A stretch of DNA of 64,000 bases from Aporhodopirellula rubra (lineage in GTDB: Bacteria; Planctomycetota; Planctomycetia; Pirellulales; Pirellulaceae): NCBI RefSeq assembly GCF_014192335.1, contig NZ_JACHXU010000011.1:1-64000 (forward strand). Direction: 5' to 3'. The position numbers were made by a program, and so were the translations under genes. This document shows, one piece after another, positions 1 through 64,000 of this stretch; position 1 is the stretch's first letter, and the number at the start of each line of letters is the position of its first letter. The notes beneath the pieces were generated by a model. That model did no database searches, was not told the origin of the DNA, and worked only from the letters and a program-made list of their open reading frames with translations.

Positions 1-1083
1 GATTTGGATCGCAACACGATCTCAATCGTTCAAGGGAAAGGGAACGTGGATCGTCAGGTGATGTTGCCGGCGACTTATCGGGCAATGTTCGCGGCAGTCA
101 AAGGGCAGTTGGGAGGAGACGCGTATTTGTTTCCGAGTGAGTCGGTGTCGCGAGGCGGTTCGAGCTCGTCGCGTTACCTGTCGCCTCGCACGGTACAGCG
201 TGCGATGAAGAAAGCGGTCGCGATCGCGGGAATCATGAAGGACGCCACGCCACACAGTTTGCGTCACTCGTTCGCGACGCACAGTTTCGAGGACGGGTGT
301 GACATCCGCCGCATCCAAAAGGTGCTCGGTCACGTTCGGCTGGAAACGACGACGATTTACGTCCACATCGCCAAGCCGGCCGAGCCGTCGCTGATGCCCA
401 GTCCGATGGACCGGTTGTCGGAGTCGAAAGAACAAGTGACGGCGGAAGAGTACGTAACGGGGCGGGCCGGTTCGAGACGTGTCAATTCGAAAAGGGCGGA
501 TTCAGGAAGGGCCGATTCAGAAAGGAACTGTCCGGTAAGGGGCGGTTCTGGAAGGGGTGATTCCGGAAGGGGCGGGGCACGTCGAGCGAATCCGTCGGGA
601 GCGAACGGGTCGCGTGTGGATGAGGGCGTTGGATCCGGTCGAGATGCGGTGGCGGGGAGGTTGGCGGGAACTTTGGCTGGGTTCGTCAATCCGCCGCGTG
701 TTCACGTGAAGCGTTTCGAGGGCGAGTCGTGGACTCGCGTGACGGTTGAGATTGTGGCGACGTCGGGGCGAGTGTTTTTGACCGGGATTCGGGCGACGGA
801 GTCACGGCCGGGGTTTTGGACGTTATCGATCCCGCCGCTGGAGAGTTGGCGGGACGAGATCGGGCGGCTCGATGCGGTGCAATGCAAAGTGTGGAGGCGG
901 AGTTCTATGAGTTTCTGCGAGCGTCGATCGGGAGCCGGTTGCGGGCGAGTGAGTCGGAGCGTGCGAGTTCGGTCGCGGAGGTTCGCACGAGTGGCTTGGG
1001 GGCAGCGTTGTCTCGGAAGGTCGATCAGAAAGTCCAGGAGTCGCGGTCTCGGTTCGTCGTGTCGAAGTCGGCGTAGAGGCTAG
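1..1083 (+). CDS. Tyrosine recombinase, 3' part, with long C-terminal extension (5'-truncated by window)
   Basis: The reading frame is open from base 1, so the gene starts upstream of the window. The first ~125 residues are the catalytic half of a Xer/IntI-type tyrosine recombinase: the beta-hairpin Lys in QGKGNVDRQVMLP, the box II motif HSLRH (about H84 and R87 counting from the TTG codon at base 4), GH (H110) and the nucleophile in TTTIYVHI (Y119). It is followed by SPMDRL, which resembles the SPLDRL end of integron-type integrases; the extra IntI-specific helix is absent. After this the frame runs on for ~230 residues through an Arg/Gly/Ser-rich linker into a compact stretch (about residues 235-290) with only a faint resemblance to SpoVG. 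The last ~65 residues look out of frame: a 5-bp duplication at 878-887 shifts the frame, and the alternative frame ends at 1076 with a normal-looking protein tail. Function as a recombinase is well supported; the role of the extension is unknown. Confidence 0.75.
   Translation, partial: DLDRNTISIVQGKGNVDRQVMLPATYRAMFAAVKGQLGGDAYLFPSESVSRGGSSSSRYLSPRTVQRAMKKAVAIAGIMKDATPHSLRHSFATHSFEDGCDIRRIQKVLGHVRLETTTIYVHIAKPAEPSLMPSPMDRLSESKEQVTAEEYVTGRAGSRRVNSKRADSGRADSERNCPVRGGSGRGDSGRGGARRANPSGANGSRVDEGVGSGRDAVAGRLAGTLAGFVNPPRVHVKRFEGESWTRVTVEIVATSGRVFLTGIRATESRPGFWTLSIPPLESWRDEIGRLDAVQCKVWRRSSMSFCERRSGAGCGRVSRSVRVRSRRFARVAWGQRCLGRSIRKSRSRGLGSSCRSRRRG
878..887 (+). repeat. 5-bp tandem duplication (TGCAA x2) causing a frameshift
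   Basis: TGCAATGCAA sits where the recombinase extension changes from plausible to implausible protein. Deleting one copy joins DAVQ directly to SVEAEFYEFLRASIG in the other frame, which runs to a stop at 1076. This is either a real recent mutation or a sequencing or assembly error. Confidence 0.6.
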
Positions 1084-1111
1084 GCGGTTCTCGAGCGTGG
1101 AAGTTGGTGGC

Positions 1112-1197
1112 CGGGGCTTTGCGTTGAGCCCCGTTGTTGCGCTGGGCCCTCCCCTCGCTTTGCTCGACCCTCCCGGGGGGAGGGTTAATGTTTTTTT
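1112..1197 (+). terminator. Double hairpin / probable terminator after the recombinase gene
   Basis: CGGGGCT (1112-1118) pairs with AGCCCCG (1127-1133). A second perfect stem, ACCCTCCC / GGGAGGGT around GGG (1167-1185), is followed a few bases later by a run of seven T (1191-1197). The second stem plus T-run fits a rho-independent terminator for the recombinase transcript. Confidence 0.55.
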
Positions 1198-1270
1198 GGG
1201 GGGAAGCGGGTGATGTTTGGGGTTGGTGATGGGGCGTGTGGGGTTTGGTGTTTGATTGAATTGTGGCGGG

Positions 1271-2165
1271 CTGAGGCTCTCAGGCCGTGTCGGTGAGGAG
1301 CTGACCGAGGGCCTCGGTTAGCTACGAGGGTGTTTGGTGATGTTTGGGTTGGTGGGGCTGGTGATGGGTTGTGTGGGGTTTGGTATTTGAATGAATTGTG
1401 GCGGACTGAGGCTCTCAGGCCGTGTTGGTGTGTGGGGCTGACCGAGGGCCTCGGTTAGCTACGAGGGTGTTTGGTGGATGATGTGGGCTGGTGGGGTTGG
1501 TGATGGGGCGTGCGGGGGTTGGTGTTTGATTGAACTTTGGCGGACTGAGGCTCTCAGGGTGTGTCGGTGTGTGGGGCTGACCGAGGGCCTCGGTTAGCTA
1601 CGAGGGTGTTTGGTGGATGATGTGGGTTGGTGGGGTTGGTGATGGGGCGTGTGGTGGTTGGTGTTTGATTGAACTTTGGCGGACTGAGGCTCTCAGGCCG
1701 TGTCGGTGTGTGGGGCTGACCGAGGGCCTGGGTTAGTTACGAGGGTGTTTGGTGGATGATATGGGCTGGTGGGGTTGGTGATGGGGCGTGCGGGGGTTGG
1801 TGTTTGATTGAATTGTGGCGGGCTGAGGCTCTCAGGCCGTGTTGGTGTGTGGGGCTGACCGAGGGCCTCGGTTAGCTACGAGGGTGTTTGGTGGATGATG
1901 TGGGTTGGTGGGGCTGGTGATGGGGTGTGTGGGGTTTGGTGTTTGATTGAATTGTGGCGGACTGAGGCTCTCAGGCCGTGTCGGTGTGTGGGGCTGACCG
2001 AGGGCCTCGGTTAGCTACGAGGGTGTTTGGTGATGTTTGGGTTGGTGGGGTTGGTGATGGGGCGTGCGGGGGTTGGTATTTGATTGAATTGTGGCGGACT
2101 GAGGCTCTCAGGCCGTGATGATGTGTGGGGCTGACCGAGGGCCTCGGTCAGCTACGGGGGTGTTT
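1271..2165. repeat. Seven-copy tandem array of ~139-bp units, each with two stem-loops
   Basis: The landmark CTGAGGCTCTCAG begins at 1271, 1406, 1545, 1684, 1823, 1962 and 2099, giving periods of 135, 139, 139, 139, 139 and 137. Each unit holds stem-loop 1 (CTGAG-GCT-CTCAG, extended by flanking GG/CC) and, about 20-25 bases on, stem-loop 2 (CTGACCGAG-GGC-CTCGGTTAG, nine pairs with one G·U). The rest of the unit is G/T-rich with GTTGGTG and GATGGGG motifs and has no convincing ORF. In the last unit the G·U pair becomes G-C (CTCGGTCAG), a change that keeps the pairing. No coding gene is seen between 1084 and 2429. The function is unknown; possibilities are a recombination target, a structured RNA array or simple tandem expansion. 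Confidence 0.85.
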
Positions 2166-2385
2166 GGTGGTTGGCGTGGGTTGGTGGAAGCGGGTGATGT
2201 TTGGGGTTGGTGGCTTGGTTGTTTGAGTGGGGCGTTTGAGAATGAGGTTGCTGCGTCTGTCGCGTTTTGGGGGAGGTGACTACAATCTTCGATGCCGTTC
2301 GCGGAGTTGCTCTTCATTTTGGGGCGACGTCCGCCACAGAAGGCTCGGCTTGATCGCTCAGGTGCTCAAGACGGGGGTGGGGAGG

Positions 2386-2410
2386 AATCGTCGAAACGAC
2401 GCTTTTTCTC
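2386..2410 (+). terminator. Small hairpin with T-run just upstream of the tRNA half
   Basis: CGTCG-AAA-CGACG (2389-2401) is followed by CTTTTTCTC. This resembles a short intrinsic terminator isolating the tRNA region from the repeat array. The stem is short, so the call is weak. Confidence 0.3.
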
Positions 2411-2429
2411 TTCAAATCGACGGCATTCC

Positions 2430-2472
2430 GGGGCTGTAGCTCAGTCGGTTAGAGCTGGGAACTCATAATTCC
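2430..2472 (+). pseudogene. 5' half of a CAU-anticodon tRNA gene (left junction of element A)
   Basis: Bases 2430-2472 match 8481-8523 over 43 positions with two differences (2446 and 2450, both in the D-loop). The copy covers the acceptor 5' strand, D-arm and anticodon arm including CTCATAA, then diverges at 2473, so T-arm and acceptor 3' strand are missing. It is best read as the original chromosomal 5' half separated from its 3' half when element A inserted. Confidence 0.8.
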
Positions 2473-2599
2473 GATTGGCGTCTTTCGCCAAGTCCCGCCA
2501 GGACGCCCTCGGATAGCGCAAAACACCGTATTTTGCAGCGCCAAACGCCGTCGCCACACTCGCCGGTTCACGCCGCCTCCCGCCGAGTAACGCCTCCGA

Positions 2600-2620
2600 A
2601 ATATCCCCTATGTATCCCCG
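2600..2620 (+). repeat. 21-bp direct repeat, left arm of element A
   Basis: This is identical to 8395-8415 (core ATATCCCCTATGTATCCCC). One copy lies inside each end of element A, which is the arrangement expected for integrase arm-type binding sites; that function is inferred. Confidence 0.6.
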
Positions 2621-2702
2621 GAGATAGAAAGACTTGAAATCAGATTTTGATCTGCCAGGGTGACCTGCGGAATTACGCCTTGCTTAATGGAGGCGACTCC
2701 AC

Positions 2703-2798
2703 ATGGTGAAGATCAAGATATCAAGCAACGGAGTGGCAGCGTGCTACGTAAGCAAATCGACGGACAGTACACCGCATCGCTACAGCCGAGCGGAATGA
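2703..2798 (+). CDS. 31-aa small ORF translationally coupled to the HTH gene
   Basis: The ORF reads ATG GTG AAG ATC … GCG GAA TGA and encodes a 31-residue basic peptide starting MVKIKISSNG. A GGAGG at 2689-2693 sits about nine bases before the ATG, the best ribosome binding site in this part of the element. Its TGA (2796-2798) overlaps the ATG of the downstream HTH gene (2795-2797) as ATGA, a classical translational coupling arrangement. It could be a leader peptide whose main job is to deliver ribosomes to the next gene, or a small protein in its own right; no family is recognised. Confidence 0.45.
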   Translation: MVKIKISSNGVAACYVSKSTDSTPHRYSRAE

Positions 2799-2980
2799 AG
2801 AAAGCAGACGCCGCGTACTACTGCGGTTTGTCCGTGAGGACCTTTGAGCGGCTCGTGGCGTCTGGGGAAATCCGACCGCGACGGGTGGGTAGCCGCACCA
2901 TCATCTACCTACGCAGCGAACTGGATGAGTATCTGGGGCAATTGCCGGTCGGCGGTGGCGAGATGCCATCAGTCGACTAA
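2795..2980 (+). CDS. Excisionase-like / HTH_17 DNA-binding protein
   Basis: The product is 61 residues starting MKKADAAYYCGLSVRTFERL. The sequence has the MerR-like excisionase helix-turn-helix: AAYYCGLSVRTFERLVASGEIRPRRVGSRTIIYLRSELDEYL, i.e. helix-turn-helix then the wing in which an Arg-rich strand precedes the RSELDEYL helix. Proteins of this type act as recombination directionality factors or small transcription regulators in integrative elements. The ATG at 2795 is chosen because it overlaps the stop of the preceding small ORF; an in-frame upstream extension to 2690 would cover that ORF and is less likely. It lies near the left end of element A, as expected for a xis gene, while the matching integrase at the right end is a relic. 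Confidence 0.7.
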   Translation: MKKADAAYYCGLSVRTFERLVASGEIRPRRVGSRTIIYLRSELDEYLGQLPVGGGEMPSVD

Positions 2981-3201
2981 AAGACTACGAACAAATCCTC
3001 TTGCGTGGGCTGGCGATCGCCCTGAAGATATTCGCACCGCCATGACGGTGTCAGTTGGCCTCACGATTGAGGCGCATGAAAAAGCCCCGATGATCCGTCG
3101 CCAAACAGTGACCATCGAGGCTCATCACCTGATGCGTCGATGATACGGTAGGCGAAGCCAAATTCAACCGCATCAGATCACTCCCAAGTCATCTGATAAA
3201 A

Positions 3202-3378
3202 ATGTCTGACTCCCTCCCTGATACACAGCGTGAGCAAAACTCCCTCTCGTCGTCTTGCCTAACCCCCGCGCAAGTAGACGCCATCGCGAGACTGCTCCTG
3301 AGCCTGACGGAGGACCGTAGCGACGGTGCAGATGAACCGACCAGCCGTGTCGGTCAGCGCGAGCAGAAAGAGGCTTAG
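3202..3378 (+). CDS. Hypothetical 58-aa protein
   Basis: The ORF starts MSDSLPDTQREQNSLSSS and ends QREQKEA, with a short central helix (AQVDAIARLLLSLTED) and polar flanks. No family is recognised and no good Shine-Dalgarno sequence is seen before the ATG. Support comes from the normal-looking composition and from the double-hairpin module that starts 33 bases after the stop, an arrangement repeated at 7463-7716 after another small gene. Moderate to low confidence. Confidence 0.4.
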   Translation: MSDSLPDTQREQNSLSSSCLTPAQVDAIARLLLSLTEDRSDGADEPTSRVGQREQKEA

Positions 3379-3411
3379 TTTCGCTATGGATGGCGATCAT
3401 TTCGGCCACGA

Positions 3412-3466
3412 TTTAAAAACCCCAGCTTGGGGTTTTTAAATTCGTCCCGCAAAACACGGTGTTTTT
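3412..3466. terminator. Double-hairpin module, copy 1
   Basis: TTTAAAAACCCC (3412) pairs with GGGGTTTTTAAA around a short AGCTT centre, making a bidirectional terminator-like stem. Ten bases later AAAACAC-G-GTGTTTT (3451-3465) forms a second stem ending in T. The ~60-bp module recurs almost unchanged at 7661-7716. Confidence 0.75.
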
Positions 3467-3635
3467 GGGTCTGAACGCCCAAGACTAGAGATTGACCCGA
3501 TCGGGTGTTCTCATTTTTAACAGACACAAAAAAACGGGCATCAAGCAATTTGCCTGATGACCGTAATTGAATCGGGATGACTTTGAGCTGTGGCGGCGAT
3601 CAGTCATCTCTCCCGTACACGACTGAGGTAGAGTC

Positions 3636-4964
3636 ATGCAGCTGAACGACATTGTACGCGTGCAAAAAGCCAAGGGCAACAACTTGCCCAAACGGGAGCC
3701 GCTGGCAAGGGTGGCGGTCCCAAGGTCGGTTGAATTGCCATCTGGCGTCGAGGGTGATAACTGGGCGCTGTTCTTGTCGACACTCGCCCTGCATACATCG
3801 CTGACACGCGAGAGGCGAGATCACGGCCACTGGGTCAACCTCCACAACCAAAATCTCTCGACGTTGCTAGGCCGGAGCTATCGCCGCCGAATCGATGCAA
3901 TGATCGACGCTGGCATCGTCGAGCGGAACGATCGCTATTCGACGGGCATGGAAGGCGTCAAAGCGTTCACGAAGTCGTACAGGATCGCAGAGCAGCACCG
4001 AACAGGGCAGTCGCGACAGCACTGCATCACGTCACGCCCGGTCGCGAAGAAGGTAGCAAAGACGTACGCGGTCGACCCAGAGAACTTAGGGCAGGCTGGA
4101 ATGCACTACCGAGAATGCTTCAACAAATTGCGTTTGGATGAAGCGGCGGCGGAAGATCCGAAGCTAACCAACCACTGGGACCAGTGGACGATAGCACGAT
4201 GGCACAACAGACAGGAGTTCGCGAAACGGTGCGATTATGGGAGGTATCACGGTCTGACCTCACAGCTACCAAAACGCGCGAGAAAGCATCTACGGACAAT
4301 CAATGGAGAAGACATCGTCGTTGTCGACGTCTCAGCCTGTCAGCCACTCATAACAGGGCACCTAGCTCACCAACACACCACAGGCAACCACCCACCGCAA
4401 CGCGCCCCACTACCATATGACGCGCGTTTTTCGAAAATGGAAAAGAACAAGACCAAACCGGATGTGGCGAGGTGGATCGAGCTGTGTGAATCGAAATCGT
4501 TCTATCGGTATTTCTTCGATTCAATCCAGACGTTCGACGGTGACACAACCGCGACGATCAAGCTGCAATCAGGGCGGACGATCAGGACTGATATGCGGGA
4601 AATGCCCGAACGCTCGATCAAGCGGGCGACGTTGATTCCCGTTTTCGACCGTACTGACGCAATGAGACGTTCGCCGATCTTCCGTATCATCGAGCGTGAC
4701 TTCCCAACTATTGCAAATTTCATCGTTGCGGCTAAAGAAAGCGGACATCAGCGATTAGCCTGTCTGCTGCAGCGCACCGAGTCGGGACTTATGATCGACG
4801 GACTAGGGAACGAGCTAAGGAAGCGACACCCAGGCGTGACGGCACAGCCGATCCACGATGCGATAGTGGTACCGGTATCGTTCGCGGCCACTGCCGCCGA
4901 ACTGATTCGGGAGCAGTTCGGTAGAGTAGGTCTATCGCCTAGTGTGACGGCGGACGCTGTGTAG
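3636..4964 (+). CDS. Polymerase-like replication protein (derived family-A/T7-RNAP-type palm, tentative)
   Basis: The product is 442 residues. The N-terminal ~120 residues look like a winged-helix region (LHNQNLSTLLGRSYRRRIDAMIDAGIVERND). The C-terminal half has landmarks that resemble a diverged family-A polymerase palm: an Asp at D231 in VVVDVSACQP (motif A-like, compare DxSQ), a Lys-rich helix RSIKRATLIPVF (K329, motif B-like), RDFPTIANFI, RTESGLMID (E382) and IHDAIVVP (H407-D408, motif C-like, as in VHDE/IHDS). Proteins with this D-x-S/N…QP and HDxI pattern occur on phage and plasmid-like elements. A role in element replication is inferred; catalytic activity cannot be claimed from the sequence alone. 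It stands alone, with a convergent-type terminator after it. Confidence 0.5.
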   Translation: MQLNDIVRVQKAKGNNLPKREPLARVAVPRSVELPSGVEGDNWALFLSTLALHTSLTRERRDHGHWVNLHNQNLSTLLGRSYRRRIDAMIDAGIVERNDRYSTGMEGVKAFTKSYRIAEQHRTGQSRQHCITSRPVAKKVAKTYAVDPENLGQAGMHYRECFNKLRLDEAAAEDPKLTNHWDQWTIARWHNRQEFAKRCDYGRYHGLTSQLPKRARKHLRTINGEDIVVVDVSACQPLITGHLAHQHTTGNHPPQRAPLPYDARFSKMEKNKTKPDVARWIELCESKSFYRYFFDSIQTFDGDTTATIKLQSGRTIRTDMREMPERSIKRATLIPVFDRTDAMRRSPIFRIIERDFPTIANFIVAAKESGHQRLACLLQRTESGLMIDGLGNELRKRHPGVTAQPIHDAIVVPVSFAATAAELIREQFGRVGLSPSVTADAV

Positions 4965-4987
4965 TTCGGTCACGGCAAAATGATCGC

Positions 4988-5023
4988 ACAAAAAAAACAC
5001 GCCCCAGAGTGATCCAGGGCGTG
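4988..5023 (-). terminator. Terminator for leftward transcription
   Basis: CACGCCC (4998-5004) pairs with GGGCGTG (5017-5023). The A-run at 4990-4997 becomes a T-run after the stem when read on the minus strand. The rest of 4965-5431 holds no gene I can support. Confidence 0.55.
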
Positions 5024-5232
5024 GCCAAAGGTGATCGGCATGTCCGTACCGAGCAGTGTCAGTGTAGTGGTTGCGGTATGGTATTCAATCTCTTGGCATT
5101 TCAATCGAACTACTAGCCGAATCGTCACTCTGGTTTTGAAACGAAGGGACCTGATTGGCGTCGCGCTCTCGATGACAGGCGAGTGACAGACGTCATCACC
5201 CGCGATCGAGAGGAGCAGGACTTGGCGACCGA

Positions 5233-5262
5233 TATTCTCTACTGGTGTATTCTCTACTGGTG
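5233..5262 (+). repeat. Perfect 15-bp tandem duplication
   Basis: TATTCTCTACTGGTG occurs twice head to tail in an otherwise non-coding stretch upstream of the 5432 gene. It may be a pair of operator half-sites or a chance slippage duplication. Confidence 0.6.
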
Positions 5263-5431
5263 CTGCCGGGTTAGGCCGTTAGGCATCGACGAAAAAACCG
5301 CTTGACGCGATTCACGAAATCCGCAACATTGATCGCACGACTACTCACCAGCCGCCGCAACCGGCTGAGTCGCGATCGATCGGGAACGTTACTAACTACC
5401 GTTCACCTTCTTTCCGTTGCGAGGCACTATC

Positions 5432-5734
5432 ATGACCATCGAGTCATCACGTCGACGGTTGATCGACGCGCACCCGTCACTCTGTCAGTTCGATCAGATT
5501 CTCTTGGTCGCTACGCTGCTGAAGCAGTCGCGCCGAGACCTCACCATCGAGGAGATCAACGAGGACGTTTCGGAAATCCGGGGAGACGTTTCAGGTGACG
5601 TTCCTATTGAGACTGTTCTGGAATTCCTGGATTCCATCGGCGTCGTCAGCGAGCTAGACGGTCAGTGGCGTTTCTATGACATCGAGTCGACCACTCACAG
5701 GATCGTTGACTCGCTAGCCGCTTCTCTTCGATAG
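5432..5734 (+). CDS. Hypothetical 100-aa protein, winged-helix-like
   Basis: It starts MTIESSRRRLIDAHPSL; GAGG at 5421-5424 lies seven bases before this ATG, so it is preferred over a start 15 bases upstream. The protein is predicted to be mostly helical (QILLVATLLKQSRRDLTIEEINEDV, then PIETVLEFLDSIGVV) ending in a short beta strand (GQWRFYDI), which is the order seen in small winged-helix domains. A strong terminator follows at 5815-5842. No family recognised; a regulatory role in element A is a guess. Confidence 0.6.
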   Translation: MTIESSRRRLIDAHPSLCQFDQILLVATLLKQSRRDLTIEEINEDVSEIRGDVSGDVPIETVLEFLDSIGVVSELDGQWRFYDIESTTHRIVDSLAASLR

Positions 5735-5814
5735 CTGTTTAGTTGCTATCGGTGGTCAAGAAACAGGAGACCGCCGCGCGGGGTGTGGGGAGACGCAACA
5801 ACCCGGCATCCAAT

Positions 5815-5842
5815 CCCCCCGGCGACAAAGGGGGGCGTTTTT
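5815..5842 (+). terminator. Rho-independent terminator
   Basis: CCCCCC-GGCGACAAA-GGGGGG is followed by CGTTTTT. It ends the 5432-5734 transcript. The remaining 5843-6062 shows only a second GC-rich inverted repeat near 5921-5940 and no supportable gene. Confidence 0.8.
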
Positions 5843-6062
5843 CCTTCGTGGCAGCGCGGTGGCCACGTGTCCAAAACCTGATAAAACAGGGCCTGCCAGT
5901 TAGGCAGACTGCGTGGTTATCGCCCCCTGCCAAGGGGAGTCATTGCCGGTGTAAACTGAGTCCAGACAGGAAAACGCACGTCAAACCCCGTTTTTCCGAA
6001 CCACTCTTATCCAAATCAGTCTATCCTGAGACTTGAAAAATGTTTAGGTAAAGCTACACTTC

Positions 6063-6497
6063 ATGCGTTCCGAAGAAGTTCTAAAGGAGTACTGCGACCT
6101 GCTTGAAGTTGGAGAGTGGGGGAAAATTTGGGCAGTGAAAGTAATCCCACTTCGGCGAATGTGCTCCCAGGCAACTTCCGTTGAGGACATGGTTGAGCAG
6201 ATGGCGGAAAGCAAGATCGGTCATTTTGCTGCGGTTGTCTCGCAACTCGCGGAGAATGGAACTACGGGATCCCACAAGTTCCGATCCGAAGCAAATGGAT
6301 TCAAAGCTATCGCAATCAAGGGTAAGCAGCAGCAGATGTACAGATTCCCGGCCTTCCGCTTGCGATGCAATTGGGTTGTTGTTTACGGTTTTGTAAAGCC
6401 ACGACAAGCAACATGGGACCAGAAACATAATGACTGGGCTGATACGGTTCGAACTGAAATCACGGAAAAAATACGAGGGAAAAATGAGCAAGCTTAA
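6063..6497 (+). CDS. Probable toxin of a TAC system (HigB/Gp49-like, by context)
   Basis: The product is 144 residues, first gene of a three-gene overlapping operon. The C-terminal part (residues 71-130) carries the pattern of RelE/HigB/Gp49-like proteins: HKFRSEANGFKAIAIKG, then RFPAFRLRCNWVVVYGFVKP, a beta-rich segment followed by a basic helix. The N-terminal ~60 residues are helical. In HigB-type systems the toxin is encoded first and cleaves mRNA on the ribosome; that activity is inferred from family and gene order, since key catalytic residues cannot be assigned confidently. It overlaps the antitoxin start by 14 bases. No clear Shine-Dalgarno sequence precedes the ATG; TTGAAA (6032) and TACACT (6054) 16 bases apart could be a promoter very close to the start. 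Confidence 0.6.
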   Translation: MRSEEVLKEYCDLLEVGEWGKIWAVKVIPLRRMCSQATSVEDMVEQMAESKIGHFAAVVSQLAENGTTGSHKFRSEANGFKAIAIKGKQQQMYRFPAFRLRCNWVVVYGFVKPRQATWDQKHNDWADTVRTEITEKIRGKNEQA

Positions 6498-6864
6498 GCA
6501 GCGATTAGAAGCGACCAAGCGAGGCCGCCATTACTGCGAAACCAAATTTATTCTTGAAGTCACTGACGCGCTTGCTGACTGCCTCGAAGACTCAGGTGTC
6601 AAGAAGAAAGACTTGGCAAGCAAGCTTGGGCTTACCAGAGGCCGTATCTCACAGTTGTTCAGCGGTGAGAAAAACCTCACCCTGCGAACCTTAGCTGGCA
6701 TTCTTTGGGCGTCGGGCAAACGTGGCCGACTTGTCATTGAGGACATGGACCAGGACTCGGATGAATTCCATCCACTTAACCAATGTATCTACAACGCATC
6801 CTCTTGCACTCGCTATACTTTCAAGACGGACGCGAGTTACTGCGAAAGTAATATCTCGACATGA
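6484..6864 (+). CDS. XRE-family antitoxin with C-terminal extension (TAC antitoxin)
   Basis: The product is 126 residues. Residues 40-78 form an XRE helix-turn-helix: KKDLASKLGLTRGRISQLFS then LTLRTLAGILWASGK. The start at 6484 is preceded by a good GAGGGA and lies within the 3' end of the toxin gene. After the HTH is a ~45-residue tail (about 82-126) rich in Cys, Tyr and Phe (HPLNQCIYNASSCTRYTF). In tripartite TAC systems such as the M. tuberculosis HigBA-SecB operon the antitoxin bears a C-terminal chaperone-addiction region that is unstable without its SecB-like chaperone; this tail is in the right place to play that role (inference). The protein should bind its own promoter and neutralise the upstream toxin. 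Its stop overlaps the chaperone ATG (6861-6864). Confidence 0.75.
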   Translation: MSKLKQRLEATKRGRHYCETKFILEVTDALADCLEDSGVKKKDLASKLGLTRGRISQLFSGEKNLTLRTLAGILWASGKRGRLVIEDMDQDSDEFHPLNQCIYNASSCTRYTFKTDASYCESNIST

Positions 6865-7346
6865 CGCATAAGCTTATCGAACTCACTTCGTTGGTTTCCC
6901 CTCACGCATCTGTGCTACGGATTCGCATGACCTCTGGTCAATTCAATTCACCAGATCATTTGCCTGAGCGAAACGCTGTTGAGTTCGCTGTTTCCGCGAA
7001 ATACTTACCTGTGGAAGGGGATGGTCGCTGCGCGTGCGATGTCAGTGTTAAGGTCCGCACTACCGACAACAGCGAGGAGTCAGAGGAGTCAGAGGAAACT
7101 GGGCTTCAGATACTGGCAAACTACGAGGTGCTATTTTCAATTGAAGGCGAGCACGAGCAGGAGGCTATTGAAGCCTTTGCAAGGCTAAATGGGGTCTTCA
7201 CTGCATGGCCATACATGCGGGAGTTCACGCAGTCCTGCACATGCCGAATGGACCTGCCGCCACTAACTCTTCCACTCGTTACGGCACCAGCAATAGCGAA
7301 CCATCTTTCTAAAGACGAGGACGTCGATATCCCGGCGATCGAATAG
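6861..7346 (+). CDS. SecB-like chaperone (third gene of TAC operon)
   Basis: The product is 161 residues. It has the SecB layout: an N-terminal strand VEFAVSAKYLPVEG, a strand pair (DVSVKVRTTD), then YEVLFSIEG (residues 88-96), a helix EAIEAFARLNGVFTAWPYMRE (matching the SecB phase in which a Phe/Tyr-x-Arg helix follows the FxIEG turn) and a final DLPPLTLPLVTAP, the counterpart of the SecB PPL-x-L-x-P segment. A Glu/Ser repeat (EESEESEE, residues 72-79) in the strand-strand loop is encoded by GAGGAGTCA repeats. The ATGA overlap with the antitoxin gene argues for co-production. SecB-like partners in TAC operons fold and protect the antitoxin. That this one does so is inferred from the gene order and the antitoxin tail. 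Confidence 0.75.
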   Translation: MTHKLIELTSLVSPHASVLRIRMTSGQFNSPDHLPERNAVEFAVSAKYLPVEGDGRCACDVSVKVRTTDNSEESEESEETGLQILANYEVLFSIEGEHEQEAIEAFARLNGVFTAWPYMREFTQSCTCRMDLPPLTLPLVTAPAIANHLSKDEDVDIPAIE

Positions 7347-7462
7347 TGCGCACGGTCATTGGACGGCTCAATTTGCGCAACCGCTCATGGCCTTCATCAC
7401 GGACTTCCAGTGTTGTCTCCTGTTCGTAGTTACCTACGACTTCGGGAGACATTGGCGAGGAC

Positions 7463-7639
7463 ATGCCAGCTGCTTCCCCGATCCGAAAACGCCCGGCTCT
7501 CACAGTTATCGCTGCAATCGTGTTCGTGTTGATCGGTGCCGTCACGTTGTTGCTGGGGTCGTGGATAGACGGCGTTGGTGCGCTGCTAGTTGGCGCGGCG
7601 TGTTGGGCTATCGGGCGCGAGGGAAAGTCGCCCTCCTGA
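7463..7639 (+). CDS. Small membrane protein (58 aa)
   Basis: It starts MPAASPIRKRPALTV and ends GREGKSPS. Two hydrophobic segments follow one another (residues about 13-30, VIAAIVFVLIGAVTLLLG, and 34-48, DGVGALLVGAACWAIG) with a basic N-terminus, suggesting a two-helix inner-membrane hairpin protein. GCGAGG sits just before the ATG, with rather short spacing. The double-hairpin module starts 22 bases after the stop. Unknown function; it could be an accessory of the neighbouring toxin module or a holin-like or toxin-like peptide, but nothing proves that. Confidence 0.5.
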   Translation: MPAASPIRKRPALTVIAAIVFVLIGAVTLLLGSWIDGVGALLVGAACWAIGREGKSPS

Positions 7640-7660
7640 CGGCGATCACTTTGGCGACGA

Positions 7661-7716
7661 TTTAAAAACCCCAACTTGGGGTTTTTAAATTCGCCCCGCA
7701 AAACACGGCGTTTTTT
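7661..7716. terminator. Double-hairpin module, copy 2
   Basis: TTTAAAAACCCC…GGGGTTTTTAAA (7661-7689) then AAAACAC-G-GCGTTTTTT (7700-7716). It differs from copy 1 at only a few positions, two of them in loops or at wobble positions. Both copies lie just after small ORFs of element A. Confidence 0.75.
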
Positions 7717-7846
7717 GAAAGGCAATTTTCGGGCGCCGTCCGTTTCGAGCGTGAATTCTCGCGATGGTGTCCGCGTATTGCGGACTGCCTAGCGCAGTGA
7801 AACGATTGATTTTGGTCAATCAAATCACCTGCGACTGGAGCCTCGC

Positions 7847-8092
7847 ATGTCAACTATCGATTCGAATTCAACTCCCTCGACCGTCCACCCCCGCGTCGTC
7901 TCACTGATACGAGAGCGTATCGGCGTGGACACTTGCCGCACCCTCTCTGATGACGATTTAGTCCGGTGTGCCAGCGGCACCGCACTGATGGCTGTCTGCC
8001 AGTTACGTTACGTGGGCGAGCAGGTTAGCCAGTCTCTGTCAGACCTCGTGTCTGGTGTCAGCAGCCGCCTTGGTCGTGAGGTGCGATCATGA
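7847..8092 (+). CDS. Hypothetical 81-aa protein
   Basis: It starts MSTIDSNSTPSTVHPRVV and ends SRLGREVRS. Ser/Thr-rich N-terminus, then a helical segment (VVSLIRERIGVDTCRTLSDDDLVRCASGTALMAVC). No family recognised. Its TGA overlaps an ATG at 8089 (ATGA), suggesting that it was once coupled to a further gene, but that next frame is interrupted after about 15 codons by the integrase relic. It was probably the penultimate gene of element A before a deletion. Confidence 0.55.
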   Translation: MSTIDSNSTPSTVHPRVVSLIRERIGVDTCRTLSDDDLVRCASGTALMAVCQLRYVGEQVSQSLSDLVSGVSSRLGREVRS

Positions 8093-8131
8093 TTCCCGCT
8101 TGGCATTTCTGCTTGAGACCGATCCCAGGCT

Positions 8132-8347
8132 ATGGCATTGGCTGGCGTCCATGTCAAGACGATCCAATCAGTGATGCGACACAAGGACGTGAAATTGACT
8201 CTCGACACCTACGGCCATTTATTCCGGTCGATGGAAGCGGAGGCAGTGCAGCGGATGGCGTTGATGGTTGGCGGTGTGTCGCCGGAGGCTGCGGCAAACG
8301 CACCGCTCACGACCGAAACCAACCGGGTTGGATCTGTCGCAAACTGA
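8132..8347 (+). pseudogene. Integrase relic of element A (C-terminal ~70 codons only)
   Basis: The frame reads MALAGVHVKTIQSVMRHKDV then LTLDTYGHLFRSMEAEAVQRM. This is the end of a tyrosine recombinase catalytic domain: the third conserved His/Arg context (MRHKD, counterpart of LGH) and the nucleophile Tyr in LDTYGHL. Everything before it, including the first catalytic Arg, the Lys hairpin and the HxxR box, is missing, and the preceding bases read as a different frame. A deletion has therefore fused the 3' end of an integrase gene to an unrelated gene start at 8089. Its position 130 bases before the tRNA is the expected place for the element's own integrase. Confidence 0.75.
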
Positions 8348-8394
8348 TCTGCGCGGCTATCATCCCCGGTGCCTCGCGGCTGTTTCTGGGGGAG

Positions 8395-8415
8395 AATATC
8401 CCCTATGTATCCCCG
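8395..8415 (+). repeat. 21-bp direct repeat, right arm of element A
   Basis: This is identical to 2600-2620. It lies 48 bases after the integrase relic and 66 bases before the tRNA. Confidence 0.6.
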
Positions 8416-8429
8416 AGGCGAATTTTGCC

Positions 8430-8476
8430 GCGTTTTTAAATGTTCGAAAAACGCGATTTGTCCCGTGTTTTACGGG
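8430..8476 (+). other. Two hairpins directly upstream of the intact tRNA
   Basis: GCGTTTTT (8430-8437) pairs with AAAAACGC (8447-8454), and CCCGT-GTTTT-ACGGG (8462-8476) forms a second stem ending four bases before the tRNA. These bases come from element A, so they replace the native tRNA leader. The first stem could end element A transcripts; the second lies in the tRNA leader. Confidence 0.5.
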
Positions 8477-8480
8477 CAAA

Positions 8481-8554
8481 GGGGCTGTAGCTCAGTTGGT
8501 CAGAGCTGGGAACTCATAATTCCTAGGTCGCGGGTTCAAGTCCTGCCAGCCCTA
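8481..8554 (+). tRNA. tRNA with CAU anticodon (Ile2 or elongator Met)
   Basis: The sequence folds as a full cloverleaf: acceptor GGGGCTG / CAGCCCT (first pair G·U), D-arm GCTC…GAGC, anticodon stem GGGAA / TTCCT with loop CTCATAA, T-arm GCGGG / CCTGC with loop TTCAAGT, discriminator A. CCA is not encoded. The anticodon CAU fits either elongator Met or the lysidine-modified Ile2 tRNA. The T-arm and variable-loop wording (GGTCGC.GGTTCAAGTCC) recalls bacterial Ile2, but I cannot decide. The 5' half is supplied by element A and the 3' half is the attachment core of element B, so the gene is a patchwork that is still intact. Confidence 0.9.
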
Positions 8555-9941
8555 CTAGGTAGTAATCGCCGTTGTTGTCCTGAACTATTGAAAACCCGTT
8601 TTCTCGCGGGTTTTCCGGTGTTTTTGCCGGGTTCGCGGCAACAACGGCGGTTCCCTCTTCTGGTTCAATAGCACCAGATTCACCCGAAATGGAACCACCA
8701 GACGCGTCGGTTCCACTGGTGGCGTCCTCGGACTCCTCGGTCGGTTTCGGTGTGCCGGAGGCGACCGTCGTCGCCTCCGGATCCGATGCCGCCTTGAACG
8801 CTTCGTCCGTCGCCATCGCGTAATGCTTCATCGCCGTGGGCACCGAATTGCCGAGCCACGAGGCGACGTCCTTGGCCGGGTAGCGGGCCATCAGTTCCGT
8901 TTCGCGAGAGGCCCGCAAGTTTTGGAACAACCGGGGCCACGGCTCCACACCGCCACGCGTCAGAATTTTTAGGAACGTGGTCCCCAAGTTTTGATCGGGT
9001 CGCCGATATCGGTTGATCACGTAGGGCGACGTCGGGCCGTCCGGCATCGCATCCCATGCCGCTTGCAAGTGCCGGTGAAGTTCAGGGAATATCGGGCACA
9101 CCCGGATCCCGCCGGAGGAGTGGTGTTCAGTTTTCGACGCCGTGATGGTCATTTTGCGGGCCTCCAAATCAATATCCGACCGTCGCAGTGGGATCAATTC
9201 GGACGGGCACCGCAGGCCACCGTAACGCGTCAGGGCCAATATCAGACGCCAGTCGCCGCAGGGACAATGGTCCATCAAACTTTCAATCGTTGTCGACTCG
9301 ACGAAGTGTTGGTTTTTCTCGTTTCCTTGGCCGGTCGACGCGAGGCCCGCGAACGGATTGGAATCAATGAGGCCACGAGCCATCGCCTCACCGAAAAACA
9401 GTTTCGCCAGTGCCGTCATCTTGCGAGTCGTTTCCTCGGACAGCCCCGGTTTATCCTTGTCGCGGAGATTGCCTTTCGTCTTGATCGCAATCCGCCACTT
9501 GCGAGCGTCCTCGACCGTCACGTCACGAAGTCGTTTTCGTTTCCCGAAATAGTCGACCAGCTTCGCACGGCCGCGAGAGTAGGTGAGTTTCGTGCTTGGC
9601 TTCACGTCCTCACGCTCCGCCACGTATTCGTCGATCCATGCGACCAATGTCAGATCACGAGAGACGCGTTTGGTGACCGATTCGCACAGACCGCATTTCG
9701 CCAGCTTGTTCCGCAGGTCGTTATCAACACTCGCGAGCCAATCAGCCGTCGCCGATTCCGGTGGTCGCTGTTTTTTGGTTTGCACGATCAAGTGTTCGAC
9801 GTGGGCCTGAATATCCTCCGCCTTGGCCTCGGTCACGTCACCCAGCCAAATAGATCGCTTGCGTTTCGAAGCATCCCGAAATTGCAAACGGTATCCGCCG
9901 GTGCGTTTCTCGGTCTTTTCTTCGCGGCTCAAACTCGCCAT
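8523..9941 (-). CDS. Tyrosine integrase of element B, ending inside the tRNA gene
   Basis: The product is 472 residues from the ATG at 9941, chosen because GGAG lies eight bases upstream; an ATG nine codons earlier is possible. It has an N-terminal arm-binding region, a core-binding domain (about 90-200), then a catalytic domain with R244 (GGLRCPSE), K270 (TASKTE), R343 (FQNLRAS) and Y374 (AMKHYAM). The positions of the two canonical His residues hold Gln340 and Asn365, a pattern I associate with planctomycete integrases. A long acidic, Pro/Ser/Thr-rich region follows. The last residues, VGLAGLEPAT, are encoded by the antisense of the tRNA 3' half, and the stop lies in the tRNA. In the reconstructed circular form the frame continues through the core into the open tail now at 17095-17286. 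Confidence 0.9.
   Translation of the reverse strand: MASLSREEKTEKRTGGYRLQFRDASKRKRSIWLGDVTEAKAEDIQAHVEHLIVQTKKQRPPESATADWLASVDNDLRNKLAKCGLCESVTKRVSRDLTLVAWIDEYVAEREDVKPSTKLTYSRGRAKLVDYFGKRKRLRDVTVEDARKWRIAIKTKGNLRDKDKPGLSEETTRKMTALAKLFFGEAMARGLIDSNPFAGLASTGQGNEKNQHFVESTTIESLMDHCPCGDWRLILALTRYGGLRCPSELIPLRRSDIDLEARKMTITASKTEHHSSGGIRVCPIFPELHRHLQAAWDAMPDGPTSPYVINRYRRPDQNLGTTFLKILTRGGVEPWPRLFQNLRASRETELMARYPAKDVASWLGNSVPTAMKHYAMATDEAFKAASDPEATTVASGTPKPTEESEDATSGTDASGGSISGESGAIEPEEGTAVVAANPAKTPENPRENGFSIVQDNNGDYYLVGLAGLEPAT
8535..8556 (+). repeat. attL core of element B (22 bp, tRNA 3' end)
   Basis: TTCAAGTCCTGCCAGCCCTA plus CT: the T-loop to acceptor 3' strand of the tRNA. It is identical to 17287-17308 and the flanking bases differ on both sides. 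Confidence 0.85.
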
Positions 9942-10066
9942 TGAATCAACTCCATCAGTTGTTCCCATGTAGGTGAATGAAGAGCCACGGCGGGGCCGGC
10001 ATGGGACCGGCTTTTCGGCCGCTAAACCTAGCCGTGGCCAAACGCATCATAGCGGTGAATCTCGAA

Positions 10067-10411
10067 TCAAAACATTGTCGCCGCAATTTCGTTCCGTGTT
10101 TCACCTTCTTTCAGTTCCGAGAGATAGGACCGTCTATGCGACTCGCACGAATAATCCGATATCGCGTACCGTGCTTCGACGGACACTCCGATGTACTCGG
10201 TCTCGTAATCACTCTCGCCCCCTAGACCATTCGCTCGGAGATCCCAACGTATCCGGCCTACAATGAAGTCGTGTCGATTCGCCGCGGACCGAATTAGCGG
10301 ATCCACAACTTGAACCCAATCACCCTCACGAGGTACGGCGGGGAGTTCCAAATCAAAACCGAAATCTGCTTCACCACCATGTGGTGGAACTACTACAAAG
10401 TGAATTCTCAT
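10067..10411 (-). CDS. Hypothetical 114-aa protein
   Basis: It begins MRIHFVVVPPHGGEADF; this ATG gives a natural beta-strand start and is preferred over an upstream in-frame start. Features: beta-rich N-terminal half (FGFDLELPAVPREGDWVQVVD), a central IVGRIRWDL strand and a charged helical C-terminus. I do not recognise the family. Composition (GC, Arg and Asp use) matches the neighbouring element genes. It lies between the integrase and the winged-helix gene, all leftward. Confidence 0.6.
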   Translation of the reverse strand: MRIHFVVVPPHGGEADFGFDLELPAVPREGDWVQVVDPLIRSAANRHDFIVGRIRWDLRANGLGGESDYETEYIGVSVEARYAISDYSCESHRRSYLSELKEGETRNEIAATMF

Positions 10412-10507
10412 AGGATTTTCCAAAAGGGAATGTTGAAACGACGAAAAACTTCGCCCGTACATTCCATGTCGCGAAATCGGTGTGAGTAGGGTCGCCTAGT
10501 TATCGTT

Positions 10508-10927
10508 TTATTGGAGGAAAGTTGTCGGTGGAGCCGTAATCGTCACCAAAGGCGACCGGCCACGAGCAAACTCACACTGGACCAATCCCAATTCCTCCAT
10601 ACGCCGCAAAATCCGTTTTCCGGTCTTCGGGTGGACGCGTAGTTCGCTGAGGAGCGTCGGTGTCATCTTGATCGGATTCCGCCGTTGGTATCCCGCCGCA
10701 TACCACAGCAGCACCGCCACGGCCTCGGCACGATCACCACACGTCGACGCCGCTCGGAACCACGTCAACGGGATCGGGCCACGGATGAATCGCTCACCCG
10801 GTCGATGCCGTGGCAATGGCACCGATACCGACTTGGCCTTGGCGTTCCGATCGACTCTCCGCTCGCCACGGACTGCGAACAATTCGGCCACGTCGGTGGG
10901 GCGGGCCGTGAAAGATTCCAAGTTCAT
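10508..10927 (-). CDS. Winged-helix DNA-binding protein
   Basis: The product is 139 residues starting MNLESFTARPTDVAELFAV. The C-terminal half is a winged helix: AVAVLLWYAAGYQRRNPIKMT, TPTLLSELRVHPKTGKRILRRMEELGLVQ, then wing strands CEFARGRSPLVTITAPP. An upstream in-frame extension to 11149 would run through direct repeats and is rejected. The repeat-rich region directly upstream (10939-11071) is a natural target for this protein, either as autoregulatory operator or as replication iterons. The conserved PIPLTWFRAAS stretch before the winged helix is common in such element-borne regulators as I remember them. Confidence 0.65.
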   Translation of the reverse strand: MNLESFTARPTDVAELFAVRGERRVDRNAKAKSVSVPLPRHRPGERFIRGPIPLTWFRAASTCGDRAEAVAVLLWYAAGYQRRNPIKMTPTLLSELRVHPKTGKRILRRMEELGLVQCEFARGRSPLVTITAPPTTFLQ

Positions 10928-10938
10928 GGGGTACCTAT

Positions 10939-10982
10939 TAAAGAGATTTCTAAATAGAACCAGTAAAGAGATTACTAAGTAG
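10939..10982 (-). repeat. Two 19-bp direct repeats, 25-bp period, upstream of the winged-helix gene
   Basis: On the plus strand TAAAGAGATTTCTAAATAG (10939-10957) and TAAAGAGATTACTAAGTAG (10964-10982) differ at two positions. They are the most AT-rich bases of element B and lie 11 to 55 bases before the winged-helix start, so they may overlap its promoter or form an unwinding element. Confidence 0.65.
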
Positions 10983-11008
10983 ATATGGGGGTACGGGTGG
11001 GACAACAC

Positions 11009-11071
11009 GTTCCATTTCTTGGACAATGCGTTCCGATTTTCGGACGACGCGTTCCAATTACCGGAACGTGG
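11009..11071. repeat. Three iteron-like 21-bp repeats next to the DNA polymerase gene
   Basis: GTTCC starts at 11009, 11030 and 11051, exactly 21 bp apart, each in a unit of the form GTTCC-N6-8-GGA preceded by ACRYG. The third unit is a clear inverted repeat (GTTCC…GGAAC). Regular helical-phase spacing next to a polymerase gene suggests binding sites for a replication or regulatory protein. Confidence 0.65.
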
Positions 11072-11081
11072 TGTCCGATGT

Positions 11082-12821
11082 TCAAGTTTGCTGTTTGGCG
11101 TCCGCTTCGCAGGCAAGCCGGACCACTCGGTCCCACATATCCACACCACGATCGTCGTCCATGTAACGGTCGGGATGCCGGATCACCTTGGCGTCGGACT
11201 CCAAATCGAAGCCATCGAGCACGAGGCGACCGGCCTCTCGCATGATCGCTTGCGTTTCCATCACCACACGGTCGATCACGTCGGTTTCGGCCTCGATCAA
11301 AATTGCATCGTGAACCGGACAACACACCCGAACTCCGGCCTCGGTCGCCATACAGCACGCCAGACGCATCATCTCCGCCCCGTTGGCCTGCATCGGGAAG
11401 TTTGCGAGGGACCTCGGATTGTCGCCGCCGATGGTGCGGATACGCCACCCGAACACGGTCTGTAACCCGCCGGTCAACATCGCAGTGTCGACTTGGGCCT
11501 GCGACCATTTCCAAAACACAGGAAAGGTTTCGCGGTGTCGACGGAGGAGGTTTCTCGCGAACGCGACCGGCTTGTTCAACTTCAACGCGAGTCCGTGTTC
11601 GCTCATGCCGTATTGGGTCGCCAACATGCAAACCTTGTACGCCGATCGCTCCGCCGGGTGGGATTTCTTCGTCGCCGTCGCCGGGACCGCTCCGGCCATC
11701 TTGGCGAACTCCAAATAGGGATCCCCGCTCGCGTAGGCACGCGTCAACGCAGGGTCGCCGGACAATGCCGCCGCAATCCCGAGTTCTTGCTGCGACCAAT
11801 CCACGTAGGCCAACGCGTGACCGTGTTGAGGTTGCATTAAACCGCGTAACCAAACCGATGGACCGAAAATGAATTTGTTGTTGGACGGTTGATTCCGGCC
11901 ACTGCGACTCGCGAACGGACTCAACATCGTCCGGTTCCGTCCGTCCGATCCCACTGCCAACTTTTCCAGCTTCATCTCGGACAACGCGTGACACAGTTCA
12001 CGCAGTGGCGATAGTTGCGGATAGGTTTTCACTTGATCCCGAAACACGTCGTCCTTCAATGACAATTGACCACTGTCCGTTTCCGGCCACGGGATCCCGT
12101 TACGAATCAGATATGCCGCAAACCGATCACGCTTCAACGTCATCCCATCGAACACGCCGAACGCATGATCGACCGACCGAATCAAATCGAGTTTGATCGT
12201 CTCCCATTGCCGCCGAAACATCGACAATATGTTCGTGTCGATCGGGATCCCGTTGTATTCCATACTCGCCACGGCTTTCATGTAACGGCCACGATGCACC
12301 GCACGAGGGAAGTCGATCAGCGGCAACATAGCGGGCAACAATTTGTCCAGAGCATCGACGTCGGTCTGACAGTAGTCCACGAGTGCTTCCATCTCCTCGG
12401 ACGTGTATGGGCCGCCGCGTATCGCGAGATCACGCATTTCGGTTTTCTCGGTCGCCAACATCGAATCGAAACCGAAGTGTGACAGGCACGAGAGCAGGCC
12501 CCATCCGGACGCCGGAAAAGTGCCGTTGAGCATGTTCCGAAACTCACACCACAAGTCGAGCACGTAGGTCGGTAGGCTCCATCCCAAGGCGAGGAAACAT
12601 TTCCACTCCGCCGATGAAAAGTACGCCACGCAAAGCGAACTCGGTCCCGTGTCAAACGGCGGTTCCTTCATCGTCGTCAACGCGTCCATGTCGATCCGAA
12701 TCAATCGCTTCGTATGGAACTCACGAGCCACCAGACAAACAACGCTCGGCCGTTCGCCTGGTGGTTGTGAGAACTCAAAGTCGAGTGACCAAACCGAATT
12801 AAATCGGTTCAGCCAATCCAT
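11082..12821 (-). CDS. Family-A DNA polymerase with 3'-5' exonuclease domain (element-borne)
   Basis: The product is about 579 residues. The N-terminal ~170 residues are a DnaQ-like proofreading domain: LDFEF (Asp/Glu pair, exo I), VLDLW (exo II) and YCQTDVDAL (exo III). The polymerase domain has motif A YVDWSQQEL (about D341), motif B ERSAYKVCMLATQYGM (Lys396, Tyr404) and motif C PVHDAIL (His504-Asp505). There is no 5' nuclease domain, so it is shorter than cellular Pol I (~900 aa) and typical of phages and integrative elements. Translation starts at GTG 12824 or ATG 12821, overlapping the upstream stop (GTGATG). It is probably the replication polymerase of element B. It is last in the overlapping operon and next to the iteron cluster. 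Confidence 0.9.
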   Translation of the reverse strand: MDWLNRFNSVWSLDFEFSQPPGERPSVVCLVAREFHTKRLIRIDMDALTTMKEPPFDTGPSSLCVAYFSSAEWKCFLALGWSLPTYVLDLWCEFRNMLNGTFPASGWGLLSCLSHFGFDSMLATEKTEMRDLAIRGGPYTSEEMEALVDYCQTDVDALDKLLPAMLPLIDFPRAVHRGRYMKAVASMEYNGIPIDTNILSMFRRQWETIKLDLIRSVDHAFGVFDGMTLKRDRFAAYLIRNGIPWPETDSGQLSLKDDVFRDQVKTYPQLSPLRELCHALSEMKLEKLAVGSDGRNRTMLSPFASRSGRNQPSNNKFIFGPSVWLRGLMQPQHGHALAYVDWSQQELGIAAALSGDPALTRAYASGDPYLEFAKMAGAVPATATKKSHPAERSAYKVCMLATQYGMSEHGLALKLNKPVAFARNLLRRHRETFPVFWKWSQAQVDTAMLTGGLQTVFGWRIRTIGGDNPRSLANFPMQANGAEMMRLACCMATEAGVRVCCPVHDAILIEAETDVIDRVVMETQAIMREAGRLVLDGFDLESDAKVIRHPDRYMDDDRGVDMWDRVVRLACEADAKQQT

Positions 12822-13552
12822 CACGCAGCCCCGAAGAGTTCCAGCAGGAACGGGTGGTTCATCGAGTCAATGAATCGGGTTTTGAACGCGAGTTTCAACA
12901 ACTCGCCCATTGAAAGTTCCGGCCACTCCGGCTCCGGCAAATTGCCCGTGGCCTCGAACACCGCGTAGGATCCGGACGACATATCCGCCTGGACCCGCAC
13001 CCAGCTCTTCGTCGCAAGTTCTTGGGCCTCCAACATCGACGTGTGCCAGTCCATCGGACGTCCGTTTGGATCCGGTAGTTTCGCAGGCCACAGGAACGTC
13101 GCACCGTGACGGTTTACCGCAACGCACAGGCGAACCAGTGTGATGAAGTCCGGTAGCTCCGGCCACAACGCAGGGGCCACGAGGTAGCTTTCGCGGTTGT
13201 TCTTGTCCTCCACGATAGCGGTGTCGATCCGGTACGTTTCGGACGGATGCACACGGCAAAACTCCATCTTGTCCGGTTTGCCGACTTTCAACGTGACAAT
13301 CTTGCGTTTGACGCCGATCGCTCCCGCCGCCGTGTTCGGGTTGATCCGCAGAGCCGCCGGGTCAAACGGATCGACTGCACGAAGAGGATCCGGTGGTTCC
13401 GGTGTCGCCGCCACGGCCACGTCGACCGGTGGTTTGTTCGGAGGAACGTTGTCCTCCACCTGGACTTCGTTTTCGATGCCGGGCAGGTTTCCGGCCTCGG
13501 AGGTCGCGTTGGACTTGGACGTCCGTTTGGTAGTTTTGCTAGAATCGCTCAT
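12821..13552 (-). CDS. Conserved hypothetical protein upstream of the polymerase
   Basis: The product is 243 residues. The first ~75 residues are low-complexity and Pro/Ser/Thr-rich with likely disorder. The folded part starts IGVKRKIVTLKVGKPDKMEF and includes FCRVHPSETYRIDTAIVED, a region rich in aromatic residues (LVAPALWPEL…TLVRLCVAVN) and FLWPAKLPDPNGRPMDWHTS. The ATGA overlap with the zinc-ribbon gene and the TGATG overlap with the polymerase show tight co-translation, so a replication accessory role (for example single-strand DNA binding or polymerase partner) is a reasonable inference. I do not recognise a named family. Confidence 0.7.
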   Translation of the reverse strand: MSDSSKTTKRTSKSNATSEAGNLPGIENEVQVEDNVPPNKPPVDVAVAATPEPPDPLRAVDPFDPAALRINPNTAAGAIGVKRKIVTLKVGKPDKMEFCRVHPSETYRIDTAIVEDKNNRESYLVAPALWPELPDFITLVRLCVAVNRHGATFLWPAKLPDPNGRPMDWHTSMLEAQELATKSWVRVQADMSSGSYAVFEATGNLPEPEWPELSMGELLKLAFKTRFIDSMNHPFLLELFGAA

Positions 13553-13782
13553 AGGTTCGTTTCCTTCGTCGACCGTGCATCGTCATCACCGGTGCCGGTC
13601 GTTTTTTGTTGATAAATGTTGAGGTTGTTAGAAGTCACGAGGCAGAAGTCGCCTTCGGATGACAGATGTTTTTGCGGCTCAATGGAATACCGCAGGCATG
13701 GTTCGCACAGACTCGCGAAACCATTGAGCACGCGGAAACGGTGGACCACGGCTTCGCGTCGATTGCAGAAGTCGCATAGCAT
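13549..13782 (-). CDS. Small zinc-ribbon protein
   Basis: The product is 77 residues starting MLCDFCNRREAVVHRFRV. Cys3, Cys6, Cys26 and Cys29 form CxxC-N19-CxxC, a zinc ribbon. The start at 13782 overlaps the stop of the upstream gene (TAATG). The ribbon closely resembles the C-terminal ribbon of the upstream protein (CEVCRNEPVVHH against CDFCNRREAVVHR), so neighbouring genes share a duplicated module. The C-terminal half is polar and probably disordered. Likely DNA- or protein-binding accessory; exact role unknown. Confidence 0.65.
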   Translation of the reverse strand: MLCDFCNRREAVVHRFRVLNGFASLCEPCLRYSIEPQKHLSSEGDFCLVTSNNLNIYQQKTTGTGDDDARSTKETNL

Positions 13783-14165
13783 TATTCGCCGTCCGATTGG
13801 CCCGAATTGGGGCCAACGAATCGCCAACACTCATCGCAGGTATCCACCACGCCGTTGTCGGTCGGAACGTGGTGGACCACTGGTTCGTTCCGGCATACCT
13901 CGCAAGTGGCCGGGGGGGCCGATTTCGCCGCCATGTGCGTTATCACGGCATGGGGGTCAAACAACACTTTGCGACCGACACGGATGACGGGTAACTCGCC
14001 ATCACGCAACATCGTGTCCAGCTTCGGGACCGACACGTTGATCACCTCGGACAGTTCGTGCCGTGTGAGAAGTCGCCGCCGGTTGGCAAGACGATCGGCC
14101 ACCCGGTCGGCGACCATATCGGCCAACACTTCCATGTCGACCGGGCTCAGATCGGAGAGCGTCAT
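13782..14165 (-). CDS. Excisionase-type HTH protein with C-terminal zinc ribbon
   Basis: The product is 127 residues starting MTLSDLSPVDMEVLADMV; this ATG overlaps the upstream stop as ATGA. Residues 30-75 are an HTH_17/MerR-like fold: LLTRHELSEVINVSVPKLDT, then RDGELPVIRVGRKVLFD as wing and DPHAVITHM as the closing helix, the signature of excisionase-like proteins. Cys88, Cys91, Cys110 and Cys113 form a C-terminal zinc ribbon. It is the best candidate for the recombination directionality factor or for a regulator of element B. Confidence 0.7.
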   Translation of the reverse strand: MTLSDLSPVDMEVLADMVADRVADRLANRRRLLTRHELSEVINVSVPKLDTMLRDGELPVIRVGRKVLFDPHAVITHMAAKSAPPATCEVCRNEPVVHHVPTDNGVVDTCDECWRFVGPNSGQSDGE

Positions 14166-14428
14166 TTCGCACCTCCGATCGAATCGTCGACTAATTCCCA
14201 CAACCGGGAATGACAACATCGATTCGTCGATGGAACGTAACCGACCGGACGAATAATCCGGTCACGATGAAGCTCGGCGACCATCGCACCGAACACGCGT
14301 CCGTCCAAACCATCGGGCATGGACAGACCACGAATTGCATCGGTAAACGTGGCGGGGCCGTCTTTGAGTCGGCGGAGAAACCGACGTCGGGCATCGGCAA
14401 TCAGCTGCCGTTGGTGTTGATTAGCCAC
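14162..14428 (-). CDS. Small winged-helix-like protein
   Basis: The product is 88 residues from a GTG at 14428, chosen because a strong GGAGGTGG lies just upstream; an ATG at 14446 has no such site. Sequence: VANQHQRQLIADARRRFLRR, then PATFTDAIRGLSMPDGLDG, GAMVAELHRDRIIRPVGYVP and SRLWELVDD. The order helix, helix, helix, Arg/Pro-rich strand is consistent with a winged helix. Its stop overlaps the next start by four bases. No family recognised. Confidence 0.55.
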   Translation of the reverse strand: MANQHQRQLIADARRRFLRRLKDGPATFTDAIRGLSMPDGLDGRVFGAMVAELHRDRIIRPVGYVPSTNRCCHSRLWELVDDSIGGAK

Positions 14429-14606
14429 GATCCACCTCCGATGCATCGGAGGTGGACTCTGTAGACTGTTCTAATTCGGTGGCCAACCTGAGCAGAATGC
14501 CCAGTTTCGCGGCCTCTGCTTGCACCTGAATCAGTCGTTCTCGCACGATACGAGAAGACGGTATGACCGGCATTTGAAGCGACTTCGGTCGTAGGTCTGT
14601 TGCCAT
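14421..14606 (-). CDS. First gene of the element B operon: 61-aa helical protein
   Basis: It starts MATDLRPKSLQMPVIPSS and continues as one long predicted helix (RERLIQVQAEAAKLGILLRLATELEQ) before an acidic tail, suggesting a coiled-coil protein. AAGGAGGT seven bases before the ATG is the best Shine-Dalgarno sequence in the element. It overlaps the next gene by eight bases. No family recognised. Confidence 0.6.
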   Translation of the reverse strand: MATDLRPKSLQMPVIPSSRIVRERLIQVQAEAAKLGILLRLATELEQSTESTSDASEVDRG

Positions 14607-14640
14607 TAGGCACCTCCTTAAAATGAGATGCCCGAATGAT

Positions 14641-14675
14641 CGCTATCTAATTGGTACAATCAGTGGGTCAAACGG
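14641..14675 (-). promoter_or_regulatory. Candidate sigma-70-like promoter of the element B operon
   Basis: On the minus strand TTGACC (14671-14666) is a near-perfect -35 box, followed 16-18 bases on by TAGATA/GATAGC as a poor -10 box. It lies about 40 bases before the first gene of the operon and just past the end of the cargo gene. Confidence 0.4.
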
Positions 14676-14685
14676 TGCCACCGTT

Positions 14686-16212
14686 TTATTGCTCGATCGC
14701 TGACAGCCCCTGTGCCACAGACTCACCAAGCTCAGTCAACCAGTAACCGCCCCCGCGTCCTTCCTTCGCGTCGACTAGTTGCAGCCCTTTCAAATTGTCA
14801 AAAGCTCGTTTCTGGTCACCGCGGTACAGAGCAGTTTTTACGATCGTCTGTGCGTTTTCTTTCTTTGCGGGATAGGCTTTCAATCCCAACATCGCCGAGA
14901 GAATTGCGCGATCGTTTTCTGTGAGGTTATAAAACTGGGGCGATGTTACGTTTGCGTCAGCATCGTTTTCGCCAGACTCGATGGCTGCATTCGCAGGCAC
15001 CGTCAACGTTACCATCCAATTGGCAATCCATAGACACGCATCAGCGTACCTGGATGCAACGTCGCCCAAATGTTCGTGTCGGAATGCTTTCAAAAACTCG
15101 GGATCCGGAATTGAAGTATCGTTCGTGCCGATTTCGATTGGTCGAAACAGTCCTTGTTCATCAACGAGGCGGATAAAACCAGGATTTAGCGACCACGTGC
15201 ATATCGGCACCACGTTTCCCTCGTAGGTTGTTTCCGATGTTGCTGTACTTTCGGTGTACCCCAAAATTGCGACCCCAACATCAATTCTCTTTTCTCGCTG
15301 TCGCTTGGATTCAATCGCAAGTTCTATTGCTGGAGGCAAAGCATGGGCATCGATTGCGTCAGCCACTGCAGATGAAAACTGGCCCGCAAACCAACCAAGA
15401 TTGCGTCGATTGATCTCTGAATAACCTTTGATTTCCTGGAAGTATTCACCGAGTGAAATGAACGCACTAACCAGATCATCGAACCATTGAACTGTCGGAT
15501 TGGTGATGGATGGAGCATGCTCTTTCCGCACTTCAACTTTTGCACCGCGTAATTTTCCGCTAATCGGCGGGTACTCCCCGAAACGATTTCCGTTGTGTGC
15601 AGTCTCCCCAGGTATCGCTTCGTACCTACCAACAACGACCGTGCGATTGGACAGCTCGTGAAGAGCGGTATGCAGATTTTCTTTTACGTGATCTCGATAC
15701 AACTGGCCCCGCTCCCGATCAATCCGATACCAGACCGACTCCAAACGGTTGTTAAATCCGCCCGAATGAATGCCTCTAAATTTTTCGGTGAGTGAGATTA
15801 ACTCAGTCTGTGCCGTGGGAAGTTCGGTTAGCTGCTGGACGCAGTCTTGGCTCCATGAGTCGACATCGTCAACAAATGTCTTCAACAGATCTAGACCGCG
15901 ATAGTACCTCCGGCCCTCAAACTCCAGGTCTTCAAATTTAGGCAGGCTATAAATGAAAAGGTCCGCTAACGTAGGCCAGCGATCCCCCACGATCCTTAGA
16001 TCCGTATTAGCGATTTTGATTAGGTCTCTCGCATTCTGAAAGTTTTCCAGACGATGCTTCAGATACTCCAGTGGATCATCTCGGTACAGGTTTGGATCGC
16101 AATGTGCGTTCGACAAAGCTAGCCCCCACCCCAGGGCAGAGATCGTCGCTCGCATTTTTGAGTAGACACCATCGATTAGATGAATCGCCGCTAGTCGTCC
16201 AGCCAACTGCAT
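14686..16212 (-). CDS. Cargo protein of element B, 508 aa, unknown function
   Basis: It begins MQLAGRLAAIHLIDGVYSKM with GAGAGGGA right before the ATG. The gene is less GC-rich than its neighbours and uses more Ile, Lys and Asn, a sign of a different origin from the replication module. Mostly helical up to residue ~310 (for example HRLENFQNARDLIKIANTDL), then a beta-rich stretch (RIDVGVAILGYTES, NVVPICTWSLNPGFI), another helical part and a C-terminal winged helix: NLTENDRAILSAMLGL, KTALYRGDQKRAFDNLKGLQ, GGGYWLTELGESVA. No catalytic motif or membrane segment is evident. It sits alone at the attR side, the classic position of cargo or defence genes in small integrative elements; a defence role is only a guess. 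Confidence 0.7.
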   Translation of the reverse strand: MQLAGRLAAIHLIDGVYSKMRATISALGWGLALSNAHCDPNLYRDDPLEYLKHRLENFQNARDLIKIANTDLRIVGDRWPTLADLFIYSLPKFEDLEFEGRRYYRGLDLLKTFVDDVDSWSQDCVQQLTELPTAQTELISLTEKFRGIHSGGFNNRLESVWYRIDRERGQLYRDHVKENLHTALHELSNRTVVVGRYEAIPGETAHNGNRFGEYPPISGKLRGAKVEVRKEHAPSITNPTVQWFDDLVSAFISLGEYFQEIKGYSEINRRNLGWFAGQFSSAVADAIDAHALPPAIELAIESKRQREKRIDVGVAILGYTESTATSETTYEGNVVPICTWSLNPGFIRLVDEQGLFRPIEIGTNDTSIPDPEFLKAFRHEHLGDVASRYADACLWIANWMVTLTVPANAAIESGENDADANVTSPQFYNLTENDRAILSAMLGLKAYPAKKENAQTIVKTALYRGDQKRAFDNLKGLQLVDAKEGRGGGYWLTELGESVAQGLSAIEQ

Positions 16213-17094
16213 TCCCTCTCATATTGCAACTCAGGCCGATCCGATCGGCCGCTACGGAAAGGGTTCGTAGTCGGCCGGTCGAATCGTACGGCCGGAGCTA
16301 CCGGCCTACCTTAGAAATCGTCGCGGGTCAGGCGACGACGATTTAGTGGGCGACCAAACCCACAGCACCATTGTGGGGGAATGCTCCGCTCCGTCCAAGT
16401 GCCGGTGAACCGGAGGGGGTGGGGTGGTCCCATTTCACGACGGACGCGTGCGAGAGTAGTGGCATGGACGGGAATCAACCCGCGAAATCCGCACCGGGAA
16501 GGACCCGCAAGCCCCGGTGCCACGGCTCCGTCGCACCGTCCGTCCGGAATATCTATTTGCTGGTCACGCTTACGCAGACGGGCACCCAGGTCATTTGTCG
16601 ATGTCGGTCGACAATTTGATGGCCCCCCTTGGACGATCAAGACGGACGGACTCTCTCTCCGCCGTGCGGTGGCGGGAATCTCAGCGGTCCCGACAATCGA
16701 CCAGGAGGACCCAATAGGGTGCGGGCAATCCACAGGTCCCCCCCCTCCCCCGCGTCAATTTCACGCCGGACGGTGTTTAAGGGGCCACGGACTGAATTCT
16801 ACCGCAGGACGTCATCGACCGCCCCAGGGACCCGAAAGGCCTGCCAGGGGGGCCCGCGAAATTCATTTTGCTGCATACGCAAGACCCGCAGGCCAACAAT
16901 CGGTCGTGACGTTCCGAAACAGAGAATCTACCGTCCCCGCCGGTCTGTCCAATCTCGGATTCAGCTCGACGGCTCCTTGTGACATTGTTCAGGCAGGAAA
17001 TTCAGGGTCGTACCTACCCGAATCAGGGTCGTACCTACCCGAACCAGTCGGCACCCGCATGGGCCACGCTCCGGTCGCCGGATGAATCACACGG
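16213..17094. other. Non-coding right end of element B
   Basis: About 880 bases between the cargo gene and the stranded integrase tail. It is GC-rich with many short C-runs and inverted repeats (for example CCGGTAGC-type palindromes at 16285-16310 and TCGTCGC…GCGACGA at 16318-16338). Open frames here have Arg/Pro/Gly-rich translations typical of random GC-rich DNA. It probably holds integrase arm sites and the cargo promoter. Confidence 0.55.
17003..17044 (+). repeat. Tandem 21-bp repeat near attR
   Basis: CAGGGTCGTACCTACCCGAA followed by T or C occurs twice head to tail (17003 and 17024). It lies ~250 bases from the attR core and is a candidate pair of arm-type integrase or excisionase sites. 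Confidence 0.6.
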
Positions 17095-17286
17095 TCACCG
17101 CACCCCCTCACGTCGACTCAGAATGCTTTCGGCGACCGTGGTCAACTCCTCGATCACGTCGATGTCGAGATCACTCAAAACACGTCCGAGAGCATCGGGA
17201 ATTGGACACAATGGAACCACCGGTGGAACAACGGGAACCCCATCGACCGAATCGGCCCCGTGAATTACGATGTTTTGTTCGCAAGA
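17095..17286 (-). pseudogene. Stranded 3' tail of the element B integrase gene (63 codons)
   Basis: Reading leftward from the attR core, the frame GTA GGG CTG GCA GGA CTT GAA is the same as in the integrase at attL, then continues TCT TGC GAA CAA … to a TGA at 17097-17095. The 63 codons have normal protein character, ending in an amphipathic helix (PDALGRVLSDLDIDVIEEL, then SILSRREGVR). In the circular element this would be the genuine C-terminus of the integrase; in the integrated state it is cut off from its gene. A short in-frame start upstream (GTG at 17325, chromosomal side) exists but is probably not used. Confidence 0.7.
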
Positions 17287-17308
17287 TTCAAGTCCTGCCA
17301 GCCCTACT
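17287..17308 (+). repeat. attR core of element B
   Basis: Second copy of the 22-bp tRNA 3' end. Downstream TTTTTCC is probably the native terminator of the tRNA gene, now separated from it. Confidence 0.85.
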
Positions 17309-17343
17309 TTTTCCGTCTCACGCACGCTCTGTAAGTCCGCTTC

Positions 17344-18555
17344 ATGCCCCGCCAGCCCGCTCCCCGCAAGAAGCAGTCACGTCCTGCCGATGACACCAAA
17401 CGATTGAATCAACTGCTCGCGTCGGCAGGATTGGGCAGTCGGCGTCACGTCGAAGAGTTAATCCGTGAGGGCCGCGTCGAGGTGGACGGGGAGGTGGTGA
17501 CGCAGTTGAGCGTGAACGTGAATTCGAAGACGCAGAAGGTGCGTGTGGACGGAATTCCGTTGAAGCCTCAGAAACTGGTTTATTACGCGGTGCACAAACC
17601 GACGGGGGTGGTTTCGACCAATTCGGATCCGCAGGGGCGGGTTCGGGTGATCGATTTGGTGCCGCCGACGGAGCGAGTTTATCCGGTGGGGCGATTGGAC
17701 CGCAGTAGTGACGGTTTGATCTTGTTGACCAACGATGGGGAGTTGGCTCAGTCGTTGTCGCATCCGAGGTTTGGCGTCCAGAAGATTTATCGCGTGACGG
17801 TCGCCGGGGAAGTGAAGCCGGAGACGATGCGTAAGATGCGTCAAGGGATTTACATCGCGGAGGGTTTGGTCCGGGTCGACGGGGCCAAGATCATCAAGGC
17901 TCGCAAGAAAGCGACGGACATGGAGATCCGTTTGCGAGAGGGTAAGAACCGCGAGATCCGTCGGATTTTGGCGAAATTCGGGCACAAGGTTCAGACGCTG
18001 CGTCGGGTCGCGATCGGGCCGCTGCGGTTGGGTGACATGCCAGCGGGTGCATACCGAAAATTATCTCGGGAAGAAATTGAGAAGCTGCGATCGATCGCAT
18101 CACAGGCTGCGGCGGCGCCTCCGGAAAAGCCGACCAAGGAACAGGCGGCGGGCCGAGGCGGCGCAGACGGACGAGGTCCGGGCGTCGGGAAACCTCGTGA
18201 TTTGAAACCGGCCGACGGAAAGTCGCGAGGCGGCAAACGGGCGACGGCAAAACGTTCGACGGTGAAACGTTCAGCGGCGGGAGGGGCCGCGGCAGGTCGT
18301 CCTGCGTCGCGGGGGGCAGCGGGCGGTGAGCCGCAGCGTCGCGAGAATCGTCGTCCGGTGAAAGCGGTTAAGCGAACCGTCAAGGCTCCGTCGCGTGATT
18401 CGCTGCGTGTGGGCAAAATCATTGTGGGGGATGAGGTGGTTGCGGAGACGACGCGAGAGTCTCAGGGGCCGAAGGCGAAACGTGGAAAAGCGGCCTCGAA
18501 AAAGTCATTCAAACGCACCGGTGGTGTTTCTCGAAAACGTAAAGGAAGACGATAG
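17344..18555 (+). CDS. rluB: Ribosomal large subunit pseudouridine synthase (RluB/RsuA family)
   Basis: The product is 403 residues. Residues 18-70 are an S4 RNA-binding domain (RLNQLLASAGLGSRRHVEEL). The catalytic domain carries GRLDRSSDGLILLTNDG with the nucleophile Asp119, and KIYRVTV and GKNREIRRI typical of the RsuA/RluB/RluE/RluF family, which isomerise a uridine in 23S (RluB) or 16S rRNA. A Lys/Arg/Ala/Gly-rich tail of ~150 residues (from about 250) is disordered and likely RNA-binding; E. coli RluB has a shorter one. First gene after the attR site; the 35-base gap contains the tRNA-terminator T-run. pyrK follows six bases after its stop. Confidence 0.9.
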   Translation: MPRQPAPRKKQSRPADDTKRLNQLLASAGLGSRRHVEELIREGRVEVDGEVVTQLSVNVNSKTQKVRVDGIPLKPQKLVYYAVHKPTGVVSTNSDPQGRVRVIDLVPPTERVYPVGRLDRSSDGLILLTNDGELAQSLSHPRFGVQKIYRVTVAGEVKPETMRKMRQGIYIAEGLVRVDGAKIIKARKKATDMEIRLREGKNREIRRILAKFGHKVQTLRRVAIGPLRLGDMPAGAYRKLSREEIEKLRSIASQAAAAPPEKPTKEQAAGRGGADGRGPGVGKPRDLKPADGKSRGGKRATAKRSTVKRSAAGGAAAGRPASRGAAGGEPQRRENRRPVKAVKRTVKAPSRDSLRVGKIIVGDEVVAETTRESQGPKAKRGKAASKKSFKRTGGVSRKRKGRR

Positions 18556-18561
18556 ACCGAC

Positions 18562-19419
18562 ATGGCTTCACTGCATGCGAAGAACTACGCCGACTCGATG
18601 GTTCATTTGACCGGACCGTTGTTAGAGAACCGGGCAGTCGCCGAGAACACGTATTTGTTACGAGTGCGTGCACCGGAGATCGCGTCGAAGGCGAAACCGG
18701 GGCAATTCGTAATGATTCGATTGGCGGGGCTGGACGCGCCACTGATCGGGCGCGCGTTTGCGATTTACGATGTTCACGTCGATGAGAATGGATCCCCAGA
18801 CGCGATCGACCTGATTTATCTGCGCAAGGGTGCGTTGACGATGCCGTTGTCCGCGGCGCCGGTGGGGACACCGGTTTCGGTCTGGGGGCCGCTCGGTAAT
18901 GCGTTTCGCGATGCCGAGTGTGATCGTTTGGTCATGGCAGTCGGCGGAATCGGTCAGACGCCGATGTTAGTGACGGGCCGCGATGCGTTGAGTCGTGGAT
19001 GGGCAAAGCGTGTCGATCTCATTTACGGTGCCCGTCGGTCGTCGTTGTTGGCGGGAGTGGACGATTTCCGTGGGGCGGGGTTCGATGTGACCACGTGCAC
19101 GGACGACGGGTCGGAAGGTCGGCAGGCGTTGGTGCCGGATGTTTTGGCGGAGCGGCTCGACGAAATCAAACAGCAGGACCCTGGAGAGCGAATCCGTGTG
19201 CTCACGTGCGGGCCTGAAATTATGATGGAGAAGGTCGCTGGGGTTTGCATCGACCGCGGCGTGGACGTTCAGGTTTCGATGGAGACGCCGATGGCGTGTG
19301 GGATCGGGATCTGTTTTTCGTGTGTCGCGAAGGTCAAGCAAGACGACGGAAGTTGGGATTACAAACGAACGTGCGTCGACGGGCCGATTTTTGACGCCGA
19401 GCAACTGTGTTGGGAATAG
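18562..19419 (+). CDS. pyrK: Dihydroorotate dehydrogenase B, electron transfer subunit
   Basis: The product is 285 residues. N-terminal FAD-binding barrel (PGQFVMIRL, LIGRAFAIYDV with the RxFS/A-type flavin motif), NAD(P)-binding domain (AVGGIGQTPMLVTGRD, VDLIYGARR) and C-terminal [2Fe-2S] site with four Cys in METPMACGIGICFSC and KRTCVDGPIF. PyrK passes electrons from PyrD-bound FMN to NAD in pyrimidine synthesis. The catalytic subunit gene is not in this window. Co-directional with rluB (6-base gap) and followed three bases later by the glycosyltransferase gene. Confidence 0.9.
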   Translation: MASLHAKNYADSMVHLTGPLLENRAVAENTYLLRVRAPEIASKAKPGQFVMIRLAGLDAPLIGRAFAIYDVHVDENGSPDAIDLIYLRKGALTMPLSAAPVGTPVSVWGPLGNAFRDAECDRLVMAVGGIGQTPMLVTGRDALSRGWAKRVDLIYGARRSSLLAGVDDFRGAGFDVTTCTDDGSEGRQALVPDVLAERLDEIKQQDPGERIRVLTCGPEIMMEKVAGVCIDRGVDVQVSMETPMACGIGICFSCVAKVKQDDGSWDYKRTCVDGPIFDAEQLCWE

Positions 19420-19422
19420 CTG

Positions 19423-20730
19423 TTGAGTAAGCACATCGACCGATCATTGTCCGATTTCGACGCGGCGGTATTGAGCAATCGTCCGCCACGATTTCAGGAC
19501 CCTCCGCGACGGTCTGATGAGTCGAAGGCGGGCAATCCGATTGGCGTTGAATCGCCGAGTTTGACCGTTGTCATTCCGGCGATGAACGAGGAGGAATCGC
19601 TCGATACTCTGCATGCGAAACTGCTGGAGGTTTGCGGTCGCATCGGCGAGCGGGTCGAGATTATTTTCATCGACGACGGTTCGACGGATTCGACGTGGGC
19701 GAAGATGAGTTCGCTAACGGGCGGGAATCAGGGCACGCGGGCGATCCGGCTGCGAAGAAATTTCGGAAAAGCGGCGGCGTTGAGTGCCGGGTTCTCCGTC
19801 GCTCGTGGTGACATCGTTTTCACGATGGATGCGGATTTACAGGACGATCCGGAGGAGATACCGCGGTTTCTTTCCGCGTTAGCGGGGGAGACGCCTGTTC
19901 GAGCGTCGGAGTCCGAGGGGCAGCAATCGGGGGGTGAGGCAAGAATAGGCCTCACGGGGGAAGCGTCGACCTACCGCGAGGCGAATGACGTAAGTACACT
20001 CGATGTCGTGAGTGGGTGGAAACGTGTTCGGCACGATCCGTGGCACAAGGTGCTGCCCAGTCGGGTGTTCAATGCGATGGTTAGCGGGATAACGGGCGTT
20101 CATCTCCACGATCACAACTGCGGCTTCAAAGCGTATCGGCGTGAGGTTCTCGCGGAAGTGGATCTATACGGGGAGCGTCATCGTTTCATTCCGGTGCTCG
20201 CGGCGGCGCGCGGTTGGAAGGTCGGTGAGATCGAAGTTTTGCACCATCCGAGGGCTCACGGGAAATCGAAATATGGTTTGTCGCGGCTAGGAAAGGGCTT
20301 CCTCGATTTGATGAGTATTTATCTGTTAACCGACTACGCTCGGCGACCGCTGCATTTGATCGGTTCGGCGGGGTTGGCGTGTTTCGCGCTCGGTTCGCTC
20401 GGCATGCTGTATTTGAGCGCGATGTGGGTGTTTTCTCGTCTCGGCACGGGGGAAGCGTTGCATCTGCATTCAACGGCGATTTTCTATTATTGCATTTTGG
20501 CGGTGTTGTTCGGGGCTCAGTGCGTGCTCGCGGGTTTGATCGCTGAATTGATCGTGTCGGTATCGGCGGCGCGTGACCGATCGTTGCGCTCGTTCCAAAA
20601 AGGAACAACCATCGGAGGTGCGGCGGATGTGCCGCTGCATCATGTTTCGTTTAGCGTTTCGCAGGTTGCGGGATTCGAGTGGCAGCCCTCGGCCGATGAC
20701 GACAATCAATCGGCCAAGGCGTCGGGCTGA
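19423..20730 (+). CDS. GT2 glycosyltransferase with two C-terminal membrane helices (polyprenyl-phosphate sugar transferase type)
   Basis: The product is 435 residues from a TTG at 19423; no better start precedes the GT-A domain, which begins LTVVIPAMNEEES (about residue 48). Motifs: FIDDGSTDST, MDADLQDDPEEIP, and HNCGFKAYRREV with HGKSKYGLSRL, as in DPM1/GtrB-like enzymes that move a sugar to undecaprenyl phosphate. Two hydrophobic helices near the end (LIGSAGLACFALGSLGMLYLS and IFYYCILAVLFGAQCVLAGL). Unusual: an insertion of ~38 residues (about 155-192) between DDPEEIPRFL and DVVSGWKRVRHDPWHK, where relatives have a few residues; its DNA contains the inverted repeat GTGAGGC…GCCTCAC. The stop overlaps the next start (TGATG). 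Confidence 0.85.
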   Translation: MSKHIDRSLSDFDAAVLSNRPPRFQDPPRRSDESKAGNPIGVESPSLTVVIPAMNEEESLDTLHAKLLEVCGRIGERVEIIFIDDGSTDSTWAKMSSLTGGNQGTRAIRLRRNFGKAAALSAGFSVARGDIVFTMDADLQDDPEEIPRFLSALAGETPVRASESEGQQSGGEARIGLTGEASTYREANDVSTLDVVSGWKRVRHDPWHKVLPSRVFNAMVSGITGVHLHDHNCGFKAYRREVLAEVDLYGERHRFIPVLAAARGWKVGEIEVLHHPRAHGKSKYGLSRLGKGFLDLMSIYLLTDYARRPLHLIGSAGLACFALGSLGMLYLSAMWVFSRLGTGEALHLHSTAIFYYCILAVLFGAQCVLAGLIAELIVSVSAARDRSLRSFQKGTTIGGAADVPLHHVSFSVSQVAGFEWQPSADDDNQSAKASG

Positions 20731-22364
20731 TGCGAAAACATGACGTGCCGCGTGAAAAGCGGATACGAATGCACATGGTGCTGATCGCGGTGTCGTTGGC
20801 GTTGGTGGCCGGACGGATTGCCGTGGTCGTTAACCCCGAGGGTGACAGCGCGTTCTTGAGCGCGAATGACCGCAGTCGTTGGGTTAGTGTCGCGGCGCTA
20901 GTAGAAAAGAACACCTTTGCGATCGATGATTTGATCACGATCCGGGGCGCGCGTGGGCATCGATTGTGGGATACGATCGACAAGGTTCGGCATGTCGGAG
21001 TCGACGGTCGGTTGCACTACTACAGCAGCAAACCGACGTTGTTGACGACGATGGTCGCGGGGGTGTACTGGGTCGTTCACCAGACCACGGGGCTGAGCAT
21101 GACGGAGCATCCGATCTATGTGCCGCGGTTGCTGTTGTTGATGATCAATTTGCCCGTGATGGCGTTGTTCTTGATCACGATGGTGATGAGTATCGAGTGG
21201 TCCAGCGCGTCCGATTTCGCAAAACGGATGGCGGTGACGGCGGGATGTTTCGGCACGATGCTGACCCCGTTCGCGATCTCGTTGAACAACCATTTGTTCG
21301 CTGCCGCGGCGACATCGTTGACGTTGTACATCTATCTGCACGCGAGCGAAAAGGTGCACGACTCGTTTGCGGGGCTGACTTATCGGCCGCGGTTTTGGCC
21401 ATGGGCGATCGCGGGGGGATCGGCGGCGTTCGCGGTCGCGTGTGAATTGCCCGCGCTGTCGATGTTTGTGCTGTGGGGGGCGTTGTTTGGGATTTTGATC
21501 CCCCGATCGATCCCTGGGTTTCTAATCGGAGCGGCCGTCGTTGCGGTTGGGATTTTTGGAACGAACCATTGGGCGCATCAGAGTTGGCGGACGCCGTACG
21601 CCCATCGTGGTGTGGGGGAGTCGGTCGAGGAGTTCGATTGGAACGCGGAGTCCGGTTCGGATGCCGTGGAGTCCCTCCGCGTGCGAGCGAGGGAGTTGAG
21701 CACGTTTGCGAAGGCGGAGTCGATCCAGATTCGAGCGTTGCAGGCGGGCGGTTACGAAATCATCGATGAGTCGTCTGAGAACGGTACGCTGCGTCAACGA
21801 CAGTGGAAGGTGCAGTCACAGGCGAACTCAAAATCGGCGTCTGCATGGGAAATCGCGAAATGGGACGATTGGTACGACTACCCCGGCAGTTATTGGCGGA
21901 CGGGAAAGCGGCGGGGCGTTGATCTCGGCGAGGCAAGCCGCGGGGTTTACGCGTTCAACGCGACCTTGGGGACCTACGGCATCTTCTCGTTGACTCCGAT
22001 CTGGTTGCTGATGCCGTTGGGGCTGATTTATAAGTGTTTTAATGGTCCGTTTGATCGTCGTTTGTTGGCGATTGCGATCTTGGTGGCGACGGTGGTTTGC
22101 TTTGCGTTTTACATCGCTCGACCGGAAATTGATCGAAATTACGGGGGTGTGAGCGTTTGTTTCCGCTGGATGCTGTGGTTTGCTCCGTTGTGGATCTACG
22201 CGATCATTCCTGAGCTGAACGAAATGAGCGAATCGCGGGGGGGCAGGTTCTTTGCGGTCGCCCTGTTGGTGGCGAGCGTTTTCTCGGTCTCGACGAGTTT
22301 GGATTCGCCGTGGCAAAGTCCATGGTTGTATCGGTTTGCGTCGTTTTTGGACTGGTTAAACTAG
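20730..22364 (+). CDS. Multi-spanning membrane protein, unknown (possible GT-C or transfer partner)
   Basis: The product is 544 residues with about ten hydrophobic helices (for example MVLIAVSLALVAGRIAVVV at the N-terminus, LLLLMINLPVMALFLITMVM, then four to five near the C-terminus). A soluble loop of ~130 residues (about 285-410) is rich in Glu, Ser and Trp. The acidic RSRWVSVAALVEKNTFAIDD segment after the first helix resembles the Asp-containing loop of GT-C glycosyltransferases, but I cannot identify the family. One-base overlap with the glycosyltransferase gene suggests the two act together in building a lipid-linked or surface sugar. Confidence 0.65.
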   Translation: MRKHDVPREKRIRMHMVLIAVSLALVAGRIAVVVNPEGDSAFLSANDRSRWVSVAALVEKNTFAIDDLITIRGARGHRLWDTIDKVRHVGVDGRLHYYSSKPTLLTTMVAGVYWVVHQTTGLSMTEHPIYVPRLLLLMINLPVMALFLITMVMSIEWSSASDFAKRMAVTAGCFGTMLTPFAISLNNHLFAAAATSLTLYIYLHASEKVHDSFAGLTYRPRFWPWAIAGGSAAFAVACELPALSMFVLWGALFGILIPRSIPGFLIGAAVVAVGIFGTNHWAHQSWRTPYAHRGVGESVEEFDWNAESGSDAVESLRVRARELSTFAKAESIQIRALQAGGYEIIDESSENGTLRQRQWKVQSQANSKSASAWEIAKWDDWYDYPGSYWRTGKRRGVDLGEASRGVYAFNATLGTYGIFSLTPIWLLMPLGLIYKCFNGPFDRRLLAIAILVATVVCFAFYIARPEIDRNYGGVSVCFRWMLWFAPLWIYAIIPELNEMSESRGGRFFAVALLVASVFSVSTSLDSPWQSPWLYRFASFLDWLN

Positions 22365-22495
22365 GAATTCAGCAGTTAGTATCGGGGCAGTCTGGATCAG
22401 GCAGCAGGGCCCCGATTTTCGGTGTGTTTTCTGTGGACGGTGCGCACCGTTTCGCCTGAAGGCAGGCGTAATTTCTCAAGGATGAGATCTCTCCG

Positions 22496-25400
22496 TTGAC
22501 GTCGTCGGTCCCCGATACGCAATCCGCTCGCCCACGCCGCAGCCGTCTTCAATCGATGGCGGTGTTGGTGATGGTATGCCTGGCGATTGTGTTCGTGGCG
22601 CGAACGATTGGCCCGCAGACTTTGGGCGAACAGGCCCGCCGAATGTTCGAGCGACAACTCGCCGAGCACTACACGCAGTGGGATGTGTCGATCGGGCGGG
22701 GAGTCTATCTGCCGGGTGTCGGATTTCAGTTTGAACGGATCGCGTTTGCGCCGTTGTCGGACGAACGCCCGCGGACGTCTCAGCAGTCGATCACCGGTGC
22801 GATCCTCTTGGGGTGGAATCGTTCCCCGGTCGTTGTGCTCGATAGCATGACGGTGATCGCGGATATCGACGCGAAGAAGCTGCTCGATAAACGCAGCCCC
22901 ATGACGACGCGGCAGGTCGTCATCGAGGGAGTCCACGCGGACATGCGATTGGAATCCGACGGTACGGTTTCGTTGAAGGGATTGTTGCCGTTGCCCAAGC
23001 TCGGCCCGGTCTGCCCTCGGATCGATCTACGCGATGTCATCTTGAATGTTGCGGTAGAGGAGAAACTGAGCAACGACGGATCGGCGGTGCGGGCGGGCGG
23101 TGTCGACGATGTGGTTGGAATGAGCGAACCGGAACGTCCGATACAGTTCCGGTGGTCAGAAATTGTGATCGAGAACTTGAGTGAGGTCGCTGCGGTCCGA
23201 GACGGCGAGCGGAAGTTCACAATCCAAGGCGACAGCGATTTGTGTGGGCGCTGCGAGGTGAACGTGTCGCAGGTTTTGCGGGACGAGGAGGTCATCCGTA
23301 CGGTTGCGTCGGCGAACGTCGCGTCGCTGCGGTTGAACAATTCGGTCGTCGACCGTTTTCGAACTTGGTTGCCGAAGGGGCCACCGGCCGGGGCGCAATT
23401 CGACGTGCTCGGTGACCTCAGCATCACGTTTGAAATGGGCGATGCCGGCGCGAGTCAGGTGCCAGCGGCAACGCAGAGCGTGTATGCCGCACCGGCAAGC
23501 CATCCGACCAATGGCGTGAATGCAATCCCGGGTGTGAATCGGGTGCCGAGTGTCAATGCAGTGAAAAACGGCGGGTTGTCGGGCGCGGGTTTGACGGGGG
23601 CTGCGAATCGTGGTGGGAACACGGGGACGTTCGATTACGTGATTGACTATGTCGTTCGCAATGGTCGGTATACGGACAGGCGGTTGCCGTCGCCGATCGA
23701 GGATTGCTCAGGGCGAGTTAAGATCACACCGACGAAGATCGAGTTGTTTCCGATGCAGGCGACATTGGGGCAGGCATTGGTGCGTGCCCAGGGAACGGCG
23801 GAGATGCAGGTGGCACTGAATGCACCGGAGCCGATTCGGTCCGCATCGGTTTACACCGCGAATTACTCAACACCCATCGGCCTGCCGGACGATGCGTTGA
23901 CGATTCCGATTTGTGATTCGAGCTTGGTCGCTCGTTTGTGGAATTGTGATATCACCGTCTCGGCTGAGAATCTTTATCTGAACGAGGGTTTTCGTCCGTT
24001 GATGCCGGAGAAGACGGCACTGTTGTTCGATCGCTTTCAACCTTCGGGTCAGATCGACTTTGTGACGCGGTGGTTTAACCCTCAACCTCTCGCCAAGAAA
24101 CCGTGGTCGGTCGAGGCGAATGTGAACTGCGAGGGTGTCGGTGTTCAGTTCGATAAGTTTCCGTATCCGGTTGAGAGTTTGACCGGGTTGATTCGGATAT
24201 CGAACGGACGAGTGGACTCGCGTCGGTTGACGGGCAATGCGGGCGGACGACCGATTCATTGTGAATTCAATGTGCCGATGAAGCTGCGGCCCGATGATCG
24301 TGTGTCGCCCGCGAAGTCGGTCGTCATCCGTTCCGACGGAGCGATCCCGATTGATAGTGCGTTGGTGTCGGCGCTGACACCTCGCGAATCGTCCGTGGCG
24401 GGTGATGGAACGACCGGGAGTGCTTCGACGGGTGAATCGAAATTGGAGTCGTTCATCCGTTCGCTGCATCCTCGCGGCGCGATTGAACTCGCGTCGGCAT
24501 CGATTCAAACCGATGCGGCTGGAGTGACGAGTCGGCAGTTTGATTTGCGAGTGATCGGCGGGACGCTTCGCTACGACCAATTTGCCTACCCGCTGTACAA
24601 CGTGGCCGGGCGGGTTCAGGTCAAAGACGACCTCGTGCGAATGATTGGTTTTACGGCTAACAACGCGGGCGCGGCGAAGATCGCGTGCGACGGTTTGTAT
24701 CAGATGTCGTCTGATCCGATGGCGACGGAATTGAACATGCGATTCCGTGTTGCGGACATTGCGATGGATCACTCGTTGAGGGTTTCGTTGCCGGAGTCGT
24801 CGCGTAATATCTGGGAGGCGTTGTCGCCGGCGGGGACGCTCGATCAGCTCGATGTGCAGATTCAGCGAACGGGGACGCGGCCGATCGTTCTTTCGCTTAA
24901 TGCGGCGCATCAAAGTGAGTTGCGTGCGAAGCCAAACATTTTGAGTATTCGGCCGAAGGCGGTTCCGTACCGACTCGATATCGTGAGCGGTAGCGTTGAT
25001 TACAGCGATGGGCAGGTGAAAATCACGAATTTGCGTGGCCGGCACGACGCGTCACGATTGATCGCCGACGGGGTTTGTCGGCCGGATTCGACGGGACGGT
25101 GGTTGTTAACGTTGGATCTGCATAGCGGGTGTCGGTTGATTCCCGATGAGGAGTTGATCGCTGCGTTGCCGGAGCAAATGAGTTGGGCGATGCGAGGGTT
25201 GGACCTGCGTGGGCCGCTGGGATTGCGGGGCGTGACGAATATTTTGCTGCCGGAATCTGAGTTAGATTCACCCGCGATTGACTGGGATCTCGCCCTGCAG
25301 TTGGAAGGCAATCGGATCGCGGACGTCGGTCCGGTCCATTCGCTTCGCGGTGAGATCATGATTCGCGGGGTCAAGGATGGTGAGCTGTTGCGGGCCGGTG

Positions 25401-26260
25401 GTGATCTCGCAATTGATTCGTTGCACGCGTATGGGTTTCAGGTGACGTCACTGCGAGGGCCGTTTTCGATTCTCGGGGATGAGTTGCGATTGGGGACGTT
25501 TTCCACTGGACTCGATCCGATCACGGGTGTGCCTCTGATTGGTACAGCGGAGTCTCGGCTCGGTGGCGCGGTCAACCCCGACAAGTCGGGACGGCAGGCT
25601 CCTATCGTTGGCCGGATGTTTGAAGGTCAGCTCAACGTTAGTGGGATCGTGGCGTTGTCGACGGGAGATTTTGACGTCGGCGCGTCGATGGAGAATGGGC
25701 AGCTCGCGACAATCCTGGCCGAGATGGGGCAGACGCGTTCGGGGATCACTGGACGGTTCGATATGAACTCACGGCTCGACGGACGGCTCGGCGACTCCGA
25801 TTTGCTGAAGGGATCGGGAACCGCGAGGGTCAGTGGCGCGAACATGTATGAGTTACCTCTGTTAGTGCAAGTGTTGAATTTGTTGCGGATCACACCGACC
25901 GAAGACGTTGCGTTCACCGACGGCGAGACCGAGTTTGCGATCTTTGGTGAGGACATCAATTTTAATCGTCTGTCGATGTGGGGCGATCTGGTCGCGCTCG
26001 ATGGCAGTGGCACGCTGTCTCGGCTCGAGCATCTGGACCTTTCGTTTAATACGAAAGTGAGCCCTCAGAACTTGTTCAGCAAAGTGATCAGCCCTTTGCG
26101 GGATAATAGCTATACGTTTTGGACGATTGAGGTCGATGGGCCTTTGTCGGCACCGACGATCCAGCGGCATGCACTCGGCGGCGTTAGTCAGACGCTGGAG
26201 TCGTGGTTCCCTGGAATGGTGCGATCGACGACTGCGGACACGTCAGCAGTAAATCGGTAA
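22496..26260 (+). CDS. Giant AsmA/TamB-like envelope protein
   Basis: The product is 1254 residues. An N-terminal membrane anchor (SMAVLVMVCLAIVFVARTIG, about residues 20-40) is followed by >1100 residues of beta-rich sequence with alternating hydrophobic and polar residues and repeated short hairpins. The end resembles AsmA-type C-terminal domains: GQLNVSGIVALSTGDFDV, RFDMNSRLDGRLGDSDLLKG, GSGTARVSGANMYELPLL. AsmA-like proteins are long periplasmic bridges for lipids between membranes. The start is uncertain: the frame opens at TTG 22496; an in-frame ATG at 22556 would begin at the anchor itself. A stretch of ~70 residues (about 325-390) rich in Asn, Gly and Ala looks like a linker. Confidence 0.65.
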   Translation: MTSSVPDTQSARPRRSRLQSMAVLVMVCLAIVFVARTIGPQTLGEQARRMFERQLAEHYTQWDVSIGRGVYLPGVGFQFERIAFAPLSDERPRTSQQSITGAILLGWNRSPVVVLDSMTVIADIDAKKLLDKRSPMTTRQVVIEGVHADMRLESDGTVSLKGLLPLPKLGPVCPRIDLRDVILNVAVEEKLSNDGSAVRAGGVDDVVGMSEPERPIQFRWSEIVIENLSEVAAVRDGERKFTIQGDSDLCGRCEVNVSQVLRDEEVIRTVASANVASLRLNNSVVDRFRTWLPKGPPAGAQFDVLGDLSITFEMGDAGASQVPAATQSVYAAPASHPTNGVNAIPGVNRVPSVNAVKNGGLSGAGLTGAANRGGNTGTFDYVIDYVVRNGRYTDRRLPSPIEDCSGRVKITPTKIELFPMQATLGQALVRAQGTAEMQVALNAPEPIRSASVYTANYSTPIGLPDDALTIPICDSSLVARLWNCDITVSAENLYLNEGFRPLMPEKTALLFDRFQPSGQIDFVTRWFNPQPLAKKPWSVEANVNCEGVGVQFDKFPYPVESLTGLIRISNGRVDSRRLTGNAGGRPIHCEFNVPMKLRPDDRVSPAKSVVIRSDGAIPIDSALVSALTPRESSVAGDGTTGSASTGESKLESFIRSLHPRGAIELASASIQTDAAGVTSRQFDLRVIGGTLRYDQFAYPLYNVAGRVQVKDDLVRMIGFTANNAGAAKIACDGLYQMSSDPMATELNMRFRVADIAMDHSLRVSLPESSRNIWEALSPAGTLDQLDVQIQRTGTRPIVLSLNAAHQSELRAKPNILSIRPKAVPYRLDIVSGSVDYSDGQVKITNLRGRHDASRLIADGVCRPDSTGRWLLTLDLHSGCRLIPDEELIAALPEQMSWAMRGLDLRGPLGLRGVTNILLPESELDSPAIDWDLALQLEGNRIADVGPVHSLRGEIMIRGVKDGELLRAGGDLAIDSLHAYGFQVTSLRGPFSILGDELRLGTFSTGLDPITGVPLIGTAESRLGGAVNPDKSGRQAPIVGRMFEGQLNVSGIVALSTGDFDVGASMENGQLATILAEMGQTRSGITGRFDMNSRLDGRLGDSDLLKGSGTARVSGANMYELPLLVQVLNLLRITPTEDVAFTDGETEFAIFGEDINFNRLSMWGDLVALDGSGTLSRLEHLDLSFNTKVSPQNLFSKVISPLRDNSYTFWTIEVDGPLSAPTIQRHALGGVSQTLESWFPGMVRSTTADTSAVNR

Positions 26261-26329
26261 GCCGCTAGAGTGTTTCATGAAATCGTGAGCGGGCATGTCA
26301 GGGTAAGAAATGCTCGCGTCGTTCGCCGC

Positions 26330-27790
26330 TCAGACCATTCGCATGCGTTTCCATGAGCCTTGCAGGTAGCGGGCGGACATGGCGGCGGCGAGTGAAATCA
26401 CCCAACCCGTTAGGATCATCCACCACCATCGCAGCGTTCCGGAGACGGAATCTGACATCGTGGTTGGGGTGGTTGCAGTGGTCGGGGTTGCTAAATCGTC
26501 GGTGCCCCACAACGCGGGTTCCCATGTCGGTTCGAACACGATGCCGATCGTTAACGCGACAACCGAGACACTGAGTCCCGCGATGAGAACGAACCAAGTG
26601 TCGCCGGCGCCGCGAAGTGCACCGGCGAGGATGAGTTGGGTCGCGTCCAGCAGTACGTAGATCGCGACGAAGCCGAGCAATCCTTCAGCGGTTTTGAGTG
26701 CGAGTGCGGCGTCACCGGGGATCGTGGATTCGGATTGGTTCAAGGCGTAGAGCGAGATCAGCGTTTCGGCTCCGAACCAGTACGCGAGTGCCCACGCGGC
26801 GGAGTAGGCCCACGCGATCGTTAGTGCGGCGCGTACGCACCGGATGGCTGGTTCGTGTCCGCTGCGTACGAGATGTTGTCCGACCAAGACGGACGCGGCA
26901 ATCGACATACCGACCAACGGGATGAATGCGATCATGTTGAAATTGATCGCCATCGTGGTCGCTTGCAAGGGAACGTCGCCGAGTCGTCCGATCATCAAGA
27001 CGATGACGGAGAACGCGCCCGCTTCGGTGACGTACATCAGTCCGGCGGGGAATCCGAAGTAGGCGAGTCGCCACATCATTCGGCGATCGAAGCAGAGTCC
27101 GCGAATGATGCCGTAGGAGTTTCGGAACTGCGGTTTCAAAAGGATCGCGGCATAGCAGACGGCTTTGAACCAGAACGAAATGACGCTCGCGATCCCCGCG
27201 CCGGCGATCCCTAGTTCCAAAACGACATCCCCGTCGCCTCCCCACCAACCGGGATCGATACCGAAGATGAGCAGGTAGTCGAGCAACAAGTTCAGTACAC
27301 CGGAGACGACGCTGACGATCGCTATCGTTCGGGTGCGATGCGTGCCGCTGAAGAAACCCGAGAGCGCTGTTTGAAGGACTTCGCCGGCACCGCCCCACAT
27401 CAATATTTGGAAGTACACCGTTTGCAACGGGATCAACGTGGGGGCTTGGTCAGTCCACTTGAACAGTGGTTCGGCGAAGTATGCCAGGGTGAGAAAGAGC
27501 GGCATTGTCGCCAACGAGAACCATACCGATTGCCAGAGCATGCGGCCGATCCGGTTGGGACGGCCCGCACCGACGTACTGGCTCGCGATCGCGCCGGTCA
27601 TCGACGCGATTCCGACGAATATGCAGATGCTGACCCAGAACAGGTTTCCGGCCGCCATCGCGGCGCCCATTTCGGCCGGTTCGTGTTGAAACAGCAGCGT
27701 GCGGTCGGCAAAGAGTACGAGCGAGAACATGCCCGTGCTGATCATCAACGGGACCGCGATGCGGAGCACCTCGGCGTAAGCGGATCGCAT
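26330..27790 (-). CDS. MATE-family efflux transporter
   Basis: The product is 486 residues with 12 predicted membrane helices in two similar halves, starting MRSAYAEVLRIAVPLMISTG; the Pro after the first helix begins and the GAIASQYVGAGRPNRIGR loop are typical MATE features, the second half repeating MSIAASVLVGQHLVRSGHEP. MATE proteins export drugs or metabolites using Na+ or H+ gradients. A hydrophilic segment of ~40 residues (about 425-465) near the C-terminus, with a Thr repeat (TPTTATTPTT), is an addition. It is convergent with the AsmA-like gene. The nusB gene ends six bases upstream of its start, so the two may share a transcript. Confidence 0.85.
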   Translation of the reverse strand: MRSAYAEVLRIAVPLMISTGMFSLVLFADRTLLFQHEPAEMGAAMAAGNLFWVSICIFVGIASMTGAIASQYVGAGRPNRIGRMLWQSVWFSLATMPLFLTLAYFAEPLFKWTDQAPTLIPLQTVYFQILMWGGAGEVLQTALSGFFSGTHRTRTIAIVSVVSGVLNLLLDYLLIFGIDPGWWGGDGDVVLELGIAGAGIASVISFWFKAVCYAAILLKPQFRNSYGIIRGLCFDRRMMWRLAYFGFPAGLMYVTEAGAFSVIVLMIGRLGDVPLQATTMAINFNMIAFIPLVGMSIAASVLVGQHLVRSGHEPAIRCVRAALTIAWAYSAAWALAYWFGAETLISLYALNQSESTIPGDAALALKTAEGLLGFVAIYVLLDATQLILAGALRGAGDTWFVLIAGLSVSVVALTIGIVFEPTWEPALWGTDDLATPTTATTPTTMSDSVSGTLRWWWMILTGWVISLAAAMSARYLQGSWKRMRMV

Positions 27791-27795
27791 GGGGG

Positions 27796-28227
27796 CTATT
27801 CCGAGGCGACGGTGCTTTTTTCCGCAGCGGATTTCTTGAAGAGGCGATCGAGAACGCCGTTAATGAACCGGGGGCTGTTCTCGCCGCCGTACCGACGTGC
27901 GAGCGTCAACGCTTCGGAAATCGCGACTTGGCCAGGCGTTTGCGAATACAGGATTTCGTACGCGCCGAGACGGAGGACGTTTCGGTCGGTGACTGGCATC
28001 CGGCTGAGAGCCCAGTTGGTCGACAGCCGTTTCAGTTCGCGATCAATCTCGTCGCGATGGGACAACGTTCCTTCGAGCAGTTCGGTGGCGAAGGTTGTGA
28101 GCAGATTGCGGCCCTGCAATCGTGACCGAATGAAACGGCGCGTTGCAGCCGGGTCGCGCCAATCGTTTAGATCGGCTTCGTAGAGAAGTTGGAGGACAAT
28201 TTCGCGTGCTCGTCGTCGTGTAGCCAT
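27796..28227 (-). CDS. nusB: Transcription antitermination factor NusB
   Basis: The product is 143 residues starting [20 protein letters not shown]. NusB hallmarks: Arg-rich N-terminus with [13 protein letters not shown], and [46 protein letters not shown]. NusB binds boxA RNA with NusE (S10) in rRNA antitermination. The ATG at 28227 is preferred over one four codons earlier because family members start at this point. The ~175 bases upstream to the queD stop hold no gene. Confidence 0.92.
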
Positions 28228-28404
28228 GCGTGATAACATGCCCCACGAAGATAGAGGATGTCAACGGGACGAATTCGAGGTGCGTGGCGAAGCCGGAAAT
28301 GTCCGTGTTGCCCGGTGAAATTGATGAGGACATCCGTCCAGTTGGGGGAAGTGGCAATTGGCTGGTGCCTGGTATTCCTTTTCGGGGCGATTGGGGGCGG
28401 GTTT

Positions 28405-28815
28405 TTAGAGCGTGACTTCGGCGTAGGTTTCTTCGCTTTCCCACAGTCTGATTTTGAACGCGCTGGCGCCGGTTTCGCCGAGGATTTTTGGGCAGACAAC
28501 GTGTAGGAAATGCTTGGCCATGTTTTCCGCTGTCGGGTTGCTGTCGAGTTCGTAGATGCGGTGCGGTTCGGAGCTGCGGATCGCATCGAGACCGTTTTGG
28601 TCTTTCTCCCATAACACAAAAGTGTGATCCCAGTTCTCGTCAATCCACGTCTTGCATCTCGTTTTGAGTTGCTTGAAATCGAGAATGCGGCCGATCGCGT
28701 CCTGTTCTTGGCCGGTCACGTAGACTTCGAGCACGTAGTTGTGGCCATGAAGATTTTGGCACTTTCCTTCATGGCCCACCAAGCGGTGGCCGGCGCAGAA
28801 AGTGAAACGGCGCAT
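28405..28815 (-). CDS. queD: 6-carboxytetrahydropterin synthase
   Basis: The product is 136 residues. Zinc ligands His10, His23 and His25 (CAGHRL and NLHGHNY), catalytic Cys19, DFKQLK and ENWDHTF, PTAENMAKHF and a final WESEETYAEV with the pterin-binding Glu: the PTPS/QueD family. QueD makes 6-carboxytetrahydropterin from dihydroneopterin triphosphate in queuosine synthesis. queG, a later step in the same pathway, is at 57185. The ATG at 28815 is chosen; a GTG five codons earlier is possible. Confidence 0.9.
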   Translation of the reverse strand: MRRFTFCAGHRLVGHEGKCQNLHGHNYVLEVYVTGQEQDAIGRILDFKQLKTRCKTWIDENWDHTFVLWEKDQNGLDAIRSSEPHRIYELDSNPTAENMAKHFLHVVCPKILGETGASAFKIRLWESEETYAEVTL

Positions 28816-29037
28816 GATTGAAATCGACACAGATGTGGCTCTCGGATCGAAGCAGTCGGAGGAGGGTGAGGACGTTCGCGATCATTCGAATCGCAGATCA
28901 TTGATACGTTGCATCAATGATAGCGGTGTTCCGAAATCTCGCACTCCCCAGGGTAGCGGCGCGGTGCCGTATGGGAAGTCATCAACGCGGGGGCTCGACG
29001 CAAGTAAACCGGTGGCGGCATTGCGAGTCGAGGTGGG

Positions 29038-29841
29038 CTACCGGGTTTTTGCCACGGTGCTGTCGTGTTCGCGGCGGCGTTCGGCGTGGCGATAGGATAC
29101 GAACCGATGCACGGGGCCACGCGGTTGGTATTCGTCGGAGGCTTCTGAACCGACCCGGCCTGCCATCTGCAATTGGCCGGCGATCAAGTTGACCGATTCA
29201 ATGACGAGAGGTTTGATGACGAAGCGTGGGTCTTCCTGGGGAATTTCGACCAGGGCGATGGGGCCCGTTTCGGTGAAGTCCCAGCGGATGTCGAGATCGC
29301 CCATCGCGGCCTCTTTGCTGATCTTGCGAACGAAGGGTTCGAGTGGCAGCGGCAGTGCACCCGCCTTGAGGTCGGATAACGCGATCGCGAGCAGGTTGGG
29401 TTCCTCGGTCATCTCGACGCTCAGCCGGCAGGACACGACCGTGTCCCAACGTTTCGAGGTGTAGCGAGCGGCCGCAAAAAGTTGGCCGTTCTCGAGTGCG
29501 ATTGCGGGATCGGAGACGCCGTGGGCGAACAAGCGTCCGAATCGCTCGGGGAGTTCGCTCTGCAACCAAGCGTTGATTTCTTCTTCGGAAAAGGACGTTT
29601 TCCAGAACCGTCCCTGTTGAGTTTGACGCCGGACTTCTTCGACGTCGTGTTCGAGTTGGTTCCTGGCGATCTCCGCGATTGGGCCCGATTGGTTTCGGGC
29701 TCGGCTGTAGAATTCGGGGACCTGTCGAGATTGTGAAACCGCCCACCAACTGGCACCGGAAAAGAGAAGTACGCAAACGGAGACGATCCCCAAAGTGATA
29801 CGTACCCACCGATTCGTGAATGCATTTTTGAAGCGGCTCAT
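29038..29841 (-). CDS. Membrane-anchored protein, unknown
   Basis: The product is 267 residues starting MSRFKNAFTNRWVRITLGIV with GTGGAG five bases before the ATG. One N-terminal membrane helix (about 14-38) places the rest outside the cytoplasm. The soluble part has ARNQLEHDVEEVRRQTQQG, FSEEEINAWLQSELPE and a beta-rich tail (GDLDIRWDF, PIALVEIP) and ends in a basic segment. Conserved FSEEEINAWL and RWDTVVSCRLSVEMTEEPN recall planctomycete proteins I cannot name. The ~220 bases to queD hold no gene. Confidence 0.65.
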   Translation of the reverse strand: MSRFKNAFTNRWVRITLGIVSVCVLLFSGASWWAVSQSRQVPEFYSRARNQSGPIAEIARNQLEHDVEEVRRQTQQGRFWKTSFSEEEINAWLQSELPERFGRLFAHGVSDPAIALENGQLFAAARYTSKRWDTVVSCRLSVEMTEEPNLLAIALSDLKAGALPLPLEPFVRKISKEAAMGDLDIRWDFTETGPIALVEIPQEDPRFVIKPLVIESVNLIAGQLQMAGRVGSEASDEYQPRGPVHRFVSYRHAERRREHDSTVAKTR

Positions 29842-29979
29842 CAGATCTCCACTGAAGGATGACGGCAGATTGAGGCGAGGCGCTGGAGTTTCACCAAGCC
29901 GGGTAATATTGGAAGCGGTATTTGCGCTCAAAACAACCGAAAGTCGTGCCGTGGCGGAGTCGAATCTTCTGAAATTTGG

Positions 29980-32900
29980 TTAGAAGCGCAGGGGTGTCGG
30001 CAACCACCTGCGGATCCTTCCAGCGAGCGTTTCGGACGGTTCTGATTCAGCTTTTGTATGTTTGGATGATTGGTTGGGTTCGGCTTTTACGCGTGCATCA
30101 TTGCCTGTGGTTCGGGGCGCATCGGCAGATTCGGGAAGTGGGGAGTCGGAACGGGTGGCGGGGGCGGCGGGCGTCGAACGTGGAGCGAGTGAGTCGATCG
30201 CCGTTGTGGGAGCCGCTCCGTCGCGCCAGATCGGCGTCGGTAGGGTGCCCACGTCGAACGGGAATCGGCTACGTGACGACGTGCGATTTGCGGAGTCTTG
30301 TTCGTTTTCGGTGAGCATCGATACGGTCGTGTGCTCAGCGATTCGCAGCAGGTCGTTGGCCCAGTAATTCTTCAGCAGCAGTGCGGCGGGTTTGAGGTCA
30401 GAGTGTTGGAGGCCCTGCACGGCGAGATACGCGAGGCTCTGCAGTTCAGATCGCTCGGCGGTGCTCGCGAAGTAATCGGTCACGACGACGTCGTCAATCC
30501 AAACGGCGGAGGTCGAAAAATTGTCGATCGTGACACGAAGGTTTTGGTCTTTTTGCGGGTCAACGTCTAACCATTCCAGGACGAGACGTCCGACTCTCCA
30601 CTTGCCGTCATTGGCGAATTTGATCGTTTTGCTGCGACGGATCGGTTGTCCGTCTCGTTCGCCTTCGATCGCGACGCGAATTTCGGCGGGTTCGTTCGTA
30701 GACGACTTGTTGCTGGCTTTTGTCATGTCGGTTTCGCTCGGTGCTTCGCCGCGGATCGACATCGAGATTCCGATTCGGCCTGCGATGGGGCGATTCACTT
30801 CGCGGCTGATCATCCACGACGCGGCACCGGATTCGTCTTTGCCGCACATCCGGATTGCGTTGGCGCCTTCGCTGTAAATCAAGGAATCGACGATCACCGC
30901 GTTGGCCGGGTGATGGGCGTGCATCCATCCAGGGATCCCGATCTCGTGAGGTTGTTCAAATCCGCCGTTTGTGATCAGGTTGCGGCAGGTCGGTTGCGAA
31001 CTCGATTGCGTTGCCGTCATGGTGCGATCGCCCAGTCGGTCGACGGCCGTCGAGACGCTCGACGCGGTTTGTCCGCGTGGTGGCGTGCTGTTGTCGGATG
31101 GTGTGATCACGCGGGTGACGTTCCATCGGTCGGACGACCAGAGTGCGCTCGCCCAGCTCGATGAGCCCGCGTCATTTGCGGTGGCGGACTGAGGCGCCGA
31201 GACGCCTCGTGTTGCGGAGTGGTGATTGGAGGCAACCATTGTGTGCGCCGGAGAGGTGGCGACGGATGTCATTCCCGCGAGTTCGCCGAGGAGGCCGAGG
31301 TTTTCGACGATCGTGGTGACTTGGCGTGTCAACGTTGTGACTCGCGAGCGGGCGTCTTCGATTTCGACGGCGTATTGGATCGTGGGTGAGATCTGGCCTG
31401 AGCAGCAGCACACGCTCGTCGCCGATGCCGGGATGACGATTGAGGTGACGGTCGATTGCACGGTGGGCTGAATCAATCGCACCGATTCGATCGGTGGAGG
31501 CGGGGTCGTTGACCATTTGGCGAGTTCTGCGATCGGAAGCGTGACTCGCATTGGCCATGGGGCTTGGTTGATGCAGACAATCGCGGTGTTGCCGTCGATA
31601 TTCGCGTGGCGAACGTGAACGAGTGAGTTGACGGATTGTCGATCGTCGCGGAGGGAAGAGTTCGTCAACCAGCGTGAGTCGTCGGCCCAACAGGTTTGCC
31701 ACAGTTGGATGGCTCCTCGGACCGAACCGGACTCAGGAATTGCTTCGCCGTTGAGGAGCGTTTCGTCGATGAGGAGACCGTGTCGGCAGATGCGTTTGAG
31801 CGAATTGGATTGCGTGTGCCGGATCGCCCAACGGGACCAATCTTGGAGCCATGTGTTTGCGGCGAACGCGTCGTCACGCTGCATGAGGGGCAATTGGATT
31901 TGGGGGCTGGCGGCGCTGGTGGATGCCGGATTTGCGATTTGCTTATCGCCGGCGAGTTCGGTCACGCATCCGTCGCATCCAAACCAGAGCATTTCAGCGT
32001 CGGAGGCGGCGTGCATCATCGGCGGAAAGTGGCCACGGATGGTTTGTGGTGAAGGGCGGAGGAAACTCGCGACGCTGAGCCGAGGTGATGCAGCCGCGGG
32101 GCCGGTGCGACGTGTGATTCGGACGAGGGCGACATTGGCGTTCTCTTCGCGTGTCGCATCGACGGGTGAGTCGCCTTCGACTACGGAGGACGGTTCGCTC
32201 GATCGCGGATCGTTTGTCAGCGTAGTGGTTTGCCAAAGCTCGAGTCCGAGGCGGTTCGCTTTTGCTTGAACGCAGCGAGTCAGCAGTTCTCGGCGTTCTT
32301 TTTCGTCAGCCGAAGCGGTTGGGGAGGCTTCGTCGAACACGATCCCGTCGGCTGCGGAGGCCACGATCGTATCGAGTCTTTGTTCGATCGAATTCATGAT
32401 GCTGGCCCAGCGCTGTGATGGCGTTGAACCGGTGGGAGCGGCACCCGAGAGGACCCAGGAAAACCGTGATGTCACGGTTGTTCCCGCATTGGAAGCGTCG
32501 GATTCTGGGTCGATTTCGGGGAAGCCCGACCAACGGACGAGGCATTTGCGTGGTGTCGTTGTTCCGTCAGGCGGTGATGATTCCTGGTCGGTCGAAGACG
32601 CGAGTTCCGTCGAGGTGGTGGTCTCTGATGGCAGGACGATGAGGGGCCAGGTTTCCGGTGTCCGTATCGATGCGGTCGTGTCGCCGCGGTCTTTCAGAAG
32701 GTTGCGGTCGAGGTGCAGCAGTCCTCGCCACCGCGACGTTGGCGGGGTGTGAGTGTCGAGGCGTAATTCGTAGACGCCCTCGGGCAATGTATCGGCCAGG
32801 TGAAATTCCCATCGGCCGACGGATTGATCCGTGTTCGCGGGTTCGGGGGCGATCGCGTTCGGTGAATCGGGTTCCGTTTGATCGGCGCGAACTAGCGTCG

Positions 32901-33342
32901 CCCGTTCGGTAAGGCGGCGATCGGCGACGGAGGTAACGACAATGCTGCATCCGGACCAATGGTCATCGGGCAGGGGGCTGCCGTCGTCATGGCGGCATTC
33001 GATGATGCCGTGAACGGGGGCGTTGGCCAATGCAATCGCGGGCCGTCCGGGCATATCGTCTCGGCCAAACGCGGATGATTCGGCGGTGGTTTGAAGGACG
33101 GCCGATAAAACGAGGTTGGACGCTTCGGGGGCGGTGACGGCAGGGTTGATTGACCCGTCGACGGGCGTCGCGGCGGTGTTGATGGCCGCATCGAAACGCG
33201 GGGTTTTTTGGGCCGTTGCCGCGATCGGAACGCTCACCAAGCTCACGAGGACGAGAGTCCCGGTGGCGAACGCGATGCTGAAAAACCGGCGAATCACGAG
33301 GTTAGGGAGGAGTAGATCGATCACAGTGACAACGTCGCTCAC
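29980..33342 (-). CDS. Very large secreted or anchored protein with CBM-like C-terminal region, unknown
   Basis: The product is 1120 residues, start at a GTG (33342). A hydrophobic segment (about 20-45, IAFATGTLVLVSLVSVPIAA then TAQ) acts as signal peptide or anchor. Residues about 240-560 include IVFDEASPTASADEKERREL and many Asp/Trp/Gly turns, hinting at a sugar-active fold. From about residue 795, CRNLITNGGFEQPHEIGIPG and the following beta-rich stretch (GWMHAHHPANAVIVD, SASWMISREVNR) resemble carbohydrate-binding domains of the CBM4/9/22-like sandwich type. A Pro/Thr-rich tail (about 1050-1100) then ends in RIRRWLPTPLRF. Transcribed leftward from a site near the opposite-facing acyltransferase gene. 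Confidence 0.6.
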   Translation of the reverse strand: MSDVVTVIDLLLPNLVIRRFFSIAFATGTLVLVSLVSVPIAATAQKTPRFDAAINTAATPVDGSINPAVTAPEASNLVLSAVLQTTAESSAFGRDDMPGRPAIALANAPVHGIIECRHDDGSPLPDDHWSGCSIVVTSVADRRLTERATLVRADQTEPDSPNAIAPEPANTDQSVGRWEFHLADTLPEGVYELRLDTHTPPTSRWRGLLHLDRNLLKDRGDTTASIRTPETWPLIVLPSETTTSTELASSTDQESSPPDGTTTPRKCLVRWSGFPEIDPESDASNAGTTVTSRFSWVLSGAAPTGSTPSQRWASIMNSIEQRLDTIVASAADGIVFDEASPTASADEKERRELLTRCVQAKANRLGLELWQTTTLTNDPRSSEPSSVVEGDSPVDATREENANVALVRITRRTGPAAASPRLSVASFLRPSPQTIRGHFPPMMHAASDAEMLWFGCDGCVTELAGDKQIANPASTSAASPQIQLPLMQRDDAFAANTWLQDWSRWAIRHTQSNSLKRICRHGLLIDETLLNGEAIPESGSVRGAIQLWQTCWADDSRWLTNSSLRDDRQSVNSLVHVRHANIDGNTAIVCINQAPWPMRVTLPIAELAKWSTTPPPPIESVRLIQPTVQSTVTSIVIPASATSVCCCSGQISPTIQYAVEIEDARSRVTTLTRQVTTIVENLGLLGELAGMTSVATSPAHTMVASNHHSATRGVSAPQSATANDAGSSSWASALWSSDRWNVTRVITPSDNSTPPRGQTASSVSTAVDRLGDRTMTATQSSSQPTCRNLITNGGFEQPHEIGIPGWMHAHHPANAVIVDSLIYSEGANAIRMCGKDESGAASWMISREVNRPIAGRIGISMSIRGEAPSETDMTKASNKSSTNEPAEIRVAIEGERDGQPIRRSKTIKFANDGKWRVGRLVLEWLDVDPQKDQNLRVTIDNFSTSAVWIDDVVVTDYFASTAERSELQSLAYLAVQGLQHSDLKPAALLLKNYWANDLLRIAEHTTVSMLTENEQDSANRTSSRSRFPFDVGTLPTPIWRDGAAPTTAIDSLAPRSTPAAPATRSDSPLPESADAPRTTGNDARVKAEPNQSSKHTKAESEPSETLAGRIRRWLPTPLRF

Positions 33343-33664
33343 GCTCGAATAGGTTCATGGGAGTGACTGGAGTAAGCCAGCTCGAACGTAGTCAGATATT
33401 CACGTTGGTCACAAGTCCGTTTTTTGTTTCGCGTTGTCAAACGTTGCGAAATGCGGTGTTAATCCACCTCTTGCGGCAAATCGAATGCGATCACGGGCAG
33501 CGAAAACCGATCCCGAAATTGTCGCAGGAAATGCCGCGATTTCGCCGAAGCTCGTCTCTTGAAACGCTTTCGGCATTGGGGCGGGCAATCGATCTGGTCA
33601 CGGGGACGCGAAGGTTGTCAGAATGCTGCTCACGTCGAGGTATTGTTCATTCGCCAGGAAACCC
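33343..33664. other. Intergenic region between divergent genes
   Basis: About 320 bases. A possible ORF at 33357-33668 on the plus strand has no ribosome binding site and non-protein-like composition, so I do not call it. Both flanking genes must be promoted from here. Confidence 0.5.
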
Positions 33665-34654
33665 ATGACACTCAAAAGGCTGACGACACCGGTGGTTGAT
33701 GCGGTTGCGTATATTGCCGTTCGCGGGATCGTCTGCGTGATCCAAATCTTGCCGCTCGATATGGGCGATCATTTGTGCCGAGGGTTGGCCATGTTGCTGT
33801 CCGGGCCGCTGCCGGTGCGTGGTCGGACGATTTCAGACACTCTTGAGAAGATTTATCCGACCGTCGACGCCGAAGATGCGAGGCGATTGACGTTGTCGAT
33901 GTGGCACCACCTGATGTTGATGGTTTGCGAAATCGCGTGGGCTCAGCGACGACTGCATCGGTCGAACTGGACCGAGCACGTCAGTTTCCGTGGCAATCGG
34001 GAAATGCTTTCCGCGAGTCTGTCGCCACGGCCATCGGTATTGGTGAGCGGGCACTATGGAAATTTTGAGATCGGCAGTTACACGCTCGGGCTCATGGGAA
34101 TGAAGACGCTCGCGATCGCGCGGAATCTCGACAACGTTTATTTGCACCGATGGGTTGAGCGATTCCGTGGAGCGAAAGGTCAGCGTCTCGTCGATAAGAA
34201 CGGGTGTGCGCCGATTGTGGACAAGTTCATGCAGGAAGGCGGCACGTTGTCGTTATTGGCTGACCAGCACGCTGGAGACAAGGGGTTGTGGGTCGATTTC
34301 TGCGGGGTGCCGGCATCGTGCCACAAGGCGCTCGCGCTGTTCTCGCTGGCGAACGTCGCGCCGATGTTGGCGGTTTACACTCGCCGGGTCGATGGACGAC
34401 CGATGCAGTTCGAATCAGCCATGATGGAGATGGTCGACCCCGCCAAAGTCGACGCGAACGGTCGAACAGCGCCAGAGTGTGAGTCCGTCGAATCACTGAC
34501 GCGTTGGTACAACCTGCAGTTGGAACGCACCATTGATTTGGCACCCGAGCAGTATTGGTGGTTGCACCGCCGGTGGCGAACGCCGTCTCCGCGAGTTGCC
34601 AAACGATTGGCGAAGAAACGCGAGGCTGCGACTCAATTACGTGCTGCGGGCTAG
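33665..34654 (+). CDS. Lysophospholipid / lipid A acyltransferase (LpxL/HtrB-like)
   Basis: The product is 329 residues starting MTLKRLTTPVVDAVAYIAV; AGGA lies six bases before this ATG. It has the HX4E acyltransferase box in SGHYGNFEIGSYTLG (His then Glu five residues on) and the second block ADQHAGDKGLWVDFCGVPAS, both typical of LpxL/LpxM enzymes that add acyl chains to Kdo-lipid A. A hydrophobic N-terminus anchors it to the inner membrane. Its 3' end overlaps holA on the other strand by 18 bases. Confidence 0.85.
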   Translation: MTLKRLTTPVVDAVAYIAVRGIVCVIQILPLDMGDHLCRGLAMLLSGPLPVRGRTISDTLEKIYPTVDAEDARRLTLSMWHHLMLMVCEIAWAQRRLHRSNWTEHVSFRGNREMLSASLSPRPSVLVSGHYGNFEIGSYTLGLMGMKTLAIARNLDNVYLHRWVERFRGAKGQRLVDKNGCAPIVDKFMQEGGTLSLLADQHAGDKGLWVDFCGVPASCHKALALFSLANVAPMLAVYTRRVDGRPMQFESAMMEMVDPAKVDANGRTAPECESVESLTRWYNLQLERTIDLAPEQYWWLHRRWRTPSPRVAKRLAKKREAATQLRAAG

Positions 34655-35686
34655 CCGAAGGACGAGTTGTTCGAGCATGAACCGGTCTCGACCGTCGGCG
34701 CTGTGGGTGCCTTTGAGGCGAAGGTCGGCATCGAGCAACCACCCGAGCAGTTGCTTGGCTCGAGGTCGACCCATTGTTTGCAACTGCTTTTTCGCAGACT
34801 GGATTTCCGCGGGTCGGCGAATGCCGGCAAGACCGAGGACGTCCTCGAATTGCCAAGGACGACCGCAACGCTCGCGGTGTTCGATGATGGTCGTTGCCAT
34901 GCCAAGGCGACGCAGCGACCACGAGATTTGCGGCAGTAATGCGATTGCCTTTTGCCCGCCGGTGAAAAGTTTGTCGAGTTGCCGTAATGCTTCGGCGGCA
35001 TCTCCGCCCGCAATCGCGTCCGTGATTTGCCAGACCGTTTTGCCCTGCCATCCGGCGACAACGTCTCGCACGAGTGGTTCTTCGATCTTGCCGCCGACGT
35101 CGACGTAGAGCGCGAGTTTCGCGATCTCGGTGTCGAGCATACCGATTTCTTCGCCTAGGATTTCGATCAGCGCGTCGGCGGCGCCGGCAGCCAATTTGAC
35201 TTTGTGCCGCGAGGCGACGTATCCGGTCAAGAATTTTCGACGCGTTGCCGCGGTCACGCCTTGTTTGGTGTCGGTGGCGTTGCCGCACGCGACGAGGAGG
35301 TGGTTCTTGTCGGCCGCTTTGTAGAGTCGCGTGTTGCTCGCGAGAGATTCGAGTTCGAGCACGAAGCGGGTGCTGTCACCTGGTGCGGCGACGTATTTTT
35401 CGAGTTCGGTACGGTTCCCGGAAACGAATTTATCGGCGGAGCGAACCGCGAGGGTGCGTTTGTCACCGGCATCGAAATCGAACAGCGATGCGGTCGCCAA
35501 GTCATCTTTGAGGTCCGACCAGCGTGTCGTTTCCCCGTCGAACTGAGTCCAGTCGCCATCGCCAATCAGCGTTTCCATCGCCCAACGTCGCAGCGTCGCG
35601 TCGTTGCCATAGATGATTGCGAGCGAATCCCCGGCGGTCGTTGGCGTCGTGCCAGCGACATATTCAAAAGCGTGTTGTTTCGGCAT
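34637..35686 (-). CDS. holA: DNA polymerase III delta subunit
   Basis: The product is 349 residues. Layout of a clamp-loader delta: N-terminal domain from DSLAIIYGNDATLRRWAMET, AAA+-like domain lacking a Walker A, FLTGYVASRHKVKLAAGAAD, LGEEIGMLDTEIAKLALYVD, then the C-terminal collar domain (WQITDAIAGGDAAEALRQLD, LPQISWSLRRLGMA). It opens the beta clamp. It follows the pilus-like operon with five bases between, so it may be transcribed with it, and its end overlaps the convergent acyltransferase gene by 18 bases. Confidence 0.88.
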   Translation of the reverse strand: MPKQHAFEYVAGTTPTTAGDSLAIIYGNDATLRRWAMETLIGDGDWTQFDGETTRWSDLKDDLATASLFDFDAGDKRTLAVRSADKFVSGNRTELEKYVAAPGDSTRFVLELESLASNTRLYKAADKNHLLVACGNATDTKQGVTAATRRKFLTGYVASRHKVKLAAGAADALIEILGEEIGMLDTEIAKLALYVDVGGKIEEPLVRDVVAGWQGKTVWQITDAIAGGDAAEALRQLDKLFTGGQKAIALLPQISWSLRRLGMATTIIEHRERCGRPWQFEDVLGLAGIRRPAEIQSAKKQLQTMGRPRAKQLLGWLLDADLRLKGTHSADGRDRFMLEQLVLRLARST

Positions 35687-35691
35687 CCTGG

Positions 35692-37776
35692 TTAGATACC
35701 ACGTTCCTTCGCGAACGAATAGATGCGGTACTTCTCTTGGTCCTGCACTTCGTCTTGGACCTTCAGGCCGCCGTACTCATCGAAGATCAGCATCATCCCC
35801 GGTTCGGTCAGTTCTTCATCTTCGAAAATGGCGAGCGGGGCGCCGCCCTCGAGGTCGATGACGGTCGATGTCGAAAGTACTTCGGCGTCCTCGACCTTTT
35901 TGATCTGCATGTTCAGCGGATCGATGATGTCGGCGGTGCCCTTGAAACTGAGCGAGGAACCTTCGGTTCGTTTGTTCAACCAGAGTGGCATCGGGGCGGC
36001 GTAAGTCGCGTTGTGTGCAAAGTTCAACACATCGACTAGCGGTGGTGACTTGTAGTAGTCGATCTTTTTACCCGCGACGTTGAACGTGCGGGGGCGTGTC
36101 GGTTCGACGGGACCGGCGTAAAGGTTGCTCAGGGTTGGAAGTTCGGCGGGCGGGCTCGCTTCGCTCCATGGGCTCCATCGTTGGAAGTCACGTTTCTTCG
36201 TTTCTTCCGCCTTGAGCATCAGACCTTGCACGCGTGCGTAAACATCGGCACCGAGTGTGGCACTCTTGGGTTGTTGCAGAGGGTTGGCGGGGAAGTTCGG
36301 GTCTTGGACCGCATAGCGAATCCGGTAAACGTACGATTGACCGGGCATAGGGCTGAGTTTGTCATTGCGGCGGGCGAAGTCATAGAACCGCATCAGTTTG
36401 TACTCAACCGGGTTTTCGTCGAGGGTTTGCATGCCCGCTGCGACACCCATTCCCATGCCCATGCTCATACCCATGTCCATATCCATGTCCATCATGGAAT
36501 AGTCATATCCCATGTCGCCGCCCATTCCGCCCATCGCGCCGGTGGCGTTCGGATCGGCGAGTTCCATTTCGTCAGGGTTGATTTCGACGACCTGTTGCGA
36601 TTCCTCGTACAGTTTTTGGTCTTCGATCTGTTGCCGTGTTTCCATCGGAATCAGCGGATGGAGCGCGAACTTGGAATAGTCACTCAGAAGGACCGGCGGG
36701 ATGTAGCCGGTCACGTTCAGATCGCGGTAGTCGATTGGCACTAATTCAGGTGCATAGCCCGCCCAAACAAATGCGGCCCGCTTGAGGTCACTTTCGCGTG
36801 ATCCGATAAGCACCCAATCTTCTTCGACCAGTTGATCGACCGTTTTCTTCGTGACATTGGCTCGCTGAATTTCGTAGTTGAAGTAAAACGGTTGGTCACG
36901 TTGCGGGAGGAACCCGTCGGCGTCGAACAGAGCGGCTTTGTAGGATTCAGCGATTTCTTTGTGTGGGATGACGGCGGTGCCTGCAATGAACCAGGCGCTT
37001 TGTGGAATCGGCTGCTTCGTTTCGGTGCCCGGTACACCACTGCTGGTGGTGGTGCTGTTGGCACGGTATCCGAAGTTGTATTCGGGGGCGAGCGTTCGGA
37101 TGGGGCCGGTCATGCCCGATCCCATCATGCCTGGATCCATCATCCCGGGGCCCATCATTCCCGAACCCATCATGCTTGGGTCCATCATTCCCGATCCCAT
37201 CATGCCTGGGTCCATCATGCCTGGGTCCATCATCTCCATTTCCATTCCCATCATGTCGTCCATGCCCATCATGCCACGACGGCCACGCGGTTTCTTGGGT
37301 TTGGGTTTCTTCTTTTGCTCGACCATTTCCAATTTCTCGGCTGGTTCGAGTTCTTTCACGCGGTAGTTGCCGTTACCCAGGACGGCATATGATTCGATGT
37401 GAGAACTCGTCAACAGCGCACGAGGTGCGAGCAACGTGGGATCCTGGCGACGCGTCGATTCACTCAGCGGGATTGGGATCCAGGTTTTGTCAGGGTTGAA
37501 GGACTCGTACGCCACGTATTCGTTCTTTTTAGCCAGCTCGGCATCAATGTCAAAAGTCGGCTCGCGGGGCGGAATGATCGCCTCGGTGTGGTCATCGTCG
37601 ATGCTCGCGCGAACCTGTTTCGCTTCGTTGGCGAGTTTGTCCGGGTCTTGTTCCTTGGTCATGTCGGGCATGCTCAGTCCGCCATAGACCATCCACGCCG
37701 ATGCCAGCATCACCAAGCCCACGACCATTTTTTCGGCGTGATGAATGAAGAAGTCTTTGATTTTATCAGCGTCCAT
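35692..37776 (-). CDS. PilM-operon partner, Met-rich membrane-anchored protein (Amuc_1100-like setting)
   Basis: The product is 694 residues starting MDADKIKDFFIHHAEKMVVG; GGAG lies six bases before the ATG. One membrane helix (about 17-35) then a periplasmic region. Residues ~170-225 are a run of short Met/Gly/Asp/Pro/Ser units (MMDPGMMGSGMM type), and another Met cluster (DYSMMDMDMDMGMSMGMGMG) occurs near 420-445. The end (SYVYRIRYAVQDPNFPANPL, and a beta-rich last ~150 residues) is ordinary. Position after a PilM gene and a second similar protein suggests a part of a type IV pilus-like or secretion assembly platform. Function of the Met runs unknown. Confidence 0.6.
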   Translation of the reverse strand: MDADKIKDFFIHHAEKMVVGLVMLASAWMVYGGLSMPDMTKEQDPDKLANEAKQVRASIDDDHTEAIIPPREPTFDIDAELAKKNEYVAYESFNPDKTWIPIPLSESTRRQDPTLLAPRALLTSSHIESYAVLGNGNYRVKELEPAEKLEMVEQKKKPKPKKPRGRRGMMGMDDMMGMEMEMMDPGMMDPGMMGSGMMDPSMMGSGMMGPGMMDPGMMGSGMTGPIRTLAPEYNFGYRANSTTTSSGVPGTETKQPIPQSAWFIAGTAVIPHKEIAESYKAALFDADGFLPQRDQPFYFNYEIQRANVTKKTVDQLVEEDWVLIGSRESDLKRAAFVWAGYAPELVPIDYRDLNVTGYIPPVLLSDYSKFALHPLIPMETRQQIEDQKLYEESQQVVEINPDEMELADPNATGAMGGMGGDMGYDYSMMDMDMDMGMSMGMGMGVAAGMQTLDENPVEYKLMRFYDFARRNDKLSPMPGQSYVYRIRYAVQDPNFPANPLQQPKSATLGADVYARVQGLMLKAEETKKRDFQRWSPWSEASPPAELPTLSNLYAGPVEPTRPRTFNVAGKKIDYYKSPPLVDVLNFAHNATYAAPMPLWLNKRTEGSSLSFKGTADIIDPLNMQIKKVEDAEVLSTSTVIDLEGGAPLAIFEDEELTEPGMMLIFDEYGGLKVQDEVQDQEKYRIYSFAKERGI

Positions 37777-37871
37777 GGGATTCTCCGTCGGAGAGACTTA
37801 ATGTTGAGCGATGAGGCGAGATGAGAAGGGGGCCGGTGTTGCGCCAGAGACGCAACGGAAGTCAAAATCGG

Positions 37872-39647
37872 TTAGGAAGCGGCGAGAGGCTCGCTCGCCT
37901 CTGCCCCTGGTTGTACCGGAACGGCACCAGGTTGGCCAGGATTTTCACCATTTGCGGGCGAAGGTTCGGTCCCGGGGGGGACCGTGGCAGGCGGTTGTGA
38001 AGGATCGGTCGCTGGAGCGACAGGCGGTTCGCCTGCAGGATTGGTACCGGGAGCAGGCAGGGCTGAATCAGGAGCAGCCACGTTGTTTGCGGCTTTCTCG
38101 TTTTCAACTTTCTCTGCCATTGTCTCACCGTCGATGACGGTTTCGGATGTGATTTGATCGACGCCGAGTTTGTCTTTTTGCGGTGGGTTGTAGATGTGGA
38201 TCAAACCATAGACCTCGACGGTAACGTCGAGTGGGAACAGTTCCGAACCGGTGGAGGGAGTGCCCATCGAAGGGCCGCCCATCCCCATTCCCCTGTCCAT
38301 CCCCATTCCCATATCCATGTCCATCCCCATGTCTCCATCCATGCCGCTGCTACGGGATGCCGCGCCGGGGCCACCCAAGATGCGGGTCTGTACGACCTGA
38401 ACCATCAGCGGGGCACTGCCACAGGCGGCGAGCAATTCTGGGATCGCACGTTGATCGATGACGACTGACATCATTACCGGAACGCGTTTGGCCACTTTGA
38501 GCGGTGCGTCCGTGGGCGAATCGCTTTCGAATGCCGAGCGAAGTTGTGAGCCGGTGATTTGTTGGTGGTCGGGATCGACGTATCGGTTGTCGGCCGGGTC
38601 GATTTCGGACATGCCGCCTTCCATCCCCATTCCCATGCCCATATCCATCCCCATGTCCATTCCCATATCCATGCCCATGTCGTCCATGCCCATTCCCATT
38701 CCCATCCCCATTTCATCCATCCCCATTCCCATGCCCATGCCGCCGATTCCTGGCGATGCTAATTTGCCGGCGATGAATCGGACTTTGCGTCCCATCGAGA
38801 GTTTGTTGATCTCGCGAATTTGAGCTTCGAACGGTTGCTGGGCTTCGTCATTGACGTCCGCGATGATCGCGAGAAGCTGACGCAGGATCCAGAGATTTTC
38901 TTGGCTGTAGTAGATCTCGAGTTCGTTAGGGCGACGTGAAGCCCACGGAAACAATTCGCTGACTAGTTCGGATTGGGCACCGTTGGACCATCGGACCAGA
39001 GGGCCTTTCTTGACACCGCTGATGCTGATATCGCTGAGGCCGTTACCCATTGCGCCGCTCATCATCCGACCGCCCATGTCGTCCATCATTCCGCTCATGC
39101 CTCCCATTCCGCTCATGCCACCCATGGCAGAGGAATTGGACGTATCAAATTTGGCGGTCCATTCGGCTTTGGCGATTTTCGCGATGTCGGGCAAGACGTT
39201 GGCGATGTAGTAGCGATATTGCTGCAACAGCGCGGTTGGAATCTTTTCCTCATCAAGAATCGGAAAGCTGATGTAGGATTCGATCGGAATTTTATCGCGG
39301 TAGTGATCGAGCAGTTCGGAGGTCAGTTCTTTCTCGGGCCAGACGAGGATGTCTTTTTGCTTCTCGAAAACCGTGCTCCACGCGTCGAGAACTTGGTCTT
39401 CTCGATTCTCGATCATCTTTTCCATCTCTTCGTGAGAGAGCGAGTTGGGATGTTCGGGAACTTCCGCGCGGACACTCTTAACCTGGCTGACGTCGCCACG
39501 GATTGCACTGGCGCGTCGATCGCTTTCGGCGACCAGGTCTCCGGTCACTTTGAACCAAACACCAACGGATCCCAAGAGGATGATGCCGACGGCAATCCAG
39601 AAGCCGTACTTCTTGAGAAATTCAAGGGCGGGTTTGAGTTGTTCCAT
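37872..39647 (-). CDS. PilN/PilO-like partner with Met-rich low-complexity runs
   Basis: The product is 591 residues. N-terminal membrane helix (WIAVGIILLGSVGVWF, about 17-33) followed by a coiled-coil-like stretch: the layout of PilN/PilO and of Amuc_1100 in Akkermansia, which also lies beside a PilM-like gene. Three Met-rich runs: GMSGMGGMSGMMDDMGGRMM (about 175-205), a long GMGMDMGMDMGM-type run (about 300-345) and DMGMDMDMGMGMDRGMGMGG (about 435-465). The C-terminal ~80 residues are a Pro/Ala/Thr-rich tail. The globular part shows FPLDVTVEVYGLIHIYNPPQ. Function in pilus assembly is inferred. Confidence 0.6.
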   Translation of the reverse strand: MEQLKPALEFLKKYGFWIAVGIILLGSVGVWFKVTGDLVAESDRRASAIRGDVSQVKSVRAEVPEHPNSLSHEEMEKMIENREDQVLDAWSTVFEKQKDILVWPEKELTSELLDHYRDKIPIESYISFPILDEEKIPTALLQQYRYYIANVLPDIAKIAKAEWTAKFDTSNSSAMGGMSGMGGMSGMMDDMGGRMMSGAMGNGLSDISISGVKKGPLVRWSNGAQSELVSELFPWASRRPNELEIYYSQENLWILRQLLAIIADVNDEAQQPFEAQIREINKLSMGRKVRFIAGKLASPGIGGMGMGMGMDEMGMGMGMGMDDMGMDMGMDMGMDMGMGMGMEGGMSEIDPADNRYVDPDHQQITGSQLRSAFESDSPTDAPLKVAKRVPVMMSVVIDQRAIPELLAACGSAPLMVQVVQTRILGGPGAASRSSGMDGDMGMDMDMGMGMDRGMGMGGPSMGTPSTGSELFPLDVTVEVYGLIHIYNPPQKDKLGVDQITSETVIDGETMAEKVENEKAANNVAAPDSALPAPGTNPAGEPPVAPATDPSQPPATVPPGTEPSPANGENPGQPGAVPVQPGAEASEPLAAS

Positions 39648-39719
39648 GGTGGCACGTGCCGGTAAATAAGAAGAGTCGAAAGTGGGGCGTCAGGAGCGTT
39701 GTTTAACGGGAGGTTGTGA

Positions 39720-41861
39720 TCAGCCCGGGATTTCCGGATCGATCATCACCTCGTTGGCGGCTTCAGCTTCTGCCGCTTCGGCGGCTAGTTTTTTCGCTTC
39801 GATTCGGTCGGTCCACGGAGTGGGTTTCCAGACGAATTGGAAGACGAAGTCCAGCCGAAGTTCTTCGAGTGTGGGCGGGTCATAGACCAGCGGTTCCCCG
39901 TCGGGGCCGATCAATTCTTGTCCAGGTGCGAGTCCGGTTGCGGGAACCATTCGCGCCGCGAGGCTGTTGGGGTCGTAGTCCGGGTTGCGGACCTGCACGA
40001 GCACCGGTTGTTTTTCGTCGAGTTGCAGCGGGTAGCTGATGCCGAGTTCGTGCGGCATGAACGTCTCTTTCTCACCGTTGGGACCGGTGAGAGTGATCGG
40101 CTTATCGAGGAAATTCTTCGTCAAGTGGCGACGGACGTGGTTGCTACCTTCGAAGCCCATCTTTTCGGGGCTGTTGTAGTAATGAAAGCCGCGTAGTTGG
40201 ACGACCCATCCTTCTTCGATCGGGCCGGTGTCTTCGGCGAAATCCTCGGGCAGGACGTAGCCCGTCTGGTCAGACAGGTTGCCCATCTCTTCCTTGTACC
40301 GCTTGGCGACGATTTCGTTGTACCAGAGGCTCAGGTCATCGAAGTGTTTCGTTTCGATATCGGTAATATGGAGGTCGATGCGGTCCTTGTACGGCAATTC
40401 TCGTGGAGACGGGATTTTACCGTCGGGATAATCCTCACGGGGGATCATGACGTTGATCGTTTTGAAGAGTTCGAGCCACAGCAATCGCTCGTCGTTGTCG
40501 CCGGTGATCTCTTCGCCGAGTCGGTTGAGGAATAGCAAACGGCTTTCGAGGTCAGCGTCTTTGGCTTTTTCCTCGGTGCTGTGTTTCGCCATCTCGGTGA
40601 CGGCGCTCTTGGCGGTTTTCCACACGTTGTCATGGGTGGTTGCCCAAGACCGCTGCGTCAGTGCGTATTGGATGGTGGCTCCGACCAGCATCGCGGTCAG
40701 TCCCAGCAGCGCCCACGGCTTTTTCGCGCGGATCATACGTTGCGTCAAGATTTCACGCGGCACCAACGTCGTGTGCACTTGGCTCATGCCGAGCCCTTGC
40801 AGGCACAAACCGTAACAGACCGCGAAAGTCGGCGCGTTGTCGCGGAATGTTGGGATCGACAACACGTCGTCACCGCCGAGGCGGTTAAAACGGTCCATCA
40901 TTTGGACATCGTACCCGAGGTTTTTGCCGAGATACGCGGCAAGACCAGGCATTTTGACCGTGTTACCGGTGACCAACAGTTCGGTGATGTTCGCTTTCTT
41001 GTCGATGCTGCGGAAGAACCCGATCGAACGTTGCACCTCGGTGACGAGATCGTTGAAGACCGGACGCATTGTCTGGAACACGAGTTTCGGATCGACCGCT
41101 TCGCGAGCGTTTCGTTTGAGGTGTTCAGCCTTGGCGAAGGTCAGCTTCAGGTCTTTCGTCAATTGACGCGTGAAGTGGTTACCGCCGATCGGCATGCTAC
41201 GTTGCCAAATTCGGAATCCATTGGTGATGATCAAATCGCTCGAGTCGGTTCCGATCGACAGAATCACCGTCGAGGTCGGTGGGTCATCGGCGTCGAACTC
41301 TTCGTTCTCGAGACGTTCGTGCATGCGGTCGTAGGCGACGGCGTTGTACAACGCGATCGGGGCCAACTGCACGAGATCGACTTGCATGTCGGCCTCATCG
41401 AACGGCGCCAATTGCCGGTAGGCTTGCTCGCGTTTCATCGCAAACAGGCCGACTTCGCTTTCGAGTGCGTATCCCTCTTGGATTTGAGCACCCGGCATCA
41501 TTTGGTAGTCCCAAATCACGTCGGACAATTCGAACGGGATCTGCTGTTTCGCTTCGTAGCGAACGATGTCGGCGATCTTTTTCAGGTCGACCGGAGGCGG
41601 TTTGAAAAATTTCGCCAATCCGCTCTGACCCGGTACGCTGATGCAGACTTTGTCTCGGATCGATTCATTCCGATCGAGAAGTTGCAAAATTGCCTCGGCG
41701 ACGAGTTCGTCGGGGTTGGCATCAGGTTGACTGAGGATTTTGGGATATTCGACGAAATCGAACTGGTCCGCGACCACTTCGTCGCCTTCTTTGACGCAGT
41801 GGAGTGCTTTCAGAGCACTTTGACCGATTTCGATTCCCCAAACGCCGGCGGAGCCTGCCAT
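39720..41861 (-). CDS. pilM: PilM-like type IV pilus assembly ATPase-fold protein fused to a PilN-like C-terminus
   Basis: The product is 713 residues. The N-terminal ~360 residues are PilM/FtsA-like: GIEIGQSALKALHCVKEGDE, VCISVPGQSGLAKFFKPPPV, YEAKQQIPFELSDVIWDYQ, STVILSIGTDSSDLIITNGF, ITELLVTGNTVKMPGLAAYL. This is an actin fold that sits at the cytoplasmic base of the pilus. A hydrophobic helix (PWALLGLTAMLVGATIQYAL, about 403-423) then leads into ~290 more residues resembling PilN plus a further domain, so two usually separate parts are joined. First gene of a leftward run that includes the two Met-rich proteins and possibly holA. Confidence 0.82.
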   Translation of the reverse strand: MAGSAGVWGIEIGQSALKALHCVKEGDEVVADQFDFVEYPKILSQPDANPDELVAEAILQLLDRNESIRDKVCISVPGQSGLAKFFKPPPVDLKKIADIVRYEAKQQIPFELSDVIWDYQMMPGAQIQEGYALESEVGLFAMKREQAYRQLAPFDEADMQVDLVQLAPIALYNAVAYDRMHERLENEEFDADDPPTSTVILSIGTDSSDLIITNGFRIWQRSMPIGGNHFTRQLTKDLKLTFAKAEHLKRNAREAVDPKLVFQTMRPVFNDLVTEVQRSIGFFRSIDKKANITELLVTGNTVKMPGLAAYLGKNLGYDVQMMDRFNRLGGDDVLSIPTFRDNAPTFAVCYGLCLQGLGMSQVHTTLVPREILTQRMIRAKKPWALLGLTAMLVGATIQYALTQRSWATTHDNVWKTAKSAVTEMAKHSTEEKAKDADLESRLLFLNRLGEEITGDNDERLLWLELFKTINVMIPREDYPDGKIPSPRELPYKDRIDLHITDIETKHFDDLSLWYNEIVAKRYKEEMGNLSDQTGYVLPEDFAEDTGPIEEGWVVQLRGFHYYNSPEKMGFEGSNHVRRHLTKNFLDKPITLTGPNGEKETFMPHELGISYPLQLDEKQPVLVQVRNPDYDPNSLAARMVPATGLAPGQELIGPDGEPLVYDPPTLEELRLDFVFQFVWKPTPWTDRIEAKKLAAEAAEAEAANEVMIDPEIPG

Positions 41862-42016
41862 GGATGTCTTTCACGCGAATTGAGTAGAAGAATAGGGAAA
41901 CGCAGGTTTATTACGTTTCAAATTGAGAATAGTTTCCGCTGTGCGGGAGGTGCCAGTGGGGCTGTATTCCGATTAGTATCTCGTTTTCCCCCCTCTACGT
42001 CAAATTTTAGTCGCTC

Positions 42017-45000
42017 ATGCCGCTTTTTGCTGAGTGCTGTGTCATTATTCCGTGCAGCACGATCGAAGATTTCCCTTCCCGATTGGATCCTGCCGGTGCG
42101 CGAAGCCTTTTGGGTGGCCTCACGGCTGTCTGGCATCCTCGCCTGATTGCGGCGACGCGCCGTACGCCGACGTGGCACCGCAGTGACGATCTACCGCCCG
42201 CGGTTTCGGTCTCCAGCGACTATCTGGAAACCTCGGAGTCGGGCTCTCGCGAAACCTCGGAGTCGGGCGAAACCACCGATTCCGGTGAAACGGCTGCGTT
42301 GGATGACGTCGGATCGGCAGACGCATCCGAAAGCCAGACGGCGGGTAACGACACGCCGGTGCGGTTGTTGGTCGTTCCAGAGGTCTGCGTCACCACGCTG
42401 CCCAGCGAACTTCGCGAGGCCGTCGACGCGGACGCAATCTCCCACCACACGCCGCTCGATGGTGACGGCCGCGAGGTGCGGATTCGGGTCTCCGGTCGTG
42501 GCGATGCGTTGGAGAAAATCGCATCGGCCGTCGCGATGATCGCTGAATTAAATGGTGCCGACGCCGCAGCGACCTCGCTCGCCAACGCGTCGGGGACGGT
42601 CGAATCGAGCGTTTGGACGGACCTGACTCCGTCGGAGACGACTATTTGCGAGCACGATTTTTTTGCCCTCGGGTACACGTGGTGGCAAACTCAGGTGCTC
42701 ACTCGACGATTGCGTTACACCAGCAATCTCGATCACCTCCATTTTGAGAATCGCCTCGTTGATGCGGCGACTGCGTTCGTGGATGGCCGGACGAAAGAAG
42801 CGACCGAGGCACTGCACGACTGCTACGACGCCCTCGCCGAAGAACGCGATCACTATTTCTCGTCCGATCCGGCGTTGATCGATTTGACACTTTTGACGCC
42901 AGGAACGGTCGACCGCTGGCTCGATGTCCGCAGGCCGTCCACGCCTGAATCGTCAACGACGGATTGCTCCGAGCAGCGGACGAAACTCGCAACGCCACAA
43001 AATATTTTGGTCGATGAGTCCGTTGCCGATGCGATCGCGAGCGGACCGGCGGAGCGACGCGAGCGGTTTGCCGACTGTTTGAAACGTGACACGCAAGCAG
43101 CCTCCGATGCACCGCCTGGTGAACAAGGGGACACATGCTGTGATTCGGTCGGATGGGTTGGGGGCGGTCCGGCGAGCGATTTTTCGTTCGACGAGCATTC
43201 GATCGCGTCTGCAGAACAGCGAATTGCGGACGCGGTTCGCGCCGTGCGGGATGTCGGGCCGATTCCATTGAAGGTATACGGTCGACTCGGTGGCGGTATC
43301 GCGGGTGAGTGGGTTCCCGCGATCGCGGCGGCAGGGTTCGACGGGATCGTGCCGATCGACTTTCTCAACGGCCGCGGATTTGATGATGAATCGAAGGTTC
43401 TGTTGGGCGAAGGCGACCACGAGGTCGAAGCCTTAACGGCGAAACCGATCGATGCGGATGATGAGAGTTCATTCCTGACCCTTTCGACACGTCTCGGGGA
43501 AGCGATCGACCGCGGTGAAATTGCGACGGCGTTGATGGTTCATTGGCCCGGCGGTGGCTGTGACAGCTTTCACGACGTTCGCCGAGCCGCGTCCTGGTCG
43601 CTGTGTTTGGGCCGGCTGTGGCGGATGGCTGACTACTTTACCGATGGCGAACGGCCCTACCATCACGGCAGTTCCCCGAAAGCCACCCCCTCGGTCTCGG
43701 AAACACTCGCCGATGCGGAGCGACGTCGCGAACGCCTGCAGGAAGACCTGCGAAGCCAATCCGCGAAGAACTTGCTCGGGTTCGCCGCTTTGGTCGATCC
43801 GGCAACGACTTTGAAAGCGATCGGAAGCACCGACGAACCGTTAGGTGTTTTACCGCAAGTCGCGTCGTCGCTCGGTTTCCAGGTGGATGCGACCGCGATC
43901 GATGTCGGCCGGTCGGCGAGCAATGCGCTTTTGATTCATCCATCCTATCCCGCGGCTCGAACGGCGGTGTACGTCGCGGGCAAAGTATCGCCAAACGCCG
44001 CATCGGTTTTTGATGCCTCGACCTCGGGGACGGGAACGGATCTGATTGTCGACGTGCCCGCTTGGGGTTTTTCCGTTGTTGGTCCGGCGGTCAAGCGACA
44101 GGCGACCGATGGCGAGGGCAAGTCAACGTCATCTCTGCAGAAAATCACGCGATGGTTGACCGGTGGCTCGCGACGAATCGTTAACGAGAACCGGTTAAGC
44201 AACGAATTCATGGAAGTTTCGATTCACCGGGAACACGGTGGAATCGAAGGCGTGTACAGCGGTGCGGGACGGGGCAATCGCTTTTCCACGCGTCTGTTGT
44301 TGGCTCCCGTCGCGAAGATCGCCGCTGATTCGTCGGCCGATACGGCGGCATCGCAGTGGGCGACCAAATGCGATCAGTTTCGAACGCTGCATGATTCGCC
44401 CGGTTCGGCGGTCATCGATTTGTCGGGGACGTTTGAGCGGTCTGCCGACTCGGTTAAAAACGTGGCTGACACGAGTGAAGTGAACGCCCCGAAACGGTGG
44501 CAGGCCCAGTATCGTTTGGAACGAGGCAGCCGGCGATTGCTCTATCGGGTTCGGTTTTTGCCGGGCGCAAACGGCGCGACGACGATCGCGGACGCCTGGA
44601 AGCTCAATCCGGTGTTGCGGGTTGCGACTGCGGAGGCGACACCGATCGTTCGTGCGATCCTGCGAGAGAAACTCGTCCGCACGAGTGCCCGGGCGTTCCA
44701 ATCATCGCTCGGTTATGTCATCGACGAAGATGAACGCACGACGTTGGTGGCGAGCGAATCGGCGACGATCCATCGACGCAGCGGCGATCGTTTCTTCGAT
44801 TCGCTGTTGAGCCTGGCTAGTGCCGAAAACGTACCCGAGTCGCATGCGAGCCAGGTTTGGGGTGAGAAGACGGATTCGACGCCGGGTAACGAGCCGTGGT
44901 CGCAGTGGCAATCGTTCGCGTTCGGATTCGATGTCCGTCATCCCGTTGCGTCGGCGAAGTCGTTTGCGATGGGGGATCCTGTTCCCAATGTCCCGGTTCT

Positions 45001-45442
45001 CGCGAAAAACGGATCACTCGGATCGGCGCCGACGCGTGGTTGGCTGATCCATCCGTCCCCCGCGACGCTGGACGTTCAGGTCGTTGACGTGGGCCGCGTT
45101 GGAGCGGAACAAACGACCGCGAATGACAAGGACGCCTCGACCGGCAAAAAGGGACAACCACGCGAGTTCATGGCGTTGCATTTGCGAGTGATCCAAACGG
45201 CCAGTCGTGGTGCGGCGGCGAGTTTGCGGTTCTGTCGAGACGTGCATTCGGTGCACGAAGTTTCGTCGCTCTCACGCCCCTTCCGTAAGGACGCGGGAAT
45301 CGGGGAGTTGACGATGGATCGGCTGAACGAGATCAGCAATCCGGAATCGATTGGCCATGAGGAAGACCGGGTTCGGTGGTCGCAACCGAGTCACGGTGTG
45401 GTGCATATGGTCGTGCTGTTTGCTATCGGTGAGCAAGCATGA
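42017..45442 (+). CDS. Large protein of unknown function, coupled to a Ser/Thr kinase
   Basis: The product is 1141 residues; no signal peptide, but ASP/Ser/Glu-rich low-complexity near residues 65-100 (SESGSRETSESGETTDSGET). Residues ~380-580 have GH57/38-like flavour (VYGRLGGGIAGEWVPAIAAAGFDGIVPIDFLNG; ALMVHWPGGGCDSFHDVRRA) and the region from ~720, LSNEFMEVSIHREHGGIEGV then RGNRFSTRLLLAP, resembles the beta-sandwich after the catalytic domain of alpha-mannosidase-like enzymes. These matches are by eye and weak. The stop overlaps the kinase start as ATGA, so the two are made together. Confidence 0.5.
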   Translation: MPLFAECCVIIPCSTIEDFPSRLDPAGARSLLGGLTAVWHPRLIAATRRTPTWHRSDDLPPAVSVSSDYLETSESGSRETSESGETTDSGETAALDDVGSADASESQTAGNDTPVRLLVVPEVCVTTLPSELREAVDADAISHHTPLDGDGREVRIRVSGRGDALEKIASAVAMIAELNGADAAATSLANASGTVESSVWTDLTPSETTICEHDFFALGYTWWQTQVLTRRLRYTSNLDHLHFENRLVDAATAFVDGRTKEATEALHDCYDALAEERDHYFSSDPALIDLTLLTPGTVDRWLDVRRPSTPESSTTDCSEQRTKLATPQNILVDESVADAIASGPAERRERFADCLKRDTQAASDAPPGEQGDTCCDSVGWVGGGPASDFSFDEHSIASAEQRIADAVRAVRDVGPIPLKVYGRLGGGIAGEWVPAIAAAGFDGIVPIDFLNGRGFDDESKVLLGEGDHEVEALTAKPIDADDESSFLTLSTRLGEAIDRGEIATALMVHWPGGGCDSFHDVRRAASWSLCLGRLWRMADYFTDGERPYHHGSSPKATPSVSETLADAERRRERLQEDLRSQSAKNLLGFAALVDPATTLKAIGSTDEPLGVLPQVASSLGFQVDATAIDVGRSASNALLIHPSYPAARTAVYVAGKVSPNAASVFDASTSGTGTDLIVDVPAWGFSVVGPAVKRQATDGEGKSTSSLQKITRWLTGGSRRIVNENRLSNEFMEVSIHREHGGIEGVYSGAGRGNRFSTRLLLAPVAKIAADSSADTAASQWATKCDQFRTLHDSPGSAVIDLSGTFERSADSVKNVADTSEVNAPKRWQAQYRLERGSRRLLYRVRFLPGANGATTIADAWKLNPVLRVATAEATPIVRAILREKLVRTSARAFQSSLGYVIDEDERTTLVASESATIHRRSGDRFFDSLLSLASAENVPESHASQVWGEKTDSTPGNEPWSQWQSFAFGFDVRHPVASAKSFAMGDPVPNVPVLAKNGSLGSAPTRGWLIHPSPATLDVQVVDVGRVGAEQTTANDKDASTGKKGQPREFMALHLRVIQTASRGAAASLRFCRDVHSVHEVSSLSRPFRKDAGIGELTMDRLNEISNPESIGHEEDRVRWSQPSHGVVHMVVLFAIGEQA

Positions 45443-46962
45443 GCACACCGCTGCCTCCCGACCTGATTTTCCGCGAAGCAGCACTGTTGAGTGAACTGGT
45501 CAGCGAGGAGCAGTGGAGGACCGCGGTTTCGGAGGTCAAGCACAACCGCAAAGATGCCGGGACGCCGCCGCCGAAGACAGACGAAGATCGGTCTCTGATT
45601 TGTGACGAGATCGAAACGGTGTTGATCCGTGACGATGTGATCACGCCCTATCAGGCTACGCAGTTGCGCGCCGGTCGGACAAAGCTGACGCTGGGGCCGT
45701 ACGTCGTGACGGAGTTTCTCGGCCAAGGAGGCATGGGGCAGGTCTTCGGCGGCGTGCACGAGATCATGGGCCGTCGCTGTGCGATCAAAGTGTTGCCGCT
45801 GGATAAATCTGACGAACTCGCACGGGAGAGTTTCAATCGCGAGATTCGGTTGCAGGCTTCGCTCGATTGCCCGTACCTCGTCCGAGCGTTCGACGCAGGT
45901 CGCGAAGGAAGCGTGCATTTCTTGGTGACGGAATACGTTCCGGGAACCGATCTTAGGCAACTCGTCAAAGACGGCGGTCGGTTGTCGGTGCAACAAGCGT
46001 CGTCGATCGTCGCGCAAGCCGCCGCGGGACTCGCCTACGCGCACGAGAGCGGTTTGATTCATCGCGACATTAAGCCGGCCAACATTCTCGTTACGCCCGA
46101 TGGTCACGCCAAAGTCGCCGACGTCGGGTTGGCCGCGTTGATGTTCGTTCCCGACGATGATCCGCGCGCGGGCAAAGTCGTGGGAACGGCCGATTATCTT
46201 TCGCCGGAACAGATACGCACGCCCGATCAGGTCGGACCGCAGTGTGATATCTATTCGCTCGGATGCACGCTTTATTACGCGATCACGGGCAAAGTTCCGT
46301 TTCCCGGAGGAGACTCGCGGAGCAAGTGCAAACGGCATCTCACGCAGGCGCCGTGGGACCCTCGCAAATACGCCCCGGAACTCACCGAGGCCTATGTCGA
46401 GATCATTGCCGACATGATGGAAAAGGATGTCAGCAAACGGATCCAGTCCGCTGCCGAGGTGGTTCGCCGGTTGAGCCCGTGGGCCTCGATTCATCCCGAC
46501 GAAGGCGAAGCGTGGTTGGCCGAACTCGGTATCAGTTTGCCGGACGAAAACACACGATCGAAAAAGCCCGACCCGTCCCGCGCCGCGGGGCTGGATGAGC
46601 AGTTCATCGAAGAGGACCTGGCGTGGAAGACATCCTCCGGTGCAGCGACAGGTTCATCGGCAGGTAACTCCGACTCCGTGCACGAAGACCACTCGGCGTC
46701 TTCGGGTGCGTTGTCGAGCATCACCGATGATCCACCCCCACCGCCTTTGCCCGAACAAGGGACACGTGCAGGGGCCTCGTCGCAGGCCAGTCAAATCTCG
46801 CCACTCGCAAATTCGATGTTGCCGACCGCGGCGCCCGTCCCGCCACCGCTAGCAAGCGGACGCCCGATGGTGTCGCGGTCCACCATGATCGCGGCGGTGA
46901 TCGCCGCCATCGTCGTCAGTGGTATCGCGGGTTTTACACTCGCGATGGTTTTGGATATATGA
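45439..46962 (+). CDS. Membrane-anchored Ser/Thr protein kinase
   Basis: The product is 507 residues. Kinase domain about 88-350: Gly loop GQGGMGQVF (95-103), Lys117 in AIKVLP, HRDIKPANIL catalytic loop, ADVGLA where DFG is usual (DVG), and GTADYLSPEQ with CDIYSLGCTLYYAI. A cytoplasmic leader of ~85 residues precedes it. After the domain comes a Pro/Ser-rich linker and a single C-terminal helix (MIAAVIAAIVVSGIAGFTLA), a tail-anchored topology common for planctomycete kinases. Overlaps the preceding 1141-aa gene by four bases. Confidence 0.9.
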   Translation: MSTPLPPDLIFREAALLSELVSEEQWRTAVSEVKHNRKDAGTPPPKTDEDRSLICDEIETVLIRDDVITPYQATQLRAGRTKLTLGPYVVTEFLGQGGMGQVFGGVHEIMGRRCAIKVLPLDKSDELARESFNREIRLQASLDCPYLVRAFDAGREGSVHFLVTEYVPGTDLRQLVKDGGRLSVQQASSIVAQAAAGLAYAHESGLIHRDIKPANILVTPDGHAKVADVGLAALMFVPDDDPRAGKVVGTADYLSPEQIRTPDQVGPQCDIYSLGCTLYYAITGKVPFPGGDSRSKCKRHLTQAPWDPRKYAPELTEAYVEIIADMMEKDVSKRIQSAAEVVRRLSPWASIHPDEGEAWLAELGISLPDENTRSKKPDPSRAAGLDEQFIEEDLAWKTSSGAATGSSAGNSDSVHEDHSASSGALSSITDDPPPPPLPEQGTRAGASSQASQISPLANSMLPTAAPVPPPLASGRPMVSRSTMIAAVIAAIVVSGIAGFTLAMVLDI

Positions 46963-47163
46963 TGTGCGTTGTCCGCTGAGCATCTCGGCGGATTCCGAAG
47001 CGATGGCCCCGGTTGCTGCTGCAACAATGCAGACCGTTTTGCCGTGGGTCCGTTTGCGAGTAGTGGACGGAGACATCCGTCGGCGTTGTCCGATCGGAGT
47101 ATCCAGGCGTCCATGTTTCTTGCCTGCCCCCGTTTACCACCCACCTTTCTACATCCAGAGATC

Positions 47164-47925
47164 ATGCAAAAACCACTCGATCGTCGTGAGATTTTCAAAG
47201 CATCGGCCGCCGCAATCGCCGCCGCAGGACTGAGTCAAACGCTTGCGTCTAACGCGTCGGCCACCGACACCGTTGCTGAGTCGGGAGCCTTACCCGAAAA
47301 CGCGACCGTGTTGTTTCAAGGCGATTCAATCACGGACGCCGGACGTGACCGCAAACGCGGTAAAGCGAACGAATCACGTTCGCTCGGCCACGGCTATCCG
47401 GTGATGATCGCGGGAGCGTTGTTGAAAGAGAACGCGGGCAAGAATCTGCAAGTTTTTAATCGTGGCATTAGCGGAAACAAGGTTCCCGATTTGGCAGCCC
47501 GGTGGGAAGAAGATTGCATCGGACTGAAGCCAGATGTGCTGAGCATTCTGATCGGCGTTAATGACATCTGGCACAAAATCAACGGTCGGTATGATGGCAC
47601 GGTTGAGACTTACGAGGTCGGTTTAAAAGCGTTGCTCGAAGAGACAATGGAAAAGCTGCCGAACGTCCGAATTGCGATCTGTGAACCGTTCGTCCTTCGC
47701 TGCGGTGCGGTCGGTGACAACTGGTTCCCCGAATTTACCGAACGTCTCGAAGCCGCCCGGCGAGTCACCAGTCAGCTTTCGCTCGAACAGGTTGCATTTC
47801 AAGAAATGTTCGACGAAGCCGTCAAAGTGGCACCACCACAGTACTGGGCCCATGACGGGGTTCACCCGACTCTGGCCGGGCACGCCCTGATGGCCGAGAC
47901 GTGGCGGAAAACACTCAATATCTGA
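47164..47925 (+). CDS. Secreted SGNH/GDSL-family esterase
   Basis: The product is 253 residues starting MQKPLDRREIFKASAAAIAA; twin-arginine-type signal (DRREIFK then hydrophobic Ala-rich stretch). Blocks: I, LFQGDSITDAGRD (Ser nucleophile), II, NRGISGNKVPD (Gly), III, LIGVNDIWH (Asn), V, HDGVHPTLAGH (Asp and His). This order marks GDSL-type lipases, acetylesterases or arylesterases acting on polysaccharide acetyl groups or lipids outside the cytoplasm. A strong terminator follows at 47990-48017. The upstream ORF extension to 46969 is rejected because it removes the signal. Confidence 0.88.
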   Translation: MQKPLDRREIFKASAAAIAAAGLSQTLASNASATDTVAESGALPENATVLFQGDSITDAGRDRKRGKANESRSLGHGYPVMIAGALLKENAGKNLQVFNRGISGNKVPDLAARWEEDCIGLKPDVLSILIGVNDIWHKINGRYDGTVETYEVGLKALLEETMEKLPNVRIAICEPFVLRCGAVGDNWFPEFTERLEAARRVTSQLSLEQVAFQEMFDEAVKVAPPQYWAHDGVHPTLAGHALMAETWRKTLNI

Positions 47926-47989
47926 GTTGTCCCCTTTATGGGGTGGGTTCTCGGCGGGGCCGGTGGTTGCCAAACACTCGGCGCATCAA

Positions 47990-48017
47990 AAAAGGCTCTT
48001 CAATTGAAGAGCCTTTT
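47990..48017. terminator. Bidirectional rho-independent terminator
   Basis: AAAAGGCTCTTCAA pairs perfectly with TTGAAGAGCCTTTT. It ends the esterase transcript and serves also the leftward gene at 48136. Confidence 0.9.
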
Positions 48018-48135
48018 CGTTACCCCGTACGGATATTCTCAATGCGTTAGAACGCCGATGCGTTCAGAGCGTTCTTGCGAATGCTTCCAATTTTAGAATG
48101 GAACGTTCGCGATCGTTCAGGTCAGCGGTGGGCGA

Positions 48136-48507
48136 CTAGTGATGTCCGTGACGTCCGTAGTGAAGGTCATAGTGCCCGGGCTGGTAGTGGAAGTGGTTTC
48201 CGTGAGGCACGATCGACGGTGCATGGTAATCGTAGTGAGGGGTCCGCGATCCGCGATAACCAGAGTGATATCGAATTCCGGAACTCGGATAGATTACCGG
48301 CCCGAATGCACGGTGGCCGTAGTTCGAACGATAGCCGCTGTATCCGTAGCCCGAATATCCTGAGGAATATCGATACCCGGGAACCGCGTATCCGCCCGTA
48401 CCAAACGTGATGGAAAGACCACCGGCGTCCGCCTTCGGCGTCTCACCTGCCAAAACCATGGCCACGGCAAGAACTGGGACACCCAAAAATGTAAATATTC
48501 GAGACAT
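48136..48507 (-). CDS. Small secreted Gly/Tyr/His-rich protein
   Basis: The product is 123 residues starting MSRIFTFLGVPVLAVAMVLA; AGGAGAAGG lies before the ATG. A signal peptide is followed by a mature part with GYRYSSGYSGYGYSGYRSNY and a His-rich end (HGNHFHYQPGHYDLHYGRHG). Such proteins are common in planctomycetes, with unknown function; the His run suggests metal binding. It is single-gene and leftward, ending at the terminator 47990-48017. Confidence 0.75.
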   Translation of the reverse strand: MSRIFTFLGVPVLAVAMVLAGETPKADAGGLSITFGTGGYAVPGYRYSSGYSGYGYSGYRSNYGHRAFGPVIYPSSGIRYHSGYRGSRTPHYDYHAPSIVPHGNHFHYQPGHYDLHYGRHGHH

Positions 48508-49286
48508 GTTGTTTTCCTTCTCCTGATCGACGAGCTCGCACTGTGACGCCAACATGGCGACGGATGGGAGGAGTGTGAAACTCGTTTCGGAGGATCACTA
48601 AACGCAATGCCAATGCCAAAGTGACGCGAAAGAGACGAATTGTCGGTATTGGTCGATAAAAGCGGCGATTTTCGTGACAAAGTCGTTTTGAAATCGTCCT
48701 GGCAGAAAATGCGGTGACATCAAAGTGATGTCGTTTTGATGTCGCGTTCGGATCAGATTGAGACGAATTCGATCAAGTCGGTTCGATCAAGCAGGATCGA
48801 TCATGCAGGGCTGGTCGCTGAATCGTCTCACACTGCCGTCGTGCGTCTTTCCGGGGATTTGACCGGGAGCGTCAGATTGACCGGAGCATCAGAAACGCCG
48901 ACGTGCCCGATCGTATTAGCTGGGAATCCCCGGAATTCCGTGCTCTACATTTCGGCGATATCGCTACCGCTTTTCAAAACGTGCCGTATTTGGTGATTCG
49001 TAATCGGACGTTCTGGCGTGGGTACGTAAACCGCCTGTCTTGCCAATCGTAGCGTTACGACCGAAGTTCAAAATTTCGACCTTGACCGATTTGGCCAGAT
49101 GGGAACAATTGGCATCTCAGTCATACGGCTTCGCAACGAAGACGTTTGACAAGCACGGGAACGGAATTCTCGTGAAAGCTTTACCGCCGGTGTGGATCGC
49201 GTGACGAATGAGCGTCGCACGAACACGTAAGGAATCGGATCAGGTGAGGCGGATTTGATTTTCTGCGTCAGCAAGGAGGCGACGAG
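48508..49286. other. Intergenic region
   Basis: About 780 bases between divergent genes. Frames at 48736-48996 and 49068-49361 have no ribosome binding site and look random. CGATCAAG-type direct repeats occur around 48769-48805. I see no RNA gene. Confidence 0.5.
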
Positions 49287-51116
49287 ATGCACCATTCTAT
49301 TAATCGATCGATCGAGTTTTCGAGCAATCAGGCCCTCACCGGATGGGGCCCGTCGTCGCACCGCGACCCGTCGTCCAATTCCGATGTGGCATCCACGTCC
49401 GACACGGCAACCAAAACTCTCGACAAGATTTGCAGCACGGTCGATCGTTTGGCGGGCTGTGACGAAGCTCAGGTCAATGCACCATCGGATGTTCAGTCAT
49501 CGTCCGTTCAAGACGATTCGGCGTCACAGTCTCTCGCCGCTTTGCTTCCCCAGTCGCGATTCTTCTCGGGCAGCGATATTGAGTTTTGTTCCATCGCCAC
49601 TACGGCGGAGGAGTGTACTCCGGGGCAACTCGTGGTTTACCGCATCGGCGTGGATTGCCCGGTCGAGTTAATCGCACAAGCGTTGGCTCGGGGAGCCGCT
49701 GGGATTTTGACCGAACAGGTTTTGCCGGCACCGTTGCCGCAGTGCATCGTCTCGGACACCGACCAAGCGTTGGCGGAGATCACCGCGAAGCAACTGATCG
49801 ACGAGAACGGCTCACGCCCGGACCAGCGATTGTTAACGATCGGGATCGTCGGCGAGACCGGGAAGAGCACCACGGCGCTCGCGTTGGCCCAAGTGCTCCG
49901 CGACATTCCTTGCCGTGTCGCCTATCAAACCGACCTTGGTTACAGCGACTCAATCACGACGGACATTTCGGGGCAGTCGATCATCGGCGGTGCCGAAATC
50001 GTGTCTCGAATCAGCGAGGCGGCCGACGCGGGAGCAGCGGTCACAATCCTGGAACTCGATGCCGGCGTGCTGCGATGCGGCGGATACGATCAGGTCGGCT
50101 TGGATATGTTGGTGATCGTCGGGCGTAATTCGGGACGCACCGACTTTGGTCCTTCGCCAGTCGATTGTGCCCTCGAGCGAGTTGACTGCGATGGCGTTGT
50201 TGTCGTCTCCGCGGAAGATCGCCGTAGCGTGCGAGTGGTCGAAGCATCTGGCCTCACCTATTTGACGTACGGTGTTGATGTCGACGCCGACGTGTCGCTG
50301 AAAACAATTGAAGTCGCAGACGGTGTTCTGACCGCGTTGGTGCGGCACGAAAGTCGATCGTCGATGATGGAGTCGTTGCTCGGGCAAGGATTCTTAGCCG
50401 AGTCGATCGTCGCCGCGGCTGCGGTTGGCGTGGCGACCGATAATCCGCTGGTTCAAATCACCGAATCGCTGAGCAAGCTTCGAGAGTTGCCGGGCCGTTG
50501 TCAGCGTGTCGCGGTCGAAGATTGGAACGTTGCCCAAGCGTCTCCTTCGATGGTTCTCGACGTAGCCGGGACGCCACGACGGGTTTCCTTCGTTCTCGAT
50601 GCCGTGCGTCGTCAGATGCAAGACAGCGCACCGGCGTGTTTGCCGATGAACGCCAAGGTGCAATCCGGTTCGAACCGACGTGCGAAGATGTGGTGCGTGT
50701 TGGCAGTCTCCGATGCGGACGACGCCGAGACGCTCGCACTCTACGGACGATTGCTCGAGACGAAACCTGATCAGTGTGTTTTGACTTGCGATCCGAAATC
50801 GAAAGAACGGTTCCTGTCCCTGAGTCACGACGTGCTCGATGGCGTTGAAGACTGCGCGTCAATGCGTTTGGTTGCCGATCAAGAGCGAGCAATTGCTTGG
50901 GCGACCCAGTGTGCGAGTTCCAACGACACTGTTGTGGTCGTCGGTGGTGTCGACCGCAGTTCCCCGCACGCTCAGCGTGAAAACCTGGCGCGTCTGCAAC
51001 AATTGATGGAAGGGTTGCAGCGTGAGTCGGCGGAGGCAGCGTCACCTGCGAAGCCAAAAAGTCAGGCCTCCACGAGTTCGGCGACGAAGCTGAAAGTCTT
51101 CAACCCGGACAGCTAG
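49287..51116 (+). CDS. Mur ligase-like protein with degenerate MurE motifs
   Basis: The product is 609 residues. After a Ser/Gln-rich leader of ~75 residues come a MurE-like first domain (QLVVYRIGVDCPVELIAQAL, RGAAGILTEQ) and the ATP-binding domain with GIVGETGKSTTALALAQVLR, close to the Mur P-loop GTNGKTT. The C-terminal domain keeps the GRCQRV segment of MurE. The usual central motif (DHLDxH) is replaced by GRNSGRTDFGPSP and the GxN of the third motif is not visible. It is either a repurposed ligase, or a MurE serving an unusual wall chemistry. Real murE is not seen nearby, so its function stays open. Confidence 0.7.
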   Translation: MHHSINRSIEFSSNQALTGWGPSSHRDPSSNSDVASTSDTATKTLDKICSTVDRLAGCDEAQVNAPSDVQSSSVQDDSASQSLAALLPQSRFFSGSDIEFCSIATTAEECTPGQLVVYRIGVDCPVELIAQALARGAAGILTEQVLPAPLPQCIVSDTDQALAEITAKQLIDENGSRPDQRLLTIGIVGETGKSTTALALAQVLRDIPCRVAYQTDLGYSDSITTDISGQSIIGGAEIVSRISEAADAGAAVTILELDAGVLRCGGYDQVGLDMLVIVGRNSGRTDFGPSPVDCALERVDCDGVVVVSAEDRRSVRVVEASGLTYLTYGVDVDADVSLKTIEVADGVLTALVRHESRSSMMESLLGQGFLAESIVAAAAVGVATDNPLVQITESLSKLRELPGRCQRVAVEDWNVAQASPSMVLDVAGTPRRVSFVLDAVRRQMQDSAPACLPMNAKVQSGSNRRAKMWCVLAVSDADDAETLALYGRLLETKPDQCVLTCDPKSKERFLSLSHDVLDGVEDCASMRLVADQERAIAWATQCASSNDTVVVVGGVDRSSPHAQRENLARLQQLMEGLQRESAEAASPAKPKSQASTSSATKLKVFNPDS

Positions 51117-51134
51117 AGCGGTTTGCTAAGAGAG

Positions 51135-51186
51135 GTAGCTGATGTCGCAATGCTTTAGATGTCTACATCTGGCGACGTCTAGCTAC
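51135..51186. other. Nested hairpin between convergent genes
   Basis: GTAGCT / AGCTAC outer arms, GTCGC / GCGAC middle arms and AGATGT-CT-ACATCT at the tip, with small bulges. There is no T-run, so it may be a 3'-end structure for the ligase-like gene or a copy of a dispersed planctomycete repeat. A small frame at 51142-51333 crosses it and is not called. Confidence 0.6.
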
Positions 51187-51313
51187 TGTGCTCGGGCACG
51201 TCGTTATTTGGAATGCTCCGGCGTTTGTTCAAACGCGTTGGTATCGATTCGAAACGGTTTGCCTGTTCACGATGAACGGGGCAAACCGATCGGGGCCTTT
51301 GTCGGGCGGGCGT

Positions 51314-53119
51314 TCAGTCGTCGCCGCTGCTGAGGACGGCCATGAAGGCTTTTTGGCTGATTTCGACGTTGCCGATGGCCTTCATTCGCTTCTTGCCTTC
51401 TTTTTGCTTCTGCAGCAATTTCTTTTTACGTGAGACGTCACCGCCGTAACACTTCGCGGTCACGTTCTTTCGCATCGCGGGCACGGTCTCGCGAGCGATC
51501 ACGCGACTGCCGATGGCGGCTTGGACGGCGACTTCGAACATATGGCGTTCGATTTCTGCCTTGAGGCGTTTGGCGACCGCTCGCCCGCGTCGGTCGGCAT
51601 CGGCGCGGTGGCAAACGACCGACAACGCGTCGACACGACTGCCGTTGACCATGATGTCGAGGCGACACAGGTCGGCGGGTTCGTAGCCGACCATTTCGTA
51701 GTCGAGCGTCCCGTATCCTCGGGTGCAGCTTTTGATCTTATCGTGCAGATCGTAGATGACTTCGGCGAGCGGGATGTTGTACGTCAACATCGCTCGGCCG
51801 GCCCCGATGTATTCCTGGTTTCGCTGGATGCCTCGTCGTTCTTGGCATAGCTTGATCACCGCGCCGATGTACTCTTCCGGCACGATCACGTTGCACTTCA
51901 CGATCGGTTGCCGGAATTCTTCAATTTCGCCTGGGTCGGGGACGTCCTGCGGTTTGTGGATCATTTTGGTTTCGCCACGTTTGAGCGTGATTTCATAGGT
52001 CACGTTCGGTGCGGTCTGGACCAGGTCGATGTCTGATTCTTGCTCGAGACGCTGTTGGATGATTTCCATGTGCAGCAGTCCGAGGAACCCGCAGCGGAAA
52101 CCGAACCCGAGTGCTTCGCTGGTTTCCGGCTCAAACTCAAAGCTCGGGTCGTTGACCGAGAGTCGTTCGAGGGCGTCGCGAAGGTCCGTGAATTCTTGAC
52201 CGTCGCTGGGAAACAATCCGCAGTAAACCATCCGCCGCGGCCGGTCGTAGCCGGGCAATGCGGGAGCATGGTTTTTGCCCACCACCGTCACGGTGTCGCC
52301 GATGTGAACATCGCCGAGGCTTTTGATGTTGCAAATGAGGTAGCCGACTTGGCCGGCCGACAATTCGTCCCGTGCGACGCGGGCAGGTGCAAATTGTCCG
52401 AGTTCGATGACTTCGTGTTCTGTACCGGCACGCAGGAACTGGATCTTTTGTCCTGCCTTCACGGTTCCCTGCATCACCCGGATGTACGTGATCGCACCGC
52501 GAAAGTCGTCGTAGTTGGAATCGAAAACCATTGCCTGCAATGTCGCCTCTGGGTCGCCCGACGGGGCGGGGATGCGGTCGACGATCGCATCGAGCAGGCC
52601 GGCAACGCCGACGCCCGTTTTGGCGCTCACGCGTACGCAGTCGTCGGGGTCGGTGCCGAGTGAGTTCATCATTTCCTCGGCGACTTCATCGGGTCTCGCG
52701 TGCACGAGGTCGATTTTATTGATCACGGGGATGATCATCAGGTCGTGTTCCATTGCCGCAAACGCGTTCGCCATCGTTTGAGCTTCGACGCCCTGGAACG
52801 CATCGACGAGCAGCAGCGCGCCTTCACAACACGCGAGCGATCGTGAGACTTCATACTGAAAGTCGACGTGGCCGGGGGTGTCGATCAAATTGAGTTGATA
52901 GGTCGTGCCGCCGTGTTTGAAGGGCATGGCGACGGCGCGAGCTTTGATCGTGATCCCGCGTTGCCGTTCGAGCGCAAGATCGTCGAGTAGTTGCGACTTC
53001 ATCTCGCGCGTGGTGACCGTGCCGGTTTCCTCGAGCAGTCGATCTGCGAGCGTGCTTTTGCCGTGATCGATGTGCGCGATGATGCAAAAGTTGCGAATGT
53101 TCTTCGTTTGAACGGACAT
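51314..53119 (-). CDS. lepA: Elongation factor 4 (LepA)
   Basis: The product is 601 residues, the normal LepA length, starting MSVQTKNIRNFCIIAHIDHG. G-motifs AHIDHGKSTL, DTPGHVDF and NKID. Domain II, III and the LepA-specific C-terminal domain with KCYGGDVSRKKKLLQKQKEGKKR follow. LepA back-translocates or remodels stalled ribosomes. An in-frame extension of 24 codons is rejected because family members begin with KNIRNFCIIAHID. Confidence 0.95.
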   Translation of the reverse strand: MSVQTKNIRNFCIIAHIDHGKSTLADRLLEETGTVTTREMKSQLLDDLALERQRGITIKARAVAMPFKHGGTTYQLNLIDTPGHVDFQYEVSRSLACCEGALLLVDAFQGVEAQTMANAFAAMEHDLMIIPVINKIDLVHARPDEVAEEMMNSLGTDPDDCVRVSAKTGVGVAGLLDAIVDRIPAPSGDPEATLQAMVFDSNYDDFRGAITYIRVMQGTVKAGQKIQFLRAGTEHEVIELGQFAPARVARDELSAGQVGYLICNIKSLGDVHIGDTVTVVGKNHAPALPGYDRPRRMVYCGLFPSDGQEFTDLRDALERLSVNDPSFEFEPETSEALGFGFRCGFLGLLHMEIIQQRLEQESDIDLVQTAPNVTYEITLKRGETKMIHKPQDVPDPGEIEEFRQPIVKCNVIVPEEYIGAVIKLCQERRGIQRNQEYIGAGRAMLTYNIPLAEVIYDLHDKIKSCTRGYGTLDYEMVGYEPADLCRLDIMVNGSRVDALSVVCHRADADRRGRAVAKRLKAEIERHMFEVAVQAAIGSRVIARETVPAMRKNVTAKCYGGDVSRKKKLLQKQKEGKKRMKAIGNVEISQKAFMAVLSSGDD

Positions 53120-53310
53120 GGGGAGGAAAGCTGCCGGAGGCGAGCGCTCGATGGTTGTTGTGAAAGAGGTTGGTTGGGGCGCGGCGTCCACCGCGATAGG
53201 AGAGCGGTGTTGGTAGTGCGTTGTTATTGACGCGGATTTGTTGACGCGTTTTTTTGAGTAGGCGTCGAGGAGTCGGCAAGCGTCGAGGTCAGGGCGTCGA
53301 GGCTAGGGCG

Positions 53311-54369
53311 TCAGGAGTTGACCTTTCTCGCGTAGCCCGCGGCGCCGAGGTAACCGGCGTCACTGCCGAGGGTGGCGAATGAGATTGTTGTTCCCTCGAA
53401 GACGTTGGGGAACGTTCGTTCGCGGAACTCATCGCGGATGTGCTGCAGGAACCGTTTTCCGATCGGGCAGGCGTCGCCGCCGAAGTTCATCGCGCCGCCG
53501 AGAACGACACTGCCGGGGTCGACGGTGTGCACGAGAGTGGTGATCGCGATGCCGAGCCAGCGAGCGGTGTCGTCGATAATCGAGTTGGCCAGTTTGTCGC
53601 CCGCGACGGCTGCATCGTAGACACGTTTGCTGGTCAGTTCGTCTTTGCCGTGATCGCCTTCTTTGTTCTCGGTTTTGAGGTAGCGATACAGTTGGCTGTC
53701 GGGGACGTCTCGCAGACGTTTGCGGGTGATCGCCACGACGCCGGTTGCCGATGCGTAGGCTTCGAGTTGCCCACGGCCGCCGCCCCACTGGCATAGCTGT
53801 GCGTCGGGCGCGGAGTCGACCAGGATGTGCCCGCACTCGCTTCCGAAACTGTTGACTCCGTTGACGAGTTCGTTCTCGATGATGATCCCACCGCCAACAC
53901 CCGTGCCGAGCGTCAGCAGCAGCATCGAGGAGTGCTTCGATCCGCTGCCGAGCCAGAATTCTCCGTAGGCGGCTGCGTTGGCGTCATTGAGGAACGAAAC
54001 GTTTCGTCCGGTCGCTTTACTCAGTTCGTCGACGATCGGGAAATCCCACCACGACGGCAACTGCGGTGGCGCCACAAGCCGTCCGCGGGGAAGGTCCATC
54101 GGCCCGGGCGAGCCCATTCCGATGCCGGGCACTTTGCCGACCACGCCGCATCGTTCTTCGGTTTCGTTGACGAGGTTCGACAATCGTCTTACTGCGGCCT
54201 CGGGGCCTTCCGATTCCTGCGTGGGGACTTGCTCAAACGCGATCGTGTGCCCGTCGTGGTCGACAAGGCCGCACTTGATGCTGGTGCCACCGATATCGAT
54301 GCCCCAGTAGAACGGAGCGGTGGCGGACGAAGGCGGGAACGCGTGATCGTGGACGTCGATGGAAGGCAA
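53311..54369 (-). CDS. glk: ROK-family glucokinase
   Basis: The product is 352 residues, start TTG at 54369. Features: GIDIGGTSIKCGLVD (phosphate 1), GMGSPGPMD, FLNDANAAAYGEFWLGSG (ROK signature with catalytic Asp), TLGTGVGGGIII, the ROK zinc motif with HILVDSAPDAQLCQWGGGRG and later Cys, VLGGAMNFGGD. It phosphorylates glucose or a related sugar with ATP. The TTG start is odd; the preceding bases hold no ATG in frame. The 190 bases up to lepA contain four GCGTCGAGG-like repeats near its stop (53262-53316). Confidence 0.88.
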   Translation of the reverse strand: MPSIDVHDHAFPPSSATAPFYWGIDIGGTSIKCGLVDHDGHTIAFEQVPTQESEGPEAAVRRLSNLVNETEERCGVVGKVPGIGMGSPGPMDLPRGRLVAPPQLPSWWDFPIVDELSKATGRNVSFLNDANAAAYGEFWLGSGSKHSSMLLLTLGTGVGGGIIIENELVNGVNSFGSECGHILVDSAPDAQLCQWGGGRGQLEAYASATGVVAITRKRLRDVPDSQLYRYLKTENKEGDHGKDELTSKRVYDAAVAGDKLANSIIDDTARWLGIAITTLVHTVDPGSVVLGGAMNFGGDACPIGKRFLQHIRDEFRERTFPNVFEGTTISFATLGSDAGYLGAAGYARKVNS

Positions 54370-54681
54370 GGCAGGATTTCGTTTGGAGGGATTCGGTGGG
54401 TGTCGCAGAAAAACAAATTGGGATTAGTCTCGGGGCAGTCCGAGACGCTTGGGCGAGCGGTGGGCTGGTGATGCTGCCAAAGCGAGAGATCGCAATGGTG
54501 GGCATCATTGGTGGGGCTTTTGCCGGTCGCTAGCCCGTCGATTTGGCGGGCGGCGGATCCAAGTCGAGGACCCGGGCCGGTTCACGTTGGCGGCCTTAGT
54601 ATAGAAACCGTTTGCGATTCGGCGAGGTGCGATCGGAGTGATCCCGCTCCGAGGCCGCGGTGGCGTCCGCGCGAGAGGGTT
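54370..54681. other. Intergenic region, nothing recognised
   Basis: About 310 bases without a supportable gene. It must contain the glk promoter. Confidence 0.4.
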
Positions 54682-55146
54682 CTAGCTCCTCAGCGGCAGC
54701 GTCATTTGGGCCGGTTTGACCCATCCGGGCAGGCTAACCTCGGGGCCGGAGATGCCCAGGACGACCGATCCGCCATTGGCGACCGGGCGGCTGACGATCA
54801 GGCAATTGGTCAGCGAGATCGCGTCGGCTAGGTTCCGGCGGATAAACGCACGTTGACATCGGAACAGGTCCAGCCTCCGGCGCAGGCCGCCGAGCCAGTT
54901 CAGGCCTGAATCGGTGCTGCAGTAGTCAACACGCAAAAGGGTGTCGCCGCCGAGTCCGAGTTGCTCGCGGAGCAATTTCCACGACTCCGCGAGATCACAG
55001 AAGAACGCGGGTTGCAGCGAAACAATGGCCGGTACGACCAGCGTGAGCGTCTTTTGTTCGGACCGGTTGGCCGCGACCGCATGACACAGAAACGTTTTCA
55101 ACGTGTTGTCAGTCGAAATCGCAGCCGAGTTTTGGGTCGCAGTCAT
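54682..55146 (-). CDS. Hypothetical 154-aa protein
   Basis: It starts MTATQNSAAISTDNTLKTFL. A hydrophobic-rich N-terminal half (LTLVVPAIVSLQPAFFCDLA) and a well-conserved-looking LGLGGDTLLRVDYCSTDSGLNWLGGLRRRLDLF region. It follows the AAA ATPase gene by 21 bases, so probably co-transcribed with it. No family recognised. Confidence 0.6.
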   Translation of the reverse strand: MTATQNSAAISTDNTLKTFLCHAVAANRSEQKTLTLVVPAIVSLQPAFFCDLAESWKLLREQLGLGGDTLLRVDYCSTDSGLNWLGGLRRRLDLFRCQRAFIRRNLADAISLTNCLIVSRPVANGGSVVLGISGPEVSLPGWVKPAQMTLPLRS

Positions 55147-55167
55147 GAATCACGCGTGGTTAGAAAA

Positions 55168-56934
55168 CTATCGTTTCGGAGACCGCATCTTGGCCAGCAT
55201 CGATTGGAAATCGACGGCGACAGGTGTGCCGGGCGTCTCGTCCGTTTTGGCTTCGCCGACCGTGATCGCTTCTTCGACCTCGACGTCATCTTCGATCACC
55301 AGCATGTCGCGGTCATCGTCGACGAGTGGATCGGGTTCGCCATCTTCCATCCACAAAACGGGAGCGGATGCGTCACCGCGAAGGCTGAGGATTTCGCGAT
55401 GCAGGGAGGACTCGAGGTCTTCGCCGTGTTGCTCTTCACCAGCGTTCTGTTCCGGTGCTTCGGCCGATTGGCAGGTTGCGGAAGTTTCGCAGGCGATCGC
55501 GGAATCGTCGCCGAGCTTGGCGACAACGGGTTCCTCTTCGTCGAACTCGCCGAATAATTCATTCGGGCTCGGAGTTTCGAACGCGATTACCGGTTTGGTT
55601 TCGGCGTACACGGGTTCTTCGGTTTCGTCGCTTGCTTCGACTTGTTCGTCGTAATCGAACGTGCCGGTGGCACCGCAATCGTAGCTGACCGACTCGAACG
55701 CAACGTCGCTGTCGCATGCGATTGCGACTTCGGTTTGCATCGTGAAGTCAGTGTTGGTGGCTTGTTCAGTTTTCGCACAACCGGACTGGCATTCCGAAGC
55801 GTCGCACGATTCGGGATTGCAGTCGCCGTTTCCGCCGCAGTTCTCGCCACAGTTGCCCGTTTCTGATTCGGCTTTGAGTGCGACGCTTTCTTCGCGAGCG
55901 GGCTCTTCGTCGGTGCTGTCTTCGAAGGCCGTTTCGGGTTCGGTGTTTTCGGTTTCGAGCTCGGTCTCGAATTCGATGCTCGATGATTCGATCATACCTG
56001 GCGAATCAGTCATCGGGCCAAATTCGATCGCGTTGTCTTCATCGCAGAGTGGCCCGAACTCGACGCTCGATACCGGACGGCTGAGTTCCGGTTCTTCCAT
56101 CAGCGGACTCGGCAATTGCTGCAGCACGGCCCACGCATGGTCGACGGTTTGATCGGTGATTTGGCCGTGACCGCGTGACGTTGCGAACTCAATGGTTGCC
56201 GTCATCAGTTGGTTGACGAGTCGCGGCACGCCGCTGCAAGCACGATGGATCGAACGTATCGCGGACTCTTCGATGCCGACCTTGGCGGCCGAGGCGCAGT
56301 TCTGGATCGTTTGCTGAACGTATTGCACGGTCTCGTCGCTGGAGAGCGGGTGCACGTAACAGCGTGTTGAGACCCGTTGGACGAGTGCGTCGAGCGAAGG
56401 CAGAGCGAGCGTCTCGTCGAGCTTCGGTCCGCCCAGCAAGACGGCGCTGACGCGTGGCCGGCCGCCCGACATCACGTTGGTCAGAATGCGGATCGTCTCA
56501 AGGACTTCAGGTTTGAGCGTTTGGGCTTCGTCGACGAGCAGTAGCAATCCGGCAAACTCTTTCGAGCTGCCCGCGATCCGTTCGATGATCGCGAGTTGTG
56601 GGTCGTCTCCCACGGCGACAGGAGTCGGGGCGATGCCGCGAATCCGGTCGAGTCGGCTGAGTAGGTGACGCTGCAGCGATTGTGGGCTTTCGAGGGTCGC
56701 GTCGCCGAAGACGATGACTTCGCGATCCCGAGCAAAATGTTGTTGCAAGACTTGGCAGATCAGCGATTTGCCGGTCCCCGGAGGCCCAATGACGAGCGAA
56801 ATGGCCTCCCATGCCTCAACCGCACGGCGAACGCGTTGCAAAGCGTCGTCCTGCGAACCGACACGCACATAACGTTCGGCGCTTGGGAATGGTGGAAACG
56901 GGGGTACGTGAAACTGTGTTTCAACCGATGACAT
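55168..56934 (-). CDS. ExeA/GspA-like AAA ATPase with long acidic C-terminal tail
   Basis: The product is 588 residues starting MSSVETQFHVPPFPPFPSAE. Walker A GPPGTGKSLICQVLQQHF, Walker B LLLLVDEAQTLKPEVLETI, sensor and arginine-finger regions (RPRVSAVLLGGPKLDETLAL), then SGVPRLVNQLMTATIEFATS. This is the AAA domain of ExeA/MshM-type proteins, which drive secretin or pilus assembly. After about residue 280 comes ~300 residues of Glu/Ser/Ala/Asp-rich, Cys-dotted sequence (GNCGENCGGNGDCNPESCDA), probably disordered. A partner for the pilus-like system elsewhere in the window is possible. Confidence 0.8.
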   Translation of the reverse strand: MSSVETQFHVPPFPPFPSAERYVRVGSQDDALQRVRRAVEAWEAISLVIGPPGTGKSLICQVLQQHFARDREVIVFGDATLESPQSLQRHLLSRLDRIRGIAPTPVAVGDDPQLAIIERIAGSSKEFAGLLLLVDEAQTLKPEVLETIRILTNVMSGGRPRVSAVLLGGPKLDETLALPSLDALVQRVSTRCYVHPLSSDETVQYVQQTIQNCASAAKVGIEESAIRSIHRACSGVPRLVNQLMTATIEFATSRGHGQITDQTVDHAWAVLQQLPSPLMEEPELSRPVSSVEFGPLCDEDNAIEFGPMTDSPGMIESSSIEFETELETENTEPETAFEDSTDEEPAREESVALKAESETGNCGENCGGNGDCNPESCDASECQSGCAKTEQATNTDFTMQTEVAIACDSDVAFESVSYDCGATGTFDYDEQVEASDETEEPVYAETKPVIAFETPSPNELFGEFDEEEPVVAKLGDDSAIACETSATCQSAEAPEQNAGEEQHGEDLESSLHREILSLRGDASAPVLWMEDGEPDPLVDDDRDMLVIEDDVEVEEAITVGEAKTDETPGTPVAVDFQSMLAKMRSPKR

Positions 56935-57184
56935 GGTCGAAGTCCCGAGGCGGCACAAAACGAAGAAAGCGGACATTCCGTCTAATCGTTACAGTCGTCA
57001 CGAAAGGTGGCCGAACTGAAACGAAAATGGTGGCGAAGGTCGAGGCAATCGGTCTTGGTATGGTGAGATCAGATTGAGCCGAACTTCGCTCCCCCCGTCT
57101 TAACCAAAGCGGCCCGATCAGCGAAAGTGGGAAACCGTTCCTTCGCCGACTGCGTCCCGCGATTCCGCCTCGACCGTGTTTTTT

Positions 57185-58366
57185 ATGCCCGATTCGCCCG
57201 TTTCTGACACCGTCGAACTCGCCGACGCGATCCGAACCGCGGCGGCGGAGGAGGGCTTCGTCGCCTGCTCGATCGCTCCCGCGGTCAACAGCGAGGGGTT
57301 CAGCGAATTGGTGCGTTGGATCGAAGCCGGCTATCCCGCGGAGATGGATTATTTCGCCAATCGCATCGACGCCTATCGGCATCCGGAAGGCGTTTTGCCC
57401 GGAGCCCGTTCCGTGGTGGTGCTGGCGTGGCCCTATTCCGCTTGCGATTCGGAACCAGGAGACAACAGCGACGTCGTGTTCGGAAAAGTCGCCCGGTACA
57501 CGTGGCAGGCGACGGACTATCACGATGTCATTCATCCGAAGCTCAAGCGAATTCGGCGAATGATTCAGACGCGATGCCCCGACGCGAACGCTCGTGGGAT
57601 CGTCGACACCGCGCCGTTGATGGAACGCGAAGTTGCCCAGCTCGCGGGGGTGGGCTGGCGGGGCAAGAACACGTTGTTGCTGAATCGAACCCTCGGCAGC
57701 TATTTCTTTCTTGCGTGCGTCTTAGTGGACGTCGAACTCCCCGCCGATTCACCGCACGAGTCGGACCACTGCGGGACGTGCACGGCATGCTTGGACGCCT
57801 GCCCGACGGATGCGTTTGTCGGCCCGCATGTACTCGACGCGTCACGCTGTATCAGTTACCTCACGATTGAAAGTCGCGAGATGATTCCCGAGCCTCTGCG
57901 TGACGGCATTGGTGATTGGGTGTTTGGGTGTGACGTCTGTCAAGAAGTCTGCCCGTGGAATCGCAAGCCCACACGACGTGCGATGGCGGGCGACGCGGGA
58001 GAGCAATCCGATTGGCTGCTGTCACCGGCGACGCCTCGCGGGATGCTCGAGTTGGCGTCGTTGTTCGAACTCGATGAAGACGCCTTCCGAGTACGTTTCC
58101 GCAAATCACCCATGTGGCGAACCCGCCGCCGAGGCCTACTGCGAAATGCCGCCATCGTGATTGGTAACGTGGGGACTCACGAACAAATCCCAACGCTAAT
58201 CCTTGGTTTACGAGACCCCGAACCGATCGTGCGAGCCTCGTGCGTGTGGGCGGCTCGAAAAATGATTGAGCGAGTAGCAACAGACGACAACGTCATCCAG
58301 AACGAACTCGCCCGTCTTGACCGCGAAGAATTGGATCCGCTGGTCCGCGAGGAACTGGAACGTTGA
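57185..58366 (+). CDS. queG: Epoxyqueuosine reductase QueG
   Basis: The product is 393 residues starting MPDSPVSDTVELADAIRTAA. Family features: FANRIDAYRHPEGVLPGARS, GWRGKNTLLL, two [4Fe-4S] clusters (CGTCTACLDACPTDAF and CDVCQEVCPWN) and a C-terminal HEAT-like repeat that also carries the cobalamin contact. QueG reduces epoxyqueuosine to queuosine in tRNA. queD lies at 28405. Start chosen at the ATG 57185; one three codons earlier is possible. Confidence 0.92.
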   Translation: MPDSPVSDTVELADAIRTAAAEEGFVACSIAPAVNSEGFSELVRWIEAGYPAEMDYFANRIDAYRHPEGVLPGARSVVVLAWPYSACDSEPGDNSDVVFGKVARYTWQATDYHDVIHPKLKRIRRMIQTRCPDANARGIVDTAPLMEREVAQLAGVGWRGKNTLLLNRTLGSYFFLACVLVDVELPADSPHESDHCGTCTACLDACPTDAFVGPHVLDASRCISYLTIESREMIPEPLRDGIGDWVFGCDVCQEVCPWNRKPTRRAMAGDAGEQSDWLLSPATPRGMLELASLFELDEDAFRVRFRKSPMWRTRRRGLLRNAAIVIGNVGTHEQIPTLILGLRDPEPIVRASCVWAARKMIERVATDDNVIQNELARLDREELDPLVREELER

Positions 58367-58411
58367 GCACAAGTTCTCTCGCGCGGTCCCTATCGCTCGA
58401 CCGTGAGTGAT

Positions 58412-58576
58412 TCATTCCTTTGATATCGGCGAAAACACAACCTCGTAGTCGCCGTTGTATCTCAAACGATTTCCGTCCACATCAACGGGCGGTTCACTAT
58501 AGGGTGCAACGAGCATCAACTGCATCGACTCTTTCCAGACCAACCAAGGCCACGATGGGATCGACGTTCTGCTCAT
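58412..58576 (-). CDS. Small ORF coupled to the 58573 gene
   Basis: The product is 54 residues starting MSRTSIPSWPWLVWKESMQL and ending DYEVVFSPISKE. It overlaps the previous stop as ATGA. The end (VDVDGNRLRYNGDYEVVFSP) looks like a real protein tail. It may be a coupled gene or the frameshifted end of the upstream gene. Confidence 0.4.
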   Translation of the reverse strand: MSRTSIPSWPWLVWKESMQLMLVAPYSEPPVDVDGNRLRYNGDYEVVFSPISKE

Positions 58577-59742
58577 GGTTCAAACTCAATCCAGAGGAGA
58601 TCGTTCTTGCCATCGAGCGGACCATAGATTCGCCGCTGACTGTTCGAAAGACGTGGCGGATCGGACGCCCACCATTCGAAAAGGGTACCGGCATAAGTAA
58701 GGCGTTCGGCAAACGGAAGATCGACCTTTTGCAGTTCATCGATTCCTCCCGGCCATCGTGAAAAACGCTTCTGAAACAATCGCACCGCCACCCCGCAACG
58801 AACGAATCGGTGGTCGTTTTCCGCTTGAACCAATCGTTTCGACAGCACACTCGGTGACGCCATTTTTTGCGTTCTCAGTGGATCGGCACCTAGAAACGGT
58901 CGCTGCAACAAGACATCCAATCCCCCAATCCCGTTCGGGAGGTTCGCCTCGTGCTCGATCGCGTCTATGGCGAAAAGGAAATCCGAAGTTCCGTCACAAT
59001 CCGTCGCGATCATCTGGCTCAGCGTTAGCACTTGCTCCCTTCGCCGACTCGGAGCAACCGAGTACCACCATCGATAACGAGAACCGCCTCCTCGACGCAG
59101 GTCAAAGCCGGACGTTCCGATCACACTCATGTCGAAGATTTGATGTCGCAACACCGCTTTCCAACGGGAATCCGCTTGTCCGGACGGAGCGAGCAATTGC
59201 ATTAACCGCTCGAGTTCTTGTTCAGACCAAACATCATGCTGGAGTGACGCAGCGATGCGCTTTTGCAAAGTCGTTTCAGCAGTATCTCGCAGTCCCTCTC
59301 GAGAAACTCGAGGAGGATCCTCATGATTGCTCGCCAAATGAGCGAGCACCTTGAGTACCGCGAGCGCACGTTCGGTGTCGTTTCGATGCAAGGCGTCAAC
59401 AAACACTCGGGACAGGCATTTCGTGATCGCGATGTGCAGGTGCAAGATCGGGTCACGTGTCCCGATCGAGGCCAGAGGCGTCGGTTCCCATATCGGCTGA
59501 TCGCTTCCTGACAACACGATCAATTCATCAACGATCTCGCGTGCATCGTCCGCATACAGAGAAAGCAATTCGTCTGCCTCCGGCGGGCGGGGCAACTGAT
59601 CGTGTCCCGCAGTCTGCTCTAGCTTTTCCACATAGGAAAACGCATCGCCGTAGATTTCCTCGAGAGCTTCGTTTGCTGACAAGATTCGCAGCCATCGTGC
59701 AGTGTTTTCATCTGACGTCGCGGCGTCTTCCCTGCGGATCAA
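58573..59742 (-). CDS. Hypothetical 389-aa protein, possibly decaying
   Basis: The frame opens with a TTG (59742) as the first ordinary start. The predicted protein starts IRREDAATSDENTARWLRIL and ends NDLLWIEFEP, with FSYVEKLEQTA, FVDALHRNDTERALAVLKVL and IDAIEHEANLPNGIGGLDVL. Upstream in the same frame the sequence reads TLGLVCLLA, TGA (59790-59788), RLPFSAVPAESDTLWLIRRE, so a membrane-like segment is separated from the gene by an in-frame stop. That suggests either a nonsense mutation or an unusual start. Family not recognised. It ends near a second small overlapping ORF. Confidence 0.55.
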   Translation of the reverse strand: MIRREDAATSDENTARWLRILSANEALEEIYGDAFSYVEKLEQTAGHDQLPRPPEADELLSLYADDAREIVDELIVLSGSDQPIWEPTPLASIGTRDPILHLHIAITKCLSRVFVDALHRNDTERALAVLKVLAHLASNHEDPPRVSREGLRDTAETTLQKRIAASLQHDVWSEQELERLMQLLAPSGQADSRWKAVLRHQIFDMSVIGTSGFDLRRGGGSRYRWWYSVAPSRRREQVLTLSQMIATDCDGTSDFLFAIDAIEHEANLPNGIGGLDVLLQRPFLGADPLRTQKMASPSVLSKRLVQAENDHRFVRCGVAVRLFQKRFSRWPGGIDELQKVDLPFAERLTYAGTLFEWWASDPPRLSNSQRRIYGPLDGKNDLLWIEFEP

Positions 59743-59883
59743 CCACAGAGTGTCGCTTTCAGCGGGGACGGCTGAGAACGGCAGTCTTCATGCCAGCAAG
59801 CACACAAGGCCGAGCGTTGTCTCTGTACTCCCGTTGTCCGATCTAAAAGTGAGTTGCCCAAATTCATTGGAGACGAATTGCAC

Positions 59884-59917
59884 AAAAAACCTCCACCGGT
59901 GTAAATGATGGAGGTTT
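59884..59917 (-). terminator. Terminator for the Nramp-family gene
   Basis: AAACCTCCA (59887-59895) pairs with TGGAGGTTT (59909-59917); read leftward the stem is followed by a T-run (A-run at 59884-59889). It separates the transporter from the 58573 gene. Confidence 0.7.
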
Positions 59918-59968
59918 CGAGATGACTCTCAATGGCAGTCAGCTTATCGTGATGAACTACTTATGAAG

Positions 59969-61765
59969 TTATGCCGCTTTGGCGTGTTTGGCACGCCACC
60001 AGAATCCGCCAACCACGGCGAAGGTGTAGACGACCAGCAGTGTCATGACGGTCGGGAACGCTGCCGGTTGGCTCGCGTCGTAAGCTTTGTCGTGGATCGA
60101 TGTTGCGGCGGCCGCGATCGCGCCCAAGACAGCCGCGCCCATGGCGATGTTCCATCCCCATCGGCGTCCGCCGGTGGGCATTTCGTCACCGAGAATGCGT
60201 CGGCTATTCATCATTAGGAAGAACGTGACGTACGCGATCGGAAGCAACATGACCGCGAACGTGCTGGCGAAAATCGCGAGCCAGAATCGGGTACCGGGAT
60301 CCGTCCACAACGCCACCCAGCTCGCACCGGAAAGACCCGCGACCAATACACCGGCGATGAACGGGCCGTTAGCGTCGGGCATCGATAGCATCTCACGGAA
60401 AACATAGCCGTTGATCAGCATCAAGATAATGATCGTTGAGAAGCCCATGCCGAACACGCCGAGCCCGAACACGAGTTTGGCTTTCTTCTCGCCGAGCAGG
60501 GGAGCGAGCGTTTGTGATAATTGGAATGCGTCACGTTTAACGAGTGCCGCGGCGACGCGTTTTTCTTCAACCGGCAGAGCCGCAATCATTTGCAGTTTCT
60601 CTTCATCACTCGTGCTGTCGGCTTCTTCACCGAGGTCGAGGTTGACGCGAGCCATCAGGTCGCCTTCGACTTTCGCGAACGTCGGTGACTCTTGCATGAC
60701 GGCAAGGTCGCTCGAGGCGAGTTGGTCATCGATCCGGTTGTGGAACGATGCCGAGGCGGCGATCACGACGCATCCGGTCACCAACACGAATGGGATCGCC
60801 ATGCCCGTCGACAGGTCAAAGCGGGCGAGTCCACGGAAGGGTTTGTCCCAACCGCGGGCGAGCATCGAATAAGGTAACAGGAACGTCATGTTGATCCCGA
60901 CCGCGGTAGCAGCCGCGGCGATCATGACCGAGCGTTGACTCGTGACGAGTTTCTTCGTCCAGAAGTCGTTCGCCTCAGGAGACAGCTGGCTGACGACACC
61001 GCCGAGTTCTCCCGCCGGCGAACTCCATTGGCTGAAGTCCGGGATCAACCCGGCCAAAATCGCCGCGATGCTGATTTGGCCTTGTGAGAACAACAGGATT
61101 GCGACGCCGACGAAGCAAATCACGATCATGCCGATCAAGGCTTTCAGGAAGAGATCGAATACTTTGGCGGCTTTGCCCTGGCGAACGTTAAGCAGAACAA
61201 CAAAACTCGCCGCGAAGAGCAGCAGGATCGTCGTCGTCCACTTGGCCGTCGTGCTGTCGCCGAGTCCGGTGCCGCCACCGATGTTGAATAAGTTTTTGTC
61301 CAACGCGTCATAGCACAAACTGAATTGCGGCATGCAGAAAATCATGTTGGCCATGGCGGTCGCGATCAGCCACCCCCAACCGAGCGCCGGGTTGATTTCG
61401 CTGTTGATCGCTTCGAACGGACGACGCCCTGTTGATAGCGTCACGTAACTGATTGCCGACAACATGATCACGCCGAAGACGATCGCGACGAGTTGCAGCC
61501 ACAACATGCTCGTGCCGCCGAGCACTCCGAGGAACAACGATCCCGCGAGCGATCCACCACCGAGCGTGATCGCACTTTGCAACCATCCCGGGCCGGATAG
61601 TTTGATGTACGCGCCGAGCGTTTTGCCTTCGGCTTGTGCTTGTTTGAGAAGTTCGCGGTCGGATCGCACCTTGTCGCTGACTCCTCCCGCTCCCGAACCG
61701 AGGGGATTGTCGGTGGTCGACGATGGTGAGTTATCGGAGGGCGTGGGATCAGTGTCGGTCGCCAT
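59969..61765 (-). CDS. Nramp-superfamily membrane transporter, non-canonical
   Basis: The product is 598 residues. A cytoplasmic leader of ~50 residues, then about 11 hydrophobic helices. The first helix reads LSGPGWLQSAITLGGGSLAG where classic Nramp proteins have GPGFxxSVxxxDPGN; the metal-binding Asp-Pro-Gly-Asn is missing here. Other helices match the superfamily (MANMIFCMPQFSLCYDALDK). A soluble loop of ~110 residues (about 340-450) is inserted between late helices. The substrate cannot be predicted; relatives without DPGN carry other metals or ions. A palindrome sits 43 bases upstream of its start. Confidence 0.75.
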   Translation of the reverse strand: MATDTDPTPSDNSPSSTTDNPLGSGAGGVSDKVRSDRELLKQAQAEGKTLGAYIKLSGPGWLQSAITLGGGSLAGSLFLGVLGGTSMLWLQLVAIVFGVIMLSAISYVTLSTGRRPFEAINSEINPALGWGWLIATAMANMIFCMPQFSLCYDALDKNLFNIGGGTGLGDSTTAKWTTTILLLFAASFVVLLNVRQGKAAKVFDLFLKALIGMIVICFVGVAILLFSQGQISIAAILAGLIPDFSQWSSPAGELGGVVSQLSPEANDFWTKKLVTSQRSVMIAAAATAVGINMTFLLPYSMLARGWDKPFRGLARFDLSTGMAIPFVLVTGCVVIAASASFHNRIDDQLASSDLAVMQESPTFAKVEGDLMARVNLDLGEEADSTSDEEKLQMIAALPVEEKRVAAALVKRDAFQLSQTLAPLLGEKKAKLVFGLGVFGMGFSTIIILMLINGYVFREMLSMPDANGPFIAGVLVAGLSGASWVALWTDPGTRFWLAIFASTFAVMLLPIAYVTFFLMMNSRRILGDEMPTGGRRWGWNIAMGAAVLGAIAAAATSIHDKAYDASQPAAFPTVMTLLVVYTFAVVGGFWWRAKHAKAA

Positions 61766-61807
61766 GAGCGGTTCAGGGGTGGGGTAAAATGGAGAGAAAA
61801 GCCAGAG

Positions 61808-61831
61808 GATGCATCAGGCTTTTGATGCATC
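61808..61831. promoter_or_regulatory. Perfect inverted repeat upstream of the Nramp-family gene
   Basis: GATGCATCA-GGCTTT-TGATGCATC. Nine-base arms lie 43 to 66 bases before the ATG at 61765, the right distance for an operator near the promoter, or for a leader hairpin. No known metalloregulator motif can be assigned. Confidence 0.6.
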
Positions 61832-61933
61832 GGCGGCACGATGATAACAAGAGCACTGAGTCCGCGCAGGCGGCTAGAAAAAAAAGCCCGACGCGAGGCG
61901 ACGCTGTGCCTCAATCTCGCTGGTGACTGTCGG

Positions 61934-63085
61934 TTAAGCGATCGTGATCGGTAACGGGATGACTTCGTCAATCGACTTCGCACCGGTCTGCAGCATCAAC
62001 AACCGATCGACTCCCACGGCCACTCCGCTGCACCGGGGTAACCCATCACGCATCGCCGCAACCAGCGTTGTTTCAACAGGATAGGGGCGGTCACCGCGAC
62101 GCCGTCGGATCTCGTTGTTCTGTTCATATCGCCGCACGAGTTCCCGCCAATCACGCAGTTCGTCGTAGCCGTTGGCGAGTTCAACGCCGTGATAAAATAA
62201 CTCAAACCGATGAGCGAAACGTTCGTCGTCTTCGCACGGTCGAGCGAGTGCTGCCTGCGTGATCGGGTAACGAGTGAGGATTGTCGGAGTCGACCGGCCG
62301 AGTTGTGTCTCGACGTAGTGTGACAACAGGACGTCGAGCAACGAGTCGCGATCCTCGCCTATTGAGATCGCGAGGCTTGCGTCGATGCCGCTGACCAAAC
62401 GCAATAGCTCCCGGACGGGCGATTCGATCGGGTCGAGACCGAGCACGTCAGAGAAGGCGTCTTGGTAACTGATCGTTTCATACGATTCGGTTTCAAATAC
62501 CGACGCCGCAAGGTCGCCTAGCAAGGCGATCGCTGACTCCGCATCACCGTCGACTTCGTACCATTCCAGCATCGTGAACTCGACGTTGTGACGCTGGCCA
62601 CTTTCGCCGCGTCGGAACACCGGCGAGATCGAAAAGATGGACGGGGCACCGCGAGCGAGCAATCGTTTCATTGCCGACTCAGCGGACGTTTGCAAGAAAT
62701 AACGACTCGACGACGGGGCGGGCGATGTGCCTGACGAGTGCGGTCTGTCTTCGGCGGGTGTGGGATCACTCGTATGACGTGAATTCTCAGGATCCCATTG
62801 ACCGTCGTCTTCGTGACCAGCTAATTCCGGCAACCCCAATTCGCTCGCCGAGACGGCGATCGGATCCAAGTAAGCATCGATCACACAGTCGCGGCTCAGG
62901 CAAGGAGGCTGGACCTCGAGAAAGCATCGGGTGTGAAAATAGGTGCGAATTAGCCTCAGCAGCCGATCGCGAAAGCCCAATTGGGCAATAAAATCAACGA
63001 AACCTTCGCCAGAATTTCCTCCCGATCCGCTGGTGGGGGGATCGATCTGGGGTCGGAGGGGATCGTTGGAAACACTGTTTTTCAT
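61934..63085 (-). CDS. epmA: EF-P lysyltransferase-like protein (EpmA/GenX)
   Basis: The product is 383 residues. Class II aaRS core of the LysRS type without anticodon-binding domain: FLEVQPPCLSRD, YFLQTSAESAMKRLLA, SISPVFRRGESGQRHNVEFT, ELFYHGVELANGYDELRD, SGVAVGVDRLLM. EpmA adds beta-lysine to elongation factor P. A ~45-residue insertion (about 93-135, PENSRHTSDPTPAEDRPHSS) makes it longer than the ~325-residue E. coli protein. efp is not in the window. Confidence 0.88.
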   Translation of the reverse strand: MKNSVSNDPLRPQIDPPTSGSGGNSGEGFVDFIAQLGFRDRLLRLIRTYFHTRCFLEVQPPCLSRDCVIDAYLDPIAVSASELGLPELAGHEDDGQWDPENSRHTSDPTPAEDRPHSSGTSPAPSSSRYFLQTSAESAMKRLLARGAPSIFSISPVFRRGESGQRHNVEFTMLEWYEVDGDAESAIALLGDLAASVFETESYETISYQDAFSDVLGLDPIESPVRELLRLVSGIDASLAISIGEDRDSLLDVLLSHYVETQLGRSTPTILTRYPITQAALARPCEDDERFAHRFELFYHGVELANGYDELRDWRELVRRYEQNNEIRRRRGDRPYPVETTLVAAMRDGLPRCSGVAVGVDRLLMLQTGAKSIDEVIPLPITIA

Positions 63086-63353
63086 TGGGTTTTAGCCGGT
63101 TTTGACGAGTTGGCACGCTCGGAATGCGGTGCCGTCGCAGATCGCGTCGGGAACAATTACAAAGCCGTTACATTTCGGTGTCCAGGGCGTGACACGCCCG
63201 CGTCAAAACATCGCTATCCTACCGGCTCCTCAGCAGACGATTTCCAATCCGCTCATCGAACCGCCGGTGCAGCAGGGAGAACTCACTTGGCGTCGTTCAT
63301 TGCTGATCGGAAATTTCCCCCATATCGCACCACGAGACCAGGAACGTTCTCTG

Positions 63354-64000
63354 ATGTCGACCGTAACAGGCCCGAACCGCTCCCACAGCGAAAACGATAA
63401 CCAACAATCCACATCGGACGCTGCTGAAAACAGTGCCGTCGAGACCCTTGATCCGCTCGACGCGGAAGTCTGGAACCGTCCAGGGCTCGAGGGAGCCGCC
63501 GAAGCTGCAGACGCGGACGAGTTACACAAACCGGCCGCCGAAGATGCTGACGGCTTGTCATCGCTCGTCGCTCAAAAAGCCGCCAAAAAACTGGACATGG
63601 CTCGTCCGACTGCGAAAGAACGCAAACGTTTCGACAACCTGAGCTACTGGGCGATCGGTTGGCTCGCGGTCGCTCACCTCGTTTGCCTCGCTGCCCCGTT
63701 TTACTTCACTTGGCAAGCCGTTGTGACCGCGTTGGTCATGCACTGGATCGCCGGCAGCCTCGGAATTTGCCTCGGTTACCACCGCATGCTCACCCACACG
63801 GGCATGAAAACGTACAACTGGGTTCGTTACCTGTTCGCAGGAATCGGTTGCTTCGCCGGCGAAGGCTCGCCACTGGACTGGGTCGCTGACCACCGCAAAC
63901 ACCACGCACACAGCGACCAAGAAGGTGACCCGCACTCGCCACACGACGGCGGCATCTGGAGTCACATTTTCTGGTTGGCGTTCCACACCCACAACGGTGA
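63354..64000 (+). CDS. Fatty acid desaturase, 5' part (cut by window end)
   Basis: The frame is open from ATG 63354 to the end (215 codons). The first ~90 residues are an acidic, disordered leader starting MSTVTGPNRSHSENDNQQST. Then comes a membrane desaturase: helix IGWLAVAHLVCLAAPFYFTW, histidine box I GYHRMLTH and box II DHRKHHAHSD, with GDPHSPHDGG after it, as in delta-9 acyl-CoA/acyl-lipid desaturases. A third His box would lie beyond the window. The enzyme introduces a double bond to adjust membrane fluidity. Confidence 0.88.
   Translation, partial: MSTVTGPNRSHSENDNQQSTSDAAENSAVETLDPLDAEVWNRPGLEGAAEAADADELHKPAAEDADGLSSLVAQKAAKKLDMARPTAKERKRFDNLSYWAIGWLAVAHLVCLAAPFYFTWQAVVTALVMHWIAGSLGICLGYHRMLTHTGMKTYNWVRYLFAGIGCFAGEGSPLDWVADHRKHHAHSDQEGDPHSPHDGGIWSHIFWLAFHTHNG

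Follow-up and report, generated by a model that had tools for sequence, protein, structure and literature searches.

A seven-unit tandem array of inverted REP pairs beside an integron-integrase-like gene in a planctomycete genome

A tandem repeat with two stem-loops in every unit lies between a recombinase gene and a tRNA in a planctomycete genome, raising the question of what kind of element it is and which enzyme it belongs to. We analysed this locus in a window of 64,000 nucleotides, bases 1–64000 of contig 11 (C11) of an 8.5-Mb draft genome labelled G000, and compared it with other loci of the same genome and genus.

Architecture of the repeat

TRF placed the array at 1218–2187 on the plus strand, with a period of 139 nt, 7.0 copies and 91% matches (score 1597), bearing out the seven-copy repeat of ~139 bp described in an earlier note and extending it slightly beyond the span given there (1271–2165). 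A repeat search likewise recovered the array, with unit-to-unit spacings of 139 nt in five cases and 137 nt in one. Within each unit, hairpins A and B and the short linker between them take up 63–65 nt and are followed by a ~74-nt G/T-rich spacer. Both stem-loops are present in all seven units, as the earlier note had stated. Hairpin A, CGG(A/G)CTGAG-GCT-CTCAGGCCG, is longer than noted there, its 9-nt arms containing a single internal mismatch, or two in the case of unit 3, and hairpin B reads CTGACCGAG-GGC-CTCGGTYAG. Two changes previously seen in hairpin B could be confirmed: in unit 7 GGTTAG becomes GGTCAG, so that a G·T pair gives way to G-C and the stem is kept, and unit 4 carries a single mismatch (CCTGGG), its head being altered as well.

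On the minus strand, the sequence of hairpin B in unit 7 is GTAG-CTGACCGAG-GCC-CTCGGTCAG, which is the layout of a REP. REPs are defined by a GTAG or GTGG tetranucleotide 0–2 nt from the foot of a stem-loop (PMC6006769), and the array hairpins carry such heads: hairpin B has GTAG in six of the seven units, and hairpin A has GTGG in five. The head of hairpin A is GTAG, not GTGG, in the unit of the congener G001, in the arrays on C32 and C47 and in the array at C11:217k. Since the two REPs are inverted with their heads pointing outwards in 7/7 units, each unit is a REPIN/BIME. The seven REPINs lie on the plus strand at 1263–1325 (hairpin A with head GTGG, linker, hairpin B with head GTAG on the minus strand), 1398–1462, 1537–1601 (A head TTGG), 1676–1740 (hairpin B mismatched, A head TTGG, B head GTAA), 1815–1879, 1954–2018 and 2091–2155 (the unit with G-C in hairpin B).

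Folded as single-stranded DNA, two units were each more stable than all 200 of their dinucleotide shuffles (z −5.2 and −3.6). Conservation of the stems by covariation, a check proposed in the earlier note, was evident among 29 REPs: the outer six stem pairs showed standard pairing in 94.7% of cells, compared to 5–42% in slid controls, and compensatory changes occurred at two stem positions, where pairs 6-25 and 10-21 take C-G, G-C and U-A. RNAalifold on the whole-unit alignment returned hairpin B only, the 3- and 4-nt loops of hairpin A being out of register, and the arms were afterwards paired by script for the hairpin comparison. Covariation, heads, layout and matches at the flanks of a transposase gene (described below) are direct evidence that the palindromes of the array are REPs. 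A G3+ G-quadruplex motif is absent from the array, with a G4Hunter value of 0.95 across it.

Copies in the genus and a matching RAYT transposase

By DNA searches, about 14 sites of G000 proved to carry the unit or its core, the locus of a RAYT transposase among them, and such repetition at many places between genes is in line with what defines a REP. With a single-REP model applied to 13 genus genomes, we counted 65 copies in G000, 48 in G003, 42 in G004 and 34 in G006, 3–6 copies in three further genomes and none in six. One of the readings offered in the earlier note, a dispersed planctomycete repeat that had expanded, was thus right, the repeat being a REPIN/BIME whose REPs occur in 7/13 genus genomes. 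The count of 65 in G000 is low compared to classical REP families, which often exceed 100 copies (PMC2817692).

The arrays of G000 differ in period from locus to locus (139, 151, 115, 90, 136–137 and 238 nt), as local expansion would produce, and have their own spacers. The conserved part is therefore the hairpin pair of 63–66 nt and not the 139-nt unit, the remainder of which is local sequence co-amplified with the pair. G001 holds a perfect single-copy unit of the window type, GTAGCGGACTGAGGCCTCTCAGTCCG...GCTGACCGAGGGCCTCGGTCAGCTAC. Additionally, the right end of contig C23 carries a second copy of the window array together with its right flank (93.5% over 371 nt); this copy comprises no more than about 2.3 units and is broken off within hairpin B, where a sequence present in four copies in the genome ends. 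With seven units in one array and about 2.3 in the other, which is cut by another element, the histories of the two have diverged. No empty site was found for the array at C11:217k, where genus flanks are not conserved and only an IS-like end was recognised.

The RAYT (TnpA-REP) gene of G000 (C2:201720–202433) encodes 238 aa and is flanked on both sides by REP pairs of the window's kind in the same arrangement. It has orthologues in G003 and G004, the G003 gene being 93% identical to that of G000 and 87% to that of G004, and in all three genomes the pairs on either side of the gene are of the GTAACCGACTGAGGCCTCTCAGTCGG / GTAGCTGACCGAGGCCTCTCGGTCAG type. Several more distant RAYTs of the genus are each bordered by GTAG or GTGG hairpins of their own that are unrelated to these. 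The G000 protein lies above the Pfam cut-off for Y1_Tnp and reaches 72.6 bits (2.9e-20) against NCBIfam REP_Tyr_transpos, for which the cut-off is 80. Its alignment to the E. coli TnpA-REP structure 4er8 (E 0.001, 21.6 bits) covers residues 139–216 only, running through the HVH, WQP and YIQNNP motifs of the Y1/HUH core. A scan of the genome collection with this RAYT gave a best match of 48% in a Rhodopirellula MAG, followed mainly by Verrucomicrobia and other phyla.

Judged by sequence, it is this RAYT that corresponds to the repeats and not the neighbouring recombinase, which we dropped as the acting enzyme. We infer that the RAYT recognises, cleaves and mobilises the REPs of the window, the cleavage by analogy with what has been published for E. 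coli TnpA-REP (PMC6006769). The REPs flanking the RAYT have mostly 4-nt loops and slightly different arms, whereas those of the window have 3-nt loops, so that the mover of the window type could be another RAYT, possibly one that has been lost. RAYT presence and REP number are also not strictly coupled, as G006 has its 34 REPs without a close RAYT orthologue.

Elements of this kind are already known, as GTAG REPs in Rhodopirellula baltica and as tandem REPIN clusters in Pseudomonas, and in this respect the array is largely ordinary. Bertels and Rainey 2011 (PMC3116915) describe REPINs and tandem REPIN clusters with flanking sequence in P. fluorescens SBW25; there, as here, the unit is an inverted REP pair, and an SBW25 cluster also adjoins a RAYT, but the SBW25 clusters have at most four units plus one REP, compared to seven units here. 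The window array differs further in its G/T-rich spacers, its planctomycete host and its lower genome copy number (65 REPs found). With E. coli BIMEs and REPtrons (Ton-Hoang 2012, cited in PMC6006769), it shares the GTAG head, the hairpin and a REP-flanked Y1/HUH gene, although the stem sequences are different and the 238-aa RAYT resembles 4er8 only over the residues given above. R. baltica, which judging by gene similarity probably belongs to the same genus as G000, was described in 2013 as having GTAG REPs, several repeat families in its genome and a large number of tyrosine transposase genes with repeats at their flanks (PMC3733652). What exceeds the ordinary is the recurrent position beside integron integrases, the intron and IS ends at the hairpins and the one-sided G/T spacers. 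A striking repeat is hereby accounted for as a REPIN cluster with a likely transposase identified, and close relatives ranging from 0 to 65 REP copies are useful for following REPIN birth and loss.

Integron integrases and other elements at the hairpins

The gene upstream of the array (1–1083, plus strand) encodes the C-terminal part of an integron-integrase-like tyrosine recombinase with a C-terminal extension (PF00589, 82 bits). Its best NCBIfam match is TIGR02249, integron integrase (positions 215–315), at 106 bits, under the 265-bit cut-off because the gene is cut by the contig start at window base 1. The extension of ~200 aa (440–1083) includes a 15-nt G-rich repeat at 494–575, and an 86-aa frame at 816–1076 overlaps the gene, possibly reflecting a frameshift or a fused gene.

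A complete integron integrase of a multi-copy kind is found on C17 (5079–6026; 429 bits, above the cut-off), its 3′ end followed by REPs, and contigs C20, C24 and C48 begin in the 3′ region of the same multi-copy integrase, each running into REP arrays. Similarly, the integrase ORFs of G003 and G004 run into a REP or stop no more than about 30 nt from one, that of G002 has a REP about 10 nt from its matched end, and a REP lies about 830 nt downstream of the integrase in G001. Among the matches listed in REP-bearing genomes, REPs occur within 1.5 kb of 5 of ~15 integron-integrase-like genes where ~0.05 would be expected, an order-of-magnitude estimate based on locus counts made by hand. An association beyond chance looks real; the integrases of G002, G003, G004 and C17 are, however, close kin, reducing it to about 2–4 independent events, and common descent, together with the gene-poor surroundings of integrons and the frequent position of REPs 3′ of genes, may suffice as its cause. 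The link to recombinases drawn in the earlier note therefore stands in part: several genomes have REPs of this family on or close to the 3′ ends of integron-integrase genes, but many copies lie elsewhere and the matching enzyme is a RAYT.

Recurrence at integrase 3′ ends, in the 5 of ~15 genes and on the four G000 contigs C17, C20, C24 and C48, would also be expected if the array were an integron platform site (attI/attC-like) on which the integrase acts. We regard this as very improbable, as both strands of 1218–2187 lack GTTRRRY and RYYYAAC attC boxes, most REP loci have no adjoining integrase, the same palindromes flank the RAYT, and so few of the integrase–REP events are independent. The absence of attC boxes also upholds the earlier view that this is not a cassette array.

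Other elements meet the hairpins as well. On C17, a REP hairpin 3′ of the integron integrase is followed immediately by a group II intron (L021, about 6769–8740), with its boundary read from the sequence as ..GGTCAGCTA / GTGCGCC, a reverse transcriptase (RT) frame at L021:7270–8649 and domain V at 8653–8730. At C11:217k an IS-like end abuts a broken hairpin, and pairs of such ends lie ~1.25 kb apart in other genus genomes; REPs are already known as IS targets (PMC1525189). Such multi-copy or IS-like ends cut into or abut REP hairpins at the right end of L016 and at L017:6641–6672, and one of them, 27 nt long, is the end that recurs in pairs ~1.25 kb apart.

A separate kind of hairpin, containing GGTACC, occurs on C44 (L092, 391–3452) as four near-identical copies after the stops of consecutive same-strand ORFs, ~800–1400 nt apart. 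This hairpin also closes the conserved 3′ region shared by the integron-integrase copies, and a sequence resembling it adjoins a second RAYT-like gene (C47:710–1390). These hairpins may form a cassette-like array whose sites are unusual, or be the repeats of a second transposase.

On its other side, the array adjoins a degenerate tRNA-Met copy (2430–2497, 28.8 bits), an intact tRNA-Met lying at 8481–8555. Between the two lie about 6 kb encoding an HTH protein (2660–2980) and a 442-aa protein without a family match (3636–4964), and an integrase (8523–9968, minus strand) and an int-alpA RNA (9965–10038, minus strand) follow, so that 2430–10038 looks like an integrated element.

Origin of the array and its G/T-rich strand

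The array is very probably a REPIN cluster (BIME-2-like), recognised by a RAYT, that was inserted 3′ of the integrase-like gene and amplified to seven copies. The Y1/HUH RAYT encoded on C2 would recognise the palindromes as single-stranded hairpins; one REPIN would have inserted between genes on the 3′ side of the integrase-like gene and, together with its local flanking sequence, would then have been amplified head-to-tail, with RAYT action, replication slippage and unequal recombination as candidate makers of the tandem copies. There is no need for a host function to account for the array.

Nearly all G000 arrays lie within about 7 kb of draft contig ends, which could point to an assembler having created or collapsed the copy number. 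The units differ, however, at 23 of 139 columns (five gap-free units), and the copies are hence not a single unit multiplied by the assembler; arrays of other periods exist within G000, single or few-copy units occur in congeners, including G003, which is one contig, and the breaks at C20, C24 and C48 fall upstream of the array, inside the multi-copy integrase 3′ region. An artefact is accordingly the least credible of the explanations considered. A transcribed structured RNA or terminator array 3′ of the integrase, its plus-strand G·U pairs kept by selection, would agree with the better folding of the plus strand over the minus (−17.6 versus −12.0 and −13.0 versus −8.2 kcal/mol), with hairpin changes that are chiefly C>T and A>G and preserve plus-strand wobble pairs, and with the transcript stabilisation or termination proposed for REPs in other bacteria (PMC3733652). 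Yet the same G/T excess marks the unpaired spacers (3% C, 8% A), where pairing cannot account for it, and Rfam gave zero matches over the array at gathering and at relaxed thresholds, making this explanation, too, highly doubtful. The structured RNA array suggested in the earlier note found no support in these searches, nor did the partition site; the note's exclusion of a CRISPR was sound, since the repetition here takes in the entire 139-nt unit and thus also its spacer, whereas CRISPRs have 24–48-bp repeats with regular, non-repetitive spacers between them (PMC3733652).

The G/T excess follows the strand that reads from hairpin A to hairpin B: 13 of 13 G000 arrays have 70–80% G+T on it, with flanks mostly near 50–60%, and the BIMEs at the RAYT and in G001 and G003 have 39–60%. 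Taking the G001 unit, a single outgroup, as the ancestral state, the hairpin arms show 15 C>T, 8 A>G, 4 G>A and 1 T>C changes (distinct changes per array). As the spacers share the bias, strand-asymmetric mutation is tentatively favoured over selection for pairing. A more speculative and on present evidence rather unlikely extension is that the family prefers integron-integrase 3′ ends and expands there, the G/T-biased strand, depleted in C and A, marking DNA that is often single-stranded (an R-loop or lagging-strand template), where the hairpins would form and recruit RAYT, group II introns and IS to the integron platform. Integrase-side recurrence and G/T polarity offer testable leads on the landing sites of single-stranded-DNA elements. 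GT-rich intergenic islands (L009–L013, L019, L021) also hold further palindromes, TGTCGGCCC..GGGCCTGGGGG and GGCTGACGCCACCGGCATTGG, which may be additional REP families.

What the first reader, a model, noticed from the sequence alone, without database searches (positions are those of the whole stretch)
8523..17325. Integration swaps the C-terminus of the integrase: a switch built into attP
The integrase of element B reads into the tRNA core: …GTA GGG CTG GCA GGA CTT GAA CCC GCG ACC TAG. At attR the same core is followed in the same frame by TCT TGC GAA CAA and 60 more open codons, stopping at 17097-17095. Joining the ends gives a circular form in which the integrase would be 532 aa, whereas the integrated form is 472 aa (AGLEPAT). 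The stranded tail has protein-like character with an amphipathic helix. The attachment site therefore lies inside the integrase gene, so integration cuts off about 60 residues. This could favour integration by the long form and stability of the integrated form, a self-limiting switch like the integration-dependent control known when phage attP lies in the repressor gene. It also offers a general reading for the many integrases that end in AGLEPAT. The frame continuity and stops are seen in the sequence; the functional role is inference.
Basis: partly seen in the sequence, partly recalled or inferred. Interest (0 to 1): 0.85.

Follow-up and report, generated by a model that had tools for sequence, protein, structure and literature searches.

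The report
Integrase whose tail is swapped by integration
A small mobile DNA element in a Rhodopirellula-like planctomycete carries its own landing site inside the end of its integrase gene, so inserting into the host's tRNA gene cuts a conserved tail off the enzyme; relatives across the phylum do the same, a layout known before mainly from one myxobacterial phage.

Summary
A 22-bp core (8535-8556, inside tRNA-Met; 17287-17308) brackets an 8752-bp element. In the joined circle the integrase runs through the core into 63 more codons (532 aa, against 472 aa when integrated). The frame is real coding sequence. The same in-frame tail occurs in the two closest relatives, in 27 of 30 integrated elements across Planctomycetota with different tRNA targets, and fused to the integrase in free viral contigs, four of them with exact terminal repeats (circular). 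An empty attB exists in a sister species. The tail ends in a conserved helical hairpin absent from Pfam and PHROGs. They look like arm-type Int sites, so the whole attP appears embedded in int. The principle is not new: phage Mx8 Int has attP in its gene and changes its C-terminus on integration. This is a widespread, independent variant with a conserved tail domain and embedded arm sites. That the swap acts as a switch is plausible but untested.

The parts
8526..9941 (-). Integrase (tyrosine recombinase), short form as integrated: 472 aa ending AGLEPAT, stop 8523-8525 inside the tRNA (upstream ATG at 9968 gives 481 aa)
   Evidence: PF13102; PF00589 below its cut-off; PHROG integrase; Foldseek of a relative's model: lambda Int
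8481..8555 (+). tRNA-Met (CAT), intact; integration target
   Evidence: empty site in sister species G408
8535..8556 (.). attL core (22 bp), shared by tRNA 3' end and int 3' end
17287..17308 (.). attR core (22 bp), displaced tRNA 3' fragment
17095..17286 (-). Stranded C-terminal tail of the long integrase: 63 codons plus TGA (17097-17095), in frame with int across the core in the joined circle
8688..8699 (-). Candidate arm-type site, int side of core: GGTGGTTCCATT (read GGSI)
17212..17220 (-). Candidate arm-type site, tail side: GTGGTTCCA (read within PVVPL)
17224..17232 (-). Candidate arm-type site, tail side, 12 bp from the previous: GTTGTTCCA
13782..14219 (-). HTH_17 protein; candidate recombination directionality factor (excisionase)
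   Evidence: E 5e-5, just under the Pfam cut-off; 91% and 64% identical homologues in the two sister elements; role inferred
11082..12824 (-). Element cargo: DNA polymerase A family protein, conserved in sister elements
17344..18555 (+). Chromosomal gene right of the element (S4 + pseudouridine synthase); adjoins the tRNA in the empty site

Best explanation
The 8.75-kb element is a tRNA-Met-targeted integrative element whose attachment site attP is embedded in the 3' third of its own tyrosine-integrase gene. In the free circle the gene encodes a long enzyme: arm-binding-like N-terminal domain, catalytic domain, a disordered linker whose DNA holds arm-like repeats and the tRNA-derived core, a second set of arm-like repeats, and a terminal two-helix hairpin (shown by sequence and by free relatives; the domain roles are predicted). 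The enzyme recombines core with tRNA core. This leaves the linker repeats at attL and strands the tail repeats and the hairpin codons at attR. The integrated gene now ends on a few residues and a stop supplied by the host tRNA (shown). Excision would restore the long gene (follows from the anatomy). Inferred, about even odds: the hairpin matters for the free-state reaction and its loss changes the activity or directionality of the integrated-state enzyme, as reported for Mx8 Int.
For: Frame and core. Sister elements in R. sallentina and strain K23_9 with the same target, same genes and in-frame homologous tail. Survey: 27 of 30 attPs open in frame for 42-90 codons across tRNA-Val, Met, Leu, Ile, Glu, Asn, Arg targets and one non-tRNA site. 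The tail frame follows int whichever of the three frames int uses through the tRNA. Seven tails found by profile lay next to a core copy in the int frame, 7 of 7; L040 among these had already been located by its core. Of eight more, 6 were preceded by an identical 21-39 bp core in frame. Free long forms: single-ORF int+core+tail in viral contigs, four with exact terminal repeats of 119, 80, 44 and 69 bp. Natural pair L116 (in tRNA-Ser, short) and L119 (free, long), 87% identical over the aligned integrase. Empty attB in G408. Arm-like repeats: direct repeat between the two sides in 25 of 27 attPs (inverted 1 of 27), 12-bp pairs, frames differ in 15 of 27, spacing 172-231 bp quantised at 11.6 bp. 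Hairpin: pLDDT 81-95; W and L at least 90% conserved.
Against: No experiment; no direct sight of this element's own circle. Three of 30 attPs do not continue long (L037 8 aa, L087 21, L095 1; L095's core probably belongs to a tandem neighbour). Protein-level selection on the tail is modest: window pair dN/dS about 0.42 against 0.09 for the catalytic part, and about 1 in the short-tail subgroup and in two hairpin pairs. The replaced ends have no common sequence, so any effect must come from tail loss. Arm function is inferred from repeats; one search's shuffles do not control for shared ancestry, and the window itself has a 12-bp pair only on the tail side.
Confidence: 0.82

Rival explanations
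1. Neutral by-product: attP is nested in int for compactness or linkage (site and enzyme travel as one cassette); the tail contributes little and its loss has no regulatory consequence.
For: Catalytic domain intact in both forms; replaced ends vary freely from 3 to about 70 residues; tail dN/dS near 1 in some pairs.
Against: Conserved hairpin across distant members and confident fold; purifying signal in the window pair; short-int genes keep losing exactly the domain that free forms keep.
Confidence: 0.33
2. Suicidal, SSV-like: the short integrase is inactive, so integration is self-locking and excision needs a long Int supplied in trans by another element.
For: Functional analogue in archaea (PMC8371274); several planctomycete genomes hold multiple family members.
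Against: In SSV the catalytic domain itself is separated; here the cut lies some 85 residues after the catalytic Tyr and all conserved catalytic-domain residues remain. Mx8 is reported not to be inactivated by the same kind of change.
Confidence: 0.15
3. The tail is conserved only as DNA (P'-arm sites); its translation is incidental.
For: The repeats keep DNA sequence and spacing while reading frames differ.
Against: The open frame and conserved W/L hairpin extend beyond the repeats; off-frames close early; pS exceeds pN in most hairpin pairs.
Confidence: 0.1
4. Degradation-tag swap as in integration-dependent immunity: the tail carries an ssrA-like degron.
For: Related logic in mycobacteriophage BPs (PMC9262239).
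Against: Tail ends share no LAA-like signal (EGVR, KLVQD, IIQR, VKAGR, LGVD and so on).
Confidence: 0.04
5. Chance open frame in GC-rich DNA.
For: Long chance ORFs are common here.
Against: Homology, frame statistics and free long forms.
Confidence: 0.01

Closest known systems
Myxococcus phage Mx8 Int/attP (Tojo 1996; Magrini 1999, through review PMC6070905)
   Same: attP inside int; integration creates a new int 3' end; tyrosine recombinase; the Mx8 Int carries the same tRNA T-arm peptide (ARSTGLEPVLLG, DNA GGAGTACGGGACTTGAACCCGTACTCC) followed by a long tail.
   Different: Only distant general similarity of the integrases (17.9 bits); tail not homologous (1.1 bits) and longer (117 residues from GLEPV to the end); no flanking 20-bp repeats found in its int 3' region. 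Here it is a phylum-wide family with many tRNA targets.
SSV-type 'suicidal' integrases of archaea (PMC8371274)
   Same: Recombination site inside the integrase gene; integration alters the gene.
   Different: There the gene is split into Int(N) and Int(C) and the catalytic part is severed; here only the C-terminal tail is exchanged.
Integration-dependent immunity, mycobacteriophage BPs (PMC9262239)
   Same: attP overlaps a coding sequence; integration at a tRNA truncates the protein at or next to the core.
   Different: The truncated gene there is the repressor; loss of an ssrA-like tag is the mechanism.
Lambda Int and attP arm sites
   Same: Model of relative L119 has an N-terminal three-strand/one-helix arrangement and best Foldseek hits to lambda Int; repeats on both sides of core.
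   Different: Arm-like repeats lie within int codons; 12-bp spacing; motif differs between subfamilies; binding untested.

Membership tests
Tyrosine recombinase (phage integrase) family | Phage_integrase/SAM-like domains and recombinase fold | tested here: met
   PF13102 above cut-off, PF00589 E 0.0016 but below its cut-off for the window protein; both above cut-off in relatives; PHROG integrase E 9e-35; Foldseek lambda Int, Tn1549 Int
Tyrosine recombinase (phage integrase) family | Conserved catalytic residues including the Tyr | tested here: met
   Invariant R, K, R, H, Y columns in A2/A4
Mx8-type self-modifying integrase | attP within int; free form longer than integrated form | tested here: met
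Mx8-type self-modifying integrase | Common descent with Mx8 Int including its C-terminus | tested here: not met
   Only family-level similarity, 17.9 bits; tail 1.1 bits
Mx8-type self-modifying integrase | Altered activity of the integrated-form enzyme | not testable with these tools
   needs recombination assays
SSV-type suicidal integrase | Integration severs the catalytic part | tested here: not met
   Tail loss begins after the catalytic domain
Integration-dependent immunity (BPs) | attP in the repressor gene | tested here: not met
   The interrupted gene is int
Integration-dependent immunity (BPs) | ssrA-like C-terminal tag lost on integration | tested here: not met
   No common LAA-like ending among tails
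Lambda-type attP with arm sites | Repeated arm-type sites on both sides of core | tested here: met
   (sequence repeats)
Lambda-type attP with arm sites | Int N-terminal domain binds these sites | not testable with these tools
   needs footprinting or EMSA

The most novel reading that the evidence does not exclude
A phylum-wide integrase family carries its entire attP (core plus paired arm sites on both sides) inside its own coding sequence, and a C-terminal hairpin that exists only in the free state works as a DNA-encoded memory: integration rewrites Int from an integrating to a quiescent or excising enzyme, and excision resets it.
Probability: 0.38. Interest if true: 0.85.

Novelty: new variant of a known kind. 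Interest (0 to 1): 0.72.

Why it matters
It turns a one-phage curiosity (Mx8) into a recurrent architecture that can be recognised in any genome by an integrase ending in tRNA-derived peptides (GLEPAT, RTRTC, DSNL). It explains those endings, lets attP and the true full-length enzyme be reconstructed from integrated sequence alone, shows that annotated integrases of this family usually lack their native C-terminus, and offers a natural test of whether recombination direction can be set by rewriting the recombinase gene itself. It also qualifies a review's statement that recombinases disrupting their own gene occur only in archaea (PMC8371274).

Tried and rejected
Chance ORF: rejected. ssrA-like degron: no common ending. 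DNA hairpin at the tail: folding no better than shuffles. Free relatives in the phage (INPHARED) and plasmid (PLSDB) collections: none useful; a single-sequence scan of viral contigs found none, the alignment scan found 80. First structure alignment (A3) misplaced tail-only rows and was not used. One script printed int ends one base out of frame; redone. Three weak cores (L037, L087, L095) and two of eight later cases (G303 matched on another repeat, G121 on a homologous int fragment) did not support the pattern. Terminal repeats were not found in four other long-int contigs, so those are not shown to be circular. The original Mx8 papers are not held; I rely on the review and on the Mx8 genome record. 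Long-ORF tail hits in G181 and G194 are other proteins or masked sequence.

Full report
OBSERVATION. The 22-bp core TTCAAGTCCTGCCAGCCCTACT occurs exactly at 8535-8556 and 17287-17308, 8752 bp apart. The left copy is the 3' end of tRNA-Met 8481-8555. The minus-strand integrase ends ...LVGLAGLEPAT inside that tRNA. Joining the element's ends keeps one frame from int through the core into SCEQNIVIHGADSVDGVPVVPPVVPLCPIPDALGRVLSDLDIDVIEELTTVAESILSRREGVR, 63 codons, stop 17097-17095. With the family start MASLSRE (ATG 9941) the forms have 472 and 532 aa. In the sister species G408 the tRNA and the right flank are contiguous, which gives the empty attB.

IS THE TAIL REAL? Two close relatives, R. sallentina SM41 (85% integrase identity) and Planctomycetes bacterium K23_9 (62%), hold the same element at the same tRNA, with second cores 8177 and 8101 bp away. 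Both continue in the int frame into homologous tails. Window against R. sallentina: 46 nt differences but only 19 aa changes, where about 29 are expected under uniform substitution (p 5e-5; two thirds of simulations also created a stop). dN/dS is about 0.42 for the tail, 0.09 for the catalytic part and 0.6 for the linker.

SURVEY. A search of 392 Planctomycetota genomes gave 47 with relatives. Of 62 distinct integrase genes with a complete 3' end, 45 overlap an opposite-strand tRNA by at least 10 nt, over 11 isotypes; int passes the T-loop in all three frames (35, 7 and 3 cases). In 30 elements where a second core was found, 27 are open in frame for at least 42 codons (medians: in frame 61, others 22 and 12.5). 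The tails are homologous whatever the tRNA or frame: consensus GGAESGA...DPDLAxIVxAWPxLSxxxRAxIxxL. A profile of ten tails then found tails in seven loci outside the training set; in all seven the tail abuts a core copy in the int frame, including a second element in the window's own genome and one non-tRNA target. L040 among these had already been located by its core, so it is not fully independent. A genome-wide profile search gave eight further testable cases: six show a 21-39 bp core in frame, one matched on another repeat and one failed.

FREE FORMS. Viral contigs of the same family carry int + core + tail as one ORF: L108, L117/L119, L106/L107, L103, L126, L113. Four of these contigs have exact terminal repeats: L108 119 bp, L103 80 bp, L107 44 bp, L126 69 bp. 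The tRNA-like core is clear in L108, L126, L119 and L113; it is not recognised in L103 or L106/L107. L116 (integrated in tRNA-Ser, short end) and L119 (long) are 87% identical over the aligned integrase, diverge after a shared GGGATTCGAACC, and form a natural before-and-after pair. These contigs were picked because their int ORF hit the tail profile, so they show that the long form exists in free molecules, not its frequency.

EMBEDDED ARM-LIKE SITES (not in the finding). Linker and tail share a direct repeat in 25 of 27 attPs (p <= 0.05 against dinucleotide shuffles; inverted 1 of 27). It is usually a pair with 12-bp period such as GCGGTGCAGAAAGCGGTGCAG. In 15 of 27 the two sides read it in different frames (AVQNPVQ against GAESGA; in the window GGSI against PVVPL), so the DNA is what is kept. 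Arm-to-arm distance is 172-231 bp apart from one outlier, quantised at 11.6 bp (R 0.83, 0 of 5000 random sets); five free attPs match 19-20 of 20 at 217-229 bp. The tandem repeats themselves may cause part of the quantisation, and relatedness is not controlled. GTGGTTCCA occurs exactly only twice in the window element, at 8690 and 17212. A model of L119 long Int shows a three-strand plus helix N-terminal part like an arm-binding domain, a catalytic domain to about residue 375, disorder at 389-460 (holding the core) and a helical hairpin at 463-491 with pLDDT 81-95; best Foldseek hit lambda Int. Inference: attP with both arms sits inside int.

MECHANISM. Shown by sequence: free forms encode long Int; integrated forms encode short Int with host-encoded ends; the tail with one set of repeats is stranded at attR. 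Follows: excision restores the long gene. Inferred: repeats are Int arm sites; the HTH_17 protein 13782-14219 is a directionality factor; the hairpin influences the free-state reaction. Because the replacement ends are arbitrary, any effect must come from losing the tail. Selection on hairpin codons is clear in some pairs (pS 0.52, pN 0.12-0.26) but not in others, so a neutral by-product stays a serious rival.

KNOWN SYSTEMS. Phage Mx8: attP lies in int, integration creates a new int 3' end, and the integrase is reported not inactivated but altered (PMC6070905). Its Int carries the same T-arm peptide STGLEPV before a tail of its own. The tails are not homologous and no flanking repeats were found there. 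Islander authors note that integrases of Mx8 and SSV extend across attP (PMC4383910). Archaeal suicidal integrases sever the catalytic part (PMC8371274). BPs-type immunity truncates a repressor (PMC9262239). No paper found in the library describes the planctomycete family or arm sites inside int; only open-licence papers are held, so absence there is weak evidence.

VERDICT. The switch remains a testable inference.

Noticed in passing
window 2430-2472 and 8132-8347: A 95% match to the 5' part of the same tRNA-Met lies 6 kb left of the tRNA, and an ORF resembling a tyrosine-recombinase C-terminus ends just before the tRNA: probably a second island at the same tRNA entered from the other side.
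   Followed up: no
window 11082-12824: DNA polymerase A family protein (PF00476, E 6e-24) on a small integrative element without recognised capsid genes; 92% and 75% identical homologues in the two sister elements.
   Followed up: partly
L036 (G000:C45): A second element of the same integrase family in the window's own genome; its int ends in a decayed tRNA-like peptide (MGDTELESVTSTM), no tRNA is predicted, and the in-frame tail is present at the other end.
   Followed up: partly
L077 (G105): Family member with a 21-bp core (CCGTTCCACTGCGGAACAGGC) that is not in a predicted tRNA, yet with the same in-frame tail.
   Followed up: partly
L095/L052 (G385) and L040: Apparent tandem arrays: two family integrases in a row, or an int linker remnant on the chromosomal side of attR.
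   Followed up: no
L126 (7355 bp): Small contig with a 69-bp terminal repeat, a long-form integrase, and ORFs that look by eye like a prohead protease, small terminase and DnaB-like protein: possibly a phage satellite.
   Followed up: no
L276 5085-6809 (phage Mx8): The Mx8 Int reads a perfect T-arm stem-loop as GLEPV, the same kind of peptide as in the planctomycete family.
   Followed up: yes
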